Shown here piece by piece: positions 1-45,850 of a DNA stretch of 45,850 nucleotides (within the stretch, counting starts at the first letter, position 1; the number at the start of each line of letters is the position of its first letter). Origin of the DNA: a bacterium (GTDB lineage Bacteria > Zixibacteria > MSB-5A5 > WJJR01); the NCBI GenBank assembly GCA_021813505.1, contig JAKAKI010000073.1, positions 1 to 45,850 on the forward strand, in the 5' to 3' direction. The notes beneath the pieces were generated by a model. The model saw nothing but the letters and a program-made list of their open reading frames with translations, had not been told where the DNA came from and searched no databases. The position numbers and the translations under genes are program-made.

Positions 1-7
1 ATCCCAT
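1..7 (-). CDS. Start of a leftward gene (only two codons visible)
   Basis: On the minus strand an ATG at 7-5 is preceded by AGGAGGTG (19-12), an almost complete match to the anti-Shine-Dalgarno sequence, with six bases between AGGAGG and ATG. Only the first two codons lie in the window, so the product is unknown. The palindrome and TTGACA box just upstream (27-66) fit its promoter region, which suggests a regulated and perhaps autoregulated gene. The start is well supported; nothing can be said about function. Confidence 0.5.
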
Positions 8-26
8 CAATCACCTCCTGGTATGA

Positions 27-66
27 TCTAGTCATATAACTAGACACAACCCCCCGCCAATGTCAA
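27..66 (-). promoter_or_regulatory. Promoter with palindromic operator for the leftward gene
   Basis: On the minus strand TTGACA (66-61) is a perfect -35 box. About 18 bases on lies a perfect inverted repeat, TCTAGT-N6-ACTAGA (27-44), covering the expected -10 and start region. The -10 hexamer itself is weak. The ten bases TGTCTAGTTA at this site (minus 46-37) recur exactly, inverted, at 103-112 on the plus strand, like a second half-site. A repressor that blocks polymerase at the -10 region is the natural reading; the regulator family cannot be named from the site. Confidence 0.5.
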
Positions 67-128
67 GGCAAATCAACACCCCACAGCACCACCTATCACC
101 AATGTCTAGTTAAAGGCCAAACTCGAGC

Positions 129-147
129 CACGGGCAGGATGCCCGTG
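129..147. repeat. Short REP-like hairpin
   Basis: Perfect 7-bp inverted repeat CACGGGC / GCCCGTG with a 5-base loop. It belongs to the class of short GC palindromes scattered between genes in this window and shows no T-run, so it is not an intrinsic terminator. Confidence 0.55.
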
Positions 148-193
148 ATACCAATGAACGAATCTTCTCGTGAATTGCGGTGAGATCGGTGTG

Positions 194-280
194 GGAGGGC
201 GAGGCTCCCGCCGAGCCGTGTTTCCGCGCGCGAACTCATTGTCCGCGCGGAAACATGGCTCGGCGGGAGCCTCGCCCTCC
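194..280. repeat. Long REP palindrome (GGCGAGGCTCC family), copy 1
   Basis: An 87-bp inverted repeat with arms of about 37 bp and one mismatch. The arm reads GGAGGGCGAGGCTCCCGCC and onwards. Related copies are at 5589-5629 (one arm only), 20325-20417 and 38057-38126. In frame the arm reads GEAPAEP, a peptide seen in spurious ORFs of many genomes, which marks a widespread REP-like family. The rest of 148-512 holds no gene I can support. Confidence 0.85.
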
Positions 281-512
281 ATCCGCGATTGAGTTCCAAC
301 GTCAAGGCCCGCGTTTCACTAGCCGCCTCAAAACCGTGCAAGCGCCTAAAGGCAGTGCAGCAAGAGACGGATTCCTTCTCGCGAATCGCTTTAACTGTAC
401 ATCGTAAGTCATTCTCGTGCAATAGTATATGTCGGCACACGATCAGACGCCAAACCGATTGGCACGCCCAATGCTTAAGGGCCTCATGGAGAGATCGATG
501 AGGAGGCTGACC

Positions 513-1337
513 ATGAGAACAAGACATCTGACAGGAGCGCTGGCGGGACTGTTGGTCGGGCTGGTGCTGACAGGGTGCGAGGTCACACGGACGGTTTATG
601 TGCCGGCAGAAGACACAACGGCGCCGGCTGTGCCGCGCGGCGTGTCGAGCATCACTGGTGACGGTGAAGTCACGATTGTCTGGTTTGAATCGAGTGAACC
701 GGATCTGGCCGGCTACGGTGTCTACCGTTCGCGCACAACCGATGGTCCGTACACGCGGATCGCGGAGGTGGTGGGAGCGGGCTCGTACGTCGATCGGTCT
801 GTGGTCAATGGAATCACCTACTACTATGCGGTGGATGCGTTCGACGATGCCGGCAACGAAAGCGACCTGTCGCCTGAAGAGGTGTACGACACGCCCCGTC
901 CGGCGGGATACGATGTGGTCCTGTACGCGAGTGAAACCGAGCCCGGTCTGGCGGGATTCAGCTTCTCCCGGGGGAGACGTGTGGCGGCAGGAAGTTCCGA
1001 CGCGGACATCCGGATCAGCTACGACGCATCCACTGCCACGCTTTTTGTCGACGCGGCCAACACGTCGGTCGAAATCCAGGACTTCGGCTACACCAGGAGC
1101 CTCGATGATGTCGACTGGGCGCCGGGCAACGGCTGGTCCAATGTCGGCTGGTGCGAAGTAATCGTCGGACATTCGTACGTCATCTGGACCGCCGACAACC
1201 ACTACGCCAAGCTCCGGGTCACATCGCGCAATGGGATGTCGATCCTGGCCGACTGGGCCTACCAGACCGCGGTGGCAAATCCGGAACTCAAGCCGGTGGC
1301 CGTTCGGGACAGTGCCAATGTCACGGTGAAACGATAA
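513..1337 (+). CDS. Lipoprotein with a fibronectin type III domain
   Basis: 274 residues from the ATG at 513, chosen because AGGAGG (501-506) sits six bases upstream and because this start gives a clean lipoprotein signal (MRTRHL..., hydrophobic core, lipobox LTGC). A fibronectin type III domain follows at about residues 30-115, with typical strands (VTIVWFES, GYGVYRS, YYYAVDAFDDAGNES). The C-terminal 150 residues look like a beta-rich domain of no known family to me. It is likely anchored to a membrane facing the periplasm or outside. The next two genes run the same way with short gaps and may share its transcript. Function unknown. Confidence 0.85.
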   Translation: MRTRHLTGALAGLLVGLVLTGCEVTRTVYVPAEDTTAPAVPRGVSSITGDGEVTIVWFESSEPDLAGYGVYRSRTTDGPYTRIAEVVGAGSYVDRSVVNGITYYYAVDAFDDAGNESDLSPEEVYDTPRPAGYDVVLYASETEPGLAGFSFSRGRRVAAGSSDADIRISYDASTATLFVDAANTSVEIQDFGYTRSLDDVDWAPGNGWSNVGWCEVIVGHSYVIWTADNHYAKLRVTSRNGMSILADWAYQTAVANPELKPVAVRDSANVTVKR

Positions 1338-1389
1338 GGACAGATTCTCAAGCAATACGCCGGGTGGACGAGACGAGGAGGACAAAGCC

Positions 1390-1590
1390 ATGAAGACGAA
1401 CTATCGGACAGTTTTGGCGGGAGTGATCATCGCCACCACGTTCAGCGCCGGATGCGCCCTGATCATCGCGAGCGAAGACACCCACCACCACGACGAGTAT
1501 TGCAGCGATTGCCATTATGTCGTAGACGTGTACGGAAAGCGGGTCGCCGATACCACGGTCACGAACGTTGCGGAGAAATGCCCGCGATAA
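1390..1590 (+). CDS. Tiny lipoprotein with HHH and CxxCH motifs
   Basis: 66 residues. AGGAGG at 1376-1381 lies eight bases before the ATG. The N-terminus is a lipoprotein signal peptide ending in lipobox SAGC, so the mature protein is only about 45 residues. It contains HHHDEYCSDCH: three histidines followed by CSDCH, which matches the CxxCH form of c-type haem attachment but could equally bind a metal. One more cysteine lies near the C-terminus (EKCPR). It sits between the FN3 lipoprotein and the DUF4384 protein, all rightward. I do not recognise the family. The strong RBS and lipobox make it a real gene. Confidence 0.75.
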   Translation: MKTNYRTVLAGVIIATTFSAGCALIIASEDTHHHDEYCSDCHYVVDVYGKRVADTTVTNVAEKCPR

Positions 1591-1666
1591 GACGGATGCC
1601 GGAATGATCCAGGCACAGGCAAATGATCGGGCAGACCGAATTCGGAAGAGCGGTAAGGAGACAGCC

Positions 1667-3142
1667 ATGAGAACGATGAGGAAACAGACGGTGGCCAGCG
1701 CGCTGGCGGGCTTTGTGATGATACTGGGCATGGGCGTGCCGGCCAGTGGCCAGATTCAGGCCGATGCGCGGATTCAGATTCATCCGCGACCCACACAGGA
1801 TCTCCAGATCTCGGTTTGGCCCGACCGCGGCGAAGGAGCCGCGTACACGATCGGCGACCCAATCGCGATGAATGTGGAGGCCAACAAGGATTGCTTCCTG
1901 ATTCTCTACAACGTCGACACGCGCGGCAACCTCCGGATCCTCTTTCCCTATGATCCGTGGGACGACAATTTCGTCCAGGCGGGTGATGTGATCCGTTTCC
2001 CGCGTCCGCAGGATGGATACGACTGGACGGTCGATGGACCGCAGGGGATCGAGTATGTCCAGGCCATCGCCACCGAGTTCCCGATCGATCCACCGGACTG
2101 GCCGGTGTACATGCGCTCGGTCAATCACGGCAGCGCGGTTGACCCCGATCCGGAACTGCGCGACTTCTGCGCGGGGAGCAACCGGCTGGACTATATCGGT
2201 GTGATCAATCGCAAGATCACGGGACGTTACTGGAACTGGACCGCCACCGACCTGGCGACATTCCACGTGATCCCCCGCTATTACCAGCACGTGAACATCA
2301 ATTATGATCCGTGGCCCGATGAGTTCTACGGCGAAGTGTACATCAACTGGCCGATTGGCGCGAGCATCTACGTCGACGGTGTGTACATCGGTATCGCGCC
2401 CTTGTGGCTGCCGCGCAGCTACTACGGCCGCCACGTCGTGACCTGTTTCCGTGGCCCAACCCTGGTGCGCCGGCATGCATTTGTCTTCTACCCGAAGCAC
2501 CACTTCCGCGGGCGCATCGCCGGACATGACTGGGACGACATTCGCGAACACGGGTTCGCGAGAGAAGGCCGCCGCGGCGGACTCGACCGGTTTGGCGACC
2601 GGATGGGGCGTTACAAAGAACGGCGTGGGGAATACCGTCCGAATGTGATCAAGGAACGCGCCGATGATCGCAGAGAGTCGGGCAACGAGCGGGTCAAGAA
2701 CGACCGGCGCGACGATCGGTCATTCGAACCAAAGGTGAAGAATGACGATTCCCGCGAGTGGAAGCAGAGACAGCCAGCTACGCGGGGATGGAATGCAGCG
2801 ATCAAGCCGTCGCAGCCGGAACGGCGCGAGTTGACCGCGAAACGCGAGGCGCAGTTCGATGCCCCGCAGGCTCGTCCGGAACCACAGGCACGGGTCCAAC
2901 AGCCAGCGCGTCGCCAGGAATCCGGCAAAGGCTGGCTCGGTACGGTCACCGGCGCGGTGAGCGAAGCGCTGTCGGGTGTCAAGCACCGTGGCGGTGAAGG
3001 CACTCGCGTGGAAGCTGCCTCGAAGTCGGATCAGAAGAAAGCTACGGTCGCGTCGAAGAGCGAGCAATCGCGCGAACTGACAGGTAAGTCGAAGCAGGCG
3101 AGGAGCGGCAACAAAGAGAGCTCCAAACGCGGGAAGCGGTGA
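1667..3142 (+). CDS. Exported DUF4384 / PEGA-like protein with basic tail
   Basis: 491 residues from the ATG at 1667, which follows AAGGAG (1655-1660); the frame stays open further upstream but without an RBS. A signal peptide (ending near ASGQ) leads to a DUF4384-type domain at about residues 35-190, seen in YTIGDPI, CFLILYNVDTRGNLRILFP and a later aromatic stretch. DUF4384 modules respond to or present extracytoplasmic signals in several phyla. A PEGA-like segment follows (EVYINWPIGASIYVDGVYIG). The last ~200 residues are low-complexity, rich in Arg, Lys, Glu and Ser, probably disordered. Likely periplasmic or surface protein; exact role unknown. Confidence 0.8.
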   Translation: MRTMRKQTVASALAGFVMILGMGVPASGQIQADARIQIHPRPTQDLQISVWPDRGEGAAYTIGDPIAMNVEANKDCFLILYNVDTRGNLRILFPYDPWDDNFVQAGDVIRFPRPQDGYDWTVDGPQGIEYVQAIATEFPIDPPDWPVYMRSVNHGSAVDPDPELRDFCAGSNRLDYIGVINRKITGRYWNWTATDLATFHVIPRYYQHVNINYDPWPDEFYGEVYINWPIGASIYVDGVYIGIAPLWLPRSYYGRHVVTCFRGPTLVRRHAFVFYPKHHFRGRIAGHDWDDIREHGFAREGRRGGLDRFGDRMGRYKERRGEYRPNVIKERADDRRESGNERVKNDRRDDRSFEPKVKNDDSREWKQRQPATRGWNAAIKPSQPERRELTAKREAQFDAPQARPEPQARVQQPARRQESGKGWLGTVTGAVSEALSGVKHRGGEGTRVEAASKSDQKKATVASKSEQSRELTGKSKQARSGNKESSKRGKR

Positions 3143-3199
3143 CGAATGCGGGGCGCGTCAAGGGAAACAGTTGGACCGGTGCGCCAACTGAGGGACGTG

Positions 3200-3222
3200 G
3201 GGGCGGGCGTTTCGCCCGCCCC
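3200..3222. repeat. REP-like GC hairpin
   Basis: Perfect 10-bp inverted repeat GGGGCGGGCG / CGCCCGCCCC with a TTT loop, between two rightward genes. No T-run follows on either strand. Confidence 0.6.
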
Positions 3223-3322
3223 TGCCGACGTCACGCGCCAACCCCGGGCGGCAGGGCGGCGTAATTCATGCTGGCATACGGAGCGGCCGATTAGTATAAG
3301 TAAGCACGAACGGTGTTTGGCC

Positions 3323-3742
3323 ATGTTGAGAATCCCGGTCATAATCATAGCGGCGGCAGCCCTCACGACTGGATTGAGCAACCCAGCGGCCGCCATTGAT
3401 GTGAAGGCAAAGTCCGATTCGGGCCAGACCGATTCAGTGCGCGAGACCAAGTCACTTCCGGTGCGGTCGTTCCAGACCGCTCCGGCGAAGCAAGAGTCGG
3501 GGCTGCTGGACAAGCTCAAACGTCAAGTCCGCGAAGTGAAACCCGCCACGGGGCAACAGCAGTACGACGGATTCATCGATGCCGACCATGACGGCGTTGA
3601 TGACCGTATCGCCAAGAAAGCCAAAGTCCAGGAAGAAACCGAGAAGACCGACAAGGTCGAGAAGGCCAAGCCTTCGACTGCGACTCCAGAGCCGAAGCTC
3701 AAATCGAAAAAAGCCGCCAAACCCGAAGAACCACCGAGGTGA
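3323..3742 (+). CDS. Small exported Lys/Glu-rich protein with a DxDxDGxDD motif
   Basis: 139 residues from the ATG at 3323. This start gives a signal peptide (MLRIPVIIIAAAALTTG... cleaved near AAA-ID); the frame is open back to 3146 but those residues do not look like protein. There is no clear Shine-Dalgarno. Residues ~83-92 read DADHDGVDDR, a calcium-binding pattern like thrombospondin type 3 repeats. The C-terminal third is Lys/Glu/Pro-rich. Its last 15 codons have a diverged duplicate at 4087-4131. Function unknown. Confidence 0.6.
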   Translation: MLRIPVIIIAAAALTTGLSNPAAAIDVKAKSDSGQTDSVRETKSLPVRSFQTAPAKQESGLLDKLKRQVREVKPATGQQQYDGFIDADHDGVDDRIAKKAKVQEETEKTDKVEKAKPSTATPEPKLKSKKAAKPEEPPR

Positions 3743-3750
3743 TTTAGCAG

Positions 3751-3881
3751 GGTGTCACGGACAAACCTTCTCCGTCTTTTTGGAGAAGGTTTGTCCGTGT
3801 CTTTTCCGCGTCACTCCATCAAAAAACACGGACAAGGAGAGTCGAGCCAAAAGCCGCTCGACTCTCCTTGTCCGTGGCACC
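3751..3881. repeat. Bipartite back-to-back hairpin element, copy 1
   Basis: Two perfect hairpins inside near-perfect outer ends (GGTGTCACGGAC at the left, GTCCGTGGCACC at the right). Hairpin 1: 18-bp stem 3756-3773 / 3782-3799, loop GTCTTTTT, then TCTTTT. Hairpin 2: 20-bp stem 3827-3846 / 3857-3876, loop CCAAAAGCCG; on the minus strand it is followed by TTTTTT. So each hairpin is an intrinsic-terminator shape for one direction, with both T-runs in the central linker. It lies between the convergent genes at 3323-3742 and 4193-5455, where a two-way terminator would be useful. A second copy is at 45303-45437. Confidence 0.85.
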
Positions 3882-3888
3882 CTACGTG

Positions 3889-3930
3889 TTGCGGGTTACC
3901 GTCGGGCCGCCGGCGCGCACGGTGAGCAGG
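3889..3930. repeat. Duplicated 3' end of the MFS gene
   Basis: Matches 4197-4238, the last 14 codons of the MFS gene, at 38 of 42 positions, in the same orientation. It is detached from any reading frame of its own and lies beyond the gene's stop codon. Together with the fragment at 4087-4131 it shows that this intergenic stretch was duplicated. Confidence 0.75.
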
Positions 3931-3936
3931 CCGTAG

Positions 3937-3995
3937 GGCGGGTGCCTCGCCGCGGATACACCACCCTTACAAACACGTGCTGCGAGGCACCCGCC
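3937..3995. repeat. REP palindrome (TAGGGC-type end)
   Basis: 14-bp perfect arms GGCGGGTGCCTCGC (3937-3950) and its complement (3982-3995) around a 31-base centre. It begins with GTAGGGC, like the stop-codon repeats at 4133 and 40672. Confidence 0.7.
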
Positions 3996-4024
3996 TTGCC
4001 GGTCCCGCGCGCGTGCCAGTGGAC

Positions 4025-4078
4025 GGCGGCTGCCTGAGTTGTGAAGATCGGCGGAAGCTGACCGGTGTGGCAGCCGCC
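4025..4078. repeat. REP palindrome
   Basis: 10-bp perfect arms GGCGGCTGCC (4025-4034) and GGCAGCCGCC (4069-4078), followed by CTAC, so that on the minus strand it too starts GTAGGG. It directly precedes the pseudogene fragment at 4087. Confidence 0.6.
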
Positions 4079-4086
4079 CTACATCA

Positions 4087-4131
4087 CTCAAATCGAAGAA
4101 AGCCGCAGAATTTGAAGAGCCATCAAGGTAA
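4087..4131 (+). pseudogene. Duplicated 3' end of the 3323-3742 gene
   Basis: Fifteen codons reading LKSKKAAEFEEPSR-stop, against LKSKKAAKPEEPPR-stop at the end of the 3323-3742 gene. About 80% of bases match and many differences fall at third codon positions, so both ends were once under coding constraint. There is no start or upstream coding sequence, since a palindrome (4025-4078) lies directly in front. Probably the remnant of a tandem paralogue or of a segmental duplication. Confidence 0.6.
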
Positions 4132-4132
4132 T

Positions 4133-4196
4133 GTAGGGTGGGCTCCGCCCACCTCTTTTGTCCACGCAGCGAGAAGGTGGGCAGAGCCCACCCTAC
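4133..4196. repeat. TAGGG-type palindrome pair at the MFS stop codon
   Basis: Two hairpins, GGTGGGCTCCGCCCACC (4137-4153) and GGTGGGCAGAGCCCACC (4176-4192), form together a larger inverted repeat with ends GTAGGG / CCCTAC. Its right-hand CTA (4193-4195) is the TAG stop of the leftward MFS gene. Same family as 40787-40850. Confidence 0.8.
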
Positions 4197-5455
4197 TTGC
4201 GGATCACGGTCGGACCGCCGGCGCGCACGGTGAGCAGGATTGCCGCGCCCGCTACGAAGAAGACGAGGATCGAGAGAGCGGCCAGACGGAGATTGCCTCC
4301 GGTCAGGCTGGCGACTTCGCCGAAGACCAGCGGGCCGAGTATGGCGGCGCTCTTGCCGCAAAGTGAATAGAAACCGAAGAACTCCCCCTCGCGACCGGTG
4401 GGGATTAATGTCGCCATGAAGGCGCGGCTGGCGGCCTGGATCGCGCCGAGTCCGGTTCCGGCGAGCGCCGCCACGATAAAGAAGGTCGTCTTGCTGGTGA
4501 CGAAGTACACGAGGGTCACCACGACGATCCATTGGGCGAGCATGGTGAGGACCACAAACTTCGGGCCCCTGGTGTCGGTCGGCCGCGCCCAAAGACTCGC
4601 GCCGACGAGCGCGGAGAGCTGGACACACATGTAGACCCAGATCAAATCGGTCATCGCAAAGCCGAGCACCTGGCGCGCGAAAATCGCTGAGAAAAAGATC
4701 ACGGTATTGACGCCATCGTCGAAGAGCAGGAATGCCAGTAGAAACCGCCGCATGGGTTTAATGCGGATGATCTCGCGTGCGGTTTGCCACGTCCCCTGCC
4801 AGCCGGCGCGCGCCGCCGAAATGACCGAGTGGGTGGTCGGACGGTCCGCCGGAAGCCACATGAATGCCGGAAGCGAGAAGGCCAGAAAGAGAATCGCCAC
4901 GAGAAGAAACGCGGGACCGAAGTGCCCGGCGGTGATCAGCGGCAGCGCCGCGAACAAGCCGACGAACGAGCCGGCGTACCCGATGGCGAAGCCCAAACCG
5001 GAGAGCCGGCCTTGCCGGTCGGGTGGCGACAGCTCCGGCATGTACGCGTTGTAAAAGACCATCGCACCTTCGAATCCGATCCCGGCCAGTGCGCTCAAGA
5101 TGAACCCGTAGATGACCATCCCCGGCGCCACAGTTGCCAGAAGAGCGGTCACCGCAACTGAGACCACTGTGTAGGCAATCAGGAGGCGCTTGCGCCAGCC
5201 CGCCAGATCGGCAATCGCACCGCCGAACGGCGAGGTAATGGCCACGAAGAACATAGTGAGAGACACCGCGCGCCCCCACCACAACGCTCCCTCTCCCTTG
5301 CTCCCGCCAACGATCACATCGGCGTAGTACGCCGCCCAGATGGTTGCCGGAATGACGGCGGCGTAAACGGAGTTGGCGAAATCATAGAGACACCACGAGG
5401 CGACGGCCTTCGGGTTTGGCCAGTGGCGGAAGAAGGACAAAGGACGAAGGGACAT
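4193..5455 (-). CDS. MFS transporter, UMF1 / Atg22-like
   Basis: 420 residues, about the usual size for the family, with some 12 hydrophobic segments. The N-terminal WCLYDFANSVYAAVIPA is characteristic of the UMF1 (Atg22-like) group of the major facilitator superfamily. A charged loop (GWRKRLLIAY) follows TM3 as in MFS proteins. Substrate unknown; relatives are annotated as general effluxers. The stop codon TAG is part of a TAGGG palindrome, and the last 14 codons are duplicated at 3889-3930. Convergent with 3323-3742; followed downstream by the repeat mosaic. The RBS is weak. Confidence 0.85.
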   Translation of the reverse strand: MSLRPLSFFRHWPNPKAVASWCLYDFANSVYAAVIPATIWAAYYADVIVGGSKGEGALWWGRAVSLTMFFVAITSPFGGAIADLAGWRKRLLIAYTVVSVAVTALLATVAPGMVIYGFILSALAGIGFEGAMVFYNAYMPELSPPDRQGRLSGLGFAIGYAGSFVGLFAALPLITAGHFGPAFLLVAILFLAFSLPAFMWLPADRPTTHSVISAARAGWQGTWQTAREIIRIKPMRRFLLAFLLFDDGVNTVIFFSAIFARQVLGFAMTDLIWVYMCVQLSALVGASLWARPTDTRGPKFVVLTMLAQWIVVVTLVYFVTSKTTFFIVAALAGTGLGAIQAASRAFMATLIPTGREGEFFGFYSLCGKSAAILGPLVFGEVASLTGGNLRLAALSILVFFVAGAAILLTVRAGGPTVIRK

Positions 5456-5491
5456 GCAAGCTCAAGTGAATACTGGGCGCATTGCGCCCGT

Positions 5492-5562
5492 CGTCATTCC
5501 CGCGAAAGCGGGAATCCAGCGTCACGGGCATCGACTGGACCCCCGCTTTCGCGGGGGTGACG
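5492..5562. repeat. REP repeat (ATTCCCGCGAAAGCGGGA family)
   Basis: Inverted repeat whose arms each contain their own hairpin: TCCCGCGAAAGCGGGA on the left and CCCCCGCTTTCGCGGGGG on the right. In frame it reads VIPAKAGIQ, known from spurious ORFs in many proteobacterial genomes. A decayed single-hairpin relative is near 38005-38030. Confidence 0.8.
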
Positions 5563-5588
5563 TTGCGGGAAGACCTGCACGGTCGTCT

Positions 5589-5629
5589 TGTCCGCGCGGA
5601 AACATGGCTCGGCAGGAGCCTCGCCCTCC
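5589..5629. repeat. Half copy of the GGCGAGGCTCC palindrome
   Basis: Only the right arm of the family seen at 194-280 is present (about 39 bases of near-identity). It abuts the repeat at 5492-5562, so one element has probably cut into or replaced part of the other. No gene lies in 5456-5675. Confidence 0.75.
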
Positions 5630-5675
5630 CTCCGAGCGTGACGCTGTGCAAAGTACTTACCGATGATTCCTCCGC

Positions 5676-6596
5676 TCACTTCTGGAGGACGGGCGCCGGA
5701 ACGGGGACGCGCCAGCCTTCGGGTGCGGGAATCGTGCCGGTGACCAGCGCCCGATACCAGCGCGCCACCTCGGTCGTGACCGGACCGATCGCGCCGGTGC
5801 CGATCGTCCGATCTTCGAGACGACCGATTGGACGGACTTCAAGTCCGGTGCCGCAGAGGAACAGCTCGTCCGCCTCGAGCAGTTGCTCGGGGGTGATGGA
5901 CTCGATTCTCATGGTCAGATCACGATGTGTGCGAAAATAGCTGATGATGGTATCGCGTGTGATCCCGGCGAGGATGTCGGCCGATTCCGGAGGCGTCAGG
6001 ACTTTATTATCGATGATCGCGAAGATGTTGGCTCCGTATCCTTCGGCCACCTCTCCCCCGGTCGTCAGCATGATTGTCTGATCGAACCCGCGGCGCTTGG
6101 ATTCATCGATGGCCAATGCGGAATTCACATACAAACCGGAGATCTTGGCTCCGGCCGGACATGAGGCATGCGGGAAACGGCGCCACTTCGAAACGGTGGC
6201 GGTGGAGACAGACGGCGGAAGCGGTGTCGGCGCCCACGGGTAGGTCATGATCGCCAGCTCCTCTCCCGGCTGCAGATGCGCGCCGACTTTTGTGGAGGAG
6301 CTGTAGATCAGCGGGCGAATGTAGACGTCGCCGTAGTTCTCGTTGCGTTGCAGGAGTTCGATGGTCAGTTCGGTCAGTTCCTCGGCGGTGTAGCGCGGCT
6401 GCATTTGCACCAGCGCGGCGTTTTTGAGAAACCGGCGGTAATGCTCGTGCGGGCGGAAGATCGCGGAACCGCGGGAGGTCCGATAGGCTCGAATTCCCTC
6501 GAACACGGCGATGCCGTAATGCAGTGCATGCGTGGTGACCGGCACCATGGCCTGCGACTCGTCAACGAATTCATCTTTGAAGTATATGATCGCCAT
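5676..6596 (-). CDS. ilvE: Branched-chain amino acid aminotransferase
   Basis: 306 residues, the usual length for class IV (fold type IV) PLP aminotransferases. Makes Leu, Ile and Val from their 2-oxo acids with glutamate as donor, in the cytoplasm. Seen: HALHYGIAVFEGIRAY at residues 23-38, the catalytic lysine K151 in AKISGLYVNSALA, EGYGANIF near 184 and a phosphate-binding GITRDTI. D-amino acid transaminase and aminodeoxychorismate lyase share the fold, but the FEGIRAY and YIRPLIY motifs favour IlvE. It lies downstream of tyrA in the same direction with a palindrome between; there is no clear RBS. Confidence 0.9.
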   Translation of the reverse strand: MAIIYFKDEFVDESQAMVPVTTHALHYGIAVFEGIRAYRTSRGSAIFRPHEHYRRFLKNAALVQMQPRYTAEELTELTIELLQRNENYGDVYIRPLIYSSSTKVGAHLQPGEELAIMTYPWAPTPLPPSVSTATVSKWRRFPHASCPAGAKISGLYVNSALAIDESKRRGFDQTIMLTTGGEVAEGYGANIFAIIDNKVLTPPESADILAGITRDTIISYFRTHRDLTMRIESITPEQLLEADELFLCGTGLEVRPIGRLEDRTIGTGAIGPVTTEVARWYRALVTGTIPAPEGWRVPVPAPVLQK

Positions 6597-6700
6597 GGGG
6601 CGGAAATTACCACGCGGATGGCGTGTTGTCTAATGGGAAATTGCATTCGGGCGAGGGAACGATACTCGGCCGGGCGCCCGGTTACCATTGCGCAGAGAGA

Positions 6701-6724
6701 GCGGCCGCACAGGGCCGCCCCTAC
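6701..6724. repeat. TAGGG-type palindrome at the tyrA stop codon
   Basis: GCGGCC / GGCCGC hairpin (6701-6706 / 6713-6718). On the minus strand it reads GTAGGGGCGGCCCTGTGCGG, and its TAG is the tyrA stop codon. The rest of 6597-6720 shows nothing else. Confidence 0.6.
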
Positions 6725-7593
6725 ACTCGCTGCCAGCGGCGCAGAAGGGATTCGACTTTCCTGCCGGTGGGGTCTTCCAGCGCCGTCTTGAGCCGGGCCA
6801 GGCGCCGTTCGAGCTGGCGGACTGCGACCGATGTTGACTTGGAGTTTGTGCTCAGAAAACCCGCGACCATGGCGGGATCAGATGCTGCGACTCTGGTGAG
6901 CGACCCCCAGGATCGTCCACGGAGTGCCGATGGCACAGCAAGGTCGTCGGCCAAACCCTGTGCGCTGTACGCCAGCATGTGAGGCAGACCGATGGTCATG
7001 GCGATGAATTGGTCGTGTTCCTCGGGTTTCAAACGCAGCGGATTCGCACCCAGAAGCTGTATCAGCTCGCGAATCAACCTAGCGCCTCGCACCGAACCTT
7101 CCGGCCAATAGAATGCCGGCGTACCGTGGAAGAGTCCGGCGGTGCTGCCATCCCAGCCGGGACGCTGGCTGCCCGCCAACGGATGCATCGCCACAAAATC
7201 GAAGGCGGCGCGATGGCGCCGGGCCGCGCGCGCCACAGGTGCTTTGATCGTGCCGGTGTCGGCGACAACAAGACGGGACCGTTGCGTACGAGTGGCGGCG
7301 ATCGAGGCCACACGATTGAGCAGTGTCAGAATTGTCGGAACATGTACCGCGAGGATAACAATGTCGGATTCAAGGACCAGTTGATCGAGCGACAGACACC
7401 AGCGGCAGTAGCGTGAGGCGCGTTGCGAAATCCGGGTATCAGTGTCAGTCCCGAGCAGAGTGACGCGAGGACGGCACGTCGACAACCGCTTGACAATCGA
7501 ACCGCCGATATGCCCCAAACCCACGACGCCGACGGTCTTCCCGGCGAGAAGCCTTGGCGATAACGTGCGCTTTGGGTGTCGAGTCGGACTCAT
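6721..7593 (-). CDS. tyrA: Prephenate dehydrogenase
   Basis: 290 residues. Oxidative decarboxylation of prephenate to 4-hydroxyphenylpyruvate (tyrosine synthesis), or arogenate to tyrosine if it prefers that substrate. An N-terminal Rossmann fold is marked by VGVVGLGHIGGSIVKRL (residues 21-37) and SDIVILAVHV. The prephenate site follows as HPLAGSQRPGWDG (about 137-149) and the helical C-terminal domain contains IGLPHMLAYS. The start overlaps the aroH stop as ATGA, so the two are translationally coupled. The stop TAG lies inside a palindrome. Together with aroH it gives chorismate to prephenate to hydroxyphenylpyruvate. Confidence 0.88.
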   Translation of the reverse strand: MSPTRHPKRTLSPRLLAGKTVGVVGLGHIGGSIVKRLSTCRPRVTLLGTDTDTRISQRASRYCRWCLSLDQLVLESDIVILAVHVPTILTLLNRVASIAATRTQRSRLVVADTGTIKAPVARAARRHRAAFDFVAMHPLAGSQRPGWDGSTAGLFHGTPAFYWPEGSVRGARLIRELIQLLGANPLRLKPEEHDQFIAMTIGLPHMLAYSAQGLADDLAVPSALRGRSWGSLTRVAASDPAMVAGFLSTNSKSTSVAVRQLERRLARLKTALEDPTGRKVESLLRRWQRV

Positions 7594-7958
7594 TGTGATT
7601 GGGTCAAATCGGGACGTAGCGAAACCGCCTTGCCCAGATACACGTGATGGATGTCGTCGTGAGTCTTTTCCGACTCAACATGCATGAGTACCCGGATCAC
7701 CCGCGGCATCGATCCCTGGACATCGATTTCCTGGGCATCGAGCAATGGGATATGCGTCCAGCCAATCGCCCTGGCGGCGGCCGCGGGATAGGCGGCATCG
7801 AGATCGACCGTGGCGGTCAGGAAGATCGATACGATCCGCCGAGGATCAAGATCGTTGGCCGCCACCATGGCGCGCAGCAATTCCTGGGTGCGGCGATCGA
7901 TCTCTTCAGCGGTGTTCTCCGGCACATCGATGGCGCCGCGGATTCCTCGAATGGTCAT
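7590..7958 (-). CDS. aroH: Chorismate mutase, AroH type
   Basis: 122 residues, the length of the monofunctional Bacillus subtilis AroH class, a trimer with active sites between subunits. Converts chorismate to prephenate. Conserved: MTIRGIRGAI with R7, ENTAEEI, TATVDLDAAYPA, and the PLLDAQEIDVQGSMPRVIRV stretch with E77 and the arginines near 86-89 that match the B. subtilis E78/R90 region. AGGA lies ahead of the ATG. It is coupled by ATGA to tyrA; the barrel gene upstream ends 28 bases before it. Confidence 0.92.
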   Translation of the reverse strand: MTIRGIRGAIDVPENTAEEIDRRTQELLRAMVAANDLDPRRIVSIFLTATVDLDAAYPAAAARAIGWTHIPLLDAQEIDVQGSMPRVIRVLMHVESEKTHDDIHHVYLGKAVSLRPDLTQSQ

Positions 7959-7985
7959 GTCAGCCTGTCCTGGTGGGATTCCCGT

Positions 7986-10058
7986 TCAATTCAGGAAATC
8001 CCAATTGAATCCAAAACGCACGCTTCGGCCGGTCAGTGGGTATCCGGCGGTCGTACGGTAACGGAAATCCGCGATGTTTTGCATAGAATAGTAGAATGTG
8101 AAGGACTTCATGGTCGCAGAACCGGACAGGTCGACGCGAAACGTGTTGGCGTGATCGTAGCCGGTCGGGACAATCCGCGCGTCGCCATACCACCAGATGA
8201 AAGCCGCATTCAGTCGCAAATCGATCTTGTAGTGGAACTGCGGGGCAATCCAGGACAGGATGGCGCTCCCCTTCTGCGGGTAGTAACCGGTGAGGCGTTC
8301 GTGATTCAGCGTCTCGGCGTACTTTGCCGCGTAATTGAGCCAGAGATAGAACTTGGAGAAAAGATGAGACCGGAGGGCGGCAGCGATGCCCACGGTGCGA
8401 ACGTCGCCGGACACGGGACGATAGGAGGCGGTGGTTCCGGTCGTGGACACGTCCTCCCAACGGAGGTAACGCTGGACATAGGTCGCCTGTGCTTCCGTGA
8501 TGAATTCGAAATCGGAGTGAGCGGAATCGCTCCGGGTCTGCAACGACATCATCGCGGAATTGCGCCATTCCGCCGACACCGACGGATTGCCCTCTTCCAT
8601 ATACAGCGACAAACCCGAACTGCCGGCGTTACCCAACTCCACCAAGGCCAAAGGCCGCTGGCGATCGAAGAGCGTCGGAACGAATCGGGTGCGTTCGATC
8701 TTCACTGAGGGAATGAGCCTGTGATCCCCTCTGTCTGCTGCTACGACTCCCGCAATCGATAGGGCGAACGGATCGGTATCCCAGCCCGAAATGGTTGCAT
8801 GAATCGATCCGGATCCCCATCCGCCCACCGGCCAGAGTTTTCGCGCCCCCACTTCCAGGCCGCCTCGCGATTGATCAACCGAGTCGAGTCTCAAATGCTC
8901 AACAATCCCACTGCCTGTGAGATGCCAGCCGCGCACCGTTCCTTCGCCCCAAAGAGTCCATGTCTGATCGTGGCTCTCGAGTTTATAGGTGGTTGAAGCG
9001 CGAATGTCATGCTTGCCCGATTGCAGCCTCAGACCTGCCGAGCGGAAGAAGCCACTGTCCGGTGGACGATAGATCGACGCATCGAGCGAATAGAGCAGGT
9101 CGTCACGCTGCGGGAGTAGCTGATACTGTTCCGGCATGAGGATGCGGGATTCATCCATAAACTGAGTGAAGACGACGGTCCAGAAGGTTGTCTGCTTGAG
9201 CGGGCCGACCAACTGCAATCGCAAGTTGCGGTTTCGGACATTCGCGCCGGACGAGCGTCCCTTGTGCGAATAGAAGAGAAAATCCAAATCGAGCGCAAAG
9301 GCACTCGGGAAGCGGCGGCGGAAGTTCCCCTGGGAGTATGTCTCGCCGTAATCCCCCTGGCGAAGGAAGTACGACGAACGTGCCTGCAGCGGCCACTCGT
9401 CAGACCGGCGCAGACTCACCCGTTCACCAGCCTCCACTTCCCTGTACTCAAATGAGGGGAGGACGGTCGGGTCGAATTGCGCGGTTTGAGGAAAGGAGAG
9501 CCGCTGCCAACCGAAGGACCGCCCGTCGGCGCGCCACTCGCCGACGCGATCGATAAGTCCCCAGTGTGTGTAGCGGCGGAATTGTCCGGGACCGGGAGCG
9601 TCCGCGACGTCATAGGTGGGTTGGTAGGTCAGCCAGTCCGACAGATCGCCCGCGGCAAATCCGACAGGCGGCGGCAGTGGCCACACAGGCGATTCCCAGA
9701 GGCGGCTAAGCGCCTGTGTGTCTGAGTCACCCGGCGCGAATGGGGAAACGAACTCGCGCGGGGGAACCGTGACGGTGTCGGACGCTGTTTCGAGTGTATC
9801 GAGTGCCAGTGTATCCGGCTCTGACGGCGTCTGCGGCGTTGGGCGGTTTGTGTCGGAGATGGGGACGGCGGAACCGGGCTGCATCGCCAGGACCGAGCCG
9901 TCACTCCCATCTTCGCTCCCGAACACTGGAGGCGTGAGGAATACGAGAATCGCCAGGGCCAATGCCGTGGCGAGTGCCGTCCGCACGTGAAGGGCGGGCC
10001 GCAGAGTTACGAGGGCAACGTTTGTGGAGGTGCCGCGCTTGTGTAGCGGATCAGCCAT
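7986..10058 (-). CDS. Predicted outer-membrane beta-barrel protein
   Basis: 690 residues from the ATG at 10058. That start overlaps the ECF gene by 52 bases and has no RBS. A GTG at 9986 would give 666 residues beginning MRTALATALALAILVFL, a good signal peptide, just after the ECF stop, and may be the true start. A Pro/Ser/Thr-rich linker precedes alternating aromatic-hydrophobic strands (YGETYSQGNFRRRF, FYLWLNYAAKY, FHYKIDLRLNAAFIWWY) to the C-terminus ...RSVRFGFNWDFLN, typical of barrel end strands. It resembles TonB-dependent-receptor barrels without a plug. Substrate unknown. Confidence 0.65.
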   Translation of the reverse strand: MADPLHKRGTSTNVALVTLRPALHVRTALATALALAILVFLTPPVFGSEDGSDGSVLAMQPGSAVPISDTNRPTPQTPSEPDTLALDTLETASDTVTVPPREFVSPFAPGDSDTQALSRLWESPVWPLPPPVGFAAGDLSDWLTYQPTYDVADAPGPGQFRRYTHWGLIDRVGEWRADGRSFGWQRLSFPQTAQFDPTVLPSFEYREVEAGERVSLRRSDEWPLQARSSYFLRQGDYGETYSQGNFRRRFPSAFALDLDFLFYSHKGRSSGANVRNRNLRLQLVGPLKQTTFWTVVFTQFMDESRILMPEQYQLLPQRDDLLYSLDASIYRPPDSGFFRSAGLRLQSGKHDIRASTTYKLESHDQTWTLWGEGTVRGWHLTGSGIVEHLRLDSVDQSRGGLEVGARKLWPVGGWGSGSIHATISGWDTDPFALSIAGVVAADRGDHRLIPSVKIERTRFVPTLFDRQRPLALVELGNAGSSGLSLYMEEGNPSVSAEWRNSAMMSLQTRSDSAHSDFEFITEAQATYVQRYLRWEDVSTTGTTASYRPVSGDVRTVGIAAALRSHLFSKFYLWLNYAAKYAETLNHERLTGYYPQKGSAILSWIAPQFHYKIDLRLNAAFIWWYGDARIVPTGYDHANTFRVDLSGSATMKSFTFYYSMQNIADFRYRTTAGYPLTGRSVRFGFNWDFLN

Positions 10059-10561
10059 CGCTGGAGAATCGGAAAGATCAATGCAAACAGCAACGCATTT
10101 GATAACACATGTATGCCAGCAAATGGTATGGCCGCCGCCATAACCGGCCAGAAGGGCCCGATAGACCAGGCCATGGCGACATTCGTCAGCAAATCGAAGA
10201 TCAGGGTCGCCAGTACCCCGGCGCCGACCAATGCCACAATCTGCCAGCGCCTCCCTTCTCCCCTGCCACGGATGGCCACTCCGGCCAGCCCACCGATCAT
10301 GCCGGCCAGGGCCATGCCGATGATCTGCGCCACCCAGACGGGGGCAATCGGAGCTCCCATGGGGTTGATCGCGGCGAACATCCCTTCACCAACGATCCCG
10401 ACGAAGGCGCCCCAGATGGCACCATAGGCGAAGCCGACGGCAAAGAATGCGAGGGTGAGCGGTTCGACGTTGGGGATACCGATCAGCGCGTACTTGACGG
10501 CAAAAGCGGCGGCCACAAGGCCGCCGCTGATTGCCAAACGCCGTAATTCTGCAACTCTCAT
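10007..10561 (-). CDS. ECF transporter S component
   Basis: 184 residues with five or six hydrophobic segments. The N-terminal IGIPNVEPLTLAFFAVGFAYG matches the substrate-binding membrane subunits (S components) of energy-coupling-factor vitamin/metal importers. It would need the shared EcfA/A'/T module, which is not in the window. Substrate (thiamin precursor, queuosine precursor or cobalt-type vitamin) cannot be told. The start overlaps the metalloprotease stop as ATGA, so the pair is translationally coupled; the barrel gene follows or overlaps downstream. The coupling of a barrel and an S component could reflect uptake of one nutrient across both membranes. Confidence 0.8.
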   Translation of the reverse strand: MRVAELRRLAISGGLVAAAFAVKYALIGIPNVEPLTLAFFAVGFAYGAIWGAFVGIVGEGMFAAINPMGAPIAPVWVAQIIGMALAGMIGGLAGVAIRGRGEGRRWQIVALVGAGVLATLIFDLLTNVAMAWSIGPFWPVMAAAIPFAGIHVLSNALLFALIFPILQRWLIRYTSAAPPQTLPS

Positions 10562-12492
10562 TGCTCGTTACGAACTGCGACTTTGATCACTTCCTTGTGA
10601 TCACCGACCCGGACCAGGGCGAGGTAGACCCCGCTGGCCACGGTCTTGCCATTTCGGTTGGTGCCATCCCACAAGAGGCTGACCTTCTTGCGGCCCGCCG
10701 CATAGGACATGTCGGGATCGGGAGCGCCGCGCACCAGTTGCCCATCCACCGTGTAGACGTACATCGCCACCGCCTGCGCATCCGGCAAGACAACATCGAC
10801 TTTGAATTTCTCTGTGGAGCCTCCGCCAGTCAGGATCAGCGGATTCGCGAAGACCTTCGTGGTGATTTCATGTCCCGATTCGAATGAGTCCTGCACGGCG
10901 TAATGGAACCCCAGTTCCCGGTCGAGGGCGGTCTCTCTTGGCGATGCTTTGAACGGCGACACGATGACCAGCACCTCTTCGTAGCTTGTCCAATTGGGTA
11001 CGGTGATCGTGTGAAAGACGTCGGATTCATCAACGATTTGCGGTTTGCCGGTTGGCTGAATTCCCGCGGTAACCACCATCCAATGCTCATAATTGTCGGG
11101 GGTCAGTTGGAAGTTGAAATCGATCGCGGTATCACTGCGCGGCGGCGCAAAAGTCAGGTAGGCTCCCGCCAGCTCGTCGGTGGGACGGGGGGTTTTGAGT
11201 CTCCGCGTGGAATCTTCGACCGGATACTCGCTGTAGCGCGCAATCAGCGAATCGGATATCTTGCCATCGAAATCCGGTGATCCAGGGACATGAGCAAAGG
11301 CAGCAGCATCACGGTACGACCAGCTTCGCGCCCGGTCGCCGGTGAAGTAATTCCAGACGAGAAATTCGGCCCACGCTGCCCGAAACGACGAACTGCGTTT
11401 CGCCAGTGCCCAATCAAATGCGTCGAAGGTATTGAAGCCCCGCGTGGCGCCGCACCGCTCCCAGATGTCGCGCATCACGGTCAAATCCCCGAACTTCTCG
11501 GTGAGATACTTCCCCCAGAGGCAGGCGGCGTACGGGTGGAACTGATCCGCAAAGGGAGCGGAACCGGTCCCGATCACGCGCAGCGAAATCCACGGGAAGT
11601 GGAAGAAGTTCGGCAGGTATGCGAAGAAGTCATTGACCCGGTCGAAGACCTCGTCCTCCATCCACGTCGCTGACAACTCCATGAACCACGAGTGGTAGGT
11701 ATTGTTGCGATACTCCGCCTCTTCCGCGTCATAGGTCCACTGGATGGAATGGAAGTACTCATGCGCCAGCGTCACCGCCATCGCGTCGAACGGCCGGCTT
11801 TGATACCCTGGGAGTTGTGAGTAGTCGTTTGAGATTTCCATGTAGGAAGTCACCATGAAGATCCCGGGGACCGGTTTGTAAAGAAGTGTGTCCGGATTGG
11901 TGAGTCCGTAGAACTTGGACCCCAGATTCACCAGGTAGATGTCGAAGCGCGGGTTCTCAGAGGCGCGCGCCAGATGATCGGAGACCGGGAACTGGTAACC
12001 CATCGTCGTATTCTCAATCTCCACAACCGTGTCCATCAAAGCGGCGCAGCGCAGGACATAATTGGGGACATTGCCGGCACCGACGCCATACGTCATGTTG
12101 ACCGCGTTGTCACCGGTCCGCGAGAAGTGGATGCGGAAATGGCCGGCGGTGTCGCGCGTGTCGAAATCGTAGTATTCGTCGAGAGCCGGGCGTTCGAATG
12201 CCATGATTCCGGAAATCCTCTCGCGAGTGGCCGGAGTCAGATTGGGCCAGTTCATCTTGATTTCATACACCAGCGGTGTGGCGCATTTGATCACGTCGGC
12301 GCCAGCCGGTCCAGAAGAAGCTGCCATGCGGGCGGGGGCACCAAAGGTCGCTTCGGTGCGCGCGATCAAACCACTTTCGTAGTCCTCTGGCGCGGCTTGG
12401 ACCCCCACGGCGGTCGCCAGGAGGAAGACGGAAGCAACGAGAGTTACATGAAACAGCGATGTGCGGAACCGGATAGGATGGGCGATTGGCAT
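10558..12492 (-). CDS. Secreted zinc metalloprotease, MXAN_6640-like, with FlgD-like C-terminal Ig module
   Basis: 644 residues from the ATG at 12492 (AGGAA upstream; a TTG one codon earlier is less likely). Signal peptide to about residue 34. The zinc site HEYFHSIQ is at ~244-251, with a candidate third ligand Glu in WFMELSATWME. The arrangement and flanking sequence match the MXAN_6640 family of putative metalloproteases. The C-terminal 80 residues, ending WDGTNRNGKTVASGVYLALV, are the FlgD/T9SS-type Ig module that often tethers or sorts secreted proteins in FCB-group bacteria. Coupled to the ECF gene. Substrate unknown. Confidence 0.8.
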   Translation of the reverse strand: MPIAHPIRFRTSLFHVTLVASVFLLATAVGVQAAPEDYESGLIARTEATFGAPARMAASSGPAGADVIKCATPLVYEIKMNWPNLTPATRERISGIMAFERPALDEYYDFDTRDTAGHFRIHFSRTGDNAVNMTYGVGAGNVPNYVLRCAALMDTVVEIENTTMGYQFPVSDHLARASENPRFDIYLVNLGSKFYGLTNPDTLLYKPVPGIFMVTSYMEISNDYSQLPGYQSRPFDAMAVTLAHEYFHSIQWTYDAEEAEYRNNTYHSWFMELSATWMEDEVFDRVNDFFAYLPNFFHFPWISLRVIGTGSAPFADQFHPYAACLWGKYLTEKFGDLTVMRDIWERCGATRGFNTFDAFDWALAKRSSSFRAAWAEFLVWNYFTGDRARSWSYRDAAAFAHVPGSPDFDGKISDSLIARYSEYPVEDSTRRLKTPRPTDELAGAYLTFAPPRSDTAIDFNFQLTPDNYEHWMVVTAGIQPTGKPQIVDESDVFHTITVPNWTSYEEVLVIVSPFKASPRETALDRELGFHYAVQDSFESGHEITTKVFANPLILTGGGSTEKFKVDVVLPDAQAVAMYVYTVDGQLVRGAPDPDMSYAAGRKKVSLLWDGTNRNGKTVASGVYLALVRVGDHKEVIKVAVRNEQ

Positions 12493-12540
12493 CAAGTGGA
12501 TTCCTGTCTTCAGAGAGGTTGCGTCTGGTCGGGCGACTCC

Positions 12541-14088
12541 CTAGGCCGGTGGATTGTCGATCTTGGCGTTCACAAGTCCCACGGTATCATCAGTTAAACG
12601 AGCTGCAGCGGCATCGAGTTCCCGCGTTTTCGCAAGCGTTTCATCGCGATACGCCGCGTCTGCGAAGCCGATCAGGTTGATCTTGACGTTTAGCGCGGCT
12701 CCGGCGACTGCCGTCCGAGCCATCAATGCGGCTACACCGGCGTCGGAGACCGAATTCACATTGCCTTTCTCGGCGCAGCTTCGCGCCAATACCAGCACAT
12801 CCAACGCGGCCTGCATGACTTCCAACGGGACCTCGGCGGCGCCCTTGGTGGCTTTCACCATCGCATCAGTGCGCGCGGCGATCTGGGCCTCGGTTTCTTT
12901 GGGAAGTTTGCGGGCAGCCATCAGATCATCAAAGGCCTGGGCATCCTTGTCGACCAGTGCCGTCAGCGTCCGGCGCAGGTCTTCCGCCTTCGTCAGAGTG
13001 GCTTCCATATCGGCGGCGACGTCGGCGTATTTCTTCTTGCCGATCGTGAGCCGGCTGACCATGGCGCAAAGCGCAGCGGCCAATGCCCCCGCTGCCGCAG
13101 AGACTGATCCGCCACCCGGAGCAGGCTCGGCCGAAGCGACATGATCGGCGAACAATGTCCACCCGGATTTCTCGGTTTGTCTGGCGGTGGCGATCCGAAG
13201 CTTTTCCTCCAGCACCTGCCCCACGGAGAAGCGCTCCAACCTCAGGAAGTGCTCGGCGACGTCGTAGAGCGACTTCGCGGGCGTCAGTCCGACGATTTCG
13301 GACGACGTGACGCGCGTGCCCCAACGGGCCGCTTCCGACTGGATCATTTCGAACACACGGAAGATCGGCGTCTTCTGATAGTTCACCAGATTCATCGACA
13401 CCTGAACACAGCCACGGTCTTTGATGTCAAAACCCAGAGCCTTGACATAACGCAATCCGCCATCGCCGAAACGGATGGCCTTGGCAATCGCTTTGGCCAC
13501 CGGTAACCGGTTGGTATCGAGATAACAATTGAATGCGACCAGCGGCATCCGCGCGCCCACCGCCGTGGCGCCGGCTTTGAGATTCATGACCGCCGGGCCG
13601 AAATCGGGACGGCGATTCGAGTCGGTCTCGATTGAATCGCGGATACCTTCGTATTCGCCCCGGCGAACTTCGGCAAGGTTCTCACGATCGGGACGGGAAG
13701 CGGCAGCTTCATACAGGTAGACCGGGATGGCCAGTTCCTCGCCCATTCGACGGCCAAGTCCACGCGCCAGGGTCGCACACTCGGCCAGATCGATGCCGCT
13801 GATGGGAACGAAGGGAATCACATCGGTGGCGCCCATGCGCGGGTGTTCGCCGCGATGGGTCCGCATATCGATCAACTCGGCGGCCTTGCGCACCGAGCGA
13901 AACACCGCCTCGGCAACGGCCTCCGGCTCGCCGACAAAAGTCACGACCGAGCGGTTGTGATCGGCGTCCATCTCCTTGTCGAGCAGAATGACCTGACCAT
14001 CCTGAATTCCCGCTGCGATGATCGCCTCAACAATCTCAGGACGCCGTCCTTCGGAGAAATTGGGAACACATTCGACCAATGCTGGCAT
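12541..14088 (-). CDS. ftcD: Glutamate formimidoyltransferase / formimidoyl-THF cyclodeaminase
   Basis: 515 residues from the ATG at 14088, which has GGGGAGGT upstream and leads straight into the conserved PALVECVPNFSEGR. Residues 1-~300 are formimidoyltransferase; the catalytic histidine in RGEHPRMGATDVIPF falls at residue 82, as in the pig enzyme. Residues ~315-510 are cyclodeaminase (PAPGGGSVSAAAGALAAAL, NVNSVSDAGVAALMA). It moves the formimino group of formiminoglutamate to THF and releases ammonia to give 5,10-methenyl-THF, the last step of one histidine degradation route. Full bifunctional length. No other hut genes are in the window. Confidence 0.93.
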   Translation of the reverse strand: MPALVECVPNFSEGRRPEIVEAIIAAGIQDGQVILLDKEMDADHNRSVVTFVGEPEAVAEAVFRSVRKAAELIDMRTHRGEHPRMGATDVIPFVPISGIDLAECATLARGLGRRMGEELAIPVYLYEAAASRPDRENLAEVRRGEYEGIRDSIETDSNRRPDFGPAVMNLKAGATAVGARMPLVAFNCYLDTNRLPVAKAIAKAIRFGDGGLRYVKALGFDIKDRGCVQVSMNLVNYQKTPIFRVFEMIQSEAARWGTRVTSSEIVGLTPAKSLYDVAEHFLRLERFSVGQVLEEKLRIATARQTEKSGWTLFADHVASAEPAPGGGSVSAAAGALAAALCAMVSRLTIGKKKYADVAADMEATLTKAEDLRRTLTALVDKDAQAFDDLMAARKLPKETEAQIAARTDAMVKATKGAAEVPLEVMQAALDVLVLARSCAEKGNVNSVSDAGVAALMARTAVAGAALNVKINLIGFADAAYRDETLAKTRELDAAAARLTDDTVGLVNAKIDNPPA

Positions 14089-14136
14089 AATGACCGCACC
14101 TCCCCGCCCGCCAAAGGGCAAGCGGGGAAGATACAT

Positions 14137-14565
14137 TCATCATGCCAGGGACACAATCGGGATAGAGCCGCAAGCTGGAAAGGGAAGACAGTTGTGTGGA
14201 GCTTTGACTGGTGGCCCCAGGAGCGCGTCCTCGCAGCGGATGGTGCAGGGGACGGATGGCTTGAGGAATGCTGTGGCTGCCGCAAAGAATCCCATCATCT
14301 TCTGTCGCTCTCGGCGATTTGGCTCCTGATGGGTCACCGGCCACAGTGATCCCGAGCTCGACTGGTCTTGGTGGGACGGAGGATGTCAAGCGTTGCTGGC
14401 AGCGACTAACGAGGCTGCATAATCGCCAACGCAGGGTGGCGCGGTTACGGTATGCTCAAAGCAGGAGCCGGGCCGTCAGACCCGGCTCGACCGCTGGCCA
14501 CGATGATCGGTAGTATCAGACTGCAACCTCACCTCACGGTCGCCCGTGGGCTGAGGCACGAGCAA
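14137..14565. other. 429 bases without a supported gene
   Basis: Short overlapping reading frames exist on both strands but none has an RBS, protein-like composition or a recognisable motif. One hairpin GAGCCGGG / CCCGGCTC lies at about 14465-14488, downstream of the small peptide gene on its strand, without a T-run. Confidence 0.5.
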
Positions 14566-14769
14566 TTATGGAATCGAACATTGAGGACAACCAGCTGTCC
14601 CAATGCATCTTGGAGCAAACCAGATGCCCCACTGTGGTACACCTTGGTCATAGAAGCAAACGCAATTGCACTCGGCCGCGTTCGCCTCGTGCAGGTTTAC
14701 GGACAAGGAGAGCGCGAACACAAACAAGAACAAGGCCAAGAAGACAGCAGCAACTTTCCTTCGATTCAT
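14566..14769 (-). CDS. Secreted six-cysteine mini-protein
   Basis: 67 residues from the ATG at 14769; the run GGGAGGTGAGG just upstream is a strong RBS, placed inside the last codons of the thioredoxin-like gene, whose stop is eight bases before this ATG. Signal peptide to about residue 32 (ANA-A). The mature ~35 residues hold six cysteines: CNCVC at 34-38, then C55, C61 and C64 (GCPQC). Three tryptophan/aromatic clusters lie between. I do not recognise the family. The even cysteine count and the co-transcribed membrane thioredoxin suggest that disulfide formation or cysteine modification is its main feature. Confidence 0.72.
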   Translation of the reverse strand: MNRRKVAAVFLALFLFVFALSLSVNLHEANAAECNCVCFYDQGVPQWGIWFAPRCIGTAGCPQCSIP

Positions 14770-14776
14770 AGAATCC

Positions 14777-15406
14777 TCACCTCCCTCGGATATCACGACC
14801 ATCGCTAGCCAGCAACTGTTTACGAACCCTGATAAATTCTGAAAGACCGTTCTCGCCTGTGTCATACCACCTTATGGTGGCGGAGGAATCCAGGAAGAAG
14901 AAACATGGCTGAGTCCAAACACCAAAGTCCCGCGCAAGGGCCTCAAGTGCATCTTTGAGCACTGGTATGTGAATCCGCTGACTGAACACGTACTTCGCGA
15001 GGGCTGCAGGGCTCCCGCTCGTCAAGATTACTGTTGTTGAATCGTGCAAGAGGCCCTGCGATAACAGGGAGCCGAGGGAGTCAACTTCCATGCAGACTGG
15101 GCAGTCCCCGGAAAGATACACCACGAGCCCCCCGTTTCGTAGCAGGCCGCGAAACTGGTATGCATTCTCCCCGTCAGGCGAGATGAGCGTAACATCGGGA
15201 AACACTTTTCCCACCGACAACTCAGGCTTGATGTGTGTGTCGAGATAGGAGCGAAGTTCCTGACGCTTTCGATTAGCCACGGATGCATTTCGATGACGAC
15301 CCACGATTGCACCTAACCACCACGCCAGCAAAATGAGTGCAGCCGTCGGGAAGACGTATACGGCTAGGTCTCGCAACCATTTCCTGCCTATTACGCCACG
15401 CATCAT
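14777..15406 (-). CDS. Membrane-anchored thioredoxin-fold protein with CPVC site (MauD/TlpA-like)
   Basis: 209 residues from the ATG at 15406 (GGAAGG upstream; the next codon is also ATG). One N-terminal membrane segment (about 14-36) leaves the rest outside the cytoplasm. The redoxin domain has SGDCPVCMEVDSL with C102 and C105, and the cis-proline region TQPCFFFLD. CPVC with a preceding Leu-Ser is reminiscent of MauD, which helps form the disulfides of the small methylamine dehydrogenase subunit; TlpA-like proteins are an alternative. It is the first gene of a two-gene unit with the six-Cys peptide, divergent from the large secreted protein at 15690. Confidence 0.78.
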   Translation of the reverse strand: MMRGVIGRKWLRDLAVYVFPTAALILLAWWLGAIVGRHRNASVANRKRQELRSYLDTHIKPELSVGKVFPDVTLISPDGENAYQFRGLLRNGGLVVYLSGDCPVCMEVDSLGSLLSQGLLHDSTTVILTSGSPAALAKYVFSQRIHIPVLKDALEALARDFGVWTQPCFFFLDSSATIRWYDTGENGLSEFIRVRKQLLASDGRDIRGR

Positions 15407-15440
15407 AGGCCTTCCTTTCGCGATGACTGTTGGTTTTACT

Positions 15441-15474
15441 TGACAAGGTGACTGCCCCCCCCTTAGACTTGTCA
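15441..15474. promoter_or_regulatory. Inverted repeat flanking a C8 tract in a divergent promoter region
   Basis: TGACAAG (15441-15447) and CTTGTCA (15468-15474) are perfect inverted 7-mers 20 bases apart, with eight Cs in a row between them. They sit 35 bases upstream of the thioredoxin-like gene and within the region divergent from the secreted protein gene. This looks like an operator, and the homopolymer could vary in length. No convincing -10 box is seen on either strand. Confidence 0.4.
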
Positions 15475-15689
15475 GGAAGAAAATTGCGAACGGGCGTAGA
15501 TATTGCGCGGTGTGCCTTGCGTTGATTCGGGGCCAATAAGGGAAGATCATGGGGTATATTCGGTTAGGGGGTTTCGCAAGAACGCAAGGCCTGGGATTCC
15601 GGCAGTTGCGCCCTCACCAAGAGGTAATGCGGGGGACGAGCGCCGTCAGATTATGGGCGCAGTGTCAGGGAGTAGCTCGTGGGTTGTGG

Positions 15690-18260
15690 ATGACACGCAA
15701 GTTCGCCGTGACCGCTGATGGAGCATCGCCATTCCCAAGACGATATCGGCCCATGCTACTGACATGGCTCACCGTGTTCAATTTGGCTGCTGCGAGTGGA
15801 CCCTTTCCCGTCCCTGGTGAGCGCCCACCGGCAGCGAGCCCAGTTGCGTTGCGGCAAGTGTCTGCCGGATCCAACGCCCGAGTACCCTTCTCCAGCGGGC
15901 GTCATGATGATGGTCAGATTCAAGCAGATGTCACGAACTTCGGGTACATTTACTGGATCATGTATTCCCACGAGACGCGTTGCTCAAATCTGGCGGATGC
16001 GTACCTCACTTTCGGTTGTGTGCGCGGGACAGATACACTCCATGCAACAAACTATGGTTTCTCTCCCATGGCGATGGTTGCTGAGTCCTCGTCGGATTCA
16101 CGCAACCCGAAGTATGACTCCCACGCCAAAGCGGAGCAACAGTTCTACACTGAATACACAGACATGCCGGAACCGCCTTTCGATATGGACTCGCTTATGC
16201 GGTCGCCGGTGGGTCCAACTGGAATTGAGGTCCATCAGACATCCTATGCGTGGTCCGACGAAGCGCGGACGCGGTCGTTTCTGGTGGATTACTGGATAAG
16301 GAACGTCTCCAACCGCCCTATCCAGAAGGGCGTCATCGGAATGGTGGTTGAAGGTCCGGCCTGTTCGCGACGAGGCTCCTCGTCACCTGATCAGGACAAT
16401 ATTTGCGGCCTACTGAGTACGGTACCCGCGCTGGTACCCGGCTTTGAAGACACTGTCAATCTTGCATGGATTGCGGATAACGGCAGTGAAATTCAGATGC
16501 CCGGCAGCTTTGTGGGACGAGCCCCGCTCGTTCTTGGTGTGAGAGTCCTGCGTGCGCCGAGGGGCGGGCGGTTTGGCTTCAACTGGTGGGCCGATCTTTG
16601 GCGATCGGTCGGATTCGCCAAGTGGGAAACATACTTCCGTTGGGGGCCCTATGGAGCCGCCAGGCACGGGTTTCCTGCCGACCCACACGACTGGTACCGG
16701 ACCATGATCAACGGGCAGATCGACTATGACCAGGTATACAGCGCCTTTGACTTCAGCGAACTCGGCTGGGATCCGCCCCCGGCGAAGCGTGACACTTTAA
16801 TGGACGTGGCCGACGGCGCGGACGCGAGAATCCTGCTGTCGTACGGTCAACTGGACGATATTCTACCGGGCGATTCTGTTGCGTTTACCGTCGCCTTTAG
16901 TATCGGTGATCATTTTCATCGCGATACATCAAACATTACCAGCCGTTTCAGTGCGGGGAATCCGCGACCATACCTCGATCATCTGGACTTCAGCGATCTC
17001 ATCGCCAACTCACGAGTAATCCAGTGGACGTTTGACACTCCCGGGGTCGACTCTGATCCCAATGATGGAATCGATTACCGCGGCAAGGCACATATTTTCG
17101 ACTGCGACTCTTCCTCTGCCACAGGTCAAACTTCGGGTTGTGATTCAGTCTTCTACGAGGGTGATGGCATTGCCGACTTTGGCCAGACGGTGCCTCCCCC
17201 ATCACCGGCGTTCGAACTGACGACGAAGCCGGGGAAGGCGATTTTTCGTTGGAATGGTTCTCGTACTGAATTTGCCCGTAATCCTGTCACCGGCCAGCGC
17301 AATTTCGAAGGGTACCGGATTTACGCTGGACGCGATAATGTGCCGGGCGAGTTCTCGTTGCTCGCCAGTTGGGACCGCGAGGACTATGTCCGCTTCGTCT
17401 ACGACCCGCTTGCCCCAGACTGCTGGCGCCAGGATTCCTATCCGTACACACTCGCGAAGTGGCAGCGGATTCTGGGAGGCGCAGCCGATCCCCGGGACTT
17501 CCCGGTCAAATCGCTGGGGCGCGCCTACCACGACGTGTCAGTCGACACGTTCCGCAATTACATGGGTGAAGTGGTCGACATTGTAACGCACGAGCGGTAT
17601 TCTTGCTGGCTGCCGCAGGCCGTCAATCGTGGCAACGAGTTTATCGGGGATGCCGGTCCGGAGACCAACCTGATCCAGCAGATCGCGACCCGCGATACGA
17701 TCATCGGCGGACGCCAGCTTTCGTACGGCGTTTACGAGGCGGTTATCAGCAGCCTGCAACCGTCGCTGCCGCTTAACTTCGCTGTCACGACCTTCGACCA
17801 AGGGGACTACATCGCGAAGCTACCGTCTCTGGAATCGCTGCCATCCGGCAATTTCAAATACGGACAGCCGATCTATTCCGCCAATGTGGTCGCCGACTCC
17901 GGAATTCATGTCTCGGTCTATCCCAACCCCTACAAGACGTTCTACAACGACGCCTTTGGCCACCGCACGACCTACTACGCGCAAGGGTATGAAGGCACCC
18001 AGGGAACCGAATTCAGCGAATACGACCGCCGGATCCATTTCATCAATCTCCCCGACTCTGCGGTGATCACGATTTATTCGCTGGCCGGCGATCTGATTCG
18101 AGAAATCCACCACCCAGACAAGCATCTGTCGACGTACTCATCGGCGTGCAGCTGGGACCTGGTCACACGGAGCGCCGAGGCGGTCACACCTGGCATCTAC
18201 ATATTTCGCGTTTCTTCGAGAATGGGCGCGCAGGTGGGCAAGATTGTCATCATCAAGTGA
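15690..18260 (+). CDS. Large secreted protein with T9SS-type C-terminal Ig module
   Basis: 856 residues from the ATG at 15690. The start is uncertain: 15549 (after AAGGGAAG) and 15753 are possible, and the hydrophobic signal stretch MLLTWLTVFNLAAASG begins at 15753. The body is rich in aromatic and acidic residues and beta-like, with no enzyme motif I recognise. The last ~110 residues (VSVYPNPYK, FINLP, AVITIYSLAGDLIREI, TPGIYIFRV) are a typical FlgD/T9SS-like C-terminal module, which points to surface display or secretion. Convergent with proS; divergent from the thioredoxin/peptide pair. Confidence 0.75.
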   Translation: MTRKFAVTADGASPFPRRYRPMLLTWLTVFNLAAASGPFPVPGERPPAASPVALRQVSAGSNARVPFSSGRHDDGQIQADVTNFGYIYWIMYSHETRCSNLADAYLTFGCVRGTDTLHATNYGFSPMAMVAESSSDSRNPKYDSHAKAEQQFYTEYTDMPEPPFDMDSLMRSPVGPTGIEVHQTSYAWSDEARTRSFLVDYWIRNVSNRPIQKGVIGMVVEGPACSRRGSSSPDQDNICGLLSTVPALVPGFEDTVNLAWIADNGSEIQMPGSFVGRAPLVLGVRVLRAPRGGRFGFNWWADLWRSVGFAKWETYFRWGPYGAARHGFPADPHDWYRTMINGQIDYDQVYSAFDFSELGWDPPPAKRDTLMDVADGADARILLSYGQLDDILPGDSVAFTVAFSIGDHFHRDTSNITSRFSAGNPRPYLDHLDFSDLIANSRVIQWTFDTPGVDSDPNDGIDYRGKAHIFDCDSSSATGQTSGCDSVFYEGDGIADFGQTVPPPSPAFELTTKPGKAIFRWNGSRTEFARNPVTGQRNFEGYRIYAGRDNVPGEFSLLASWDREDYVRFVYDPLAPDCWRQDSYPYTLAKWQRILGGAADPRDFPVKSLGRAYHDVSVDTFRNYMGEVVDIVTHERYSCWLPQAVNRGNEFIGDAGPETNLIQQIATRDTIIGGRQLSYGVYEAVISSLQPSLPLNFAVTTFDQGDYIAKLPSLESLPSGNFKYGQPIYSANVVADSGIHVSVYPNPYKTFYNDAFGHRTTYYAQGYEGTQGTEFSEYDRRIHFINLPDSAVITIYSLAGDLIREIHHPDKHLSTYSSACSWDLVTRSAEAVTPGIYIFRVSSRMGAQVGKIVIIK

Positions 18261-18405
18261 CGATGAAGTAGTCGTGATACGTGCCGCCCGCACCCCCGAG
18301 GCAAGTTCGTCTCGACAAACGCGATGCGATGCACCCCAGCCGAGTCGGATTGTACGCTAAGGCAAACATCCGGGTGGGCACCTGGGAGGCCGTATGGGAC
18401 CATCT

Positions 18406-20130
18406 CTAGGATTCCGATTTCAAGATGGCTAGCAGACGAGGGATGATTTCGCCGGCCAGGACCATCTCTGGCGCATCCGCCATTCGCGCCTTGAGCTCCC
18501 ACATTCCGCTCGCCAGCCCTTTGGCGCCGACCGTAATCCGCCAAGGCAGCCCGATCAGGTCGGCGTCGGCGAATTTGACACCGGTGCGTTCCTGGCGGTC
18601 ATCGTAGAGGACTTCGATTCCCGCTTTCTGGAGATCGTCGTACAGCTTGTCAGCCGCTGCAGAGAGAGCGGCGTCACCGGAGTTGACACAGACCAGATGG
18701 CAGAGCGCCGGGGCGATGGGAACCGGCCAGGCGATGCCGCGGTCGTCGTGGAACCGTTCAATAGCGGCCTGGGCGGTCCGGGTGATGCCGATGCCGTAGG
18801 AGCCCATGATCAGCAGACGCTCATTTCCTGCTTCGTCGAGGACAGTCGCCCCGAGGGCTTTCGAGTATTTCGTGCCCAATTTGAATGTGTTGCCGACCTC
18901 GATGCCACGCCGCGAGATCAGGCGCTCCTTGCGGCAACGCGGACAATACTCCCCGGCCTCCGCCGACCGTATGGTGGCGGTCTTATCGATCCGGAAGTCG
19001 GTGAGATTGACATTAATCAGGTGGCGGTCGCCGGCGTTGGCCCCCACCACGAAATTGATCATCGCTTTCACTTCCTCGTCGGCGATCACACTGATGTCGG
19101 CACGCATGCCGACCGGACCGGCGAAACCGACGGGCGCACCAGTTGCCTGCTCGACACCGGCGGCATCGAGCATCTCCACCATCGGCACACCGGCCGCGTT
19201 GGAGAGCTTCGTTTCATTGATCTGCCGGTCACCGCGAATCAACGCGGCCACGACCTTCTCGCCTGCCCGGTACATCAGGGTCTTGACCAATTTGCGAGCG
19301 GGCACGTTGAGGAATGCGGTCACTTCTTCGACAGTCTTCATGTTGGGCGTTTCAACCGGGCTGTAGGATTGCGGCGCTTCCTCGGTCTTGGCGGGGCCGT
19401 TGACCGGGATCGATTCCGCGCGCTCCAAATTGGCGGCGTAGCCGCATTCCGGACATGAAAGGATCGTCGCCTCTCCCCCCTCGGTGTCGACGATCACCAT
19501 GAACTCGTGGGCAAACTTGCCGCCCATGGCGCCGGTGTCCGATTCGACCATTACAGTTTCGAGACCGCAGCGTTTGAAGACCGCCTTGTAGGCATCCACC
19601 ATCTTCTGGTAGGCGATATCGAGTCCCGCCTCATCGATATCAAATGAGTAGGCGTCCTTCATGAGAAACTCGCGGCCGCGCATGAGGCCAAAGCGGGGGC
19701 GGATTTCATCACGGAACTTCACCTGAATCTGATAGAGATTGAGTGGCAGCCGCTTGTATGAGCGCAGCTCTCCGCGCAGAAGCGAGGTGACGATTTCCTC
19801 GTGGGTTGCGCCGAGCACCATCGGGCGCTTGTGCCGGTCGTCGAGACGCATAAGTTCCGGGCCGATGTCGTAGTACCGGCCGGTCTGCTGCCAGATTTCC
19901 GCCGGATGAAGAACCGGCATGGTGATTTCGAAGGCACCGGAGCGGTCCATCTCTTCGCGGACAATGTTGGAGATCTTGTGAATCACCCGCTGCATGAGCG
20001 GGAGGTAGATATAGATGCCGGCGGTCAATTTGCGAATGTATCCACCGCGCAGAAGCATGCGGTGGCTGACGAGTTCGGCTTCGGCGGGATCATCGCGAAG
20101 GGTCGGAATAAAGGTGCGGGTCATGCGCAT
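18406..20130 (-). CDS. proS: Prolyl-tRNA synthetase, bacterial type
   Basis: 574 residues from the ATG at 20130 (GAGAGG upstream), close to the 572 of E. coli ProS. Charges tRNA-Pro. The class II motifs are clear: motif 1 region IVREEMDRSGAFEITMPVLHP, motif 2 KFRDEIRPRFGLMRGREF, motif 3 GSYGIGITRTAQAAIE. Between motifs 2 and 3 lies the INS editing domain (about residues 225-385) that hydrolyses Ala-tRNA-Pro. The C-terminal anticodon-binding domain has VLYDDRQERTGVKFADADLIG. Zinc-like CPECGY and CPRCRKE pairs are in the insert and just after it. A single gene with repeats upstream. Confidence 0.96.
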   Translation of the reverse strand: MRMTRTFIPTLRDDPAEAELVSHRMLLRGGYIRKLTAGIYIYLPLMQRVIHKISNIVREEMDRSGAFEITMPVLHPAEIWQQTGRYYDIGPELMRLDDRHKRPMVLGATHEEIVTSLLRGELRSYKRLPLNLYQIQVKFRDEIRPRFGLMRGREFLMKDAYSFDIDEAGLDIAYQKMVDAYKAVFKRCGLETVMVESDTGAMGGKFAHEFMVIVDTEGGEATILSCPECGYAANLERAESIPVNGPAKTEEAPQSYSPVETPNMKTVEEVTAFLNVPARKLVKTLMYRAGEKVVAALIRGDRQINETKLSNAAGVPMVEMLDAAGVEQATGAPVGFAGPVGMRADISVIADEEVKAMINFVVGANAGDRHLINVNLTDFRIDKTATIRSAEAGEYCPRCRKERLISRRGIEVGNTFKLGTKYSKALGATVLDEAGNERLLIMGSYGIGITRTAQAAIERFHDDRGIAWPVPIAPALCHLVCVNSGDAALSAAADKLYDDLQKAGIEVLYDDRQERTGVKFADADLIGLPWRITVGAKGLASGMWELKARMADAPEMVLAGEIIPRLLAILKSES

Positions 20131-20240
20131 TGGATCAGTCCTCTCAGTTTTCCATTTTGCCACCCTACGCCGCCCATTCGGCGGGGCCGCAAAGACCCCA
20201 GTATAGTCGGCTGTGCGCTATGGGCAAGCGATTTGCGGTG

Positions 20241-20261
20241 GCACGGGCTTCCAGCCCGTGC
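20241..20261. repeat. REP-like hairpin
   Basis: Perfect 8-bp inverted repeat GCACGGGC / GCCCGTGC with loop TTCCA. Same core as the hairpin at 129-147. A smaller TGGGC-AAGA-GCCCA hairpin follows at 20281-20294. Confidence 0.6.
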
Positions 20262-20324
20262 GCGCCCGGCACAAGGGCCTTGGGCAAGAGCCCAGACCAC
20301 CCATGCGGAGAGTGCTTCAGTCAT

Positions 20325-20417
20325 GCGGGAAGGCGAGGCTCCTGCCGAGCCTTGTTTCCACGCGGACAACAGACGCGCGCGCCGCGACAGGGCTCGGCAG
20401 GAGCCTCGCCCTCCCGC
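20325..20417. repeat. GGCGAGGCTCC palindrome, third copy
   Basis: 27-bp arms (20325-20351 and 20391-20417) with one mismatch, around a 39-base centre. The centre differs from that of the 194-280 copy apart from a TTGTTTCCACGC-like start. Together with the hairpins at 20241 and 20281 it fills the gap between proS and the flgN-like gene. Confidence 0.82.
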
Positions 20418-20468
20418 ATCCACTCGTCTCTGATCATCGGGAGTTGAACCGTTATCCGTCGGGAATTC

Positions 20469-20915
20469 TCAATGCCGCGCATCAAGGAAACGCGGGCCAC
20501 CCTCGGGGGGGGACATGGACGCGTAGAGGCGGCGGCCTTGATCCATCTGGCCAAGTTCACGCTGGAATTCCGTGCGTTTGGCGCGGGCGATCCGAATACA
20601 CTCATTGATCGTGCCCTGCGAGTGCGTGACCAACCCGGTAATCTGGTCGAGCAATCCGCGCACGTCCTGCTCCTGCATCCACGAACTGAATTCCTTAGGA
20701 TCGGACTTGCGGACGGACTGGATGATCTGTTCGCTGTTCTCGATGCGCTTCTGGACACGTCCGATCTCGGAAAACAGGTCGCACATGCGCACATCCGAGT
20801 CTTCCGAGAGGCCGTCACGCTGCCGGTCGATGAGCAGGTCGAGTGCGCGATAGAAGCTCGCCTCTTCGGCGAGAACTTGCAGAAGTTGTGCCTTATCGAA
20901 TTTGGTCTTGGACAT
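20469..20915 (-). CDS. FlgN-like flagellar export chaperone
   Basis: 148 residues from the ATG at 20915; the upstream open frame has unlikely composition and overlaps fliS. The protein is highly helical, with the opening AQLLQVLAEEASFYRALDLLIDRQRDGL typical of FlgN (long N-terminal helix with L-x-x-L and E-x-x-Y). FlgN keeps the hook-filament proteins FlgK and FlgL export-ready in the cytoplasm. It is the last gene of the leftward flagellar run, 35 bases after fliS. The family is divergent, so this rests on length, helicity and position. Confidence 0.65.
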   Translation of the reverse strand: MSKTKFDKAQLLQVLAEEASFYRALDLLIDRQRDGLSEDSDVRMCDLFSEIGRVQKRIENSEQIIQSVRKSDPKEFSSWMQEQDVRGLLDQITGLVTHSQGTINECIRIARAKRTEFQRELGQMDQGRRLYASMSPPEGGPRFLDARH

Positions 20916-20950
20916 GTCAGCTCTCTGGTGTCGCGGTGATATGCCAGGTG

Positions 20951-21412
20951 TCAGGCCTGCAGGCAGAAGGATCGCGTTACGGGCGCTACGGTGTTCGTCG
21001 ATCCGGCGGTGGCCATCGGCGGCAAGGTCCGTCCGGCGCCATTCTCCTGGGAGGAGAGCTGCTCCCATCCTTCTTTGAGATTGGTGAGAATCTGGATGCA
21101 ATCGTTGGCGCACTTGAGGTCACGCCGGGCGTTGGCGATGGTGATTTGATCGATGACGAAGGCGTAGAGCGCCGATAGCTTGTTGGTCAACTCACCGCCG
21201 GCAGGATCGAGCGTTCCGTACAGATGCACGACAATCCGGCGTGCCTGGTCGAACTTTTTCCAGCTCCGGTCATAACGGCCGGATGTAACTTCCTCGATGG
21301 CTTCGCGCAGATACCGGATCGCGCCCTGATAGAGCATGACGACCAGTTGGGATTGCGACATCCCCATGACCTGGGTGCGACGGTACTCCGCTAGTGTGTT
21401 CGAAGGTGTCAT
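20951..21412 (-). CDS. fliS: Flagellin export chaperone FliS
   Basis: 153 residues. FliS binds the flagellin C-terminus in the cytoplasm and prevents early polymerisation; in Bacillus it also helps flagellin secretion and so the FliW-CsrA switch. Seen: LAEYRRTQVMGMSQSQLVVMLYQGAIRYLREA at the start, the conserved arrangement of the family, and the four-helix pattern to about residue 120. The last ~30 residues are a Gly/Ala/Thr-rich tail. It starts 14 bases after the fliD stop. Confidence 0.93.
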   Translation of the reverse strand: MTPSNTLAEYRRTQVMGMSQSQLVVMLYQGAIRYLREAIEEVTSGRYDRSWKKFDQARRIVVHLYGTLDPAGGELTNKLSALYAFVIDQITIANARRDLKCANDCIQILTNLKEGWEQLSSQENGAGRTLPPMATAGSTNTVAPVTRSFCLQA

Positions 21413-21426
21413 GGCTGTCCCGATTG

Positions 21427-23760
21427 TTACCGTGAGGTTATCTGTGATGTGTTGCCCGCCAATTGCGATAGTTGCTGCGAAAGGAATGAACCCTGCGCCT
21501 GGAATTGGCCCAGTGCCTTCTCCAGGGCGGCAAAACGTTCGTAGAGCTTCTCCCGGCGAATTGCCAGGTAGTCTTCCTTGTCCTTAATCTGCGCTTTGAG
21601 ATCGTCGATCTCGCTTTGAATGCCCTTGGTCCGTCGCGCCACCTGGCCATCGTTGGAACGGGTCAGCGAGTCAACCGTGCGTCCAAGCCGCGCCGCAAAG
21701 CCACGATGATAGGTCAGCGTCGCATCCGGATTCGCCAGGATGTCCGAGGCGGTCATGCGGACCTCCACGGAAATACCTGCCGCGCCGCCGGCATTAGTGC
21801 CCGCGGTCAGTGAGCGTCCTGAACCGGTGGCGGCGTAACCATTGATTGTCCCGGCCACGTCGTGTCCGGCAATCGATGTTCCGCCAGTGCCAAAACCCAA
21901 TTCGTTAACCGCACTGTTGGACGACGGCACATCGACGGTCAGCGATGACGTCGAGCCATAACTGCCGGTTGTAAACTTCAAATGGCCGGTTTCGGCTGAG
22001 TCGGTGGCCCATTCGACGGCAACGCCACGGCCGCCGACGATGGCGTCGGCTTTCAACTTCTGCTGGATTTCGGATGCCAGTTCGGCGCCGGAGGAGTAGC
22101 TTCGCGAGGCGAGAACGATGTCGTTCGACTTGAAACCATCGACCGTCACCCGAAATGTGTTGTTGGTGCTGGTGATCGTCAGGGGCAGGATACCGGGATC
22201 GGTCACGAGCGCGCCATCGCGCGTCATGTGGGTGGCAGCCTCGGTGATCCGAATCGCGTACCCCGCGTTCGACTCGACCGACTTGGCGCCGGCAGACACA
22301 AATGAGACCAGCGGGTTTGTCGACGCACCGGAATCGAGGAACATGTCCCGCACACCGTCCGGGTTGCTGGCCAGCGCCGCGGCGAGTGCACTGGAATCGG
22401 TTAGGTTGAGCAGCCCATCCGAGCCGGTCGTGATTCCGATCGCGCGCAGCATGTTCAGCGATTTGGGAAGTCCATCGATGGCGCCGGTGAGCGAACTGCG
22501 CAGGTTCCTCTGAATGGACAAGAGGAAATCATCGCCCAGCAGCGCCCCGGCCTGCTGTGTATTCGGATCGTAAGAGAACTGCTTGTCGATCGCTTGCATG
22601 ACCTGATTGTACTTGTCGAGCATGCCTTTGATATTCGCTTTGATTGTGTCCTGATCGACATTGGCGGTGATCACCACCGGCGCGATCGTAATGCCTTTGA
22701 GTGTCAGGCTTACACCACCGATCAGGTCGTCGATCCGGTTCGAGGCGGAGGAGATTACAATTGGTGAACCGCCGCCGGCGGTCGAGCCGAGCGCCACCTG
22801 GGCATCCGCAGCCTTCTGGAGCAGCGGGCTGAAGGTCTGCACCTTGAATTGATCACCGGCCACGAGCGTCCCGGCGCCGAACGCAATCTTCAATCCATCG
22901 GAACCGGTCCCTGTCAGCGCGACCTCGGCGCCGGCCGTTGTGACCGAGATCGTCCCGGTGTTGGTGCCATCGCTCCAATTGACCGTAATCGGACCGGAAC
23001 CTACGGTCTGGGTCCCGCTTCCCGCTACGGTGAACGTGTATGTCTTGTTCTGCGAACCGGTATAGGCAGCGGTTCCTCCGAGCGTCCTGGCCGATGTGCC
23101 ACTGACAACGCCCACGTTCTCGACCTGATCGAAGGTGGATGTGCTGAAACTGGGCGCAGCACCGCCGGTCAGATTGGACGTGAACGAGATGACATTCTCC
23201 GCACCGGTCGTATTGGCGCTGAGCAAAAGACGGTAGGAGTTGCTCGAACTGCCATCGCTGATGATGCTGGCGGTGATCCCGACGGCGGCAGAGTTGATGG
23301 CGTTCTTCAGATCGGTCAAGGTGTTATTAGTGCCGCTGAGCGTGATGGTGGTTGGACTCGCATTGCCAACCGCAAGTTGCAGTGTGCCCGTCCCCACGGC
23401 CGACGATGGGTCGGCGTATCCCTGGGACGCCATCTGATGATTCGTGGCGAGGGCATTCACAGATAATGAGTAGGTGCCGACCGTAACCCGGCCGGTCGAT
23501 TGTGCGCTGACCATCGTGTCATCGGAGAGCGATAACGACGCCGCGGAAAACGCGGACGAGCGGCTCAACGACGATGTGCTGGCACCCAGGGCGACCATCA
23601 GAGCGGAGATGGAGTTGTAAGTGGTGAGCTGATTGGTGGCCACAGCCTGCTTTTCGGTCAGCAAATCAACCGGCTGGTGCTCCAGCTTCATGATCGAATC
23701 GACAATGGACGTCGTGTTCAGATTCGACATCAAGCCTTCGATGGTCTGGGAACCCGGCAT
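21427..23760 (-). CDS. fliD: Flagellar filament cap protein FliD (HAP2)
   Basis: 777 residues, longer than most FliD (about 450-550 in well-studied species). FliD caps the filament tip and folds incoming flagellin. N-terminal domain: IEGLMSNLNTTSIVDSIMKL and EHQPVDLLTEKQ, the standard FliD opening. A flagellin_IN-type repeat is in the middle and a C-terminal coiled coil (about 700-760) ends before GNTSQITSR. The added length is in the central variable domains, rich in Gly, Ser and Thr. GAGG lies five bases from the start. Gene order flaG-fliD-fliS is the common one. Confidence 0.93.
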   Translation of the reverse strand: MPGSQTIEGLMSNLNTTSIVDSIMKLEHQPVDLLTEKQAVATNQLTTYNSISALMVALGASTSSLSRSSAFSAASLSLSDDTMVSAQSTGRVTVGTYSLSVNALATNHQMASQGYADPSSAVGTGTLQLAVGNASPTTITLSGTNNTLTDLKNAINSAAVGITASIISDGSSSNSYRLLLSANTTGAENVISFTSNLTGGAAPSFSTSTFDQVENVGVVSGTSARTLGGTAAYTGSQNKTYTFTVAGSGTQTVGSGPITVNWSDGTNTGTISVTTAGAEVALTGTGSDGLKIAFGAGTLVAGDQFKVQTFSPLLQKAADAQVALGSTAGGGSPIVISSASNRIDDLIGGVSLTLKGITIAPVVITANVDQDTIKANIKGMLDKYNQVMQAIDKQFSYDPNTQQAGALLGDDFLLSIQRNLRSSLTGAIDGLPKSLNMLRAIGITTGSDGLLNLTDSSALAAALASNPDGVRDMFLDSGASTNPLVSFVSAGAKSVESNAGYAIRITEAATHMTRDGALVTDPGILPLTITSTNNTFRVTVDGFKSNDIVLASRSYSSGAELASEIQQKLKADAIVGGRGVAVEWATDSAETGHLKFTTGSYGSTSSLTVDVPSSNSAVNELGFGTGGTSIAGHDVAGTINGYAATGSGRSLTAGTNAGGAAGISVEVRMTASDILANPDATLTYHRGFAARLGRTVDSLTRSNDGQVARRTKGIQSEIDDLKAQIKDKEDYLAIRREKLYERFAALEKALGQFQAQGSFLSQQLSQLAGNTSQITSR

Positions 23761-23794
23761 GAACGCCTCACTTCATAAACTGCGATGAAGGCAA

Positions 23795-23818
23795 CCCCGC
23801 GCCGTTTCAGACGCGGGG
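23795..23818. repeat. Hairpin between flaG and fliD
   Basis: 7-bp inverted repeat CCCCGCG / CGCGGGG with a 10-base loop, in the flaG-fliD gap. No T-run in the minus-strand direction, so RNA processing or stability is likelier than termination. Confidence 0.4.
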
Positions 23819-23869
23819 CTGTCTGACTCCTAAACAACCACAAACTTGCTTTCCCATACGGCCAATCGG

Positions 23870-24268
23870 TCAGGCTGTCTGATCAAAGATGACTCCGAGT
23901 AGTTCTTCCAAACGTTGCCGCATGGCGAGGATCTGATCTGGCGGGATCTGGCGCAGGACTTTCTGCGTGTCGCGATCGATCAGCTTGATGACCAGGTCGC
24001 CAGTCGTTTTGTCGACAAGGTAACTTACGCCCACGTTGGCCTGCTTGAACACTTCGTTGAAAGCAGCGACGGCGCTATCGACCTCCTCGGTAAACAGCGG
24101 ATCCGATGCCGAGTCCCGAGATGGCCGGCCGGCCGCCCCTGCCCCCATGGGAGGCAAGTCGACGTGCTTGAGACCCTGAACGGCGGGTCCCGCGCCAACC
24201 CCGGCAGACATGGCCAGGGCAGCAGCACTCTCGACTGCAGCCGGAGATATGAACAAGTCATAGTTCAT
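23870..24268 (-). CDS. flaG: FlaG family protein
   Basis: 132 residues. FlaG proteins limit filament length in several bacteria; their mechanism is not well known. The C-terminal half has the family signature: VSYLVDKTTGDLVIKLIDRD, then TQKVLRQIPPDQILAMRQRL and the end GVIFDQ. The N-terminal half is Ala/Gly/Pro-rich and variable, as usual. It lies between flagellin and fliD, the standard position. Confidence 0.9.
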   Translation of the reverse strand: MNYDLFISPAAVESAAALAMSAGVGAGPAVQGLKHVDLPPMGAGAAGRPSRDSASDPLFTEEVDSAVAAFNEVFKQANVGVSYLVDKTTGDLVIKLIDRDTQKVLRQIPPDQILAMRQRLEELLGVIFDQTA

Positions 24269-24301
24269 TGACGGTCACCCCTTTTCGGACACCCCCCGCA
24301 T

Positions 24302-24339
24302 GCTGGCCCCGTCCCGCTTAAGCGGGACGGGATGCCAGC
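24302..24339. terminator. Strong hairpin after the flagellin gene
   Basis: A perfect 24-base palindrome centred on CTTAAG (24308-24331), extended by GCTGGC / GCCAGC outer arms. It begins 11 bases past the flagellin stop on the transcribed strand. There is no T-run, so it may be a mRNA-stabilising 3' end or a partial terminator that lets flagellin outnumber FlaG and FliD rather than a classic intrinsic terminator. REP origin is possible. Confidence 0.5.
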
Positions 24340-24349
24340 GAACGGACTA

Positions 24350-26539
24350 CTACTTGAACAACGACAGCACGACTTGCGGGATCTGGTTGCCCTGCGCCAG
24401 CATCGCGGTGCCGGCCTGCAACAGAATCTGGTTCTTCACGAACTCAGACATCTGCTGCGCCATGTCGGTGTCACGGATCGAGGACTCGGCAGCCGTCAGG
24501 TTCTGGGCGGCAATGCGCAAGTTGCTCAAGTTCGATTCCAGTGTGTTCTTCTGGAACGATCCCAGAGCACCGCGAGCGTTGGACACTTCGTTAATGGCGG
24601 CGTCGATGACCGACTGGGCATCCTGAGCACCCTGAACCGTCGTCACATCGATCTTCGAAAGACTGGACCACATGTTGCCGGAGAGACCTTTGCCCAACGC
24701 TGAGGACGTCATGTTCTGGAGGGCGATCTTGCTGGTCTGGCCGACGTTGGCGCCAATCTGGAACACCAGCGACTGGTCGGTGTCGGAGATCGACTCGGAT
24801 CCGCCACCGGATGTGAGCGAGTAGTTCACTTTCAGGTGCTCTGTCCGGGAGGCATTATACACCAGCGAATCCACGCCGGCGGTCACCGAGAAGCCCGGGC
24901 CCGCATCAAGGCGCACATCGAACTTTGCGGCTTTGACGTCGAGCAGCAGACTGCCCACGTTGACACCGTTGGCGGCCGTGTTGAGCGTCAGGTCGATGGT
25001 TCCGCGTCCGGCAGCGCCTGCGGCCTTGTTGCCAATGGTCACGTCCGTCGTCGTCGCGTACTTCACTGAAGTGACCGAGGTCGTGTACCCATCGAAGGAG
25101 ACCAGAGCATCGGTACCGCTGATGTCGACACTGTCAGCGACGCCCATGCCGAGCACGTTCTCGGCGTCCTGGGTGATGGTGCCGTTCGACAGAATCTTGA
25201 TCTTGTAGGTGGAACCTTCATCCGACGTGAGCATCGACAGCTTGTCCGTACCGGAAGCCGAAGCGACCACGTTGTTGACCGAGCCGGTCGCCACACTGCC
25301 AAACCCAATCTTCAGAGCGCGATTGAATTCGGTGACGAGGGCATCGATCGAGGTGTACGTCTTGAATCCGGCCGCAGCGGTCACCAGGTCGAGGACCGTG
25401 GTGTAACCGTTCTGGTTGGCCGTTGTGACCTGCATCTTGAACGCGTCGAGCGAACGTCCGCGCGCCGAGCGGCTGGCGCCCCAGGAGAACTGGGCCTGGG
25501 AGGCCGTGGTCGACGAGGATGTCAGTTTCAGGGAGAACTGCGCACCCTTGTTTACGGAACGGAACTCGATGCGTCCGACACCCGCTCCCACGCTGGCGGC
25601 TTCAACCTTGCCGGCCAGTGAGGAGTTGGCGGCGATGGCCGAGTTCCACTTGCTGAGCACGGTGGCCATGGTGTCGGTGGAGGCGATGGTGACCGTCAGG
25701 GTCTGGTCGCCTACGGCGTTGTTGCCGGCTTCCTGATAGTTCAACACGACGGAGTAGTTGCCGGCGTTGCTCGCGGTCGCGGTAGCCACGGTGGCGGCGG
25801 TATCGATCGTCGCATTGGTGGCCGCGTTGGCGAGCGTGAGGTTGTTCGAGAATGCGTCGGTAATACTGATGGCGCCGGAGATCTTGTTGGCGCCGGCGGA
25901 AGCCTGCAGCACCTCGACGTTGTGGATCTTCTCCTCCAGATTGTAAACCACGCCGCTCGACTTCAGCGAAATGCCCAGCGATGTGGAGTTCAATGTGGCG
26001 GACGCGTCGGAGGTCTTGGTGGCGATGATGGAGTGATTGCCGGTCGACAGACCGCTCTGCTTGATGGTCAACAGGGACGTATTGGCGCTGGTGATGGTGG
26101 CCACGTTGTCCTTGGATCCGTCGAGCAGCTTCTTGGTACCGAACTGGGTGGTGGCAGCGATACGGTCGATCGTGGCGATCGAGTTCGTGATTTCTGCCTG
26201 GTCGGCCGCCAACTGCGCGGTGTCGTTGAATCCTTCGTTCGCGGCATGAATGGCCAGTTCCCGCATCTTGACCAGCAGGCTGTTGATTTCGGTCAGGGCG
26301 CCTTCCGCGGTCTGAATCATGTTGATCGATCCTTCGGAGTTCTGGACCGCACGATTCAAGCCGGCGATCTGGGCACGGAACTGTTCCGAAATCACCAAAC
26401 CGGCCGGATCATCCGACGCACGATTGATTCTGAACCCCGAGGAGAGTTTCTCCATCGACTGGTTCAACGCCTGGGTAGTGGTGGTCAAGTTGCGCTGGGC
26501 ATCCAACGCGGCGAGGTTGTGATTAATACGCAGTGACAT
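24350..26539 (-). CDS. fliC: Flagellin
   Basis: 729 residues; flagellins range from about 270 to over 1000. Forms the filament. N-terminal D0/D1: MSLRINHNLAALDAQRNL, SGFRINRASDDPAGLVIS and MRELAIHAANEG; C-terminal D1/D0: NARGALGSFQKNTLESNL and the end VVLSLFK. Between them are about 490 residues of surface domain, rich in Thr, Ser, Ala, Gly and Asn, with plenty of sites for O-glycosylation. AAGGAGG (26552-26546) lies six bases from the ATG. The neighbouring glycosyltransferases and the csrA/fliW genes bear on its modification and translation. Confidence 0.96.
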   Translation of the reverse strand: MSLRINHNLAALDAQRNLTTTTQALNQSMEKLSSGFRINRASDDPAGLVISEQFRAQIAGLNRAVQNSEGSINMIQTAEGALTEINSLLVKMRELAIHAANEGFNDTAQLAADQAEITNSIATIDRIAATTQFGTKKLLDGSKDNVATITSANTSLLTIKQSGLSTGNHSIIATKTSDASATLNSTSLGISLKSSGVVYNLEEKIHNVEVLQASAGANKISGAISITDAFSNNLTLANAATNATIDTAATVATATASNAGNYSVVLNYQEAGNNAVGDQTLTVTIASTDTMATVLSKWNSAIAANSSLAGKVEAASVGAGVGRIEFRSVNKGAQFSLKLTSSSTTASQAQFSWGASRSARGRSLDAFKMQVTTANQNGYTTVLDLVTAAAGFKTYTSIDALVTEFNRALKIGFGSVATGSVNNVVASASGTDKLSMLTSDEGSTYKIKILSNGTITQDAENVLGMGVADSVDISGTDALVSFDGYTTSVTSVKYATTTDVTIGNKAAGAAGRGTIDLTLNTAANGVNVGSLLLDVKAAKFDVRLDAGPGFSVTAGVDSLVYNASRTEHLKVNYSLTSGGGSESISDTDQSLVFQIGANVGQTSKIALQNMTSSALGKGLSGNMWSSLSKIDVTTVQGAQDAQSVIDAAINEVSNARGALGSFQKNTLESNLSNLRIAAQNLTAAESSIRDTDMAQQMSEFVKNQILLQAGTAMLAQGNQIPQVVLSLFK

Positions 26540-26544
26540 TTCTG

Positions 26545-26565
26545 TCCTCCTTGATTGTCCTTGTC
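26545..26565 (-). promoter_or_regulatory. Probable CsrA-binding sites in the flagellin leader
   Basis: On the flagellin mRNA, GACAAGGACAA (26565-26555) is followed by TCAAGGAGGACA over the ribosome binding site. Both fit the CsrA consensus core ARGGA, and the GGA triplets are 13 bases apart. In Bacillus CsrA blocks hag translation by binding two sites in the same arrangement and FliW relieves it. csrA and fliW are both in this cluster. Confidence 0.55.
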
Positions 26566-26705
26566 AGGCGATCCATGCCCGACGGCTACGCGACATCACG
26601 TTAACAGACTAAACACCTCCATGGTCGCATGGCCCGCTTGACAGGCCAGTCAGTCGGAGCTTCCAGCCGACCGTACTTCGATATTGTTTTTGCCACCTCC
26701 TTTTT

Positions 26706-26725
26706 CCTCCCTGCTACCGGGGAGG
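26706..26725 (-). other. Hairpin and purine-rich stretch in the flagellin leader
   Basis: CCTCCC / GGGAGG stem (26706-26711 / 26720-26725). On the mRNA it is followed by AAAAAGGAGG, a second GGA-rich stretch about 160 bases before the start. The whole leader from the predicted promoter to ATG is roughly 270 bases, long for flagellin. No coding sequence with a proper start is seen in it. Confidence 0.4.
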
Positions 26726-26819
26726 CAATCCGTTTTGGGTCATCCGGTTTTGAGCCGGCAACCCTTGTCTGACCATCCTGTGTTCCTCAGTCTTCAACAC
26801 TCCATGCTTCCACTTCTTG

Positions 26820-26847
26820 TTTTCGACAAATCAACCATAGCGCTTTA
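26820..26847 (-). promoter_or_regulatory. Possible sigma-28 promoter of the flagellin gene
   Basis: TAAAGCGC (26847-26840), 12 bases, GTCGAAAA (26827-26820), compared with the sigma-28 consensus TAAAGTTT-N11-GCCGATAA. The -35 is good, the -10 is only fair and the spacer is one long. It is the best candidate upstream of flagellin. Confidence 0.4.
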
Positions 26848-26865
26848 GATCTCATAGGTAATTCT

Positions 26866-26902
26866 CGCCCGATTATTCCGGGCGTATGGGAAACCGCCCA
26901 TA
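26866..26902. terminator. Two adjoining hairpins between methyltransferase and flagellin promoter
   Basis: CGCCCG / CGGGCG (26866-26884) directly followed by TATGGG / CCCATA (26885-26902). They lie downstream of the leftward methyltransferase gene and ahead of the flagellin promoter, where a transcript end would be expected. No T-run, so confidence is low. Confidence 0.35.
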
Positions 26903-26976
26903 GGGGAGCCTGCCAAGCCAGTCCGGTATGGCCGTTCACTGTGTGACGACGGATTGTTGTGCAAGCCCGTGCAACA

Positions 26977-27588
26977 TCAGACCGCGCACGCGGGCTGATC
27001 CTTGGCGATTTGCCTTGTTGGGGCGGCATCCACTGGCGCCGGCAGAATCGCGAGATTGTAGCGGTCGGCCACGATGAAACACTGCGCCCCGGGGAAGCGG
27101 GCAAAGTCCTCGCGCGTCCACAGGCAATGGTGTGTCTCCCGCTCGTTGCCGTACTCCGGCCCCTGGGGATTGAAGTAGTTGGGCGTGGTCACCAGGACCA
27201 TGCGCCCTGCACGAGCAAGGCATTTGTCCAGCAGCCGGTGGCCATCCTCCTTGGGAAAGTGCTCAATGACGTCGCCGAGAAAGATCAGGTCGTACGATCC
27301 GAGCTGATCGATCTCGGACAGAGCATCGCCGATGATGATGCGATTGTAGATTCGCCGCTGGATCTCTGAGATATAGGCGCTGAAACACTCGATGCCGTCA
27401 ATCCGCACCTGCCACTTTTCGGGCGCGAGCCGGGCGGGGTCGGCGGCCGCTCCCCAGATATCGAGGTACTCGCGAAAGAGGAAACCGTACTTGCCAAAGC
27501 CTGTCCCGATCTCGAGAATCGAGCGCGGCTGCAACTGCATGACCAGATTGACGACAAAAGGAATCAGCTCAGGACGTGAGGATGGCAT
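26977..27588 (-). CDS. Class I SAM-dependent methyltransferase
   Basis: 203 residues from the ATG at 27588 (AAGGA upstream; overlaps the preceding gene by 20 bases). SAM-binding motif I is SILEIGTGFGKYGFL near residue 25. The later motifs are YDLIFLGDVIEHFPKEDG and RMVLVTTPNYFNPQGPEYGN. Such enzymes next to glycosyltransferases usually methylate sugars of a glycan. Together with the two glycosyltransferases upstream and flagellin downstream, a part in filament glycan modification is likely. The acceptor is unknown. Translationally coupled to the other methyltransferase. Confidence 0.82.
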   Translation of the reverse strand: MPSSRPELIPFVVNLVMQLQPRSILEIGTGFGKYGFLFREYLDIWGAAADPARLAPEKWQVRIDGIECFSAYISEIQRRIYNRIIIGDALSEIDQLGSYDLIFLGDVIEHFPKEDGHRLLDKCLARAGRMVLVTTPNYFNPQGPEYGNERETHHCLWTREDFARFPGAQCFIVADRYNLAILPAPVDAAPTRQIAKDQPACAV

Positions 27589-28240
27589 CGCAAGTCCTTG
27601 GTTCAGGGTTGAGAGTTTGCGTCCGTGACGCGCTGGCCGCACCGATCTTGCGTCCCACGAGATACCGCTGGCGGAGCACGGCATGGTCGTCGATCAGGTC
27701 GAATCGCCCCATGAAGAGCGCCGGATAGTTGTGGTCGAAGCAGTGGGCCGCGGCATTGGTAAACGGTGCCGCCGTCACGACCGCGAGGTGCCCCCGGCAA
27801 ATGCGGCGCAACTCGTCGAGCAGCCCGCCGATGTCCTCGGGGAGGACATGCAGCAGCACTTCGGCAACGACGACCAGATCGAAGTAACCGTCATCATAAG
27901 GCACCTCCCCACGTTCGGGGGCGACATAGTGCAGGACCTTGTACGGATTCTCCGGCCGGATGCGGGATGCCGCACGCCGCGCCTCCTCGATTTGAGACTG
28001 GGAGCGGTCGTAGGCGTGGACCTCCGGCACCCCGGTCCAAATGGGAAACAGCTTGCCGGTGCCGCAGCCGAAATCTAGCAGGCATTGCGGCTTGAGTTGG
28101 GCAATCAAATTCGTGAAGAACTCGTGCTGCGCCTGATGATATTGGGCGTACCCGGCCGACTCCGTGTACTCGCGGTACGATGGCCCGCCGCGGTTCTCCC
28201 AGTACTGGTCGGGGTTGTAACCCGCGTGATCCTGGTTCAC
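27569..28240 (-). CDS. Class I SAM-dependent methyltransferase
   Basis: 223 residues. Motif I is CLLDFGCGTGKLFPIW (about 53-68), followed by VHAYDRSQSQIEEAR and YFDLVVVAEVLLHVLPED, the standard Rossmann-like order. The N-terminal DQYWENRGG is typical of small-molecule or sugar methyltransferases in glycan clusters. The start overlaps the 941-residue glycosyltransferase stop as ATGA, so it is coupled to it. It probably works with it on a glycan; the acceptor is unknown. Confidence 0.84.
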   Translation of the reverse strand: MNQDHAGYNPDQYWENRGGPSYREYTESAGYAQYHQAQHEFFTNLIAQLKPQCLLDFGCGTGKLFPIWTGVPEVHAYDRSQSQIEEARRAASRIRPENPYKVLHYVAPERGEVPYDDGYFDLVVVAEVLLHVLPEDIGGLLDELRRICRGHLAVVTAAPFTNAAAHCFDHNYPALFMGRFDLIDDHAVLRQRYLVGRKIGAASASRTQTLNPEPRTCDAILTS

Positions 28241-31062
28241 AAGAGACCTCCGGTGACGTCGTCGGCCGTGGGAGTACCGTTCGGTTCAGGGCGATTGCTC
28301 TCCTTGATGCGCGCCACCAGGTAGCCGCGAATCTCACGCAATCGATCCCACGCCGGCCGGTATTCGGGATCAGCCGCCAGCGCCCGCTCGTATCCGACCA
28401 GGGCGGCGGCAATTGCGCCGCGATTGAGATAGCAATCACCCAGCCGGGTGAGCGTATCGGGGCGGTGTGGCTGCATTTCGAGAACCTTCTCGTATTCATC
28501 AATGGCACGTGCGTAGTCGCGGCGCCCGTAGTGCAGATCGCCGAGGAAACCCGCGGACTCGATGTCGTCCGGTTCCATCTCGGCGTAGCTTTCCAGCGCG
28601 AAGACGGCGTCGTCGACACGCTCCATCCGTGCCAAGGTCACACCCAGATTCCGATAGACGTGCTTGTCGGCGCGTCCGACATCGATGATGCGCCGATAGA
28701 GGGATTCGGCCGCAATGTAATCACCGGTACGGAAACGGCAGTTGCCAAGGTTATTGATGACATCCCAGTTGTCCGGCTGGCTTTCGCGGCATTCCTCGTA
28801 CAGGGCGATGGCCTCCGGATAACGTTTCAGTTCGTACGCAATGTCGGCACGCAACTGGCGGGCACGCGCATAGAGCCGGTCGGGAGATGCGACAGTTTCG
28901 AGCAGTTGTTCCGCCTCGGCAAAGTTGTGCCGCCGCATATACAACTCGGCCATCCGCACGGTCAGGGCACTGTCACCGGGTCGGGCTTTCAGCCCTTCGC
29001 GCAGGCATGCCACCGCCTCTGGCTCCTCCTCTTCGGCCAGCAGCAGATCGACCAGTGCAATCCGGGCGTCGGTATTGGCCGCATGGAAACCCAGTTCACG
29101 CTGGAATGCCTGCCGCGCTTTGGAGTTCTCCCCGCACTGCAAGAGAGCGGTTCCCAGGCGGAAATGCGTGTCAAGGTAGTCCTCCCGCTCAGCGATACAG
29201 CGCTCATACCAGACAATCGCTTCCTTGTGATTGCCCTGCATCTCCGAAACCAGGCCGAGTCCGTACAGGGCGTTGTGGCGGCTGCGCAGATGCAGCAGAA
29301 TGACGTGGTCGACTTCCGTGTGCTCATCAAACGACTTCTGACGATCCAGGTACTCGAGGTAGTACTTACGGGCCAGGTCGAACTTGCCATCCATCGAGTG
29401 GATGTGTCCGAGACTGAGAATCGCATCAAGATAAGCCGGCTTGAGCGCCAGTGCCCGGTGGGCCTCGGCCGCGGCGCGTTCGTAATCGCCCTTATTGAAA
29501 TAGGCGGTGACCAGTTGGTGCAGAGCCATTAGATGCACATGCCGCTGGTTGGGATCATCGGGCGCGCTTAAGTCAACGGCTCGTCCCGCGTGATAGATCA
29601 CGCGATCCATCATGGTCGCCGATGTCGAGTCCTCGCTGCCTCGCAACAACTGAGCTAAGTTGAAGTGTGCAAATCCATTATCTGGGTTTTCTTGAAGTTG
29701 TTGTTCAAGCAGAGTTTTCGTCCGCATCGCCTTACGGGCCATTACTTCGGGCGCGAGTCCATAGCCGTAGTGATTAATTCGGGCGGCGATGCGCAACACT
29801 CCTTCGTAGCCGGGAATGCGCAACTGGTTGTGAACGATGCCTTCGTAGTAGGCGCCCAAATCGCGGCGGAACAACCGCACCGACGGCAGAAACGAGGTGT
29901 ACATCCGCTTCTGGGCGGAGTAGTTGTACACCGAGACCGAAATCGCCTTGAACTCGGTGGTGCGGATGGTATTGCGGATCATCGCGACATCGCGGGCCTC
30001 CAGCTCCTCATCCGCGTCCAGAATGAATATCCAGTCAGTGTCCGCATAGCCCATCGAAACATTGCGCGCTTTGGAGAAGTTGCCCTCCCACGCGTGATGA
30101 TAGACGGTGGCGCCAAAGGACTGCGCAATCTCGACTGTGCGATCGGTCGAGCCGGTGTCCACGATAATCATTCGATCGACGAGCGGCTTCGCACTCGTCA
30201 GGCACCGCGCCAGATGCTCCTCTTCGTTCTTCACAATCATGCAGAGGGCAATCGTCGGATCGGCCGCTTTGGAGGCGCTGACCGGCGGCTCCTTCGGCTG
30301 CCGGGATCTGCGCAGTTTGGGAATGATCTTCGACCGTGGGCAGGCCTGGTGCGCTTTTGTGGCAACCGCGACCGCGTCGGCTTCACGGCCAACCTGTTGT
30401 AGCAGCCGGATGAGATTCGCCCAGGCGAAGTCAAATGTTGGGCGCGACAGAAGCGCGTTCTCGTACGCTTCCATTGCTGCGTCGAGGTGCCCTTCCTTTT
30501 CCAGGGCGGCGCCAAGGTAATTGTGTACCTCATGAACCAGGTTGGCCGCCTGCCAGAATTCGAGATTGCGGTCTTCCGGCGGTTTTTGCAGTAACGCCAG
30601 ATACGTGCGTGCATGAGCCGCGCTGAGCTTCTGATCATCGGTCATCTGGCCGATGTAGGCGAGCAAATGGTGAAAATCGAGATTGCCGGGAAGCGCCTCG
30701 GCGGCCCGTTCCGCGAGCTCTCTCGCTTCGGGGTAATGACCCTGCTTGAGATTCGCCAGGGCCAGGCAGCGTACGCTTCTCCAGTAAAGAGTGGTGTCCG
30801 CACCGGTGGGGATTGCAGCACAACGGGACTGAAGCAGGCTGATGGCTTCTGCCGGCTTGTCTCGTCCCAAGAGACACTCTGCCAGCGCCAGACACGCTGC
30901 CGGGTCGTTGGGTGCCGCCTCGACCTGCGCCCGCAGTGTCCGGAGCGACCCCGACTGTGGAGCCTGCAGGACCCGTGCGACCGGCACGGAACTGCCATCC
31001 CATTTCTTCACGAGGCGCGAGCGCCTGGCGGATTGCTTCTCATTGCTCGATTGCTGCTTCAT
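28237..31062 (-). CDS. TPR - GT2 glycosyltransferase - TPR protein
   Basis: 941 residues. TPR-like helices at ~35-250, a GT-A fold family 2 glycosyltransferase at ~270-450, then a dozen or so TPR units to ~920. The GT2 shows IALCMIVKNEEEHLARCL, VDTGSTDRTVEIA (300-312) and the DxD site LDADEE (348-353). This GT2 subgroup with TPRs (SunS-like region) often glycosylates proteins or peptides, the TPRs holding the acceptor. Position between fliW and flagellin suggests flagellin as acceptor, as in bacteria with TPR-GT flagellin glycosylation enzymes. Coupled to the downstream methyltransferase. Confidence 0.85.
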   Translation of the reverse strand: MKQQSSNEKQSARRSRLVKKWDGSSVPVARVLQAPQSGSLRTLRAQVEAAPNDPAACLALAECLLGRDKPAEAISLLQSRCAAIPTGADTTLYWRSVRCLALANLKQGHYPEARELAERAAEALPGNLDFHHLLAYIGQMTDDQKLSAAHARTYLALLQKPPEDRNLEFWQAANLVHEVHNYLGAALEKEGHLDAAMEAYENALLSRPTFDFAWANLIRLLQQVGREADAVAVATKAHQACPRSKIIPKLRRSRQPKEPPVSASKAADPTIALCMIVKNEEEHLARCLTSAKPLVDRMIIVDTGSTDRTVEIAQSFGATVYHHAWEGNFSKARNVSMGYADTDWIFILDADEELEARDVAMIRNTIRTTEFKAISVSVYNYSAQKRMYTSFLPSVRLFRRDLGAYYEGIVHNQLRIPGYEGVLRIAARINHYGYGLAPEVMARKAMRTKTLLEQQLQENPDNGFAHFNLAQLLRGSEDSTSATMMDRVIYHAGRAVDLSAPDDPNQRHVHLMALHQLVTAYFNKGDYERAAAEAHRALALKPAYLDAILSLGHIHSMDGKFDLARKYYLEYLDRQKSFDEHTEVDHVILLHLRSRHNALYGLGLVSEMQGNHKEAIVWYERCIAEREDYLDTHFRLGTALLQCGENSKARQAFQRELGFHAANTDARIALVDLLLAEEEEPEAVACLREGLKARPGDSALTVRMAELYMRRHNFAEAEQLLETVASPDRLYARARQLRADIAYELKRYPEAIALYEECRESQPDNWDVINNLGNCRFRTGDYIAAESLYRRIIDVGRADKHVYRNLGVTLARMERVDDAVFALESYAEMEPDDIESAGFLGDLHYGRRDYARAIDEYEKVLEMQPHRPDTLTRLGDCYLNRGAIAAALVGYERALAADPEYRPAWDRLREIRGYLVARIKESNRPEPNGTPTADDVTGGLL

Positions 31063-31134
31063 TCATTCACCCTGCTTCGTGTACTGCGATGGCGCGTTGC
31101 CCCACTGAATTTCTGGTTGCGAGAATCACTGACT

Positions 31135-34100
31135 CTAACTCTTGAATTCTGACTGCCTGACTGCGGACTTCTCCAGCAGGCCATCCAGAACATGTGCGAT
31201 ACGAGTTGCGATGCGCTGTTCGCACCAATAGGTTTCAAACCATTCCCGGGTCTCCCGCATCCGTGAACGGAGCAGGGCGGGATCGGCCAGATACTTTTCG
31301 AAAACGATCCGTAATTCTTCGGGTGTTGCCGGTATTTCCCAGGGAAGCCGATCGGTCCCGAGCGTCTGGGCGATCAGTCCGCGCGTGTACCGATTGCAGT
31401 AGACGATGTTCAACAGACCCAGAGCCGAGTTCTCCAAACTCGTGGAGGTGAAGCCACCCCGTCCCACCGCGATACAGTCCACGCCCAGATGCGCATGCCG
31501 TTTCATGTCGAGCACGTCGGGCCACGACAGATCCTGGTAACGTCCAAAAGCGACGTGGGGAAACTTCTCTTTGAGTGCCGCCGCGACGTCACGGATCATT
31601 GTCCCGCCGTCGGCCGCATCCAGATCGCCCGAGTAGACGATGCCAACCGCAATGTCAGCACGCGTAGCCGCGCCAGACGTCACCGGGATGCCGTTGAGGA
31701 GACGCGGGAGATAGAGTGCTTCGGCAAGTTGCGCATGGACATCCGGATCGCACGTGAGGACTGGCCACCCTTTTGCGGCCAGACGATTGCGATACCAGCC
31801 GAGATTGGCGTTCACCGACGGCGTACCGAACAACAACGCCGCCCGTTGCCTGGATCCCTTGAGCGCCGGCCAATGGATTGTTCCAAAATCCTGCTCATCG
31901 CTGTCGCAGAGTTTCGCATCACGGCGCAATGATCCCGGCGCCACACCCGTCGCGAAGATGATCAGGTCTGCGTCGGCCGCTACCCGTTCTGCCTCCGCAA
32001 TCGTCTTCATCGCAGACTGGTGCACACCATCGCCGGCCTTGCCATGGTCGCGGCGTTTCAGAACGAGGTCACTGGGATACGCCATGCTCTCTGAGTGTGT
32101 CAGGACCCGCGCTGTGTGCGCCGTGTATTTATTGATGGCAGAGGCCCACATCGCCATTTGACCACCCGGATCGACCGCGCCCACAAACACAATCCTTGCA
32201 CCGCTCTTATCGGGACACTTTGGTGCCAAAACGGGTTGAGACAGGTGTGTTCGATCGATTACGGCGCGAGCTGTGGCCGTCCACCGATCAGTCGTGCCGT
32301 TTACCAGTTCCTTGTCATGCAGATCACATGGCTTGCCCACTTCCTCGGAGTGAATGTAGACGAGCGGTTCCGAAAGAGTACCAACCGACTGGGGGCCATG
32401 CAGGGACATCACTCTCTGGCGCAGAGTGCAGATGGGATTGGCCGAAGGATTAAGGTCGGGATCGCATTCATCAAACCAACCCGTTTCGGCAAGCAATGAC
32501 CGCCGGAATACGACCGAGGAGACCGGCGTGCGCGCAGCATCCTTTCGAGGATCATTCCCTCGCAACTGTGCCAGAGCCGAGTCAAAGGTAGCCGGCGCCG
32601 TTGATGTTGACTCCTCGACCTCTTCGGTGCCACACGAAACCATCAACAGGCTTGTATCGGAAGCAAGCTGCGCGATTTGCTTCTCCAGCTTGTCGGGGGC
32701 GAAGGCTTCGCTACCCAACAAAGGCGCGATGAACGCGCCGTGGCAATGCTGGATCGCCGTGTTCAATGCCCCCGCGAGACCACGGCGAATCTGCCGGATC
32801 ACCTTGATGTTCCCACTGAACGCCGTGAGTTGGGATTCGGTATCATCTGTGGAACCATCGTCGCAAACGATGACCTCCGTATTGCGGTAGGTCTGGCTCA
32901 GGGCGGTCGCTACTGCGTCCTTCACGTGCGCGCCATCGTTGGCCGCGATGATGATGATGGAAACGAGTCCGTGATCGGCCGACCCCGCCGGTTTGGGAAC
33001 AACCGCGGCGGCGAGGTTGCGGCGCCGGCGCGGAGGTTCTTTGCGGCCTTCAAAAATGTCCGCGAGCAATGTGTCGATCTCGTTGAGCTTGTCGGACCAG
33101 TTATATCGCTCGATGATGAAATCCCGATGCGCGCGGGCGATCTGTTCGGTGTCTCCCGCGAGATAATCCTGAATGATTTTGACCGCCTGATCCTGCGTGT
33201 CGAAGATGCAGCGTGATGGGTAGAGCTGGTCGGCGCCCTTCCACGAATGCACCAGGGGGAGGCAGCCCGACAGCATCCCCTCCGCCACCGAGTAGTGGAA
33301 CGACTCGAACAGAGAGGTCGAGATGACATAGTCCATCTGCGCGTAGAAGGACGGCATGTCTTTGACCCAGCCGTGGAAGGTCACCGGGAGATTCAGCCGC
33401 GGCAGTAGATTATCGAAATACAACTTGATCCGCGGGTCCTGGTGCTCGCCCGCGATGTGCAGTTCGTATTCCGGATCCCAATCGTGAATCGCCTTGAATG
33501 CTTGCAGCAACAGCGACGGATTCTTCTTGTAATTGATGTAGCCGACGGAAGCGATCTTCTTTCCACGTCGCGGACGGGGAACAAACGGGAATGACTGCGG
33601 GTCAACGCCATTATGGATGACGGTCCGCTGCACCGGCAGGGGGTTTCCCATGTCGAGAATCTCGCCCACCGATTTGTTCACCAGAATCAGGCGGTCGATT
33701 CCCGCCCAATTCATGCTTGTGGGGGCATCGGTAAACGCCTCGTAGGAATGCAATCGGCAGACCGCTTTTCCGGAGCGCGGCAGCCGCGACGCTTGGATCG
33801 CCAGCGTATCACACCATTCGAACCAGGTCAGATCGGCCCAGCGCAGAAGTTCGGCGAGTTCCTCATGGGAACGGCCTGTGAAAATCCGAACATCGTTGGA
33901 GCGGCGGAAGTGCGACATGATCGTTCCGAGAAAGGCATCCGACGACGCCACGAATGCGAGCTTCTTCCCCGCCACGCGAACGGCGGGGCGCGGCGCGGAC
34001 TTCGCATTGCCATCGGGAAGAGTGCCTGCCACCGTGGCGCTTTCGGCCCCGTTGGCGAAACGCCGGCGCCAGTGATTCAGGGCGGCATCGCTTCCGGTCT

Positions 34101-34686
34101 TCTGAATAATCTGCTCAACAAGCGAGGCCCCTTCGCCGAATCGGCCGTTTTCCCAGAAGAATTGGAAGGCGTTGTCCCGGGCTTTTTCGTAATGCGGATT
34201 GATTTCCAGGCAACGCAGGTACGCCCTGGCAGCATCCTCGGGATTCTGTGTGATCGTGTGAATGACGGCAAGATCGTTGAGCGTTTCGTAGTTGGAGGGG
34301 TCAAGTTCGAGCTTTCGTGTAAACGCCGTGCGCGCGGTCTGGTAGTCACTGGCCTTGCACGCGGCCACTCCAAGGTTATGCTGCGCTTCAATCGAGTCGG
34401 GGCAGAGTGACGCGACACGGCGGCATTGCTCCAATGCACCGGCGTCGTCGCCCCGCGATGCCAGCACCGCCGCGAGTTGCGCCGCCATTTCGATATCGTT
34501 GGGCCGGAGATCACAGAGACGCCGCAGCAACGGCAACGCCTCAACCTCGAGGCCGGCCTCCAGGAATTCCCGGATCGCTTCTTTGTGGATGGCAATGGAA
34601 TCGGGCTGCGACTGGCATTTGAGCCGCAGTTCCGCGATGCGCTGACGGGTCAGACGCGACCGCGACAGTGTCACTGTCTGGTTCAT
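31135..34686 (-). CDS. Multidomain glycosyltransferase: TPR, GT-B, GT2, GT-B-like
   Basis: 1183 residues. TPR-like repeats ~15-205; a GT4-type GT-B glycosyltransferase ~240-545 (VIHNGVDPQSFPF, VGYINYKKNPSLLLQAFK, FESFHYSVAEGMLSGCLPLV); a GT2 domain ~573-790 (VSIIIIAANDGAHV, VIVCDDGSTDDTESQL); and a third GT-B-like region ~845-1175 (ARIVFVGAVDPGGQMAMW, then GRGGFTSTSLENSALGL). The GT2 lacks an obvious DxD (IAPLLGSEAF in its place), so its activity is in doubt. The three transferase modules could build a short glycan in sequence. First of the glycan genes, 164 bases after fliW. Confidence 0.8.
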   Translation of the reverse strand: MNQTVTLSRSRLTRQRIAELRLKCQSQPDSIAIHKEAIREFLEAGLEVEALPLLRRLCDLRPNDIEMAAQLAAVLASRGDDAGALEQCRRVASLCPDSIEAQHNLGVAACKASDYQTARTAFTRKLELDPSNYETLNDLAVIHTITQNPEDAARAYLRCLEINPHYEKARDNAFQFFWENGRFGEGASLVEQIIQKTGSDAALNHWRRRFANGAESATVAGTLPDGNAKSAPRPAVRVAGKKLAFVASSDAFLGTIMSHFRRSNDVRIFTGRSHEELAELLRWADLTWFEWCDTLAIQASRLPRSGKAVCRLHSYEAFTDAPTSMNWAGIDRLILVNKSVGEILDMGNPLPVQRTVIHNGVDPQSFPFVPRPRRGKKIASVGYINYKKNPSLLLQAFKAIHDWDPEYELHIAGEHQDPRIKLYFDNLLPRLNLPVTFHGWVKDMPSFYAQMDYVISTSLFESFHYSVAEGMLSGCLPLVHSWKGADQLYPSRCIFDTQDQAVKIIQDYLAGDTEQIARAHRDFIIERYNWSDKLNEIDTLLADIFEGRKEPPRRRRNLAAAVVPKPAGSADHGLVSIIIIAANDGAHVKDAVATALSQTYRNTEVIVCDDGSTDDTESQLTAFSGNIKVIRQIRRGLAGALNTAIQHCHGAFIAPLLGSEAFAPDKLEKQIAQLASDTSLLMVSCGTEEVEESTSTAPATFDSALAQLRGNDPRKDAARTPVSSVVFRRSLLAETGWFDECDPDLNPSANPICTLRQRVMSLHGPQSVGTLSEPLVYIHSEEVGKPCDLHDKELVNGTTDRWTATARAVIDRTHLSQPVLAPKCPDKSGARIVFVGAVDPGGQMAMWASAINKYTAHTARVLTHSESMAYPSDLVLKRRDHGKAGDGVHQSAMKTIAEAERVAADADLIIFATGVAPGSLRRDAKLCDSDEQDFGTIHWPALKGSRQRAALLFGTPSVNANLGWYRNRLAAKGWPVLTCDPDVHAQLAEALYLPRLLNGIPVTSGAATRADIAVGIVYSGDLDAADGGTMIRDVAAALKEKFPHVAFGRYQDLSWPDVLDMKRHAHLGVDCIAVGRGGFTSTSLENSALGLLNIVYCNRYTRGLIAQTLGTDRLPWEIPATPEELRIVFEKYLADPALLRSRMRETREWFETYWCEQRIATRIAHVLDGLLEKSAVRQSEFKS

Positions 34687-34830
34687 ACTGTTAGTCCTCG
34701 AATTGGCGATGGGGATACAATCGTCTGAGGAAAAGTGTGGAATGGCGAACTATCCATGTTCTCCAAACAATCGGCACCCGCCGGGGGCGCCTGGTCTGTC
34801 CGCGCCCAAGAGGACGCCGATTTCAATTCA

Positions 34831-34848
34831 GTGGCGGTGTTCCGCCAC
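34831..34848. terminator. Hairpin just after fliW
   Basis: GTGGCGG / CCGCCAC with a 4-base loop, starting three bases past the fliW stop on the transcribed strand. Only an A/T-mixed stretch follows (TGAATTGAAA), so it is an attenuator or weak terminator at most. The rest of 34687-34830 holds nothing clear. Confidence 0.4.
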
Positions 34849-34850
34849 GC

Positions 34851-35354
34851 TTATGCCAACGCCGGCGCGGCCAACGCCCGGTCCGGCCTGGCGCCCGGCA
34901 CCCCTTGCTTCTGAAGCTCGTCCATCAAGTAGTGCCGTGTGGTGTACGGTCCGTGCACGAGGACGACCTGTTTGGCGCGATTGTTCTCCCGGTTTACCAG
35001 GATCGGGCCCTGCAGGTTCGCGGACATCCGTGTCCAATCTTCCGGCACGGTCACTATCACCCAAGTTTCCAATTGGCGCGTATCACTGACCGAGAGTTCG
35101 ACAATCTCACGCGGGTCGACTTCGACTTTGTAGTGCTGGACAAAAAGCCGGGGATTGACGACCACGAACGCCAGTCCCGGATCGTCCAGCGATTGGAGAT
35201 GCATGAACGGTTGATAGTCGGGCCGGCCCAGCAGGGCGTAACGCCGGTTGTTTTCGAATCCCAGCAACCCCTTCGGGAAATCGAGAATGTGACCCTCGTC
35301 GGTCTCAATGTTTCCGAACCGGGTCGTGGTCACGGTGAGAGGAGCGGTGGTCAT
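34851..35354 (-). CDS. fliW: Flagellar assembly factor FliW
   Basis: 167 residues. FliW binds either flagellin or CsrA; when flagellin has been exported FliW sequesters CsrA and frees flagellin translation. Family marks: TRFGNIETDEGHILDFPKGL, LGFENNRRYALL, VVNPRLFVQHYKVEV, ILVNRENNRAKQVVL. The final ~25 residues are a variable Ala/Pro tail. It begins 19 bases after flgL and shares the csrA transcript. Confidence 0.94.
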   Translation of the reverse strand: MTTAPLTVTTTRFGNIETDEGHILDFPKGLLGFENNRRYALLGRPDYQPFMHLQSLDDPGLAFVVVNPRLFVQHYKVEVDPREIVELSVSDTRQLETWVIVTVPEDWTRMSANLQGPILVNRENNRAKQVVLVHGPYTTRHYLMDELQKQGVPGARPDRALAAPALA

Positions 35355-35373
35355 GGTCTTCCTTTCGCGTTCG

Positions 35374-37293
35374 CTACTTGACGAAGTCGATCAGGCTCGG
35401 CTGCAGGATCCGGGCCGTGGCGTTGAGCGCCGCCTGATAGACATTCTGCTGAGTTGCCAATTGGGTTGTCACCTTCACGATATCGGCGTCTTCGACTTCG
35501 GACAACAGCCCGGTGACGGAAACGCTCAATGCCGACAAACGGTCCGAAGTGGATTCGGCACGCCGGATCTTGGCGCCGACCGAGGCGCGCAAGTCGAGAA
35601 TGTGATCCGTAGCCTTCTGCAGCCCGCCGATCAGGTTCCCGACCATGGCCCGGTCATTGCTCTCCAGCGAGTCAACCAGGAGCATCAGACTCCCCAGCAA
35701 ATCAGGTGATCCTTTGATTCCCAGCGCCGCTGACCCGCCGATGGTGTCATCATCCTTTATGATCAGCGTCTTATCGTTCGTCGTGGAGACGACCTGGATG
35801 CCGTCGCCGGCCGCATTCAATGATGCCTGCACTTGCAGGCCCGATGAATTGATGCGCGAAATGACATCGCCGATGGTCGCGGCCGAGGCAAGGTCGACGA
35901 TCGCGTATGTCGATCCCTGAGACAGCCGGATTCGTCCCAGCGACATCCCGTGCCCATTATCAAGCTGAGCCAGCGGCGTCAGGCTGGTCAGAATCGGGTT
36001 CAGGTCGGACCCATCTTTGTTCGACGTGAAGGTGCCGAGAATTCCCAGATTCGCGGCGGTGGTTTCTCCGGGCGCGTTTTCGGCAACGGTCACCCGATGA
36101 GTCGGCTCGAGCGGCCCTCCGATCAACTGGGCGCTGACGTATCCGCGCACACCCAAATCCTGAGCAGTGGTTTCGCCGCTGATGTCGATCACTTGCAAGC
36201 CCAACGGACTGGCATTCGCATCGGTGATCTGAAGTCCATTGCCGGCGCCATTGACGCCCATCGTCACATTGGCGACACCGGCGGCGACCATCTGGGTATT
36301 GAATGCATTAATGACGTCACCAATGGTCTGGGAACCAGTGAAATCCACGGTGACATTGACGGCCAGATTGTCGGTCGCGATTTGGATCTTGCCGGGCATC
36401 TGGTCGATCCCCCGGCCCTTGTTGAGATTGGATAACTGCGTGGCTGTGGAAACGAGGCCGTTATCGGCCGCGGTCAGGCGAATGCTGTTTCCGGTCGGGC
36501 TGACCGAGGCAGTCACGCCCGTGAGCCCGCCCGCAGCCAATTGGGTGTTGATCGCGGAGATGACCCCGGCAACGGTTGTTGCGACCGACAGATCGACACT
36601 CACGGTTGTGTTCGTTGTATCGTCGGTGAAGCGGATAATGCCGGGTGCCTGGTCGATTCCCAGACCGTGGTTTAAGTCGGCCAGCGCGACCGCGCTGGCG
36701 ACTCCCCGTTTCAAATCGAATCCCTCGCCCAACGTCATCAGCGGCGTCATCATGATATCGGAGCCGAGCATGTTGGTGGCCATCTGCGAGGAGGATTCCA
36801 CTTGCGTGTAAATGAGTCCCTGATCACCCTGATAGACCACGCCGGTGGGCGTCGCGAGGAATGATTGGGTGCGTGTCAGGTGGCCGGAGAAGATGAAGCG
36901 GCCATTGCTTTCGGTATTGCAGGCCTGGAGAATCTGATCGAGCAGCGTCTTGGCATTCTGCGCCGCGCCGTGGCGCGCGGTGGCATCGTACGTGTCGTCG
37001 GCCAATCCGGTGGCAAGTTCGCGGGCACTGGCCAGCAGATTGTTGATCGCGCCGAGCGATTGATCCATCGTGTTGAGGCCGGTCTTGGCCCAGGACACGT
37101 TCGATTGATACTGCTCGACAGCGCTGATCGTCGTTTCGAATGACAGCGCACGAGTGACGCCGACTGCGTCGTCCGATGGGCGTGACAAGCGCCGTCCGGT
37201 CGACATCTGGGTCTGCAAGCGCATGAGCCGATCGGCCGACGCCGAGAGACTGGCCGTCGCCTGGTCGGTGATCATCTTCTGAGTCACGCGCAT
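35374..37293 (-). CDS. flgL: Flagellar hook-filament junction protein FlgL (HAP3)
   Basis: 639 residues, twice the ~300-400 of common FlgL. Joins hook to filament together with FlgK. The N-terminus is flagellin-like: [22 protein letters not shown] and MSTGRRLSRPSDDAVGV. The extra length is in three flagellin_IN-type repeats (each opening like LNHGLGIDQAPGIIRF, LNKGRGIDQMPGKIQI, LDNGHGMSLGRIRL) between about 210 and 530. The C-terminal helix ends ILQPSLIDFVK. GAGGAG lies seven bases from the ATG. It overlaps the 68-codon ORF by ten bases. FlgK is absent from the window. Confidence 0.92.
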   Translation of the reverse strand: MRVTQKMITDQATASLSASADRLMRLQTQMSTGRRLSRPSDDAVGVTRALSFETTISAVEQYQSNVSWAKTGLNTMDQSLGAINNLLASARELATGLADDTYDATARHGAAQNAKTLLDQILQACNTESNGRFIFSGHLTRTQSFLATPTGVVYQGDQGLIYTQVESSSQMATNMLGSDIMMTPLMTLGEGFDLKRGVASAVALADLNHGLGIDQAPGIIRFTDDTTNTTVSVDLSVATTVAGVISAINTQLAAGGLTGVTASVSPTGNSIRLTAADNGLVSTATQLSNLNKGRGIDQMPGKIQIATDNLAVNVTVDFTGSQTIGDVINAFNTQMVAAGVANVTMGVNGAGNGLQITDANASPLGLQVIDISGETTAQDLGVRGYVSAQLIGGPLEPTHRVTVAENAPGETTAANLGILGTFTSNKDGSDLNPILTSLTPLAQLDNGHGMSLGRIRLSQGSTYAIVDLASAATIGDVISRINSSGLQVQASLNAAGDGIQVVSTTNDKTLIIKDDDTIGGSAALGIKGSPDLLGSLMLLVDSLESNDRAMVGNLIGGLQKATDHILDLRASVGAKIRRAESTSDRLSALSVSVTGLLSEVEDADIVKVTTQLATQQNVYQAALNATARILQPSLIDFVK

Positions 37294-37490
37294 GGGTTGA
37301 TCTCCTCACCGTAGCAGAAATCGGAATCGCTGCCATTGGGAGGCGGGGTGGAAGAGTTCCAACCGTTCTTGTCCTGATCCTTGCGGTTGCGGCTGCCCCG
37401 TGGGTTTTGAATGACCCGCCGGGCGAACTCGATACTGGGGTCGCCGGCGGCATCGTCATCAGTCGCGTTCTTGCGGCGAAGCCAGCTCAC
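37284..37490 (-). CDS. Small ORF coupled between csrA and flgL
   Basis: 68 residues from a GTG at 37490. GGAGGT lies about six bases upstream, inside the csrA end, and the GTG overlaps the csrA TGA as GTGA; at the other end it overlaps the flgL ATG by ten bases. Exact fit at both ends argues for a real gene. The sequence is charged and low in hydrophobics ([21 protein letters not shown]), with Pro/Ser-rich middle and end [11 protein letters not shown]. No family recognised. A cytoplasmic partner of CsrA or FlgL would suit the position. Confidence 0.5.
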
Positions 37491-37849
37491 TGGACACCTC
37501 CATGGAACTTGCGTGCCGGCGCCTGCATATTGCGTTTGTGGGATCGTGAGCGCGGCGCGGACTTGTATTCCACGCTTCCTGTTCCCGCGGTATCGTCGGG
37601 ACCAGGAACATCGGTTCTCACCTTGCCCCGGATCAGACGTGCCAATCCGAGCAGATCACCCTTGATCGTGTGCGAGGCCTTGCGATTTTCTTCCTTGATC
37701 TTCAAGTAGACTTCCTCACGGTGCACGATCACTTTAATCGGCGCCTCAACCCCCAGGCGAACCTGGCGGCCGTAGACGCCCAGAACAGTCACCTTGATGT
37801 CATCGCCAATGGTGATGCTCTCACCGAGCTTCCTTGTTAAAATGAGCAC
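37487..37849 (-). CDS. csrA: Carbon storage regulator CsrA with extended tail
   Basis: 120 residues from a GTG at 37849 (GGGAGGG upstream). RNA-binding homodimer that represses translation by binding GGA motifs at ribosome binding sites. Residues 1-~60 carry the complete family core ([44 protein letters not shown]) with R44 in VHREE, needed for RNA binding. The usual length is 60-75; the additional ~55 residues are basic and Pro/Ser-rich, of unknown function. First gene of the csrA-flgL-fliW transcript under a sigma-28-type promoter. Confidence 0.95.
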
Positions 37850-37906
37850 CCACCCTCCCTGGTGTTTGCTGCCAGTCCCTTGTCACGTTCGAACTCCCTA
37901 AGGCAT

Positions 37907-37933
37907 CTATCGGCACCGACTTGCAGACCTTGA
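37907..37933 (-). promoter_or_regulatory. Sigma-28 promoter of the csrA-flgL-fliW operon
   Basis: TCAAGGTC (37933-37926), exactly 11 bases, GCCGATAG (37914-37907). Consensus: TAAAGTTT-N11-GCCGATAA. The -10 matches at seven of eight and the -35 at five of eight, with ideal spacing. It lies about 50 bases before the csrA GTG, so late flagellar genes and CsrA would be expressed together. Confidence 0.75.
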
Positions 37934-38056
37934 ACAGGGAGATGTGGAGTAACTGTCAACCGATGTCACTCCCGCAATCTTGGCGGCCAGATCGCTGGTG
38001 TGGCGCTGGATACCCGCTTTCGCGCGGAGGACCTCGGATGGGCTTGCGAGCAATCT

Positions 38057-38126
38057 GGGAGGGCGAGGCTCCCGCCGAGCCTGTTGTGCGCGCGCACAAC
38101 AGGCTCGGCAGGAGCCTCGCCCTCCC
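38057..38126. repeat. 70-bp near-perfect palindrome (GGCGAGGCTCC family)
   Basis: 35-bp arms with no loop and one mismatched pair, centred at 38091/38092 on TGCGCG|CGCGCA. It is the most regular member of the family of 194-280. A decayed relative of the 5492-5562 repeat (CCCGCTTTCGCGCGG) lies just before it at about 38005-38030. Both are in the region between csrA and the CoA-binding gene. Confidence 0.85.
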
Positions 38127-38275
38127 CTTGACGTGCTTTGGCTTTCGAGAGTTATGTCTGTCTTTGTCAGTGTATTGAGGGATCCCGCAATTCCGAATGA
38201 TTCACGCTTGCGTGTTGGCTTTGGGCCGCTATCATGAGTGCCAGAGCAATGGCGTTGCCAGACTGGGAGGGAAGG

Positions 38276-38710
38276 ATGAAACCAGGAGTCGAAGAGTTTT
38301 TGGCGGAAAAGCGAATTGCCGTGGTGGGCGTCTCGCGATCCAGGGGCTTCGGCAATGAAGCGTTCAAGACTCTCGCGTCACAGGGGTATGAAGTGTTCCC
38401 GGTGAACCCACAGGCGGAGACAGTCGAAGGCCGGCCCTGTTTCAAGAACCTCGCCGACATTCCGGGAAGCGTTGGAGCTGTGCTTTCCGCCGTTCCAAAG
38501 TCGGCCACCAAAGGCATTGTTGATGATTGCCAGCGTCTGGGCATCAAGAATCTCTGGATAACGCAGGGCTCCGGCACAAAGGAAGCGATCCAGGCCGCGC
38601 AGGCGGCGAAGTTGAATGTCGTGCATCACGCCTGCATCCTCATGTACGCGCAGCCGAAGTCGATTCATAAATTCCACGGCTGGATTAACAAAGCACTCGG
38701 CTTGTACTGA
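38276..38710 (+). CDS. CoA-binding domain protein (YccU-like)
   Basis: 144 residues from the ATG at 38276 (GGGAGGGAAGG upstream). A single Rossmann-type CoA-binding domain of the YccU family: KRIAVVGVSRSRGFGNEAFK, YEVFPVNPQAETVEGR, and NLWITQGSGTKEAIQAA. Family length is about 140. Relatives bind CoA or similar nucleotides; the cellular role is not known. The GT39 gene follows 24 bases on and may share the transcript. Confidence 0.88.
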   Translation: MKPGVEEFLAEKRIAVVGVSRSRGFGNEAFKTLASQGYEVFPVNPQAETVEGRPCFKNLADIPGSVGAVLSAVPKSATKGIVDDCQRLGIKNLWITQGSGTKEAIQAAQAAKLNVVHHACILMYAQPKSIHKFHGWINKALGLY

Positions 38711-38734
38711 CCTGCGGCGACCAAGGATTCACGA

Positions 38735-40675
38735 TTGACTCCCGCACGATTCTGGTCCGATGAGCCGGCGTATGCCTGGCAGCAATTCGGCCCCATCCGT
38801 GTCCAGTCGTTCATTCTCGCCATCGTATTGAGTGCCGGTGTTGATCTCGGCACCTTCATCACCGCGCAGTTTGCCGGATTCACTGTCGTTGGCGCGCACT
38901 TGATCAGCTTCGCCTGCGCCGCCGTTCTGGCGTTACTGCTTCCTCCCAAATCCGTTGTGACGGCGGAGCCGGGAAGGGTCCTTTCGCCTGGCGTCTCCCT
39001 TATCATCGCGCTACTCGTGTTGTTTCTCCGCGGCGGCGTGCTAGCATTGCTCGTACAAAAGGCGGGCTTCAGTCCGCTGGCTGCAATGGTTCCAGTCGCT
39101 GTGTTCTCGGCACTGCTGCTGCACTCCGGGAAAGCGCTGCAACTTTCGGGCACCAGAACGAGATACGCCGATCATCAGCGCTGGCACACACTGGCGGTTT
39201 CACTGGTCCTCTACTCGATCGGATTGCGGCTGGTGTACATCGGCGTGCCCAACCTGATTCCCGAGGAAGCGTACTACTGGAACTACGCCCAGCATCTTGA
39301 CTGGGGATACCTCGATCACCCGCCGATGGTGGCGTGGATCATCAAGCTGGGCACGCTCGGTTTCGGAAACACCGAGTTCGGAGTCCGGATCGGCGCGGCG
39401 GTGTGCGGGCTGGTTGCCGCGGGATTCGCGTATGCCCTGGCGCGCGAGCTTTTCGGGCGACGAACGGCTGTCGGGGTCATGCTGCTGGTTTCGGCGCTGC
39501 CATTCTACTTCGGGGCCGGATGTCTGATGACCCCCGATGCCCCGCTGACCGCGTGCTGGTCGGGCGCATTGTATTTCCTCTATCGCGCCATCCTGCGCGA
39601 ACGCCCCGGTGCCTGGATTGGCGCCGGAGTTTGCATTGGGCTGGGGATGCTCTCCAAGTACACAATCGGACTTCTGGTCCCGGCAACGCTTCTCTGCTTG
39701 CTCATCGATTCGCGGTCACGGCGCTGGCTGGCACGGCCGCAGCCGTATCTCGCCGGACTGATCGCTGCGGCGCTGTTCCTGCCAGTGATCTACTGGAATG
39801 CCACACACGGCTGGGTGTCGTTCGTCTTCCAAACGGCGCGGCGCATCAATGAACCATCGGTCTTCTCTCTCCACACCCTGCTGGGCGAGTGCATGGTTCT
39901 ACTGACGCCGACTGTCTTCGCTGGAGCCCTTGTGATACTTGCCGCTCGCGGGAGATTGGCGCATCGGCTGTTCCGAATTATGGACGCGGGCCGGCGCCGG
40001 TTCCTGTTGCTTGCTGTTACCTTGATCCCGCTGGCCGTCGTCACGGTATTCAGCCTGACACACGAGCCGAAACTGAATTGGACCGGACCGGCATGGCTGG
40101 CCGCGCTGCCCTTTGCGGCTTGGGTGATGTTGCCCTCGCAGACATCCGGTGGGGCGTTCACCGAAATTGTGCGGAAGCTGTGGCGGCCGACGCTGGTGGC
40201 CATGCTGCTGCTATTCGGAGCAGTGTTTCATTATCTGGCGCTGGGATTTCCCGGCATCGCATACCCCAAGTCCACCTGGGACATTGCGGGCTGGAAGGAA
40301 TTGCAGACTCAGGTATCTGCAATCGAAGCATCCGTTCGAGCGAATACGACACAGCCGCTCATCGCCGGTTTCGACCGGTACAATATCTCAAGTGAACTCG
40401 CGTTCTACGGAGCCCCGGACGGGCCGCGGCATGCCGCAGGACAACACCTGTTTGGCGAGCCGGCACTCATGTACGAGTTCTGGTTTCCGGCAGCGGAGCA
40501 ACAAGGCAAGACGATCGTCATTGTGTCGCGCCACCGCGATTGGCTTGATGGCGAGAAGGTTGTACCGCGATTCGACAGTCTTTCCGCGATCACAACTCTG
40601 CCGGTCTCATTGAATGGCAAAGAAATCGGCAAGTACTACGCCCGTGTGGGATTCGGATATCGCGCTAATCCGTAG
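38735..40675 (+). CDS. GtrA-GT39 fusion glycosyltransferase
   Basis: 646 residues from a TTG at 38735 (AAGGA eight bases upstream). Residues ~20-135 form four membrane segments like GtrA proteins, which move lipid-linked sugars across the membrane; the rest is a GT39 (PMT/ArnT-like) transferase with 8-10 segments. The catalytic loop is PEEAYYWNYAQHLDWGYLDH (from 176), with EE where most of the family has DE. It would transfer a sugar from a polyprenyl phosphate outside the cytoplasm. Acceptor unknown. Its stop codon TAG is the beginning of a TAGGG palindrome. Confidence 0.85.
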   Translation: MTPARFWSDEPAYAWQQFGPIRVQSFILAIVLSAGVDLGTFITAQFAGFTVVGAHLISFACAAVLALLLPPKSVVTAEPGRVLSPGVSLIIALLVLFLRGGVLALLVQKAGFSPLAAMVPVAVFSALLLHSGKALQLSGTRTRYADHQRWHTLAVSLVLYSIGLRLVYIGVPNLIPEEAYYWNYAQHLDWGYLDHPPMVAWIIKLGTLGFGNTEFGVRIGAAVCGLVAAGFAYALARELFGRRTAVGVMLLVSALPFYFGAGCLMTPDAPLTACWSGALYFLYRAILRERPGAWIGAGVCIGLGMLSKYTIGLLVPATLLCLLIDSRSRRWLARPQPYLAGLIAAALFLPVIYWNATHGWVSFVFQTARRINEPSVFSLHTLLGECMVLLTPTVFAGALVILAARGRLAHRLFRIMDAGRRRFLLLAVTLIPLAVVTVFSLTHEPKLNWTGPAWLAALPFAAWVMLPSQTSGGAFTEIVRKLWRPTLVAMLLLFGAVFHYLALGFPGIAYPKSTWDIAGWKELQTQVSAIEASVRANTTQPLIAGFDRYNISSELAFYGAPDGPRHAAGQHLFGEPALMYEFWFPAAEQQGKTIVIVSRHRDWLDGEKVVPRFDSLSAITTLPVSLNGKEIGKYYARVGFGYRANP

Positions 40676-40692
40676 GGCGGGCTCTGCCCGCC
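40672..40692. repeat. TAGGG-type hairpin at the GT39 stop codon
   Basis: GTAGGGCGGGCTCTGCCCGCC: hairpin GGCGGGC / GCCCGCC (40676-40692) with the TAG of the GT39 gene at 40673-40675. Confidence 0.75.
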
Positions 40693-40786
40693 TTCTCTCG
40701 CCCCATTCGCTTGTCGCTTGCGTTTCGCGCATGGGCAAGATGGGCGAGTTGAAGAATCTGCAAGTCCGCGAACGGTGGAGAAAAAA

Positions 40787-40850
40787 GGTGGGCAGAGCCC
40801 ACCCTACCAGCTCAGTGCGAGACAAACAAGTAGGGTGGGCTTAGCCCACC
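40787..40850. repeat. TAGGG-type palindrome pair
   Basis: GGTGGGC-AGA-GCCCACC (40787-40803) and GGTGGGC-TTA-GCCCACC (40834-40850) arranged as an inverted pair with CCCTAC / GTAGGG facing each other across 25 bases. Close to the 4133-4196 copy, though there the TAGGG ends point outward. Nothing else is in 40693-40931. Confidence 0.75.
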
Positions 40851-40931
40851 TTTCTTCTCTTAAGGACACGTATCCGCGAGTTTCTCAACGAGTCACAGAT
40901 GCTCGTGCGACCGTTGATCGGTACGAAGAAA

Positions 40932-41603
40932 CTACGGCGCGCAATTGCGGCAGGGACTGAATCCGTGGTAAATCGCCGAATCGCGTGAGGAGTACATCAC
41001 GCGCGAGTCGCGCCGTATCTCCGAGACACTGGGGCAGTCGGGCCTATGGAATCGGAATCCCGATTCCGATCCGACATAATGATCTGCGGTTTCTGCATGC
41101 CCTGACTTCCACAGGCCGCGATGCTCCACCATCGCCGAGTCGAGCGCCTGAACCAGCTCGCGCGCATGCGTCAGGTTCTGTGAGAAGAAGTAGCAGTACG
41201 CCCAGCCGGCCCGCAGAATCTCGCGGTTGGCCATGCGTCGATCCACATAGACATAAGCCAGCGTCCGCCCATACCGGTCGAATCGCTCGCGGCCATACTC
41301 GAGGCGGACTGTCTTGCCGAGGACGAGCGCCGTGTTGGCCACAGTCGCGGAGTCGGCGCCGGCCCGCCCCTTCTCCGGCGTGTCGATCCCGAGCATGCGA
41401 ACGGTGCGTCCGTCGTCCAATTCGATGGTGTCGCCGTCAATCACCTTGGCCACCACTGCCTTCTCGAGATTCCGTAATGGGTCTTTCTTGCCGCATGACA
41501 GATTCAGGCACGCTGCGATGGCAAACAATAGGAGAACCGCACGCAGGGTTCGTCCTGCGGCTGTCCAATCACGCGATCGGTTCTCCGAACTTCCGTGTGT
41601 CAT
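40932..41603 (-). CDS. Lipoprotein nuclease, SNase/thermonuclease family
   Basis: 223 residues. Lipobox LSC at 35-37 after a hydrophobic stretch, so a membrane-anchored extracytoplasmic protein. The staphylococcal nuclease-like domain at ~48-165 shows VIDGDTIELDDGRTVRMLGI, DTPEKG and FDRYGRTLAYVYVD, which contain the calcium-binding Asp and the catalytic Arg/Glu set. The C-terminal ~40 residues (FHRPDCPSV, SPCRNC) resemble the Cys/His module of Ada-type metal-binding domains. Likely cleaves extracellular nucleic acid. Its start overlaps the upstream membrane protein gene as ATGA; third gene of the exosortase operon. Confidence 0.86.
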   Translation of the reverse strand: MTHGSSENRSRDWTAAGRTLRAVLLLFAIAACLNLSCGKKDPLRNLEKAVVAKVIDGDTIELDDGRTVRMLGIDTPEKGRAGADSATVANTALVLGKTVRLEYGRERFDRYGRTLAYVYVDRRMANREILRAGWAYCYFFSQNLTHARELVQALDSAMVEHRGLWKSGHAETADHYVGSESGFRFHRPDCPSVSEIRRDSRVMYSSRDSAIYHGFSPCRNCAP

Positions 41604-42082
41604 CTTGCAACCGGTCGCGAGCTCAACTGCAGCGCGGCAAACAGTGGACGGTGGCAGATGACAACCCAGAGGAGCAGCGGGAGGGCATCAGAAAAGAGAA
41701 ACCATGGCGACAGAAGCCGGTAGGCAGTCGGATCGAGCTGATGGGCGATGAGGATTGCCCGTACGATCAGAGTGAAACACATATGCCAGACAAGTATGCC
41801 GCCAAACCCGGCCAGCGCGCCCCACAGGCGCCGTTTCCAACTGATTCCCCACATCGCCGCCATCAGGCTCAGAAACGGCAGGATGTTATAGAAGCGGTCC
41901 ACGATGACCTCCGCCGCATCACGAAGCGAATTGGGCGGAATTCCAAATACGTCGTACACCGGGAGAGCAACCGTGCGAAACAAGAGCGTGTACGCCAGCC
42001 GCCCCTGCCACTCCCACACGACATAGAGTACGACAGAAACCGTGGAAAGGCGAACCAGGAACCACAGTAATGTCTTCCGCAT
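41600..42082 (-). CDS. Membrane protein linked to exosortase
   Basis: 160 residues, four or five membrane segments (TLLWFLVRLSTVSVVLYVVW; NILPFLSLMAAMWG; LLSPWFLFSDALPLLLWVVI). No family recognised. It begins 12 bases after the exosortase gene and overlaps the nuclease start by four bases, so it is made with both. Likely an exosortase partner or an envelope protein of that system. Confidence 0.7.
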   Translation of the reverse strand: MRKTLLWFLVRLSTVSVVLYVVWEWQGRLAYTLLFRTVALPVYDVFGIPPNSLRDAAEVIVDRFYNILPFLSLMAAMWGISWKRRLWGALAGFGGILVWHMCFTLIVRAILIAHQLDPTAYRLLSPWFLFSDALPLLLWVVICHRPLFAALQLSSRPVAR

Positions 42083-42094
42083 ACCAGAGTGTGA

Positions 42095-42682
42095 TCACCG
42101 CGACAGGCGGCTCGCAATCAGTTTGATCCAAAGAATCCAGACACTGACAATCATCAGGATCAGCGTAGCCTGCCAGAAATAGATATGCATGAAATCAAAT
42201 GACCCCGGCCAGCGCCCACCCACGGCCACAAGAAACATCATACGCAGGACATTGATGAAAAGCAGGGCGATCATTCCTCCGAATACGCCAATCATTTTGG
42301 CACGCCACCGCGCGGGGAATGCGACGACCGCCGCCCAAAAGATGATCACTTCGTAAACGCCGGTGCACTCCTCGATCACCTCGACCGAGATCCCCGGCGC
42401 GACGATGAAACGTCCATCGACCGTGGCGTTGACACCAAACAACCGAAGACCCAAGCCGACCACCGAGGCGGTGCCGGCCATGAACTTCACCATTTGATCG
42501 TTGTAGCGAATCGAGAGAGGCGGGTAGATAAGTGACAGAACTCCGAGCGTCAGCACGAAGAGAACCACGAATCGCACGGCCGGCGGCAGCCGACGCCAGC
42601 GGGCGACCAATCCGGAACCACCAGGGGATGCGGCCGATGAATCGCCCGTTGCCGAGAATTCCTTTCCCGTGTCGGTTCCCAT
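42095..42682 (-). CDS. Exosortase/archaeosortase family protein
   Basis: 195 residues from the ATG at 42682 (a TTG at 42697 is also possible). Membrane cysteine transpeptidase that would cleave and attach proteins with a C-terminal sorting tail. The triad is seen: Cys106 in EECTGVYEVIIFWAAV, Arg147 in INVLRMMFLV and His166 in FMHIYFWQ, between membrane segments. The short length and EECTGVYE suit the XrtH-like single-domain group. No PEP-CTERM-like tail occurs in any complete protein of the window, so the substrate is elsewhere. Divergent from the histidine kinase. Confidence 0.85.
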   Translation of the reverse strand: MGTDTGKEFSATGDSSAASPGGSGLVARWRRLPPAVRFVVLFVLTLGVLSLIYPPLSIRYNDQMVKFMAGTASVVGLGLRLFGVNATVDGRFIVAPGISVEVIEECTGVYEVIIFWAAVVAFPARWRAKMIGVFGGMIALLFINVLRMMFLVAVGGRWPGSFDFMHIYFWQATLILMIVSVWILWIKLIASRLSR

Positions 42683-42872
42683 GATTCCGCAGGTCAATAG
42701 CCGCTCAGTACTACCGATAATCTATAACGGGCCATGTGATTAGTCCAGTGCTGATGTGATTGGGCGTTGGACTTGGCGGGTGGGTGCTGCCCGAACGCCC
42801 CGTGAAACGATCGGGCGCTCCGATGGCCCGCTACGGGTCACGGGGCCGGCGAATTCCGCATTCCGGTGGAGC

Positions 42873-44897
42873 ATGTTGAACTGGCTGTCAACCAAGACAA
42901 TCTCTGGCCGGGGCCGAACGAACGCGTCACCAGCCGCGGCCAGCACACCGATTGCATTCTCACGGCATGTGCGGGAGATCTTCTTCTTCCTGATCGTTCT
43001 GGTGGCGGCCAGCAATGTCTCTGGCATTTTCCTTTTGGACCGAATTGTGCGCCGCGAGGATGCACGGGTAACCGGAACCCTCAACGCCGCGCTCGATGTC
43101 ATCAGCCGGCATCACGCGTCAATTCCCGCCACACCGATGACTCCCGCGGAGCTGGCCACGCTGGCACGGGAGAACGATCTGGGTGATCTGATTGTGGCCT
43201 ATCCCCGGCCGGACGGCGGCGCTGTCCGTTGGAATGTCATACGCACCTCGGGTTCAGAAGCTGCGAATGCGGCCCAGGGTAAGTTTGAGGATAAGCCGCA
43301 GACACCGGAAAGCGGGTGGGGCGCCGACGGGGAGTACTGGAAATACCTGACGATTCAAGGAGCGATCGGCGGACAACCGGCGCAATTGTGCGCGGGTGTT
43401 GCCGCGCCCGGACTTGGGGCACTGCGGCGCCAGTTCCGGCTGGAACTCTGGGTGCGCGGATTCATCGTGGCGGCTTTTGTCCTTTTCGCGCTCCTGTTTC
43501 ACCGTATCGTGCTTCTTCCCTTCCGCGACATGCGCCAGCGTGCCTCGGCGCTGGTCGCCAGCGGGCTGCTCCCGGAAGCGCCAGGCCATCCAGCCGACGA
43601 CCCGGAGTATGTCATCTCCACCTTTGATGTGCTGGTACGACGCCTGATCGAGGAGGCCGACACCAGCCGCGAGCAGGCAGTCAAATCCGAAAAGCGTGCC
43701 CGCAACATCGAACGGTTCAACGAGTACATGCTCGCGTCGATGAGCACCGGCGTGCTCATCCTGGGGCACGACGGCATCATCCTGAAGGCGAATCGCGCGT
43801 CGCAAGTGATCTTGCGATCCGACGTTTCGGCCATGCCCGGCAAGGATTACCGGGCGGCGGGTTTGTATCCGGAGATGGTCGCGGTCATTCAAGAGGGGCT
43901 TCGGGACGGCCAATTGTACTCGCGGCGGGAAATGCGGATTGAGCGGATGGGGGATGAAGGACCGCTGTACCTCGGTGTGAATACGTCGCTGATTCGTAAT
44001 GAATTCGATGAAGTGGTCGGACTCAGCGTCCTGATGACTGATCTGACCGAGATCAAGCGGCTCTACGATGAACTCGCCGAGAATCAGCGGCTGGCCGATC
44101 TGGGTGAGATGGCCGCGGGTCTGGCCCACCAGCTCCGCAACTCGATGGCGGCAATCTTGGGCTATGGTAAGTTGCTTCGCGAAATGACCGGGGGTGACAC
44201 GCAGTCATCAGGATGGGCCGATTCGGTGATCGGCGAAACGGAAGAAACGGTCCTGATGCTGGAGCGTTTTCTGTCATTCGCTCGGCCACTGACCGGAGAT
44301 CGCGAGCCGGTCGACTTGGGTGAGGTTATCCAGGATTCTATCGCCACGACTGAGGCTTTGGCGCACAATTCGCAGATTCACGTGACACTTCATCTATCGA
44401 GTGCTAATGCGTTGCCACACAACGTTATTGGCGATTCACTCCTCCTCCGGCAGATCTTTGTAAATCTGCTTCAGAACAGCATCGAAGCAATGACCAGCCC
44501 GGGTGAAATCGCCGTGACTGTTCACTCCCCGTCCAGCGCGCCTGGTGAATCACGGGTGGCCGTATTCCCAAGTGACACGAAAGCGATCCGTGAGTGGACA
44601 ACCGGGCAAGAGCGGGAAGGATTCTTCCGGATTGAAATCGCTGATCAGGGGCCGGGCATTCCCGAGAGCGACCGCAACCGTATCTTCCGGCCCTTCTTTA
44701 CATCCAAAGAAACAGGAACCGGACTGGGCCTTCCACTGGCCAAGAAGATTGCCGTGTTTCACGGCGGCAATCTGACCTTGGAGAAATCGGGACCGGATGG
44801 CTCAGTGTTCGTCGTGTCGCTGCCAGCGCAGCGTATTCGAGAGACCGAGGCAGGACGCTCCGACAAACGAATCGCCCCGGCCAGCGCCACCACATGA
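42873..44897 (+). CDS. Sensor histidine kinase, NtrB-like, with PAS domain
   Basis: 674 residues from the ATG at 42873 (GGTGGAG just upstream; the frame is open from 42756 but that start is worse). Two membrane segments (~35-56, ~191-213) enclose a ~135-residue extracytoplasmic sensor. HAMP-like stretch, then a PAS domain (~285-400: MSTGVLILGHDGIILKANRA). The phospho-acceptor is His419 in MAAGLAHQLRNSMAAILGYG, followed by the ATPase domain: FVNLLQNSIEA (N), DQGPGIPE (G1), FFTSKETGTGLGLPL (F/G2). The DHp sequence resembles NtrB/AtoS types that pair with sigma-54 activators. No response regulator is in the window. Confidence 0.9.
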   Translation: MLNWLSTKTISGRGRTNASPAAASTPIAFSRHVREIFFFLIVLVAASNVSGIFLLDRIVRREDARVTGTLNAALDVISRHHASIPATPMTPAELATLARENDLGDLIVAYPRPDGGAVRWNVIRTSGSEAANAAQGKFEDKPQTPESGWGADGEYWKYLTIQGAIGGQPAQLCAGVAAPGLGALRRQFRLELWVRGFIVAAFVLFALLFHRIVLLPFRDMRQRASALVASGLLPEAPGHPADDPEYVISTFDVLVRRLIEEADTSREQAVKSEKRARNIERFNEYMLASMSTGVLILGHDGIILKANRASQVILRSDVSAMPGKDYRAAGLYPEMVAVIQEGLRDGQLYSRREMRIERMGDEGPLYLGVNTSLIRNEFDEVVGLSVLMTDLTEIKRLYDELAENQRLADLGEMAAGLAHQLRNSMAAILGYGKLLREMTGGDTQSSGWADSVIGETEETVLMLERFLSFARPLTGDREPVDLGEVIQDSIATTEALAHNSQIHVTLHLSSANALPHNVIGDSLLLRQIFVNLLQNSIEAMTSPGEIAVTVHSPSSAPGESRVAVFPSDTKAIREWTTGQEREGFFRIEIADQGPGIPESDRNRIFRPFFTSKETGTGLGLPLAKKIAVFHGGNLTLEKSGPDGSVFVVSLPAQRIRETEAGRSDKRIAPASATT

Positions 44898-44951
44898 CCG
44901 CCGCAAGTCGCAGCCAGGTGAAGCAATCCCATCACGCAATGTCAGTCAGCA

Positions 44952-44980
44952 TTGACTTGCCACACCGTGCTCTTTATTCT
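44952..44980 (+). promoter_or_regulatory. Sigma-70 promoter of tRNA-Leu
   Basis: TTGACT (44952-44957), 17 bases, TATTCT (44975-44980): each box has one mismatch to consensus and the spacing is ideal. It leaves a ~50-base leader before the tRNA. Confidence 0.75.
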
Positions 44981-45037
44981 GGAATCCGTTCGATGTCTTC
45001 GGCGGCCGGGTCTGCGGTGGCTGGAGACGCAAGCGAC

Positions 45038-45123
45038 GCCGGAGTGGTGAAATTGGCAGACGCGCCGGACTCAAAATCCGGTGGGACCTAAATCCCGTGT
45101 CGGTTCGATTCCGACCTCCGGCA
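45038..45123 (+). tRNA. tRNA-Leu, anticodon CAA
   Basis: 86 bases. Acceptor stem GCCGGAG (45038-45044) pairs with CTCCGGC (45116-45122), then discriminator A. The anticodon loop is CTCAAAA, giving CAA for codon UUG. The long variable arm (GGGACCTAAATCCC) is typical of class II tRNA-Leu, and the T loop TTCGATT is canonical. CCA is not encoded. Confidence 0.96.
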
Positions 45124-45302
45124 GAGTACGGGCCGCAACATTTCGATTCAACCATTCTCGGAACTTCCCCTGGATTAGGGGCATTTGCGTGAAGTAGAAC
45201 CATGTCGTGATTTGGGATCTATCGGCTGCGATTCGCTTGATCGATCGGTCTCCTGGGCTTGTTGAAAGACCGCGCTCGATCTACTCGACAACCCAATCAT
45301 TC

Positions 45303-45437
45303 GGCGCCACGGACCAGGAAGACCAAGCGGCTTTTCTGCTCGACCTTCCTGGTCCGTGTCTTTTTTCTGACTGTGAGAAGAAGACACGGGCAAGCGGATT
45401 CTCCAAAGAGCCGAAGAATCTGCTTGTCCGTGGCACC
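45303..45437. repeat. Bipartite back-to-back hairpin element, copy 2
   Basis: Same plan as 3751-3881. Ends GGCGCCACGGAC and GTCCGTGGCACC. Hairpin 1: perfect 14-bp stem 45308-45321 / 45345-45358, loop with CGGCTTTT, then TCTTTTTTC. Hairpin 2: 18-bp stem 45385-45402 / 45415-45432, of which two are G-T pairs, loop CCAAAGAGCCGA. The inner stem sequences are unrelated to copy 1. It lies 180 bases after the tRNA, so hairpin 1 could end the tRNA transcript. Confidence 0.82.
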
Positions 45438-45750
45438 CCGCTGGCGGACTGGGCTATTCACCAGCCCCCCGGTCGCGGTCGCCACTGTTCCACTGCAGCT
45501 TTTCAGAAGCTCACTCGCACGCCTTTCGGCGGCGAAAATACCCCGCCGCCCATTCTCGATTTGGCCGAGTTTCGCGAATGACCGATCCGTCAGTTCACCG
45601 ATCCTGCGCCCTGCTCCACGGTGCCTCACTCTCGACCGCTTGGGACAGGCCTGCCGGTGACATCAGGCATCGGTTGTCAGCGAGCGTGTGACCCGTTTCT
45701 CACAGCCATCGCGTTGCCTACACATGAATCATAGACACCACATTGAGGTA
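45438..45750. other. 313 bases without a supported gene
   Basis: Open frames here run through the repeat element and have no RBS or protein-like pattern. Apart from the promoter at 45751 nothing is seen. Confidence 0.5.
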
Positions 45751-45779
45751 TTGACGACACGGCGTAATTAAGCTATTTT
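45751..45779 (+). promoter_or_regulatory. Sigma-70 promoter of the gene at 45813
   Basis: TTGACG (45751-45756), 17 bases, TATTTT (45774-45779), about 25 bases before the ribosome binding site of the last gene. Confidence 0.7.
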
Positions 45780-45812
45780 GTCAGGGTAGTACGGGCTTTC
45801 CTCGGAGGTGGA

Positions 45813-45850
45813 ATGCAATCACAAGTTCGGATACTCCTGTTTCTTGCTCT
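45813..45850 (+). CDS. Start of an exported protein gene, cut by the window end
   Basis: ATG at 45813 with GGAGG (45804-45808) upstream and a good promoter at 45751. The 12 visible codons read MQSQVRILLFLA, which looks like the opening of a signal peptide or membrane anchor. The product cannot be named. Confidence 0.6.
   Translation, partial: MQSQVRILLFLA

Follow-up and report, generated by a model that had tools for sequence, protein, structure and literature searches.

REPINs and REP doublets (BIMEs) are mobilized by RAYT (TnpAREP) transposases and consist of an inverted pair of REP-type palindromes with the feet outside and a short spacer between them. The foot of this class is GTAG or GTRG, and GTGG feet have been reported for some RAYT groups (PMC6006769). 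In E. coli, the upper stem or the loop can be swapped, although not removed, TnpAREP depends on the bases of the lower stem, and the enzyme cleaves at CT (PMC8266576). Di Nocera et al. (2013; PMC3733652) described REP heterodimers with a different stem and/or loop and complementary stem changes within families, and showed that the REP dimers of Halothiobacillus neapolitanus lie within palindromes of the form GGGaaGCTT-GAAAaACC...GGTaTTTCgAAGC-gCCC. In this study, we analyzed a window of 45,850 nucleotides (the whole of the stretch presented above), in which a sequence-only reading had noticed two copies of a two-hairpin element and had known of no repeat class with such a definition. REP doublets or REPINs accompanied by a RAYT gene form a class of just this kind, and REP heterodimers that differ in stem and loop are on record (PMC3733652). 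We consider it likely that the element is a REPIN-like family of REP doublets, with the RAYT encoded on contig C87 as its likely mobilizer and with an upper stem that needs only to pair.

Results

The region from 3751 to 3881 folds as a pair of long hairpins side by side (-88.4 kcal/mol; z score of -11.9 against shuffled sequences), and a second two-hairpin copy is present at 45303 to 45437 (z score of -7.4), both as previously noticed. Copy 1 (3751 to 3881, minus strand) is reversed with respect to the family consensus and is without the outer TGTTGAAAAAC ends described below. It consists of hairpin B (3756 to 3799, minus strand; 2 bp shorter on both arms, as in four other copies), a spacer at 3800 to 3826, and hairpin A (3827 to 3876, minus strand). 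T-rich tails point inward into this spacer (TCTTTT on the plus strand and TTTTTT on the minus strand), and its hairpin B side carries a candidate CT cleavage dinucleotide, a role suggested by the E. coli work (PMC8266576). Copy 2 (45303 to 45437, plus strand) has the consensus orientation, with hairpin A at 45308 to 45358 and hairpin B at 45385 to 45432, both on the plus strand. It also has the left and right outer ends of a larger composite unit on the plus strand, at 45260 to 45270 (TGTTGAAAGAC) and at 45453 to 45463 (GCTATTCACCA, with three mismatches to GTTTTTCAACA). The common frame, the T-rich inner tails, and the mutually complementary loops were found in both window copies, and the second hairpin is indeed the inverted form of the first. 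The loops are complementary because one REP unit is present twice, in inverted orientation, with each loop reading GGCTYTT from its own foot; kissing loops were ruled out as a separate line of evidence, since such complementarity is automatic for inverted units with the same loop. An Rfam scan of the window at the gathering threshold returned only a tRNA, with no known RNA family at the two-hairpin element.

The surroundings of the two copies have features of their own. A stretch that takes in the 3' ends of a convergent ORF pair occurs twice in the window (3698 to 3747 and 3889 to 3930 against 4087 to 4136 and 4197 to 4238, with identities of 78% and 90%), and the same site in each duplicate holds a different REP-type doublet, one of the CACGGACAA family and the other GTAGGGTGGGC. 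Adjoining copy 1, at 3933 to 3999 and at 4133 to 4196, are two inverted pairs of GTAG-footed hairpins that belong to other families, and the intergenic region of copy 1 is thus common to several REP families. On the side of copy 2, a tRNA-Leu(caa) gene lies at 45038 to 45123, directly after which similarity to the congener stops, as at a tRNA-associated rearrangement border.

A search of the source genome (3.89 Mb, 95 contigs) with the end motif TTGTCCGTGNCACC, allowing up to one mismatch, gave 104 matches, compared with 5 for a control in which the pattern was read backwards. The matches mostly form inverted pairs 128 to 141 bp apart and amount to about 45 elements, and there are more in one congener. 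Thirty-nine full copies from the source genome were aligned, 24 in one orientation and 15 in the other; once oriented, their mean pairwise identity is 85% (range, 67 to 98%), and their consensus reads GGTGC-hairpin A-TCTTT...AAAGA-hairpin B-GCACC, with a length of about 131 to 141 bp. Copy 1, whose closest family member is locus L064, runs opposite to this consensus, which copy 2 follows. The inner stems of the two loci had looked unrelated because hairpin B of copy 1 was set against hairpin A of copy 2, that is, elements in opposite orientations were compared. After reverse-complementing of copy 1, the two are 76% identical over their full length, A aligning with A and B with B. Nor are the stems freely changing, as had been thought, given that the oriented copies are conserved in sequence overall. 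The main claim of novelty is explained by orientation together with a known class, and we note as a caution that elements in opposite orientations can mimic stems that have changed while their pairing was kept.

By crude ORF calls, in which uncurated ORFs also cross several copies, 34 of the 39 copies have an ORF of at least 80 amino acids on either side. A search of viral contigs for the hairpin pattern gave no match. Three loci (L034, L051, and L075) have a single hairpin, and for two of them the orthologue in congener G001 has two; these single-hairpin copies may reflect deletion between direct CACGGACAAG repeats of A and B. At another locus (L066, 1845 to 2524), hairpin A is split by an element that is bounded by GCGAGATTGCTTCG-type repeats and contains a short ORF, GIY-YIG nuclease-like by eye.

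Across the 39 oriented copies, 96.9% of stem cells are paired, and changes on both sides of a pair were found in 15 of the 43 pairs (44 cells). Shuffled alignments had 4.7 such pairs on average, and none of 500 reached the observed 15. These shuffles ignore the relatedness of the copies, which is accounted for in a slid-partner control; that control gave 2 to 8 pairs with double changes, again fewer than the 15 observed. Nearly all double changes are in the upper stems (columns 18 to 23 and 98 to 107, with pair 13/49 as the sole exception), and, counting from the foot, 14 of the 15 pairs stand at position 10 or higher. Almost nothing varies in the lower stem, CACGGACAA/TTGTCCGTG; the feet (GGTGC) and the loops (GGCTYTT) are also conserved, in keeping with the earlier description of a conserved base and loop. 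Within one element, the upper stems of hairpins A and B differ from each other, and in five copies, including window copy 1, each arm of hairpin B has lost 2 bp. The upper-stem covariation is thus real but moderate: stems do change with pairing kept, to a lesser degree than had been claimed and in copies whose sequence is mostly conserved.

In one case, the paired end motifs span 800 bp (locus L073, 3439 to 4238) and enclose an HUH/Y1 transposase gene, the 3' end of which runs into the right hairpin. The left hairpin is minimal (CACGGACAAACTTGTTTGTCCGTG), and the right one has an upper stem, GAATGACGGCAC/GTGCCGTCATTC, unlike that of A or B. The encoded protein scores 99.7 bits against NCBIfam NF047646 (REP-associated tyrosine transposase equivalog; cut-off, 80), passes Pfam Y1_Tnp, and contains the motifs EHVH and EYIHYNPV. 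Its alignment to E. coli TnpAREP (4er8) is weak (E value of 0.0011) and extends across the HUH and Tyr115 regions, with Tyr146 aligned to the catalytic Tyr115. There are 11 Y1 genes in the source genome, and only the C87 RAYT is flanked by this hairpin pair. Congener G001 has the same RAYT between the same neighbor genes and with the same hairpins; with one copy per genome in a shared position, the gene behaves as a single-copy, vertically inherited (domesticated) RAYT.

Intact hairpins number 24 in G001 and were found in none of the other genomes among the 58 related ones searched. A RAYT at least 88% identical is present in only 2 of these 58 genomes (the next best being at most 48% identical), and they are the same 2 that have intact hairpins; the nearest named record with a RAYT of this 88% type is a Candidatus Zixiibacteriota MAG. 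RAYT relatives with 49 to 59% identity, from Desulfobacterales, Brocadiaceae, and Phycisphaerae, have GGTG[GC]CACGGACAA hairpins on their flanks, and three Phycisphaerae genomes contain 47 to 87 hairpins of this kind. The upper parts of the hairpins flanking these relatives differ and are often minimal, the foot is GGTGG in several, and the T tails beside the same hairpin are not conserved.

Many copies of the element share further flanks, the left one ending in TGTTGAAAAAC and the right one in GTTTTTCAACA. The left end was recognized in 19 copies, the right end in 22, and at least one of them in 29 of the 39, against control rates of 4% and 2%; both were unrecognizable in the other 10, window copy 1 included, and in the RAYT-bearing element. 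The outermost flanks pair better than swapped ones as a trend only (mean, -20.9 versus -18.0; standard deviation, 1.1). At locus L033, G001 has an empty site with an unbroken small hairpin, TTTCCCGCTTTCGCGGGAA; in the source genome, the whole larger unit splits this small hairpin and has CTTTCG on both sides. Insertion of the larger unit is thereby shown for a single site, but RAYT-made movement of the bare doublet is not. A polymorphic insertion with exact GGTGC...GCACC borders was sought in the comparison of the source genome with G001, and none was found. At L031, L032, L037, L038, and L041, the orthologous G001 sites without the element are replaced or diverged, and a clean border is present only at L033. 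No orthologous flank of window copy 1 was found in the congener, synteny at copy 2 breaks off after the tRNA, and the two flanks of G001 locus L128 match different contigs of the source genome. At two pairs of orthologous sites (G001 L256 with G000 L041, and G001 L257 with G000 L037), different contents stand inside similar TGTTGAA-type outer ends. A second dispersed family (L109 to L120, about 110 to 130 bp each) has the same TGTTGAAAAAC ends around other contents (GGGCAGACAAGAGTGTCTGCCCC...GCGGACAAGAGTGTCCGCG) and is apparently likewise placed within small hairpins.

Discussion

In the REPIN-like reading that we favor, each palindrome would fold when single-stranded, as on the lagging strand, and the RAYT would bind the GGTGC foot together with the conserved lower stem. 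It would then cut close to the tail's conserved CT dinucleotide, where TCT follows the hairpin in most copies, and copy the doublet into a new intergenic place. Because pairing alone would be required of the upper stem, this part would drift through compensatory change. By analogy, conservation of the lower stem alongside covariation in the upper stem matches the measurements on E. coli TnpAREP and is their evolutionary counterpart (PMC8266576). Several observations go against this reading: the foot is GGTGC rather than GTAG, an insertion with exact doublet borders did not turn up, and 29 of the 39 copies lie within the larger TGTTGAAAAAC-ended unit. This is also the unit that the only clean empty site concerns, with CTTTCG on both sides; target duplications are not a known product of Y1 enzymes.

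The moving unit could instead be a composite of about 210 bp bounded by TGTTGAAAAAC/GTTTTTCAACA: a DDE-type MITE that enters existing hairpins and carries the doublet as passenger cargo. The frequency of the outer ends relative to the controls, the fixed relative orientation of the doublet and its conserved flanks, the site that is empty in the congener with CTTTCG at both sides of the insertion, and the second element family with the same ends and a different cargo are all in line with such a unit. However, about a quarter of the copies (10 of 39) and the RAYT-bearing element itself are without these ends, the hairpins also accompany RAYT relatives in other phyla, and a partial search identified no transposase with these ends. 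We therefore regard the composite as a possible but unlikely account of the whole family, while a larger TGTTGAAAAAC-ended unit is possibly a second route by which the doublet is mobilized.

The covariation that we attribute to the demands of a RAYT could have other sources. If the element were a bidirectional intrinsic terminator under selection, covariation would reflect termination. A terminator scan picks out hairpin A and hairpin B of copy 1 on opposite strands, each being a GC-rich hairpin followed by a U-tract; copy 1 lies between convergent ORFs, and the T-rich tails are conserved within the family. Yet only 11 of the 34 classifiable copies lie between convergent ORFs and 20 between co-directional ones (crude ORF calls), the tails are not kept beside the same hairpin in RAYT relatives, and dispersal combined with absence from most relatives is the pattern of a mobile repeat. 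Selection for termination thus seems rather improbable to us. What holds of the two-way terminator proposed earlier is its shape, the T-rich tails of both hairpins pointing into the spacer, and a REPIN-like element might plausibly terminate transcription in both directions as a side effect. A mutational origin would make the compensatory changes the outcome of hairpin-templated correction of imperfect palindromes and not of selection for pairing. Long near-perfect palindromes are a known substrate of such correction, and the loss of 2 bp from both arms in five copies would suit it. The lower stem of the same palindrome, however, is almost without double changes, which suggests selection on its sequence. 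Correction within the upper stem remains compatible with this pattern, although we think it improbable that correction accounts for the compensatory changes.

Returning to the REPIN-like reading, we offer one extension of it as speculation that we ourselves consider doubtful. The RAYT subfamily of Zixibacteria, Planctomycetota, and Desulfobacterota may read only the fixed foot and 9 to 10 bp of lower stem (GGTG[GC]CACGGACAA), so that any paired upper stem passes. One enzyme could then sustain an obligate, asymmetric pair of two REP types whose upper stems are unrelated, and a second mobile element would have captured this pair as cargo.

With this analysis, a phylum that has no cultured model gains a REPIN-like family whose foot is not GTAG and whose core is common to RAYT loci of other phyla. 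Like REPINs, the element is an inverted palindrome pair present in tens of scattered copies in both orientations, apparently mostly intergenic by crude ORF calls, with a single-copy RAYT at an orthologous position that has the same palindromes on its flanks, and with a conserved lower stem, a tolerant upper stem, and a CT dinucleotide in the tail. Unlike REPINs, it has the foot GGTGC (GGTGG in relatives) and not GTAG or GTRG, and because of this foot we call it REPIN-like and not a GTAG-class REPIN. Its stems, at 20 to 23 bp, are longer than those of most listed REPs, its two partners differ in the upper stem, and most copies are inside the larger TGTTGAAAAAC-ended unit. The outer ends of this unit are similar to the long palindromes around the H. 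neapolitanus dimers, whose CGTC-tagged repeats are without a RAYT, whereas the repeat described here flanks one (PMC3733652). As in TIRYTs and TIRtrons, the inverted repeats that enclose a RAYT-like gene have further copies scattered over the genome; TIRYT repeats have GGGGWSAS in common for the most part and do not form hairpins (PMC3733652), whereas each end here is a self-complementary hairpin.
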